DNA of 21,965 nucleotides, from positions 1 through 21,965 of the IMG/VR virus record IMGVR_UViG_3300009428_000085; one strand, 5' to 3'. Source of the DNA: a virus. The notes under the pieces are model-generated. The model had not been told where the DNA came from, searched no databases, and was given only the letters and a program-made list of their open reading frames with translations. Shown piece after piece: positions 1-21,965 of this stretch; the stretch's first letter is position 1; each line of letters begins with the position of its first letter. Both the position numbers and the translations under genes were made by a program.

Positions 1-1
1 T

Positions 2-307
2 AAGTCTGCCAGTATGGGTATTAAGGAATGCTCAGATGGTAAAGTGCTAATCAATTGCTTTGCGTGTGGTGCTAACGCTATGGATGTTTGTGAGGCTGCA
101 GGTGTGAGTGTTAGTGAGCTATTTCCACCAGATTCTAGTAGGCCATCTGGCCCTAGTCGTGAGCAGAGAGCCACTATAGAGACTGATAAGGTGATTATGA
201 TGATCTACGAGGCAGACAAGCGTGGGGGGAGGGATCAATCATTGGCTGACTATCGCAGGTACAAGCTAGCTACTAATCGCCATGCTGCAATGACAAGTTC
301 AGGGTAA
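2..307 (+). CDS. Primase/CHC2-type zinc-binding protein, C-terminal part (5' end outside window)
   Basis: The frame is open to the left edge, reading K-S-A-S-M-G-I, so the ATG at 14 is probably internal. The visible part matches the second half of the CHC2 zinc ribbon of DNA primases and primase-helicases: a KSxSM stretch (equivalent to DDKSPSL), an acidic/Gly turn, then V-L-I-N-C-F-A-C-G, giving a Cys-x2-Cys pair. This is followed by the helix D-V-C-E-A-A-G-V-S-V-S-E-L-F-P, which closely follows the usual 'dvl.a.Gl...dLFP' pattern. The first zinc-ligand pair (CPxHDD) would lie outside the window. The remaining ~60 residues are charged and carry no Toprim or helicase motif, so this looks like a stand-alone zinc-binding/primase-like protein, or a short split primase, used in phage replication. 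It is followed by a ~100-bp non-coding gap with a promoter, so it probably ends a replication transcription unit. The family is fairly sure; the exact role is not. Confidence 0.72.
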   Translation, partial: KSASMGIKECSDGKVLINCFACGANAMDVCEAAGVSVSELFPPDSSRPSGPSREQRATIETDKVIMMIYEADKRGGRDQSLADYRRYKLATNRHAAMTSSG

Positions 308-339
308 TTCGGAAACCCTGAAATGAATTATCAAAAATG

Positions 340-369
340 TTGTACATCGTTTACATAAGTGTGTATACT
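340..369 (+). promoter_or_regulatory. Sigma70-like promoter upstream of the small-gene operon
   Basis: TTGTAC at 340-345 (4 of 6 matches to TTGACA) and TATACT at 364-369 (5 of 6 to TATAAT) are 18 bp apart. They sit in the only sizeable intergenic gap of the left third (308-410). Transcription would start near 376, about 35 bases before the first SD. The site would drive the leader minigene and the genes from 437 onward, possibly through the terminase since no obvious terminator follows. A 5-bp inverted repeat (TTACA at 351-355, TGTAA at 372-376) flanks the -10 box and could be regulatory, but it is short. Confidence 0.5.
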
Positions 370-410
370 ATTTGTAAGTTAAGAAAACAACACAGCAAAC
401 GGAGCATCAC

Positions 411-440
411 ATGACTAAGTTTAATAAAGGTAATTTATGA
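411..440 (+). CDS. Nine-codon leader minigene (MTKFNKGNL)
   Basis: An ATG at 411 is preceded by GGAG at 401-404 with ordinary spacing. It opens a nine-codon frame whose TGA (438-440) overlaps the ATG of the next gene (437-439) in an ATGA junction. The downstream ATG has only a weak SD of its own (AAAGG at 426-430), so ribosomes finishing this minigene could re-initiate there: translational coupling. The initiation context GGAGCATCACATGAC is nearly repeated before the genes at 1093 and 1348, which supports it as a used start module. An untranslated or decoy start is the alternative. Confidence 0.4.
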   Translation: MTKFNKGNL

Positions 441-1096
441 AAATTACTTGCAAGCGCGGTAAGAATGTAACAGTTGAAGATCGTGTATTGGTCTTAAAGA
501 TGGTTAAGGCATGTATGACTGAACTTAACAAGCCAAAGCATGAGATAGGCTTTGCTAAACAAAAGTCTTTTTGGAAGCCGCTTCATGTTGTTATTAAGAA
601 GAAAAGCCAGTGCAGTTATGCGTATGAAGATGAATCTATTTCTATAGATGTAGCTGAATACCATAGAGGTGGGCGCTGGCTAAATGAATACGCGGCCTAT
701 AGATCAGACCCCGTTATAGGAGAGAGAAAGCAAGCGGCAACGCCTGAGTCAGTATTGTTTGCTATTGTGGCGCATGAAGTTGCTCACCATGTTCAACACG
801 CTTATGGCCCATATACCAGAATGTACAAGTCTAGCTGCAAGAAGCCCCACGGCGATGCTTTCCAAGATATTTATAGAATACTTAGATCAACTCTTGTTAA
901 TGAGCAGTTAGATGCCGAGGCAGAGCGTATAGACGCTGAGACTTTTAAGGAGATAGAGATAGCTTACAAAACAGACAGCAAGCTATACAAAGATATTCGT
1001 GCCGCGTTTAAACGAGGTGAAGTTAAGCATGATAAAGTTGTATTAATGTATAAAAAAGTGGTTAAATCAAGCAATGCTTATAGGAGTATCACATGA
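437..1096 (+). CDS. SprT-like zinc metalloprotein (HExxH)
   Basis: A 219-residue protein with an H-E-V-A-H-H motif at residues 113-118 (zinc ligands H113 and H117, general base E114). Twenty residues later comes K-P-H-G-D-A-F with H138, the third-ligand pattern of SprT/zincin-like proteins (HExxH then HGxxF). The hydrophobic helix before it (S-V-L-F-A-I-V-A-H-E) is also typical. The N-terminal ~100 residues are basic and include a beta-type stretch; the C-terminal ~65 are a charged helical tail rich in Lys and Glu. SprT/Spartan relatives cut DNA-bound proteins; a phage copy might clear host DNA-binding proteins, act in virion maturation, or be a defence factor. No signal peptide is seen, so it should be cytoplasmic. 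It starts in an ATGA overlap with the minigene and ends in another ATGA overlap with the next gene. The metal site is convincing; substrate and role are unknown. Confidence 0.72.
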   Translation: MKITCKRGKNVTVEDRVLVLKMVKACMTELNKPKHEIGFAKQKSFWKPLHVVIKKKSQCSYAYEDESISIDVAEYHRGGRWLNEYAAYRSDPVIGERKQAATPESVLFAIVAHEVAHHVQHAYGPYTRMYKSSCKKPHGDAFQDIYRILRSTLVNEQLDAEAERIDAETFKEIEIAYKTDSKLYKDIRAAFKRGEVKHDKVVLMYKKVVKSSNAYRSIT

Positions 1097-1311
1097 CTCA
1101 AAACATGGGTGACCTAATTCAAGAATACGAGGCTGAACTATTGGTAAAGCAAAAAGCGTATGAGGCAAGCCCTAAGTTTGCCATTGATGAAGCGCGTATT
1201 GCAGCTAAGTTTAAAATAGAAGATGACCGCAGACAGGCTTGGGAAGATAGTTTAACTCCCGAAGAATTGAAAGAGCATTTTAGCGAAGATGAAGGTGGCG
1301 ATGATGAGTGA
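1093..1311 (+). CDS. Small highly charged protein of unknown function
   Basis: A 72-residue acidic protein, probably almost entirely helical, with a strongly acidic C-terminus (E-H-F-S-E-D-E-G-G-D-D-E). The ATG at 1093 overlaps the previous stop (ATGA) and is served by GGAG at 1083-1086, in a TAGGAGTATCACATG context resembling those at 411 and 1348. A second ATG five codons in (1105) is a weaker candidate. No family is recognised. Its place between the metalloprotein and other small genes suggests a cytoplasmic accessory protein. The opposite-strand frame here is a shadow. Confidence 0.6.
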   Translation: MTQNMGDLIQEYEAELLVKQKAYEASPKFAIDEARIAAKFKIEDDRRQAWEDSLTPEELKEHFSEDEGGDDE

Positions 1312-1320
1312 AACAATAAC

Positions 1321-1334
1321 GGGGCTACGGCCCC
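1321..1334 (+). other. RNA hairpin GGGGC-UACG-GCCCC
   Basis: GGGGCTACGGCCCC folds into a five-base-pair GC stem capped by UACG closed by a C-G pair, a member of the very stable UNCG tetraloop class. It lies just after the stop at 1311 and ends one base before the TAGGAG start region of the 1348 gene. There is no U-run downstream (ATAGG follows), so it does not fit an intrinsic terminator. A stabiliser, processing site or translational modulator next to the SD is more likely. Confidence 0.6.
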
Positions 1335-1347
1335 ATAGGAGCATCAT

Positions 1348-1494
1348 ATGCGTTGGGAAAAAACAGTACAAGATCAAATTGATGAAGACAAAGAAGATTT
1401 AGAACAGCAGGCTATCATGGCTGATCCAGAACGAAGGGCGCAGTTTTATGAAGATCATCCAGAATCAATACCAGACGAGTGGGAGGATCTATGA
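1348..1494 (+). CDS. 48-residue acidic protein
   Basis: ATG at 1348 with TAGGAG at 1336-1341 and a clean frame to TGA at 1492-1494. The product begins MRWEKTVQDQIDEDKEDL and ends with P-D-E-W-E-D-L; it is rich in Asp and Glu and probably helical. Its stop overlaps the ATG of the next gene by one base (TGATG). It closes what would otherwise be a 180-bp hole in a tightly packed array, and its start region matches the other initiation modules here, so it is probably real. No family is recognised; a small acidic cytoplasmic phage protein is all that can be said. Confidence 0.6.
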   Translation: MRWEKTVQDQIDEDKEDLEQQAIMADPERRAQFYEDHPESIPDEWEDL

Positions 1495-1697
1495 TGAATA
1501 AACACATAGAGCTTGTAGAGAAGTGGTTAGCTGACCCTTTATCGGTTAGTCGAAAAGAGTTAAACGCTAATAATAATGCTGCTAGAGCTGTTGCTAAAGC
1601 TACTGAAAACGCTGCCGATGCAGCCGCTAGTGCTTCTAATGCTACTGAATGGGTGTCTGAATATTATAAAGCAGAAAGAAGAAACAATCATGAATAA
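1494..1697 (+). CDS. Ala-rich small protein, first of a paralogous pair
   Basis: 67 residues. ATG at 1494 is preferred (GGGAGG at 1481-1486, seven-base spacing, one-base overlap with the previous stop); ATG at 1491 and GTG at 1479 are in frame. The N-terminus MNKHIELVEKWLADPLSVS is followed by R-K-E-L-N-A-N and an Ala/Asn-rich helical stretch. The same N-terminal block recurs in the next gene. Proteins of this kind (LELVKKWLADPxSVSxEELxANA then Ala-rich repeats) occur in phages and some bacteria, with no function I know. The C-terminus overlaps the next start by 8 bp. Confidence 0.66.
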   Translation: MNKHIELVEKWLADPLSVSRKELNANNNAARAVAKATENAADAAASASNATEWVSEYYKAERRNNHE

Positions 1698-1947
1698 GAA
1701 CTTAGAGCTTGTAAAAAAGTTTCTAGCTGACCCTTTATCCGTTAGTCAAGAAGAATTAAAAGCTAATGCTAAAGACGCTGCTGATGAAGCAATTAAAGGC
1801 ACTGAATCTTTAGTTCCTTCCTACGCATATAAAGCTGCTGTAAGTGCATTTAGTGCAGCAAGTGCTTACGATGACGCTATTGCTAGGTCTACCGAGGCTG
1901 TCGCTAGTTGCGAGGAAGCACTTGCAAAAGAGGAGAAAAGACAATGA
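1690..1947 (+). CDS. Ala-rich small protein, second of a paralogous pair
   Basis: 85 residues starting at the ATG at 1690. The frame is open further upstream, but only as a shadow of the preceding gene, and the homology to the first copy begins exactly at this ATG: MNKNLELVKKFLADPLSVS, then Q-E-E-L-K-A-N-A. The second half is Ala/Ser-rich and helical (S-A-F-S-A-A-S-A-Y-D-D-A) and differs from the first copy, ending in a basic tail. DNA is also alike in the first ~80 bases of both genes, which points to a fairly recent tandem duplication. Its stop overlaps the next ATG (ATGA). Function is unknown. Confidence 0.66.
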   Translation: MNKNLELVKKFLADPLSVSQEELKANAKDAADEAIKGTESLVPSYAYKAAVSAFSAASAYDDAIARSTEAVASCEEALAKEEKRQ

Positions 1948-2273
1948 ATAATAACTTTGACTTAAAACCTACTAAGATAGTACACAAGATTGCACACAGG
2001 CAGTGTATGGTAACTAGAGCAGTTAGTTGCTTAGGCGTTGTTATTGGGATAGTATGCTGGATATGGTTTGTTAACGGCATATTATTGAGACAGGAAGGGT
2101 ACAAGGTAACGTATTACACAAAGACTGAAGCTAAAGAGATCTTAAGTCGTAATGCGAAAATGCTTAATGACCAAGCCATTGCATCACAAAAGGCTAGGAC
2201 AGGGGTTGCTGACATAAAAGCAGCCAAAGAACTAGGTATGACATTATCAGAATACATGGAAATGATAGGCTAA
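1944..2273 (+). CDS. Single-span membrane protein of unknown function
   Basis: 109 residues from the ATG at 1944, in an ATGA overlap with the previous gene, with an AGGAG-type SD at 1930-1934; a start at 1908 is possible but would overlap more. Residues 1-25 are basic (K-I-V-H-K-I-A-H-R), residues ~26-48 form a hydrophobic span with C, W, I and V, and the remaining ~60 residues are soluble and charged. By the positive-inside rule the N-terminus would be cytoplasmic and the C-terminal domain outside the inner membrane. No holin or spanin family can be assigned. It could alter the host envelope, for example in superinfection exclusion, but that is a guess. Confidence 0.58.
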   Translation: MNNNFDLKPTKIVHKIAHRQCMVTRAVSCLGVVIGIVCWIWFVNGILLRQEGYKVTYYTKTEAKEILSRNAKMLNDQAIASQKARTGVADIKAAKELGMTLSEYMEMIG

Positions 2274-2338
2274 TAGTGTTAAAATTAACTGTTGAGTTAG
2301 GTCTGCCACAGGGTGGACACTGCAGAAAGGATAAGATT

Positions 2339-2614
2339 ATGTTGATTGAATTAAAGATAATAAAAAGAGAACCTTGGTGTTTTAATTATCCTGAAGATGA
2401 TGATTCTATTGAATATGGTTATTCAAATGACTATGTATATGTAAACCCCAGCATGGTATCTCATGTTGTAGAGATTACTGGAAAACTTATACTTTACAAG
2501 ATAAAACCACCTTGTGTATTTTATAAAGTATTTTTATGTGGTTCTAATGACCATGTAGCAATATTACACACTGACGAGTGGTTGAAACTAGAGGAGGCTA
2601 TTAACAATGGCTAG
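2339..2614 (+). CDS. Small beta-rich protein of unknown function
   Basis: 91 residues. The start chosen is ATG 2339, with AAAGGA at 2326-2331 seven bases upstream; an in-frame GTG at 2276 would add 21 poorly supported residues. The sequence has alternating hydrophobic strands (Y-V-Y-V-N-P-S-M-V-S-H-V-V-E-I, then Y-K-V-F-L-C-G-S, then H-V-A-I-L). This faintly resembles small FlbD-like proteins with a V-N-P...I...G...V plan; the resemblance is weak. It overlaps the terminase small subunit start by 8 bp, suggesting coupling to packaging gene expression. Confidence 0.55.
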   Translation: MLIELKIIKREPWCFNYPEDDDSIEYGYSNDYVYVNPSMVSHVVEITGKLILYKIKPPCVFYKVFLCGSNDHVAILHTDEWLKLEEAINNG

Positions 2615-2975
2615 ACCAACAAAGTACACACCTGCTTTATTAGAGAAAGCTAATAGATACTTATTAGAGTATGAGCGTTTGATACCCAGCCATCAAGATA
2701 TGTGCTTATATTTAGACATAGCTGACACTACGCTTTACCGATGGGCTGAAGAAAACAAAGAGTTTAAGGATATATTAGCTAAGGTAAAGCAAATGCAGTT
2801 TGTCGTGGCTATGGATGGCGGTCTAGGTGGCGATATGAATGCTAACCTAGTTAAGCTATTGATGGGTAAGCATGGGTTGTCAGAGAAGTCACAGGTAGAT
2901 CAAACCAGCAGTGATGGATCTATGGCCCCCCCTACCGTTATCCAGTTAGTGGCTAAAGAGTTTGGTGATCTGTAG
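2607..2975 (+). CDS. terS: Terminase small subunit
   Basis: 122 residues. MARPTKYTP, then two helices with a helix-turn-helix at ~28-47 (S-H-Q-D-M-C-L-Y-L-D-I-A-D-T-T-L-Y-R-W). Further on comes G-G-L-G-G-D-M-N-A-N-L-V-K-L-L-M-G-K-H-G-L-S-E-K, a pattern typical of small terminase subunits of the gp3-type packaging family ('ng..gdfn..i.kllL..hG.sdk'). The small subunit recognises the pac/cos site and recruits the large subunit. It has a strong SD (GAGGAGG at 2591-2597), and its TAG shares one base with the GTG of the large subunit gene directly downstream. The context makes the call firm. Confidence 0.85.
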   Translation: MARPTKYTPALLEKANRYLLEYERLIPSHQDMCLYLDIADTTLYRWAEENKEFKDILAKVKQMQFVVAMDGGLGGDMNANLVKLLMGKHGLSEKSQVDQTSSDGSMAPPTVIQLVAKEFGDL

Positions 2976-4285
2976 TGTCTAAAGCAGACATAGAACTACC
3001 ACCTAAATTAGTACCAGTGTTTGAAGGGGAAGCTCGATACCGTGGTAGTTTTGGTGGGCGCGGATCTGGTAAGACGCGCAGCTTTGCTTTAATGACTGCT
3101 GTATGGGGTTACAAATTTGGCAGTTCAGGCATATCTGGACAGATACTATGTGGGCGTGAGCATTTAAACTCGCTAGAAGAATCTTCTTTAGAGGAGGTTA
3201 AGTCTGCTATACGCTCAGTGCCTTGGTTAGAGAATTACTATGAGATCGGTGAAAGATACATTAGGTCTAAAGATGGTCGCATAACTTATGTATTTGCTGG
3301 CTTACGTCACAACCTAGATAGCATCAAGTCTAAGGCCCGTTTGCTACTGGCATGGGTAGATGAGGGTGAAACCGTAAGTGAATCTGCATGGCGTAAGCTA
3401 ATTCCCACAGTACGGGAAGATAGCTCAGAGGTTTGGGTAACGTGGAACCCTGAATCAAAGGATTCTGCAACGCATGAACGCTACAGGCTAAACCCACCAG
3501 CCAATAGTAAGATTGTGGCGTTAAATCACACAGATAACCCTTGGTTTCCCAGCGTACTAGAGCAGGAGAGGTTAGAAGACTTTGAGCGTAGGCCAGACAC
3601 TTATGGGCATATCTGGGAGGGTGACTTCTTAGAGTATCCAGAGGGCGCATATTGGCTTCGTGAAATCAACGAGGCTAAGGAAGGTGGTAGGATCTCTAAC
3701 TTACCTATTATAAGGTCGCAGCCTTGTATGGCATTTTTTGATATTGGGGCAAGCGATGGTTGTGCTGTATGGGTAGTGCAAGCTGTTGGCCTTGAGTATC
3801 GTTGTATCCACTTCTATGAGGCATGGAACGAGCCATATTCACACGTTATCAAATGGCTAAAGGATTTAGATCTGGTCTTTGATACGTGCTATCTACCTCA
3901 TGATGCAGACCATAAGCGCCAAGGCATGCTAGATAACAAGTCGCCAAAGCAGATGTTAAAGCAGCTAATGCCGTCTTGTAACTGGCGCATCGTTCCGCGA
4001 ATTGATGCAATCCTATGGGGTATCCAACAAACGGGTGATATGTTCCCCTACATCTGGTTCCACGAAACTAACTGCAGCAAAGGACTAGATCACCTTAAAT
4101 CGTATAGACGTAAGTGGTCTAACAGCGATAAGCGGTGGCTATCTACTCCAGACAAGTCTGAAGGACACTCAGAGGCCGCTGACGCACTTAGACAGATGGC
4201 GCAGGCATTTACGTCAGGTGAGCTAGGAAGGACTAACAAGAAGCACAAGGGACCACTGAAGAGAGGCCTTAAAGGTATCGTATAA
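2975..4285 (+). CDS. terL: Terminase large subunit (packaging ATPase-nuclease)
   Basis: 436 residues, GTG start fused to the terS stop. The N-terminal ATPase has Walker A G-G-R-G-S-G-K-T at 27-34. Walker B is L-L-L-A-W-V-D-E with D129/E130, followed by the usual E-x-x-S-E-S-A-W-R-K-L region, and a coupling-motif-like segment V-W-V-T-W-N-P. The C-terminal RNase H-fold nuclease shows acidic metal ligands in order: F-F-D-I-G at D256, L-P-H-D-A-D-H at D310/D312, and H-S-E-A-A-D-A-L-R at D403. All expected catalytic residues are present and the length is normal for the PBSX/P22-like terminase class. It pumps DNA into the prohead through the portal, here encoded ~17.5 kb away at the right edge. An extended -10 promoter begins just after its stop. 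Confidence 0.95.
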   Translation: MSKADIELPPKLVPVFEGEARYRGSFGGRGSGKTRSFALMTAVWGYKFGSSGISGQILCGREHLNSLEESSLEEVKSAIRSVPWLENYYEIGERYIRSKDGRITYVFAGLRHNLDSIKSKARLLLAWVDEGETVSESAWRKLIPTVREDSSEVWVTWNPESKDSATHERYRLNPPANSKIVALNHTDNPWFPSVLEQERLEDFERRPDTYGHIWEGDFLEYPEGAYWLREINEAKEGGRISNLPIIRSQPCMAFFDIGASDGCAVWVVQAVGLEYRCIHFYEAWNEPYSHVIKWLKDLDLVFDTCYLPHDADHKRQGMLDNKSPKQMLKQLMPSCNWRIVPRIDAILWGIQQTGDMFPYIWFHETNCSKGLDHLKSYRRKWSNSDKRWLSTPDKSEGHSEAADALRQMAQAFTSGELGRTNKKHKGPLKRGLKGIV

Positions 4286-4288
4286 ACG

Positions 4289-4320
4289 TGGTATAATTAA
4301 TCATTAATCAGTGGAGGTGA
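4289..4320 (+). promoter_or_regulatory. Extended -10 promoter with palindromic operator candidate and strong SD
   Basis: TGGTATAAT at 4289-4297 is a perfect TGn-extended -10 element, so the poor -35 (TTAAAG at 4269-4274) is less of a problem. The 13-bp perfect inverted repeat ATTAATCATTAAT (4296-4308) overlaps the end of the -10 and the expected start site (~4304), where a repressor would block initiation. GGAGGTGA at 4313-4320 is an almost ideal Shine-Dalgarno for the ATG at 4325. Together these would give a strong, switchable transcript for the basic peptide, lysozyme and downstream virion genes. Confidence 0.55.
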
Positions 4321-4324
4321 TAGC

Positions 4325-4375
4325 ATGAAGAAGAAGAAAGTTAAAAAGCCAGTATCTAAGCCGCGCGGTTACTGA
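4325..4375 (+). CDS. 16-residue Lys-rich peptide MKKKKVKKPVSKPRGY
   Basis: An ATG behind the strongest SD of the window opens a 16-codon frame ending at TGA 4373-4375, whose last base is the A of the lysozyme ATG (TGATG). Nine of sixteen residues are Lys or Arg, with two prolines and a C-terminal Gly-Tyr; net charge is about +9. It may simply be a leader that couples translation to the lysozyme gene, which lacks a good SD of its own. Alternatively it may be a functional nucleic-acid-, ribosome- or membrane-binding peptide. The position and SD make translation likely; any peptide function is inference. Confidence 0.6.
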   Translation: MKKKKVKKPVSKPRGY

Positions 4376-4845
4376 TGCACCTTCATGGCAAGGACGCAAC
4401 AGATAAAGCTGAGGGTCTTCTAGGTAGGCCGCTGACTGATGCCGAGCATCACATTGCTAGCTTAGAAGGTTACTCTGAATCTCCATACTTAGACACTAAA
4501 GATGTATTAACAAGTGGGTTTGGTCAGACAGGCCGATACTTGCGTATGCCGTTTGATAAGGTGGTTAGCATCTTTGAGGATAGGACGCGACAGATAGTTC
4601 CAGCCTATGACGAGTTACCAGCATTTATAAGGTTACGGCTATTAGACTCAACCTATAGGGGTGGTCTAAGTGGTAGCCCTGCAACATTGAGGTTGATTAA
4701 CGCTGGTGATTGGGATGGGGCTGCAGTTGAGTTCTTAAACAATGATGAGTTCATAGCTGCTGTAGAGTCTGGATCTGGTGTTGCTAGTCGCATGCAAGAA
4801 ACCTCAGACGCTATGTTAGAGATGGCAATTTGGGGGCGTGTGTAA
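4375..4845 (+). CDS. T4-type lysozyme (glycoside hydrolase family 24-like)
   Basis: 156 residues. The catalytic triad spacing of T4 lysozyme, Glu-x8-Asp-x5-Thr, is exact: L-E-G-Y-S-E-S-P-Y-L-D-T-K-D-V-L-T-S-G-F-G gives E31, D40 and T46, followed by the G-F-G turn. The C-terminal helical lobe contains L-P-A-F-I-R-L-R-L-L-D-S-T-Y-R-G-G and G-D-W-D-G-A-A-V-E-F, as in endolysins. It would cleave the N-acetylmuramic acid-N-acetylglucosamine bond of peptidoglycan. There is no signal peptide or SAR helix, so it needs a holin to act from inside, or acts as a virion component during entry. It lies directly behind terL and before virion genes rather than beside the membrane proteins at 15417-16107. Translation is coupled to the 16-residue peptide, and its stop overlaps the next start by one base. 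Confidence 0.85.
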   Translation: MHLHGKDATDKAEGLLGRPLTDAEHHIASLEGYSESPYLDTKDVLTSGFGQTGRYLRMPFDKVVSIFEDRTRQIVPAYDELPAFIRLRLLDSTYRGGLSGSPATLRLINAGDWDGAAVEFLNNDEFIAAVESGSGVASRMQETSDAMLEMAIWGRV

Positions 4846-6263
4846 TGGGCTTGTTGGATAGCTACATGGATCAGCAGAGGCGATATGAGGCTGCTGGTTC
4901 TATTGGATCTGGATTGCTTGCAGATAGGCCAGACCTTAGCATAGGTAAGCAAGGGCTGTTAAATCAAATGCAGGCAGCAGAAGCTACCTTCATGCAGCGT
5001 GTAAACGACCCTGTACCTTATTACCAGCAGAACCCAGAAGCGCAAGGCTTGCTTAATGTATCACCAGAGCTAGACCTAATTGATATAGCTACAGGTGGCG
5101 GTAAGATGGGCATGGTTGCTGCTGCTAGGAATATGGGTAAGAGGGCAGGTGTAGGGAAGGTTGACAGCACAGGTAGATATGTTGATGACCTACAATACAG
5201 CAGGTCTGAATACGACCCTCGTTATAGTCCTCGAAAAGCTGAAGAAACTTTATATAGACCAAACGTAAATAAATCTAAAGATATTGCATCGGTTAGTAGG
5301 CTTTCCTTACAGGATCTGGAGGGTAAGCCATACGTTACAACGATGTCTGACCGCACTGCTGCAGGTGGTGTACTTGAGGGAATTGGAGATAAGAGATTGG
5401 CATATGGTGTACCGCTTACTGGTGGTCAAGACTATATGAGAAGCCATCCAGATATGTGGGCATCTGGTGATAGTGTAACGCCTCAAATGATGAAAGCTGC
5501 TATAGAAATGGAGGCAAGGACAGGTAATAATCCTATATTCCTTCCTTGGAGAATGGCCCCGACAGGTGGTGATTTTGCCCATAAAACAGGTCAAACCATG
5601 CTTTCATACGCAGCAGAGAATATGCCAAGTAAGGCCAAGAAAGCCCTTAACGCTGACATTAAAAAAGTAATACCTGATTGGCTTGGGCTAGATAACCCTA
5701 AAAGCGCAGATCAGTACGGGTTGCTACCAGATAAAGCCCGTAAAAGTTTAATGAACTATATGGACAAAAACTATAGGGATAAGGGTGGGATATCTGTTAC
5801 GCAAGCTAGGCTTGCTGTGTCTGACCAATCTCAGTTAAACGCCCCTGTAAGTGGATTTCAGAATGTTGGACTATTCGATATGAGTAGGGGATCAGTTGCT
5901 GGGGGTGGTAATGCGACTTACCCATCTAGCGTAGGTGGAAAATACCTTGGCACATTAGATACAGATGTTACCGCAATGGACTTAAATCCAGAGCGATTAG
6001 CTAGGGCTATGGATAAAAAAGGTGAGTTTACTAGCGGCCCTCAAGGTACGGATCTTCTCAGCACTAGGGAAGCCCCTAGGCGAGCTATGGAGGTTGGGAC
6101 TTGGGGTGGTGTGATTGACGATAAGCTACTAAAAGAGTTGGACAGGTTGGGCTTTAAGATCGATTCTAATGGCGTGATAACAGCCATATCAGCTACAGGG
6201 GCTGGTATTCTAGGGGCTAACTCTATGAACGATCAAGACAATATGCCTGCAGGTCTACTTTAA
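4845..6263 (+). CDS. Large virion-type protein of unknown function
   Basis: 472 residues from ATG 4845 (TAATG overlap with the lysozyme stop); a TTG at 4830 is in frame but unnecessary. The N-terminus M-G-L-L-D-S-Y resembles that of the protein at 19267. Residues ~60-110 hold a Gly/Ala-rich segment; the middle has a long conserved-looking block including M-S-D-R-T-A-A-G-G-V-L, L-P-W-R-M-A-P-T-G-G-D-F-A-H and G-L-D-N-P-K-S-A-D-Q-Y-G. I recall similar blocks (MADRTsAGG, LPWRMAPTGGDFAHMTGE) in other phage proteins and large polyvalent proteins without an assigned activity. The C-terminus has a hydrophobic Ala/Gly-rich segment (I-S-A-T-G-A-G-I-L-G-A-N). A virion or ejected protein is the likeliest guess. 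Confidence 0.7.
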   Translation: MGLLDSYMDQQRRYEAAGSIGSGLLADRPDLSIGKQGLLNQMQAAEATFMQRVNDPVPYYQQNPEAQGLLNVSPELDLIDIATGGGKMGMVAAARNMGKRAGVGKVDSTGRYVDDLQYSRSEYDPRYSPRKAEETLYRPNVNKSKDIASVSRLSLQDLEGKPYVTTMSDRTAAGGVLEGIGDKRLAYGVPLTGGQDYMRSHPDMWASGDSVTPQMMKAAIEMEARTGNNPIFLPWRMAPTGGDFAHKTGQTMLSYAAENMPSKAKKALNADIKKVIPDWLGLDNPKSADQYGLLPDKARKSLMNYMDKNYRDKGGISVTQARLAVSDQSQLNAPVSGFQNVGLFDMSRGSVAGGGNATYPSSVGGKYLGTLDTDVTAMDLNPERLARAMDKKGEFTSGPQGTDLLSTREAPRRAMEVGTWGGVIDDKLLKELDRLGFKIDSNGVITAISATGAGILGANSMNDQDNMPAGLL

Positions 6264-6265
6264 GG

Positions 6266-6277
6266 TATAATGATTAA
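6266..6277 (+). promoter_or_regulatory. TATAAT -10 element with TAATGATTA palindrome
   Basis: Right after the stop at 6263 comes GGTATAATGATTAA. It combines a consensus -10 (6266-6271) with the 9-bp palindrome TAATGATTA (6268-6276), whose reverse complement TAATCATTA is the core of the palindrome at 4296-4308. No good -35 is visible and there is no TGn extension. It precedes the adaptor gene by 19 bases. It could be a weak or activator-dependent promoter for the tail genes. Confidence 0.38.
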
Positions 6278-6295
6278 AACTTACAGGACGCTTTA

Positions 6296-6916
6296 ATGGC
6301 TATTTCAACATACGCAGAGTTGCAAACATCTATCGCTGGTTGGTTAAACCGTGATGATTTGACAGCTAATATACCAGACTTTATTGCACTAGCAGAGTCT
6401 TCTATCAGCAATGAGGTAAGGCACTGGAGGATGGAGAAGAGAGCAGAGACTACCATTGATGGTCAGTTTACTGGTATCCCTTCCGATTGGATCCAGACCA
6501 TACGCTTTCACATGACTGCTAACGGCACTGTAGACCTTGAGTATATGTCTCTGTCGTCCATGCAGGCAGCTAGGGCTAGGGTTGATGATGCTACAGGTAT
6601 ACCGCACAGCTACGCGCTAAACTCATCTCAGTTCGAGGTATTCCCAACTCCAAGTGGGTCGCAGTCTGCAATTCTGTTATACTATGAAAAAGTTCCAGAG
6701 CTATCAGCTTCAGTTACTACTAACTGGCTTTTAACTCATTACCCTGATGTTTATTTGTATGGTGCTTTGCTGCATTCAGCACCATTTTTGAAAGAAGATG
6801 AACGCGCTCAAACATGGTCTGCATTATATACAACGGCTGTAAAGCGAATTAATGACGCTAGCAGTAAATCAACAGCTAGTGGCTCAGGCCTACGCTTAAA
6901 AATAGGATCATACTAA
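6296..6916 (+). CDS. Head-tail adaptor protein (SU10-type)
   Basis: 206 residues. The start M-A-I-S-T-Y-A-E-L-Q-T-S-I-A-G-W-L-N-R-D-D-L is the hallmark of the SU10-type phage adaptor family ('ltyaeLq..va.wL.r.dl...ipdfI.laE..i.relr'). It continues with I-P-D-F-I-A-L-A-E-S-S-I-S-N-E-V-R. The next part has the family's beta insertion (I-P-S-D-W-I-Q-T-I-R-F-H) and later L-L-Y-Y-E-K-V-P-E-L, L-T-H-Y-P-D-V-Y-L-Y-G-A-L-L-H-S-A and a helical end. Adaptors form a 12-mer ring under the portal, linking head and short tail. SD-like ACAGGAC lies upstream. Its stop overlaps the next ATG (TAATG). The call rests on a strong family pattern; I could not run a profile search. Confidence 0.82.
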   Translation: MAISTYAELQTSIAGWLNRDDLTANIPDFIALAESSISNEVRHWRMEKRAETTIDGQFTGIPSDWIQTIRFHMTANGTVDLEYMSLSSMQAARARVDDATGIPHSYALNSSQFEVFPTPSGSQSAILLYYEKVPELSASVTTNWLLTHYPDVYLYGALLHSAPFLKEDERAQTWSALYTTAVKRINDASSKSTASGSGLRLKIGSY

Positions 6917-7299
6917 TGTCATTTACCACTTTTTTAGACAATAAAGTTTTAGACCATGTGCTAGGAACCACTCCCTATACCGCACCTGCAAATGTTTATA
7001 TTGGTTTATTCACATCTGCCACAAATGCGGCTGGTGGTGGTACAGAGTGTACTGGTGGATCATATTCGCGTAAATCTATGAATTTTGATGCTGCTACTGC
7101 TGGTGCTGTAGATAACCCTTCTGCTGTTGAATTTTCAGCGGCTACTGGTGTATGGGGAACTATAACGCATACAGCAGTGTTTGATTCGGTATCTGGTGGT
7201 AATATGCTAGCCCAAACAGCACTTACTGCTAGCAAGGCTATTGGTGTTGGCGATGTATTTCGCTTCCAAGCTGGTGATTTTGACGTAACCCTAAGCTAG
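6916..7299 (+). CDS. Phage tail-fibre-associated protein (YIGLFT family)
   Basis: 127 residues. It opens with helix F-L-D-N-K-V-L-D-H-V-L-G, then V-Y-I-G-L-F-T-S at ~27-34, followed by G-G-G-T-E-C-T-G-G-S-Y-S-R-K and a Gly/Ala-rich beta region ending in the short strand F-D-V-T-L-S. This pattern ('yvgLfts...dagggtev.ggsYaR..') recurs in many phages, where it is annotated as a putative tail fibre or minor tail protein. The fold is probably all beta after the first helix. It sits between the adaptor and the repeat protein in the tail block, consistent with a virion role. Position in the particle is not known. Confidence 0.65.
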   Translation: MSFTTFLDNKVLDHVLGTTPYTAPANVYIGLFTSATNAAGGGTECTGGSYSRKSMNFDAATAGAVDNPSAVEFSAATGVWGTITHTAVFDSVSGGNMLAQTALTASKAIGVGDVFRFQAGDFDVTLS

Positions 7300-7301
7300 T
7301 A

Positions 7302-7844
7302 ATGCCTAGCTTATACGGCTCAAGTCTTTATGGCTCCAGTTTATTTGGTAATAAAAACCTGTATGCAAGGGGTCTTTATGGTGCTGGAGTATACGGCAAT
7401 ACCACCAATGTAGATGCTTTTGCAATAGTTTCTGCGGAATCGTTTGTTACAGCTAATGCTGCAATTATAGCTAATTCAGTAGTTACAATAGACGCTGCAA
7501 GTTTATTGTCTGCCAGTGGTCAAAAGGTGGTGTTAGGTTTCTCACAGATCGATGCAGAGTCTAGTACAGTAGCCGATGGGCAATTGGTAAGATTAGGCAT
7601 TGCCAGTATTGAATCATTATCTTCAGTCGTAGCCAATGCTGTAGCTGATTATTCGGGGCGGTCTTCTATAGTTGTTACTTCAGGCACAATAGCCAATGGA
7701 GTAGTTACACTAATAGGGCTGGCTGCTATTAATGCTTTGTCACAAACTGTGGCAACGGGAAGACTTAAATACGAACCTGAACCAGTAGATTCTGCTGATT
7801 GGGATGCGCTGCCAACCAGTAGCACCTCATGGGTTGATTTGTAG
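7302..7844 (+). CDS. Tail-type protein built of ~20-residue repeats
   Basis: 180 residues. The N-terminus has Y-G repeats (S-L-Y-G-S-S-L-Y-G-S-S-L-F-G at 3-16). Residues ~41-161 are six units of about 20 residues with the pattern x-I-x-A-x-S-x-x-x-A-x-G-x-x-x-x-x-G-x-x, for example QIDAESSTVADGQLVRLGIA. Similar Ser/Ala/Gly repeats are common in phage tail proteins of unknown structure. The pattern of small residues with alternating hydrophobics fits a beta-solenoid or repeated beta-strands. The last 20 residues are acidic and end in S-W-V-D-L. The position between adaptor-linked genes and the S74 fibre suggests a fibre or connector part. Confidence 0.68.
   Translation: MPSLYGSSLYGSSLFGNKNLYARGLYGAGVYGNTTNVDAFAIVSAESFVTANAAIIANSVVTIDAASLLSASGQKVVLGFSQIDAESSTVADGQLVRLGIASIESLSSVVANAVADYSGRSSIVVTSGTIANGVVTLIGLAAINALSQTVATGRLKYEPEPVDSADWDALPTSSTSWVDL
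7422..7784 (+). repeat. Six tandem ~60-bp repeats coding 20-residue units
   Basis: Units begin at residues 41 (21 residues), 62, 82, 102, 122 and 142 of the 7302 protein. They share Ile at position 2, Ser at 6, Ala at 10, Gly at 12 and Gly at 18 with a few exceptions (units 1 and 4 are the most divergent). DNA identity is low, so the repeats are old or under strong protein-level selection only. Confidence 0.6.
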
Positions 7845-7867
7845 TATAATAGTAAATAGATTATCTA
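7845..7867 (+). promoter_or_regulatory. TATAAT plus TAGAT-T-ATCTA palindrome before the S74 fibre gene
   Basis: A consensus -10 TATAAT at 7845-7850 starts just after the stop at 7844. It is followed at 7857-7867 by the perfect 11-bp inverted repeat TAGATTATCTA at the expected start site. No convincing -35 or TGn extension is seen. This is the third intergenic gap of the virion block with a GTATAAT and a nearby odd-length palindrome. Confidence 0.35.
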
Positions 7868-7882
7868 ATAGGAATTTTTAAC

Positions 7883-9559
7883 ATGGCTGATACAACTACC
7901 ACAAATTACGGCTTAACAAAGCCAGAAATTGGAGCGTCAGAGGATACTTGGGGAGCCAAGCTAAATACCGATATGGATCTCATCGATACCCAGATGAAAT
8001 CTTCTGATGATTTATCCTCCGCTGCCTTGCCTAAATCTGGCGGCGCTATGACAGGCCCCATTACTGGCTTTGAGTCTACAGGTATTGATGATAATTCTAC
8101 AGAAACAGCTATTACTATTAATGCTGGTGGCAACGTAGGTATTGGTACTAGCTCTCCAGTGCAAGCTCTTGAGCTTCATGGAGGCACAGTAGCGTCTGGT
8201 GACGCAGTATCTAACGTCATTATCACAGACACTACTGCATATGCAGCAGGAGTGGGTGGCGGTATTGTATTTAGAGCCAAGTATGACTCATCTAACATTA
8301 CTAACATGGGTGGTATTCAAGGTTTTAAAGAGAACGGGACTAGCGGCAATTATTCTGGAGGCTTAAAGTTTACAACCCGCACAAGCGGTGGAGCTATGAC
8401 CGAAGCCATGAGAATAGATTCATCTGGCAACGTAGGTCTTGGTGTAATTCCAGAGGATTGGGCAAGTAATCACGTTGCTCTTCAGTTAGGAACTGGAGCG
8501 AATATTCACGGCAGAACCGATAGAGATGCTGTTTTAGTAGGCGCTAACAATTACAACGATGGACAGTGGAAGCGCATTGGTGCAAATGGCGCAGGTTATT
8601 CATCCCTATATCAGCAGCATCTAGGCGTACACACCTTCTTCACGGCAGCGAGTGGTGCAGCAGACTCAGCGATAATCTGGGATACTGCCATGACTATTGA
8701 TAACTTTGGAGATATTGAAGCTGGCTCATTTAGTTCGACAGGAGCAACAGTAGGTTTTATTCTTGAAAGTTCTGGTGATGAAGCTCGCATTTTATCGTCA
8801 ACAACATCTACCGCAGGAAAAAATCATCATCAGTTTTTCAACCCTAACGGCATGGTCGGCAATATTGTAACAAGCGGATCTAGCACATCCTACAACACAT
8901 CTTCAGACTACCGCCTAAAGACTGACTGGCAGCCAATGACAGGTGCTACAGCTACATTTATGCAGCTAAAGCCAGTTAACTTTGAGTGGATTTCTAGCGG
9001 TGAGCGTGTAGACGGTTTCTTAGCACATGAATTGCAGGCAGTTATACCAGCAGCGGCTACTGGCACTCACAATGGAATGGTTGACGAAGAGTATGAAGTT
9101 AGCCCAGCAACAGGTGATGTTTATACAGCAGCTATTGCAGAAGTTGCTACTGAATCTCAAGTCATGGAAACAGTCGAAACAGGTTCATACGTTAACCTAG
9201 CTGGCGAGACTATTGTTGAAACCACAGAGCAAGGTGTGACTACTGATCTAGTTGAGACTGTTGTGCAACGACAAGATGTTGATGGTGTATCTACTGAGGT
9301 TGAAGTTGAAGTAACTACTAAAGTTCCAACGATGGAAACTGTAATAACTACTCCAGCCGTATCCGAGGTAATACATGGCTCAGACGTTGAGCAGCCTGAA
9401 ACCTTAGAAGATGGTCAGCAATGGCGTGAGACTACTCCAGCAGTTATGGCTACTCGTTCTATCCCAGATTACCAAGGAATCGATCAAGCTAAAATAGTTC
9501 CGATACTTGTGGCGACATTACAAGAAGCCCTAGCACGTATTGAAGCACTGGAAGAGTAA
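7883..9559 (+). CDS. Tail fibre with S74 intramolecular chaperone
   Basis: 558 residues. The N-terminus ([19 protein letters not shown]) is a common phage fibre attachment segment. The middle has [10 protein letters not shown] and [11 protein letters not shown] beta repeats typical of trimeric fibre shafts. The C-terminus carries the S74 chaperone: S-S-D-Y-R-L-K places the catalytic Ser at 341 and Lys at 346 (Ser-x4-Lys, as in the endosialidase chaperones), then [10 protein letters not shown] and D-G-F-L-A-H-E-L-Q. Cleavage before S341 would release residues 341-558 after trimer folding. The chaperone is unusually long: about 125 residues rich in Val, Glu and Thr (roughly 401-527) separate the H-E-L-Q region from [20 protein letters not shown]. 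Likely a receptor-binding fibre. Confidence 0.88.
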
Positions 9560-9561
9560 TT

Positions 9562-11043
9562 ATGGCACTGATCCCTTTAGACCTACCTGCAGGAATTTAC
9601 CGCAATGGTACAGACCTACAGGGGCCTGGACGGTGGCGTGATGCTAATCTGGTAAGGTGGCACGATAACACTTTACGGCCTATTGGTGGATGGCGTACAC
9701 GTAGCCCTAACGCTGCTAATGCTAAGATCCGTGGTATGCACACATGGATGGATAATTTATCGGCCCGTTACATTGCTGCAGGCACATATAATAAGCTCTA
9801 TTACTATAATTCTGGCGGTGTTCGTGCAGATATAACACCAGCAGGTCTAACTGTTGGTGATGAAAATGCTACTAATCCAATTGGCTTTGGTAACTCATAT
9901 TACGGGGTTGAGAGGTTTGGAGTTCCTAGACAGGAGACTCTATTAACTGTACCTGCTACATCATGGTCTTTGCAATCTTGGGGCCAAAACCTTATAGCCT
10001 GTTCAAATGCTGATGGCAAGATCTATGAGTGGGCTTTAAATAGCGCCACTCCTGCTGCACTTATTGCTAACGCCCCTGTTGGTAATAGGTCTGTTGTAGT
10101 GACTGATGAACGCTTTCTTATGGCTTTAGGTGCAGGTGGAAATCCTCGCAGCCTTGCATGGTCAGACCGTGAAGATAACACTGTATGGACTGCAGCCGCG
10201 ACTAACGAAGCTGGAAGTATAGAGCTACAGACAGATGGACGTATACAATGCGGTGTTAAGGTTCAGGGTCAGACATTAATACTTACTGATACTGATGCCC
10301 ATGCAGCAACGTATAGTGGCCCCCCTTATGTGTTTGGCATAGAGAGAGTTGGCACATCGTGCGGCATAGTATCATCTTTAGCGGTATCTGTTGTGGATCT
10401 AGGGGCTATGTGGGTGGGTCGTAGGTCTTTCTATTCATACACTGGGGGATCTGTAGTTGAAGTTGATTGTGACGTGGGTGATTATGTCTTTTCAGATATA
10501 AACCATAGCCAGATTAGCAAAGTCTTCTCAGTATCAAATAAAGCCTTTGGTGAGATCTGGTGGTTTTATCCTTCAGGTTCTTCTAATGAAAATGACCGAT
10601 ATGTTGTATTTAACTACAACGATAAAACGTGGTCTATTGGGTTGATGGATAGAACATCGGGTGTAGACGCAAGCGCGTACCGACAACCACTAATGGCTTC
10701 AGCAACGACCTACAAAATATATGAACATGAAATCGGATTTAACTATGATGGTGTAGAACCATTTGCAGAGTCAGGCCCAATATCTATTGGTGATGGTGAG
10801 AATGTTATGTCCGTTACTAAAATGATACCAGATGAGAAAACTCAGGGCGATGTTGACGCAACTTTTAAAACTAGATTTTATCCCAACGATTTGGAAAGAA
10901 CATACGGCCCATTTAATATGGCAAATCCCACTAGCCTACGCTTCACTGGCAGACAAATCAGGATACGCATTGAAGGGGTTAGTGCTAATGATTGGCGTGT
11001 TGGTATTAATAGATTGGAAGTTAAGCAAGGCGGCAAGCGTTGA
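9562..11043 (+). CDS. Tail hub/stabilisation protein, P22 gp10-like beta-propeller
   Basis: 493 residues, close to the ~470 of P22 gp10. It starts with L-P-A-G-I-Y-R-N-G-T-D-L-Q-G-P-G-R-W-R-D-A-N-L-V-R-W and R-P-I-G-G-W-R-T-R, a pattern seen in many short-tailed and some long-tailed phage hub proteins. Repeated blade-like segments follow (I-A-A-G-T-Y-N-K-L-Y-Y-Y, L-I-A-C-S-N-A-D-G-K-I-Y-E-W, F-L-M-A-L-G-A-G-G-N-P-R-S-L-A-W). A late middle region (W-W-F-Y-P-S-G-S-S-N-E-N-D-R-Y-V-V-F-N-Y) and the beta C-terminus (R-I-R-I-E-G-V-S) also fit gp10-type proteins. It would cap the adaptor ring and hold fibres. Its TGA overlaps the TTG start of the next gene. Confidence 0.68.
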   Translation: MALIPLDLPAGIYRNGTDLQGPGRWRDANLVRWHDNTLRPIGGWRTRSPNAANAKIRGMHTWMDNLSARYIAAGTYNKLYYYNSGGVRADITPAGLTVGDENATNPIGFGNSYYGVERFGVPRQETLLTVPATSWSLQSWGQNLIACSNADGKIYEWALNSATPAALIANAPVGNRSVVVTDERFLMALGAGGNPRSLAWSDREDNTVWTAAATNEAGSIELQTDGRIQCGVKVQGQTLILTDTDAHAATYSGPPYVFGIERVGTSCGIVSSLAVSVVDLGAMWVGRRSFYSYTGGSVVEVDCDVGDYVFSDINHSQISKVFSVSNKAFGEIWWFYPSGSSNENDRYVVFNYNDKTWSIGLMDRTSGVDASAYRQPLMASATTYKIYEHEIGFNYDGVEPFAESGPISIGDGENVMSVTKMIPDEKTQGDVDATFKTRFYPNDLERTYGPFNMANPTSLRFTGRQIRIRIEGVSANDWRVGINRLEVKQGGKR

Positions 11044-11447
11044 GCCTCCAAGATAGGCCACCAGCACTTGTAGGTGGGAACTGGCAGCAATGGGCGCAAC
11101 GTCTAGTAACATGGCTAGCAGCAACGCGTAGTGCCTTAAGACACAAAGGTTCTACTGAGTCTGCAGCAGAGAATGGCGTACTTCTATGGGATAGAAGCGG
11201 ATACCCTGTAATCTCTAAAAATGGTGCATGGGTCGAGCTATCAGCAACGGAAACGCTCAATAACCCAGTATTTACCTATACTGCTGGAGTATTAACGCTT
11301 ATAACGTATGGCAGCGGAACGACAAAGGCACTTACATATACAGCAGGCGCTTTAACCCAGATAGTGAATACTAATTCTGCTGGCTTTATAATTACAAAAA
11401 CACTTAATTACACTAATGGCGTATTGACCAGCGTAACAGAGGCATAA
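11040..11447 (+). CDS. Small tail protein with repeated beta hairpins
   Basis: 135 residues with a TTG start that overlaps the previous TGA (TTGA). The N-terminal ~75 residues include W-Q-Q-W-A-Q-R-L-V-T-W-L-A and V-L-L-W-D-R-S-G-Y-P-V-I-S. The C-terminal half has three similar segments: F-T-Y-T-A-G-V-L-T-L-I-T, L-T-Y-T-A-G-A-L-T-Q-I-V and L-N-Y-T-N-G-V-L-T-S-V-T, which look like repeated beta hairpins (x-Y-T-x-G-x-L-T-x-x-x). It is probably a minor tail protein coupled to the hub gene. No named family is recognised. Confidence 0.62.
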   Translation: MSLQDRPPALVGGNWQQWAQRLVTWLAATRSALRHKGSTESAAENGVLLWDRSGYPVISKNGAWVELSATETLNNPVFTYTAGVLTLITYGSGTTKALTYTAGALTQIVNTNSAGFIITKTLNYTNGVLTSVTEA

Positions 11448-13433
11448 ATGAGTATAACTATAAATGGTTTAGACATTGAGATCGATTCTGGCTTTGCCAC
11501 TGGTTTTGCGTCAGGAGGTTCAGTAAATACTCTGACAGGTTCAGGTTTTAGTACATCATGGGCGTCAAGAATTATCTATCTGACAGGTGGAACAGGAGCA
11601 GGCCAAAGCCGTTGTGTTCTAAGCTCAACATCCAGCACTGTTACAGTCTATGAAGATTGGGAGACTCAACCAGATAATACAACAGGCTTTACAATTAGCT
11701 ACGATGTAACTGATCTGACGGATGTTCCCGAAAACGGTGGTGTAGAGGCGGTTTATATCGGGGATCCAAGAGGCAAGATTGTGGCGGTGGAAGTTGGCAG
11801 TGTTGAAGTTAAATCTGGAGGCGTGTTCGGTGGTGTGAAAAATAGTTTAATATTTAATACGGACAAAAAACGCTTAAAATCAAATGCTGGTGGATTTGTA
11901 CAGTTTGGTATGTCAATTGACGGCAAGGGACGAGAAGGCGGTACCATAACTCTATGCAACCACGGTAACACCTTGAGCGAAGGTAGTACCAACGCTTATG
12001 TTGAGGTGGCACTGGAAGGCACTACACGTTTTTACGGGTTGGATATTATCAATAAAATGCAAGGTACTGCTTATGGGTCTAACAAACTTTCACGCATTAA
12101 CCAAAAAGTAAACCCTGACGAATTTACTGCTTATGACTGTACTTTTAGAGATATAGTTTTGCTTGAAGATAGTAACACCGATACAAAGAATTGTAACTTT
12201 TTCGGAGAACGTTCTGGCTTAATGACACTCGAACAACCTATCAACAGTTTTGGACATAAAGTATTCTCAGGAATACTAAGTCCAAGGAGTGACCAAAATG
12301 ATCTGCAGGGCGCAGATGTTTTTGATCTAGCGTACTTTGGAGATGCGCCCAACGACCCTTTGTTTAATACGCCTGTATTTCTTTATCAATTTTATGAAGA
12401 AGCCTACTTCTGGAATACAAGTTTCCCCGTGGGCTACGACAAAGCTTTTAAATGGCATAACAATGATGGAACAGGAATAATGTATGAAGGTTATTCTGTA
12501 GACATTAAAATTCAGGACTCCACGGGTGTACCTGTCGAAGATGCGCTGATTGCACTAATAGATGTAAATGGTGATGCTGGTTGGACTACGGGTAAAAATG
12601 CAAGTCCATATTCACCTATTAAAACAAAAACCCTAACATCAAATTCAGATGGCACTATAATCTCAACTTCAATAGGCACCAATGAAAAAGGTCTTGTTAT
12701 CACTAACGACTGGACAAAGATTGCCATAGACACATCAGAAGCAGTGTCTTATGAACCATTTTCTCTTTATATTAAGAAATATGGCATAATCCCGATTGCA
12801 AAAACCAACTTATCTTATAGCTCACGTTCTACCGAGCTTTTAGGAGCGAGTGACAACGTTAGGCTTGTATCCACTAAAGCACAGGCATCAGCAATCCTTG
12901 GGATAACTTTAGATTTTACCAATAAATCTATAGTGATTACTGGAGATACCAACTCACAAACACTCTTTGATTTTTATCATCATGAATTAGCGCAGACTGC
13001 GAATAGTACAGCCGATGATGACATGTTTGTTATTGACTTTGTTAATATTGGCAGTTGGTCGTTAACTTTAAATGGTTGCACTTACACTGGTGCTATAACC
13101 ACCACTTCAACTATAACCAGACTCAATGGAGCAAAAGCTACAGGGGCGCTTACAGATTCCTCTGGGACTATCCTCCCAGACAAAACGCTGACTGTTCAGG
13201 TGAACCAAACAGGCGCTGATGTATTTATTCTGGAGGCTGGTACTAACATAGTTATTGCAAGTGTAGACGCTCAGGCAAGTAATGATTTTGAGTATGTTTA
13301 TGTGGGGGCGCAGTACGTAGACATTGGCGTTGTTCTTCAGGGCTACACCCCAAATTTCTCGTATGGATACTACCTTTCGGGCGAAAATCAAACTTTACCA
13401 ATTCAACTAATATTTGATAGGAATTACCTTTAA
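11448..13433 (+). CDS. Large tail protein, candidate receptor-binding or spike protein
   Basis: 661 residues, starting right after the previous stop. The N-terminus (I-T-I-N-G-L-D-I-E-I-D-S-G-F-A-T-G-F) and the following turn-rich, beta-rich region are like tail fibres. Residues ~100-280 have the Gly/Asn pattern of a right-handed beta-helix. A middle segment (V-D-I-K-I-Q-D-S-T-G-V-P-V-E-D-A-L-I-A-L-I-D) looks like an Ig-like or carboxypeptidase-regulatory-type beta-sandwich. The C-terminal ~150 residues include N-G-C-T-Y-T-G-A-I-T-T-T-S-T-I and end in L-I-F-D-R-N-Y-L. No catalytic motif is seen. The stop overlaps the start of a small gene (TAATG). Confidence 0.6.
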   Translation: MSITINGLDIEIDSGFATGFASGGSVNTLTGSGFSTSWASRIIYLTGGTGAGQSRCVLSSTSSTVTVYEDWETQPDNTTGFTISYDVTDLTDVPENGGVEAVYIGDPRGKIVAVEVGSVEVKSGGVFGGVKNSLIFNTDKKRLKSNAGGFVQFGMSIDGKGREGGTITLCNHGNTLSEGSTNAYVEVALEGTTRFYGLDIINKMQGTAYGSNKLSRINQKVNPDEFTAYDCTFRDIVLLEDSNTDTKNCNFFGERSGLMTLEQPINSFGHKVFSGILSPRSDQNDLQGADVFDLAYFGDAPNDPLFNTPVFLYQFYEEAYFWNTSFPVGYDKAFKWHNNDGTGIMYEGYSVDIKIQDSTGVPVEDALIALIDVNGDAGWTTGKNASPYSPIKTKTLTSNSDGTIISTSIGTNEKGLVITNDWTKIAIDTSEAVSYEPFSLYIKKYGIIPIAKTNLSYSSRSTELLGASDNVRLVSTKAQASAILGITLDFTNKSIVITGDTNSQTLFDFYHHELAQTANSTADDDMFVIDFVNIGSWSLTLNGCTYTGAITTTSTITRLNGAKATGALTDSSGTILPDKTLTVQVNQTGADVFILEAGTNIVIASVDAQASNDFEYVYVGAQYVDIGVVLQGYTPNFSYGYYLSGENQTLPIQLIFDRNYL

Positions 13434-13609
13434 TGCAGCAAATCATCGAAACGACAGACGGCAAGTATATCGGGCTAACATTTGAAAATATTGATGACTT
13501 GGAACTACCAGATGGCTGTACCTTTAAAGCCGTTAAAGAGCAGCGGTTGAGTGGTGGATTGAGACGCTACTCAAATACAAATTACATTATTTTATCAAAG
13601 GAAATTTAA
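13433..13609 (+). CDS. 58-residue protein within the tail module
   Basis: ATG at 13433 overlaps the previous stop (TAATG) and runs to TAA at 13607-13609. The product begins MQQIIETTDGKYIGLTFEN and has D-L-E-L-P-D-G-C-T-F-K-A-V-K in the middle, then a basic segment and a hydrophobic end. It fills a 179-bp gap in a tightly packed block and its coding pattern looks like its neighbours', so it is probably translated. A small beta protein, perhaps a chaperone or minor tail component; no family is recognised. Confidence 0.62.
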   Translation: MQQIIETTDGKYIGLTFENIDDLELPDGCTFKAVKEQRLSGGLRRYSNTNYIILSKEI

Positions 13610-13612
13610 AAA

Positions 13613-14971
13613 ATGGCTACTTTAAAAGCAAGATCAGACCTCATTGTCGGTACTAATTTGATTATTGACGAGTCGGCCCGTACTTACGAATTTATCGATG
13701 GTGCAGCAGGCTTAAATGAAAAAGACGGCGTAACTATACAGGCTTTGTACGGTAAGTTTGTCGACTTGTGGGCTACTGAGGCATATCAAGATAGCCCGTT
13801 TCCCATGAACGCCATTGACGCGTTATCGGGACAGTTTTTCTTTGGTATAGACGCAGGCGGCAACGCCAATGGATGGGGGCCAAAGAATGACGCAACTAGA
13901 GCGATGCAGAGGGATGGTGGCTGGAACGAATACAATAGAGCAGGGGCTTTAACTCGACAGCATGCAGGTATGGGTGGCTTGGGATTAGTTAACGACGGTT
14001 CTCAATTATATTACCAGCTTGACCCTAGCGACCCGCCAACAAACTTTACTTTTACAGATCAGTGTAATGAGGGTATTCAAGTTTTTGGTGATGCCGATAA
14101 TGGTGATTTTGACAAGCGCACTTTCTTCAAAGGCTTTGTGCGTGAGCAGGGTAAAAAATTCAAAGATTCTGTTTTGGCAGACACAGGTAAAACAGCTACT
14201 GGCGCGTTTATTGTTAACCTGCTGCTATCTAATGAAGATGATTTAAAAATATCTGACCTAGACGACCAAATGAACAGCTACCCGTATGACGGAATTACAG
14301 TCGAATATTTTACAACCGACCAAAGTCGATTAATAGGTGGTAGTAACTTTAACTACCGAAAAATAATAAGTAATACCAATGGAGCGCCGTTAGAAAAAGT
14401 GTACACAAAGTGCCAATATCTGTTACGTCAATCGAGTGACATTGACAGCGGCTCAGGCAGTGTAATTGGCCAGACGGCTGATGTGCTTTGCTCGTTTGTT
14501 GGCGATACACTAAACACAGCCACGGGTGTTTTCATTGATGACGTAGCACCAGAAGACTCAAACCGCATTACCTTTGCTGATACAGGTGGCACTGCAAGGG
14601 CGAACCCATTTGAGGCCGCTGGTAAATTAACGTTTAACCCAGTCATGGTTCAACTAGGTTCTAGTTACCGTTTGATGTATACTTCCCCTGACGGTGCTAA
14701 CAACGATTATGCAGAGGACGGTAACGGAGTAGTCACTGTTAATGACGCTTCTGGAAACCCTATTACTGGTGTTATTGATGCCCTTGAAATTCCATTTACC
14801 TTCGATTATGACAACGACTCAGTTGCCGCATCTGCTGGTACGGATAAAGCAGTAACCCTAATCGGAATTGCTCCAAACTTCTCTAAGTTTGCTGTAGCGG
14901 TCGGGACGTTAACGCAGTCTAAAGTTATCACTATTGGACTTGTTGCAGAAACAGATCGCGCCTACTTGTAA
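13613..14971 (+). CDS. Tail-module structural protein of unknown role
   Basis: 452 residues, AAAGGA upstream. It starts M-A-T-L-K-A-R-S-D-L-I-V-G-T-N-L-I-I-D-E-S-A-R-T-Y, then K-D-G-V-T-I-Q-A-L-Y-G-K-F-V-D-L-W and Y-Q-D-S-P-F-P-M-N-A-I-D-A-L-S-G-Q-F. I recall this block from phage proteins annotated only as structural or putative tail fibre. The protein is Asp/Gly/Asn-rich, mostly beta and lacks membrane segments or catalytic motifs. It is flanked by the 58-residue protein and by a protein of the 'WRIRPQEAD' type; the four genes look like one functional module. A virion surface role is inferred from context. Confidence 0.6.
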   Translation: MATLKARSDLIVGTNLIIDESARTYEFIDGAAGLNEKDGVTIQALYGKFVDLWATEAYQDSPFPMNAIDALSGQFFFGIDAGGNANGWGPKNDATRAMQRDGGWNEYNRAGALTRQHAGMGGLGLVNDGSQLYYQLDPSDPPTNFTFTDQCNEGIQVFGDADNGDFDKRTFFKGFVREQGKKFKDSVLADTGKTATGAFIVNLLLSNEDDLKISDLDDQMNSYPYDGITVEYFTTDQSRLIGGSNFNYRKIISNTNGAPLEKVYTKCQYLLRQSSDIDSGSGSVIGQTADVLCSFVGDTLNTATGVFIDDVAPEDSNRITFADTGGTARANPFEAAGKLTFNPVMVQLGSSYRLMYTSPDGANNDYAEDGNGVVTVNDASGNPITGVIDALEIPFTFDYDNDSVAASAGTDKAVTLIGIAPNFSKFAVAVGTLTQSKVITIGLVAETDRAYL

Positions 14972-14980
14972 GGATTGATA

Positions 14981-15406
14981 ATGGCTATTCAATTTTACCC
15001 AACCGAAAGAATAATACAGCTTGATTCGTTTAATGTTTCGGGCCGTCAGATATGGACGGCTATGGTTGATTGGTCAGTTCTCGACGATAACCTCAAATAT
15101 GGGGTAGGGATGACGCAGTTGGGCGGTTCAGCTCCAATTGCGTTGTATCTGTTCTTACAGCGAGGCTGGCGAATTAGGCCACAAGAAGCTGATGGAGTGA
15201 CGACCATTAGCGGATACGTCTATACGCAAGAAGGAGATACTCCAATGGCAGAAACACTCGGTAGGTGGCATAGGCAAACTAATATGGAAACGCCTGTACA
15301 AGCCGTTTTAGTTGAGTCTGCAGGGCTAACGCAAGCGCAAGAAGCCAAGTTAGATAAAATTACTGGTATCGAATCAAACACCAATCTAATACCTGCATTG
15401 ATATAA
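14981..15406 (+). CDS. Tail-module protein with WRIRPQEAD motif
   Basis: 141 residues from ATG 14981, chosen because AAGGA at 14970-14974 is six bases upstream; a TTG at 14975 is in frame but overlaps the SD spacing. The sequence has I-W-T-A-M-V-D-W-S-V-L-D-D-N-L-K-Y, A-L-Y-L-F-L-Q-R-G-W-R-I-R-P-Q-E-A-D and a beta C-terminal part ending Q-E-A-K-L-D-K-I-T-G-I-E-S-N-T. I recall the 'GWRIRPQEADHtl.v' pattern from phage tail-associated proteins without assigned function. It probably works with the two larger proteins before it. The C-terminal Q-A-Q-E-A-K-L-D-K-I looks like a short helix that could pack against a partner. Confidence 0.6.
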   Translation: MAIQFYPTERIIQLDSFNVSGRQIWTAMVDWSVLDDNLKYGVGMTQLGGSAPIALYLFLQRGWRIRPQEADGVTTISGYVYTQEGDTPMAETLGRWHRQTNMETPVQAVLVESAGLTQAQEAKLDKITGIESNTNLIPALI

Positions 15407-15416
15407 GGATATACAA

Positions 15417-15671
15417 GTGACAGACAAGTTAAATTATCAAGTTGACCAGCTTGAGTTAAAGGTACGTCAATTGCACTCAGAACTTGATGCGCTAAATGAT
15501 GAGTTTAGAACAGTTGAGAAGGACTTGCTTACAGTAAAGGGTGAGGCTTCAGCGGTAGGTAGCACTGTTGACAAAATAGTAGAAACGCGAGGATGGGTGT
15601 TTAAAGCAATAGCTTCATTGTTTATTGCTGCCATCGTATCGTGGGTTATTGGAGGCGGTCTTGACAGTTAA
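15417..15671 (+). CDS. Coiled-coil membrane protein, holin-like (XhlA-type plan)
   Basis: 84 residues, GTG start with AAGGAT upstream. Residues ~6-42 form a heptad-patterned coiled coil (Q-V-D-Q-L-E-L-K-V-R-Q-L-H-S-E-L). Then a short linker, E-T-R-G-W-V-F-K, and a C-terminal membrane span at ~61-80 (A-I-A-S-L-F-I-A-A-I-V-S-W-V-I-G-G-G). This plan, an N-terminal coiled coil with a C-terminal single span, matches XhlA/hemolysin-type holin accessory proteins and many small phage membrane proteins. With the lysozyme 11 kb away the lysis role is an inference. The next gene's TTG start lies inside its 3' end. Confidence 0.6.
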   Translation: MTDKLNYQVDQLELKVRQLHSELDALNDEFRTVEKDLLTVKGEASAVGSTVDKIVETRGWVFKAIASLFIAAIVSWVIGGGLDS

Positions 15672-16107
15672 ACGGAAGTCTGCTAAACGCTATTTAATAG
15701 AAGCGTTAGCAATGCTAGCAATAGGCTCTGTTGCTTTTTTAGCGATTAAGCTTTTTACGCCAAAACCTCCTTACCATAGCGTAACCCGTGTAAACATTGC
15801 ACCTAAGCACAATGACCTTTACATAACCGCTCTTTACGTTGAAGGTACTTGCACATTTAGGACTCTATCGGTTTACGGGGGATTAGATGGAAGAGAAGCA
15901 CCCTTGAAGTGGAAGACACTAGACGGTTATGACAACTTCGATATGGATAGAAAAGCAGGCAAAAGACACTTAGCTCTAAAGGTGGAGTGGAATAAAATTA
16001 GGTACGACACTATCACTGTCGTTACAGAACATTTTTGCCCTTATGGCATTGTTCAAAAAACCTTCTTGTCTGAAGATCTAAATCAGTTTGTCTTTTATAA
16101 CCCATGA
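15661..16107 (+). CDS. Membrane-anchored protein with beta-rich outer domain
   Basis: 148 residues. TTG at 15661 is preferred to the upstream in-frame TTG at 15625, because GGAGG at 15651-15655 lies five bases before it and the overlap with the previous gene shrinks to 11 bp. After a basic start (V-K-R-K-S-A-K-R) there is one membrane span at ~11-32, then a soluble beta-rich domain of ~115 residues with two cysteines (V-E-G-T-C-T-F and E-H-F-C-P-Y-G), which could form a disulphide outside the cytoplasm. N-in, C-out topology is expected. It could be a spanin-like or envelope-associated protein paired with the holin-like neighbour. No family is recognised. Confidence 0.56.
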   Translation: MTVKRKSAKRYLIEALAMLAIGSVAFLAIKLFTPKPPYHSVTRVNIAPKHNDLYITALYVEGTCTFRTLSVYGGLDGREAPLKWKTLDGYDNFDMDRKAGKRHLALKVEWNKIRYDTITVVTEHFCPYGIVQKTFLSEDLNQFVFYNP

Positions 16108-16460
16108 ATGAACTAGAACGCTGCAAAGGTTGGATAGAATCGGCATTAGAGTATGGCGGTGGCACTCATTTATATGAGGATATTGTAAAGTCTATTCTGG
16201 CTGGTGAGATGCAGCTATGGCCTGCTAAGGATTCCTGCCTAGTAACAGAGATAACGGTCTACCCACAGAAAAAGGTTCTGCATGTATTTTTAGGTGGTGG
16301 TGATTTAGAAGAGATTTTAGGTATGCACCCTAGTGTGGTACAATGGGCTATTAGCCAAGGGTGTGAAAGCCTTACCATGACAGGCCGTAAAGGTTGGGTT
16401 AAAGCATTAAAAAATGATGGTTGGCAAGCCCAGCTAGTGTTATTAGAGAAGAGGTTTTAA
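16104..16460 (+). CDS. GNAT-like phage protein
   Basis: 118 residues in an ATGA overlap with the previous gene. The pattern is C-K-G-W-I-E-S-A-L-E-Y-G-G-G-T-H, then the strands E-I-T-V-Y-P-Q-K-K-V-L-H-V-F-L-G-G-G-D-L-E-E-I, then W-A-I-S-Q-G-C-E-S-L-T-M-T-G-R-K-G-W, and finally W-Q-A-Q-L-V-L-L-E-K. This is a widespread small phage protein, and the order of strands and the A-x-x-x-G-C-x-x-L-x-x-x-G-R-x-G-W segment resemble the C-terminal half of GNAT acetyltransferases. The acetyl-CoA loop (R/Q-x-x-G-x-A) is not clear, so activity is doubtful; a structural use of the fold is possible. It stands between membrane proteins and ejection-type proteins. Confidence 0.58.
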   Translation: MNELERCKGWIESALEYGGGTHLYEDIVKSILAGEMQLWPAKDSCLVTEITVYPQKKVLHVFLGGGDLEEILGMHPSVVQWAISQGCESLTMTGRKGWVKALKNDGWQAQLVLLEKRF

Positions 16461-16461
16461 A

Positions 16462-18306
16462 ATGTCCAAAGGCGGCTCAAGTTCACAGACTACTGAGATC
16501 CCAGCATGGTTAGAAAATGCTGCTATTCAGAACATAAACAAAGCAAATGATGTATCTAAGATTGGGTATACGCCTTATTACGGGCCAGACGTTGCCGCGC
16601 TATCACCTATGCAGCAGCAAAGTATGCAGTCTACTGGCAATGCAGCTAGCGCCTTTGGTTTAGCCCCTCAAGGCTTTAATGCGATGGCAGGAATGCCACA
16701 GGCCCAGACATTTGCAAACGGCATGCAAGGCTATTCTAGCGCCCCACTTTATCAAGAGTCTGTTGACCAATTCCAAGCTAATCGCCCTGCTCAGTTCCAA
16801 GCTATGGCTGATATGTTTATAGATCCGTTTACTGGCGCCCCAGCTAAAAACAACTATGCGGCTAGCCCAGAGCAAGTGCAGCAGATGTTTAGTAATGTCG
16901 GTGGTGGCAATGGTGGTGGTATTCCTCCTACTGGTGGTGGCGGTAATAGTAGCGGTAATAACGATGGTGATTATTTTGGCGTTAACAGCCAGTACAATCC
17001 ATACGACTATAGCACCCCAACAGAAGACATTAGCGGTGATGGCGTTGTTGATTATAAAGATATGAGTTTTGGTGAGGCAGGACGTAGACCAATAGGTTTT
17101 GGTGAGAATGTTGGAAACTTTATTGAAAGCATTACACCTATTGGGGCTATCAAACAGGCTGTTGATTATGGTCAAGGGTTAGCAGATGGTTTTACCCCAA
17201 GCCCTAGTAATGGCTTACTGTCACAAACTAGCGGCCCATCTATGACTCAGGCAGAAGCTGTAAATCAAATGAATCAGGCTTCTGATAAGTATGAAGCACA
17301 AAAACTTGCAGATCAGTATGCTTTGTATGGTGCTGGTCAAAATTTTACAGAAGCTAATACTCCTACTAAGCAGGTGGAGACTTTAGCACCAAATCAAGTT
17401 CCAGACTTTTACTTTCCAATGGGCGTGGAAGAAGATTTTAGCCAAGTCGCTCAAACTACTCCTTATGATGCTCCACAGATTAGTAGCCCTGTTAGTAATC
17501 CTGTAATGGAGTCTCAAACCCCAGTTATAAAAGGTTTGCTTGCAGATCAGTTAACTAGCGAGTACGACCTACAGACAGGCTTACAGGATGAACTAGCTCA
17601 AGACGCTAAAGATGCTGCAGATAAAGCCCTTAAAGCAAAGCAAGCTAAGGATGCAGTTCTGGCTAAAGCAAAGGCTAAGAAGATAGCTGATGATAAAGCT
17701 GCTTATGACGCGAAGCAGGCTAAAGCAGCAAAAATAGCTAAAGCAGCAGAAGATAGACAAAAAGATAAGGCCACTACTGGCGGTAAGAGTTCTGGAACGG
17801 TGGGCGATAAAGCTGGCAATGTTATCAAAGACAGTTCTGGTAATGCCGTTAAGTTTGGTAAGAAAAAGAAAGTTAAGCCAAAGAAAATAGTAGAGAATAG
17901 CGGTAAAGGTGGTGGCGGTGGTGGCGGTGGTGGTGGCGGTGGTGATGGTGGATCTGCTGGTTCTAGCGGTGGTGGCACTTACTGCTGTACCAAGATGCGA
18001 GATAACGGCAATTGGACTTCTAACAGGCGCGTATACAAGATGCACAAGTGGCATTTTGAGCAGCCTCAATGGTGGCGTGATGGGTATGACGTTTGGGGTA
18101 AGGTTATTGCCGACAACCTATTGAATAAAGATGGTGAGTTTTCAGCTTCGGTAATGAACGACTTTTATGAGAACCGCGTTAATGGTGGTAAACTTAACCC
18201 TAAAGCAGCACTTGCACATGCTGTTATGTACCCACCTATATTTATGATTGGAATGGTTGCTAAGGTAACTGGCAAGCACATTACTAAAGTAACTATTACA
18301 AGTTAA
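16462..18306 (+). CDS. Internal virion/ejection-type protein with EF-hand-like loop and poly-Gly hinge
   Basis: 614 residues. The N-terminal ~145 residues follow a known pattern of short-tailed phage internal proteins: G-Y-T-P-Y-Y-G-P-D-V-A-A-L-S-P-M-Q, A-S-A-F-G-L-A-P-Q, then F-I-D-P-F-T-G-A-P. A Gly/Asn-rich linker follows (~147-168). At 189-200 the segment D-I-S-G-D-G-V-V-D-Y-K-D fits the EF-hand/dockerin calcium loop (acidic or polar at 1, 3, 5, 9 and 12, Gly at 6). Residues ~380-435 are a long Lys/Ala helix. After twelve glycines at 483-494 comes a compact Trp-rich C-terminal domain: Y-C-C-T-K-M-R-D-N-G-N-W, then V-Y-K-M-H-K-W-H and W-W-R-D-G-Y-D-V-W-G-K. I recall this domain ending other phage proteins. 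It is likely ejected with DNA or packaged near the portal. Confidence 0.7.
   Translation: MSKGGSSSQTTEIPAWLENAAIQNINKANDVSKIGYTPYYGPDVAALSPMQQQSMQSTGNAASAFGLAPQGFNAMAGMPQAQTFANGMQGYSSAPLYQESVDQFQANRPAQFQAMADMFIDPFTGAPAKNNYAASPEQVQQMFSNVGGGNGGGIPPTGGGGNSSGNNDGDYFGVNSQYNPYDYSTPTEDISGDGVVDYKDMSFGEAGRRPIGFGENVGNFIESITPIGAIKQAVDYGQGLADGFTPSPSNGLLSQTSGPSMTQAEAVNQMNQASDKYEAQKLADQYALYGAGQNFTEANTPTKQVETLAPNQVPDFYFPMGVEEDFSQVAQTTPYDAPQISSPVSNPVMESQTPVIKGLLADQLTSEYDLQTGLQDELAQDAKDAADKALKAKQAKDAVLAKAKAKKIADDKAAYDAKQAKAAKIAKAAEDRQKDKATTGGKSSGTVGDKAGNVIKDSSGNAVKFGKKKKVKPKKIVENSGKGGGGGGGGGGGGDGGSAGSSGGGTYCCTKMRDNGNWTSNRRVYKMHKWHFEQPQWWRDGYDVWGKVIADNLLNKDGEFSASVMNDFYENRVNGGKLNPKAALAHAVMYPPIFMIGMVAKVTGKHITKVTITS
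17026..17061 (+). other. Dockerin/EF-hand-like calcium-loop coding segment
   Basis: Codons for residues 189-200 of the 16462 protein read D-I-S-G-D-G-V-V-D-Y-K-D. Position 1 Asp, 3 Ser, 5 Asp, 6 Gly, 8 hydrophobic, 9 Asp and 12 Asp match the canonical 12-residue loop, close to the dockerin consensus D-x-N-x-D-G-x-V-x-x-x-D. Only one loop is seen, without the second dockerin repeat. Confidence 0.5.
17908..17943 (+). repeat. 36-bp GGT/GGC tract coding twelve glycines
   Basis: Twelve Gly codons in a row, alternating GGT and GGC in short runs, then GAT and two more GGT/GGA. It separates a Lys/Ala-rich helix from the Cys-Cys/Trp-rich C-terminal domain and would act as a flexible hinge. Such a tract can change length by slipped-strand replication in steps of three bases without breaking the frame. 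Confidence 0.75.
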
Positions 18307-18317
18307 GGAATAAGATT

Positions 18318-19256
18318 ATGGCAGCACCAGCAGGCGGAAACACACAAGTAACCCCAAGAGGTGGTTTTAGAAATCCTATATCTGAGGAGCATCCTTTTGT
18401 GCCACATGGTGGGGTAGCCCCTAGAGGTGGGAAAGCTATAGACCCAAGAACCTTACCGCCTATGGCTAGTGAAACTAGCATGAGTAATATGCGACGTACA
18501 AATCCAGATCCTGCTGGCCTTAACGTCAACCAAGCAGCAGCGCAACAGATGCAACAGCCTCAAGGCTTTAACGTCAACCAAGCAGCAGCGCAAGGTATTC
18601 AACAGGCACAACAGGGCGCATCTAATGAGATGGGTTATCGACCTATGGCTATTGGCGCACCTAGCCAAGCTAACTTGCAGCAGTACACTAACCCGTATGA
18701 GTCTCAAGTAGTGCAGCAGTCTCTAGGTGATCTAGAGCGTAGTCGCTTAATGACTCAGAACGCAGGTGACGCACAAGCAGGTGCGGCTAATGCCTTTGGT
18801 GGTTCACGGCATGGTATTGCAGCAGCAGAGACTAATCGCGGATTTGCAGATCAGGCAGCACGTACAGCTTCAGGACTGCGAATGGGCGGCTATCAGAACG
18901 CGCAGGACATGGCTAGACAAGCTAGCATGGCTAATCAGCAGGCAGGATTTCAAGGCTCTCAACAGCGTCTAAATGCAGGCTCACAGCTTGGTAACTTGTC
19001 TAACTTAGGCTTTGGCATGGGCCAGACAATTCAAGGTAATATGGATCAGCAGGGCTTGCAGCAGCAGGCAATGAACCAACAGCTAATTAATGACGCTAAG
19101 GGCCAATACGCTGGATATACAAACGCACCAGCTAATAGCTTGCAGTATTTATTGCAGGCAGTAGGGCAGGCTCCAGCAGTAGGAAGCGTTACCAAGTCTA
19201 ATGAAATGGGCTTGATGGATTATTTAAAATTGGGTTCTGGTATTAAGGCATTTTAA
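18318..19256 (+). CDS. Gln/Ala-rich ejection-type protein
   Basis: 312 residues with AAGGA upstream. The N-terminal third is Pro/Gly-rich and holds two 16-residue Gln/Asn/Ala repeats (67-98). From ~120 on it follows a family found in short-tailed phages: Y-T-N-P-Y-E-S-Q-V-V-Q-Q-S-L-G-D-L-E-R-S-R, then G-A-A-N-A-F-G-G-S-R-H-G-I-A-A-A-E-T-N-R, then a long Gln/Ala helical region. The C-terminus has a block A-P-A-N-S-L-Q-Y-L-L-Q-A-V-G-Q and ends L-K-L-G-S-G-I-K-A-F. It is probably an internal virion protein ejected ahead of or with DNA. It lies between two other candidates of that class, as in P22-like gene orders where ejection proteins cluster. Confidence 0.68.
   Translation: MAAPAGGNTQVTPRGGFRNPISEEHPFVPHGGVAPRGGKAIDPRTLPPMASETSMSNMRRTNPDPAGLNVNQAAAQQMQQPQGFNVNQAAAQGIQQAQQGASNEMGYRPMAIGAPSQANLQQYTNPYESQVVQQSLGDLERSRLMTQNAGDAQAGAANAFGGSRHGIAAAETNRGFADQAARTASGLRMGGYQNAQDMARQASMANQQAGFQGSQQRLNAGSQLGNLSNLGFGMGQTIQGNMDQQGLQQQAMNQQLINDAKGQYAGYTNAPANSLQYLLQAVGQAPAVGSVTKSNEMGLMDYLKLGSGIKAF
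18516..18611 (+). repeat. Two tandem 48-bp repeats (16 residues each)
   Basis: GLNVNQAAAQQMQQPQ is followed directly by GFNVNQAAAQGIQQAQ. A 25-base DNA core (18521-18545 and 18569-18593, beginning TAACGTCAACC) is identical between the copies, so the duplication is recent or kept by gene conversion. Confidence 0.8.
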
Positions 19257-19266
19257 GGGGTGTATG

Positions 19267-20346
19267 ATGGGCATTTTAGATTCAATTATGACTCCAATTA
19301 GCGAGGCAAAAGATCCACTAGCAGAGCGTGAGAAGTGGCTTCAAATGAGTCAACTTTTTAATAGCTTCACAATGAATCCTAATGCTAGTCAGGGATATTA
19401 TGATAGCCAACAGAAGGGTATTGACCGTAAACGCGAGTCGATTGCTTTAAGGTCTGGCAATAAGTTAGAGGCTGAGAAGTTAAAGCGTCACACTGCTCAA
19501 GCACTGCAGATATTAGGGGATAAGTACCCTGATATTTCAAAAGACTTGCTTAGTGGGTTTTTAACGCCTCAAGCTGCTGTTACCGAAGCGAGAAACAGAG
19601 GTAAAGGAAAGTTTAAGACAATTACAGGCAGTTCTGCTGAAGCTATGGGACTAGACCCTAATAAGGTTTATAAACTAAATGTGGACACTCAAGAGTTGTC
19701 GGGTATAGGTGGGGGAGGTACTAATATAGATATTAATACTAGCTCTGAGATGGGTACTATACCAACAGGATATGAAGTTTATACAACTGATTCAGGTGCT
19801 AGGGCTTTACGCCCAATACAGGGAGGCCCAGCAGCAGACAAAATAGCAGAGCTTGAAGGTAAGGATGTTGAGGCGCAAGGAACTACAGCAAGAACTGGCG
19901 GTATTGTTTTACAAGACATTGGCAGGCTTAGAAAATTATTATCAAACCAAACTATGGTAAACCCTGTAACAGGCCCGACAGGTAGTTTAGCTGGTAATGT
20001 TCCTGCATCATCTAGGTCTGACGCAGAAACTTTAGCTAACACTATAAAAGGCAACATTGGTTTTGATCGTCTTCAACAAATGCGCAATGAAAGCCCAACA
20101 GGCGGTGCTTTAGGTGCTATAAACGCTCAAGAAATGACGCTATTATCTTCGGTACTAGGTAGTCTTGACTTAAATCAAAGTGAAAGCCAACTGCTAGAAA
20201 ACTTAGGAAGGTTAGAGGTAATTTATACTGAGATTATGCGCAAAGCAAACGCTTACCCTAATGCAGGAGGTTCAATGGCACCTGCTGCACCTAGCGCAAA
20301 TTCAATCATTCCTACATGGAACCCAATAACAGGTAAATTTGAATGA
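19267..20346 (+). CDS. Internal virion-type protein of unknown function
   Basis: 359 residues from ATG 19267, preferred because AAGGGG at 19255-19260 is six bases before it; the ATG at 19264 is only three bases from the SD. The N-terminus M-G-I-L-D-S-I-M-T-P resembles M-G-L-L-D-S-Y-M-D-Q of the 4845 protein. Residues ~15-75 are a charged helix (K-D-P-L-A-E-R-E-K-W-L-Q-M-S-Q-L-F-N-S-F). The middle is Gly/Thr-rich with I-T-G-S-S-A-E-A-M-G-L-D-P-N-K-V-Y, a phrase typical of phage proteins of this position. The C-terminal third is helical (I-G-F-D-R-L-Q-Q-M-R, then A-Q-E-M-T-L-L-S-S-V-L-G-S-L-D), ending in a Pro/Ala tail. No enzyme motif. The stop overlaps the next start (ATGA). Part of the ejection-protein cluster by context. 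Confidence 0.65.
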   Translation: MGILDSIMTPISEAKDPLAEREKWLQMSQLFNSFTMNPNASQGYYDSQQKGIDRKRESIALRSGNKLEAEKLKRHTAQALQILGDKYPDISKDLLSGFLTPQAAVTEARNRGKGKFKTITGSSAEAMGLDPNKVYKLNVDTQELSGIGGGGTNIDINTSSEMGTIPTGYEVYTTDSGARALRPIQGGPAADKIAELEGKDVEAQGTTARTGGIVLQDIGRLRKLLSNQTMVNPVTGPTGSLAGNVPASSRSDAETLANTIKGNIGFDRLQQMRNESPTGGALGAINAQEMTLLSSVLGSLDLNQSESQLLENLGRLEVIYTEIMRKANAYPNAGGSMAPAAPSANSIIPTWNPITGKFE

Positions 20347-21800
20347 TAACTCGCAAAGGGCCAGATGGTAAGTCGTACCAATTTCAAGATGGAACTACAG
20401 ATCAAGAAATGGCTAAGGCGTTTACTAGCATTTATGGTGGCCCTGAAAAAGAAGTAAATATGCCCATAATTGATAAAGTCGCTGGTACTGTTAGGGCTAC
20501 TGGTCAAGGACTCTCTGTAGGAAGTCTTGATGAAGGTATGGGTGCTTTAGGTGCTTTTGCTCAAACATTTATACCAGAGGGTTTAAGCCCTTATAGCACT
20601 GACTACAATCAAAACTTTAATGCAATTCAGCAGGAAGAAAGCAGAAAGGTAAAAGATTTTCGAGATAAAGAGCCTGCTTTAGCTATCGGTGGAGAGCTTG
20701 CTGGAGCTATACTAAGCCCTGCTGCAAAGCTAGCACAAGTAGGTAAGTTTACAAACCTTAAACCTACTGGAAAAGCGGCTTTAGACTCAATGGCTTTTGC
20801 CATGCCTTACGCGTTTATGTCTGCTGATGGTAGTGTACTAGATAGAGGTAAGGATGCTGCCATTGTAGCTATACCTGCATTATTATTTGGGGCTGGTTCA
20901 GAAAAGATGATGAAGGTAGGAAAGGGTGTATTTGACCGATTTTTTAGTAAATCAGTAAAAACACCAACTATAGATAATTTAAAAAAATCAAAGACAGAAG
21001 CGTATAAGTTTGCAGAAATATCTGGTGAAAGATATGCACCAGCAGAAATAGGTAAGATGGTTGGAAATATTGAAAGAAATTTAGTTAAAAATCAAGGTTA
21101 CAGCCAAGACATTGACAAGCAAGCATTAGCCGCATTTAATCTTATTAATAAGCAAAAAGGAAAAGAGTTAACTTTAACTGAGTTAGATAAAGTTAGACAG
21201 GGATTGTGGCAACGCCATACTTCTGGAACTGATGCAGAAAAAACAATTATTAGGGATATGATTGACGAAGTTGATGATGCTATGTTTGCCCATACTGGAT
21301 CCACTGAGGTTATGCAGATTGCCAGACATGCCAATTCATTATTTAAAAAGTCTGAACTACTTGATGAGGCTTTTAAGAAAGCAGAGCTGCAAACTGCTGG
21401 ATCTGGTTCAGGTGGAAATATATTTAATAAGTATAGGCAGGCTGTTACAAATATAATGATTAACCCTAAAAATTCTAGGTGGTTTAGTGTAGAAGAAAAG
21501 AAACAAATGGAAGTTTTTGTACGTGGTGACTTCGGTGTTGATGTGATGAGAAATATAGGCAAGCTATCACCCACTGGTAACGGCCTAATGACTGCTTTAA
21601 ATATTGGCGCTATAGCAACAAACCCAGCAATGGCAGCGGTAACTGTAGCAGGTGCAGGGGCTAAAGCCTTGTCTGATCGTGGTATAATGCGTCAAAAGAA
21701 AGAGCTAGAAGCAATCATACGTGGACAGCCTTTACAACCATATACACAATCAAGGATTACAGCGCCATTAGTGGGCGGTTTATTAGGGCCACAGGAGTAG
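20343..21800 (+). CDS. Internal virion/ejection-type protein with hydrophobic segments
   Basis: 485 residues in an ATGA overlap with the previous gene. The N-terminus G-P-D-G-K-S-Y-Q-F-Q-D-G-T-T-D-Q-E-M-A-K-A-F is a module common at the start of phage internal virion proteins. Then come amphipathic and hydrophobic stretches rich in Ala and Gly: A-L-A-I-G-G-E-L-A-G-A-I-L-S-P-A-A-K-L, A-I-V-A-I-P-A-L-L-F-G-A-G, and near the end A-L-N-I-G-A-I-A-T-N-P-A-M-A-A-V-T-V-A-G-A-G-A. Between them is a long helical region with L-T-L-T-E-L-D-K-V-R-Q-G-L-W-Q-R. Such proteins are thought to insert into the host envelope during DNA ejection. It is immediately followed by the portal gene, supporting a head-interior location. 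There is no lytic transglycosylase motif. Confidence 0.7.
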   Translation: MITRKGPDGKSYQFQDGTTDQEMAKAFTSIYGGPEKEVNMPIIDKVAGTVRATGQGLSVGSLDEGMGALGAFAQTFIPEGLSPYSTDYNQNFNAIQQEESRKVKDFRDKEPALAIGGELAGAILSPAAKLAQVGKFTNLKPTGKAALDSMAFAMPYAFMSADGSVLDRGKDAAIVAIPALLFGAGSEKMMKVGKGVFDRFFSKSVKTPTIDNLKKSKTEAYKFAEISGERYAPAEIGKMVGNIERNLVKNQGYSQDIDKQALAAFNLINKQKGKELTLTELDKVRQGLWQRHTSGTDAEKTIIRDMIDEVDDAMFAHTGSTEVMQIARHANSLFKKSELLDEAFKKAELQTAGSGSGGNIFNKYRQAVTNIMINPKNSRWFSVEEKKQMEVFVRGDFGVDVMRNIGKLSPTGNGLMTALNIGAIATNPAMAAVTVAGAGAKALSDRGIMRQKKELEAIIRGQPLQPYTQSRITAPLVGGLLGPQE

Positions 21801-21807
21801 TTAAGTA

Positions 21808-21965
21808 ATGCCAAAGATGCAAAAAGATGAGATTCAAGGCGCGATTAAAGCGGCTATTCAATCAGCGATTGATTATGTGGATGGTGATTTAAGTTTTCAG
21901 CGTGAACGAGCGCAAAGCTATTTTGATGGCAAGGTAGATTTAGAGCATGAAGAAGGACGTTCTAA
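21808..21965 (+). CDS. Portal protein, N-terminal fragment (3' end outside window)
   Basis: ATG at 21808 with AGGAG at 21793-21797. The 52 residues visible (MPKMQKDEIQGAIKAAIQSA, then I-D-Y-V-D-G-D-L-S-F-Q-R-E-R-A-Q-S-Y-F-D-G and E-H-E-E-G-R-S) match the start of P22-like portal proteins: 'A..Y....ls.qRa.A..Yy.G......eGRS.vv'. The frame is still open at the edge. The portal forms the dodecameric vertex through which DNA passes; the capsid and scaffold genes would be expected further right. Confidence 0.72.
   Translation, partial: MPKMQKDEIQGAIKAAIQSAIDYVDGDLSFQRERAQSYFDGKVDLEHEEGRS

Follow-up and report, generated by a model that had tools for sequence, protein, structure and literature searches.

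An EF-hand-consensus loop in an exchangeable module of a putative phage ejection protein

The 21,965-base uncultivated virus record analysed here (the window, meaning this whole stretch of DNA) encodes, within a 614-amino-acid open reading frame (ORF), a 12-residue loop of EF-hand consensus that recurs in related viruses, and comparisons among related phages indicate that this loop sits in an exchangeable cassette that has been swapped repeatedly for unrelated segments. We read the ORF as the N-terminal half of an ejection protein, and the loop as a real EF-hand-type calcium site in one exchangeable module type, which would be ordered by calcium outside the cytoplasm and would be optional rather than a general trigger of ejection; we put the probability of this reading at roughly 0.5. 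The features on which it draws are collected in Table 1.

Table 1. Features of the window, with positions counted from its first base
Feature	Position	Strand	Residues or basis
Large terminase gene	starts 2975
Virion structural protein, PHROG 3287	starts 9562
Acetyltransferase-like gene	16104..16460	+	regularly 5' of genes of this family
ORF, 614 aa: putative N-terminal half of split internal virion (ejection) protein plus variable extension	16462..18306	+
Conserved N-terminal region, constant part of the gene	16462..16878	+	residues 1-139
Gly-codon repeats (GGT/GGC)	16896..16971	+	codons about 145-170; repeat search
Exchangeable module with loop	16963..17292	+	residues 168-277; limits approximate
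EF-hand-consensus loop DISGDGVVDYKD	17026..17061	+	residues 189-200
MSFGEAGRR motif	17062..17088	+	directly 3' of loop
Predicted long Ala/Lys-rich helix	17572..17778	+	residues 371-439; AlphaFold2 full-length, block pLDDT 78-97
Second Gly-codon repeat tract	17904..17955	+	5' of C-terminal segment
C-terminal segment, Cys-Cys and Trp-rich stretch	17980..18303	+	sequence
Putative C-terminal half of split ejection protein	18318..19256	+	phiM5_27 match
Next internal virion (ejection) protein candidate	19264..20346	+	PHROG matches
Internal virion protein candidate	20343..21800	+	PHROG 21712, E 1.5e-23

Genomically, the 614-aa ORF lies inside a block of internal virion protein genes, the placement that marks podovirus ejection proteins, and the gene order around it is that of Sinorhizobium phage phiM5 and of OANV2 (Octadecabacter Antarctic DB virus 2). 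The PHROG 3287 product, encoded well upstream, is one we take to be of the P22 gp10 type. The gene preceding the ORF matches phiM5_26 (34% identity, 97 aa) and holds the position of OANV2 gp16, which is annotated as an acetyltransferase; such an upstream ORF accompanies 76 of the 82 family genes (53 distinct, similar by eye), and it is probably internal virion protein A (IVPA). In the available part of PMC10386132, IVPA is described as homologous to P22 gene 14, and internal virion protein genes of the phages under comparison as hard to place owing to divergence and mosaicism. On the other side, ORF 19264-20346 matches PHROG 24864 (E 1.5e-27) and PHROG 2534, labelled 'released from the phage upon host infection' (E 0.0055). 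The last ORF belongs with PHROG 21712, and the name 'major head protein' given to that family is probably wrong: the OANV2 counterpart and PHROG member, gp20, is distinct from gp26, the gene annotated there as major capsid protein, and sits amid ejection genes.

The sequence-only reading had called the protein 'ejection-type', and this is well supported by its homology to phiM5_27 and PHROG 4287 and by gene order. No PHROG matched the 614-aa ORF, whole or as N-terminus, but PHROG 4287, 'DNA ejection protein', matched 13 of the 20 N-termini in our alignment of relatives (A5; that of the 614-aa ORF is not one of the 13) and 9 of 11 in a separate set (A8), at profile positions 6-85 of 392 in one member; searched against the PDB, the A8 profile returned a single match, at E 0.77. 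The N-terminal family also aligns with residues 9-68 of phiM5_27 (ARV77528.1; hhalign E 7.6e-8; residues 6-65 of the 614-aa ORF), a protein whose GenBank note reads 'detected in phage particle proteome', which gives the ORF a homologue found in a virion. The phiM5 particle proteome is reportedly the subject of a published paper. Downstream, ORF 18318-19256 has no PHROG match of its own, and its residues 114-245 align with residues 135-266 of the same phiM5 protein (E 2e-12). In OANV2, gp17 aligns with the phiM5_27 N-terminus (E 2e-10) and gp18, the counterpart of ORF 18318-19256, matches positions 87-387 of 392 in PHROG 4287, part of which may reflect the S74-type chaperone region at its C-terminus, common to many phage proteins. 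What is a single ejection gene in phiM5 is a pair of genes here and in OANV2; a gene split is the simplest reading of this, probably accompanied by the gain of a long extension on the first half. The protein could instead stay out of the virion altogether, as an assembly or scaffold helper beside the ejection genes. Its largely low-confidence model would suit such a role, as would the fact that we found no proteomics for the split versions (the available portion of the OANV2 paper, PMC9239159, makes no mention of mass spectrometry), but annotation places the unsplit relative in the particle and the neighbouring genes are relatives of ejection proteins, and we consider a helper unlikely.

Structurally, the conserved N-terminal region (mean column identity 76% over the 20 rows of A5) gives way to a variable extension that is largely modelled with little confidence, the long helix at residues 371-439 being a confident exception. 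An AlphaFold2 model of the module (20 sequences) reached a mean pLDDT of 51 and shows only a three-residue turn at the loop end; the full-length model (38 sequences) averaged 54, with 342 of 614 residues below 50, blocks 181-190 and 191-200 at 63 and 74, and both flanks at low confidence. Neither model places a helix of at least four residues beside the loop, so that the flanking helices by which the calcium-loop proposal was to be judged are not predicted, at this low confidence. Foldseek returned no match with the module model, as may be expected at its mean pLDDT. At the far end of the ORF, the C-terminal segment was seen in none of the last 60 residues of 41 listed relatives (one incomplete) and had no match among named phages; by eye it resembles the CV[IV]ATHA...WWGEA C-termini of the distant relatives L144, L147 and L148.

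The loop itself is in frame and encodes D-I-S-G-D-G-V-V-D-Y-K-D, with D, S, D, D and D at positions 1, 3, 5, 9 and 12, G at 6 and V at 8, that is, the 12 residues, five oxygen ligands and glycine of an EF-hand loop; the earlier claim of a fit to the calcium-loop consensus holds at all key positions. Across six frames of the window, the pattern D.[DNS].[DNS]G.[ILVMF]...[DE] matches here and nowhere else. At least one match arose in 0.37% of 20,000 shuffles of the whole protein, and when only residues 141-260 were shuffled the figure was 0.30%, so the loop is real, and the concern that an Asp/Gly-rich linker had produced it by chance is unlikely to apply.

The description 'dockerin-like' fared less evenly, standing as regards the loop consensus and failing as regards family models. 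Type I dockerins consist of two loop-helix repeats, and the 614-aa ORF has a single loop. Pfam returned nothing for the whole protein at E up to 1 and nothing, EF-hand and dockerin included, for its module at E up to 10, leaving it short of the Dockerin_1 cut-off and of the curated EF-hand models; among 20 module rows from relatives there were one Dockerin_1 match (E 0.011), one EF-hand_5 match (E 0.1) and one EF-hand_1 match (E 0.13), which may come from one and the same row. Searches for the module in bacterial and archaeal genomes gave 23 pattern matches, none confirmed by tblastn, and a search of named phages gave one match, at chance level (E 0.7). Against the PDB the module profile had no significant match, the best being 4z0n, a periplasmic binding protein (E 0.47). 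Proteins of this kind have a calcium loop of the galactose-binding-protein type, and the alignment covers our loop and the FGE.G that follows it, which raises the idea of a calcium loop succeeded by a strand instead of a helix; with the match at chance level, however, and no strand after the loop in the AlphaFold2 models, we hold this to be very improbable.

Among relatives, the ligand positions proved conserved. An ORF-based scan gave 53 viral loci (several mutual copies), 16 of them with the strict loop, and a module-based scan gave 26 loci, mostly on the same contigs; after removal of duplicates, 20 modules were aligned (A3). The loop is intact in 16 of these, all with D at positions 1, 5, 9 and 12 and with a residue that can serve as ligand, S (14) or N (2), at position 3. 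It is broken or lost in the other four, L002 (NISGEKDRVADYRD), L073 and L074 (both NISGADGVIDYRD) and L018 (largely deleted), and all four retain MSFGExGRR. One of the 16 intact modules, L075, has MSMGEAGRV in place of that motif.

Evolutionarily, the loop is under purifying selection. We calculated pN/pS over 15 intact rows, leaving out L070 because it duplicates L011. The loop has a value of 0.20 (0.14 at ligand positions 1, 3, 5, 7, 9 and 12; 0.26 at the remaining ones), MSFGExGRR, the nine residues after it, has 0.10, the 5' side of the loop 0.29, and two stretches from residue 210 onward 0.60 and 0.73. The low values in loop and motif alike show that selection acts on both together, a pattern compatible with metal binding as well as with a contact surface. 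It is quite possible that the conserved stretch DGxxDYRDMSFGExGRR is a linear motif that binds another virion protein, metal-free and only incidentally resembling an EF-hand: the motif is more constrained than the loop and outlives it in every broken row, helices are not predicted alongside, and the module profile finds no significant calcium-binding structure. Such a motif, however, would not need EF-hand positions 1, 3, 5, 6, 9 and 12 to be kept in 16 of 20 rows, with S to N, ligand for ligand, as the sole change at position 3; nor does it fit L075, which keeps the loop although the motif is altered, or the EF-hand- and dockerin-type modules found elsewhere in the gene family. The proposal of a calcium loop thereby stands in part, with ligand conservation, purifying selection and those separate modules in two gene variants on its side, and the lack of flanking helices in low-confidence models and the four loops lost while the motif stays on the other; calcium binding by the loop is plausible.

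The two gene variants just mentioned are L124 (721 aa), with two loops (DVNKDGVISMSD and DINNDGSLDIFD), and L103 (559 aa), with one (DMNRDGTIDISD), each loop lying 3' of a common segment ending DMA[YF]. A three-row profile of these modules, run against the PDB with E up to 10 allowed, matched 65 sequences (best E 2e-4), and among the 60 matches listed most are calcium-binding EF-hand or dockerin/cellulosome proteins; five designed TIM barrels match a different part of the profile. Pfam Dockerin_1 scored E 0.0024 for L124 and E 0.017 for L103, both under the cut-off, and the EF-hand-type part of L124 had no match in named phages. Homology with the module of the 614-aa ORF was considered and found no support (14 loop columns align, E 0.0063, probability 6%), and because the modules align over the loop only, EF-type loops have probably entered the family gene at least twice. 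A frequent alternative module (in L103, L123, L020, L046 and others) carries a G[DS]DGxxYTVGxGxGQVD-like stretch, a related form of which occurs twice in L103.

The same profile retrieved L153 (E 9e-10), in which a DMAYDVNGDG loop lies in a coiled-coil-like protein; a relative of this protein, gp29 of Roseobacter phage CRP-235, is without the loop. Directly 5' of the L153 protein is a gene of the HlyC family of RTX toxin acyltransferases (L153:2665-3096; PF02794, E 1e-18); in CRP-235, the gene before the relative (L224:6486-6908) is annotated as a toxin-activating lysine-acyltransferase. Kinship of ORF 16104-16460 with the HlyC-family gene, which would have pointed to a scheme of RTX-toxin-like acylation plus calcium, found no support (hhalign E 0.49, probability 0.1%).

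Most members of the family do without the loop, which is present in 13 of 82 distinct complete genes. By ORF, it occurs in 15 of 82 in the family, whereas of the 307 remaining plus-strand ORFs at the same loci that reach 150 aa one has it, a comparison that is no clean enrichment test, since some loci were retrieved for carrying the module and the sole non-family ORF (that of L153) was itself retrieved by the EF-hand search. A scan with the N-terminus, its query rows partly from loop-bearing genes, found the loop in 18 of 80 loci (15 of 69 distinct ORFs) among the best 80 of 542 relatives.

In this family, near-identical N-termini are joined to unrelated middles. The 82 distinct complete genes kept from 182 copies form 167 pairs in which an alignment covering the N-terminus reaches 85% DNA identity or more (57 of the 82 genes contribute, and the pairs are not independent). 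Similarity reaches the gene end in 25 pairs and stops within the gene in 142; the break falls at codons 120-169 in 117 of those 142, and 124 of them regain similarity further downstream. On the upstream side, all 129 testable pairs remain alike without interruption for 350 nt or more, and where one gene has the loop and the other has none, the break lies at codons 120-169 in 43 of 43. Mapped on a quick tree of 96 N-terminal rows, built from few columns, the module label, which includes broken-loop modules, needs 11 changes, at least three of them forced by the starred branches; shuffled labels average 17.7, with 0 of 500 as low as 11, and the label is therefore partly inherited too. In the 614-aa ORF the break zone coincides with the first Gly-codon repeats, which we suggest are crossover sites. 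The extension C-termini (for example in L001, L005, L006 and L045) show a few recurrent tails, such as GYSFGL, GYGGISGGGGR, TDYGYF and DPSGRF, which by eye combine with differing middles. A bolder and rather doubtful extrapolation is that the extension is a dedicated slot, bounded by Gly-codon recombination sites, in which marine podoviruses swap unrelated modules, repeatedly acquired calcium-binding EF-hand-type ones among them, and that the slot faces the host envelope, calcium from the environment switching the module into an ordered state once it is out of the cytoplasm.

Mechanistically, the optional calcium site that we favour would work as follows. In the host cytoplasm, where calcium is scarce, the protein would be packaged in a flexible apo form; after lysis, seawater calcium would enter the capsid, capsids being generally permeable to small ions, and the loop and the DYRDMSFGExGRR segment would become ordered; during infection the protein would, judging by its homologues, exit with the other ejection proteins. 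Calcium would then stabilise one optional module and would not act as the general trigger of ejection. Folding triggered by calcium on exit, as the sequence-only reading had proposed, is less likely on two counts: seawater calcium would have loaded the capsid before ejection, and most of the relatives examined have no loop. For the latter reason calcium binding by such a loop cannot be indispensable to ejection in the family, and it looks like an optional extra rather than the core of the protein's function.

Ejection proteins form the path by which the DNA of short-tailed phages crosses the envelope, and to our knowledge the roles of their divergent parts are poorly known. A constant anchor joined to a sharply bounded exchangeable segment points to a part under changing selection, a pattern that stands even if calcium binding is not confirmed; if it is confirmed, this would be an unusual case of a metal-responsive module inside a marine phage head. 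The relatives, some bearing a calcium-type loop and others lacking one, form a natural set for a direct test of calcium's role. No ejection protein described as having an EF-hand came up among the papers listed by our literature search, most subscription papers lying outside its scope; PMC9509320 reportedly deals with the ejection proteins and tail of phage SU10.

The loop and its gene recall several known systems. Like the calcium loop of galactose/glucose-binding protein, it is followed by FGExG, with the weak 4z0n match noted above, but the protein and context are different. With type I dockerins and EF-hand modules it shares the loop consensus, and the L124 and L103 profile matches solved chains of this kind, but the loop of the 614-aa ORF is single and unpaired, with no predicted flanking helix and no Pfam match. 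The gene resembles phiM5 gene 27 and PHROG 4287 in its N-terminal motif, its middle region and its position after an acetyltransferase-like gene; phiM5_27, however, is one unsplit 468-aa protein with an S74 chaperone domain and, by eye, no EF-hand loop, whereas our locus shows a pair of genes with a long variable extension. The titre of OANV2 dropped to one tenth when magnesium was absent and by a factor of 100 when EDTA was present (PMC9239159), which says nothing on the loop, OANV2 being without the module. Its gp17 is 217 aa long and Gly-rich 3' of the N-terminal region, but it is 57.5% identical to the 614-aa ORF over residues 6-125, and OANV2 gp16-gp20 share both the two-gene arrangement and the gene order found here.
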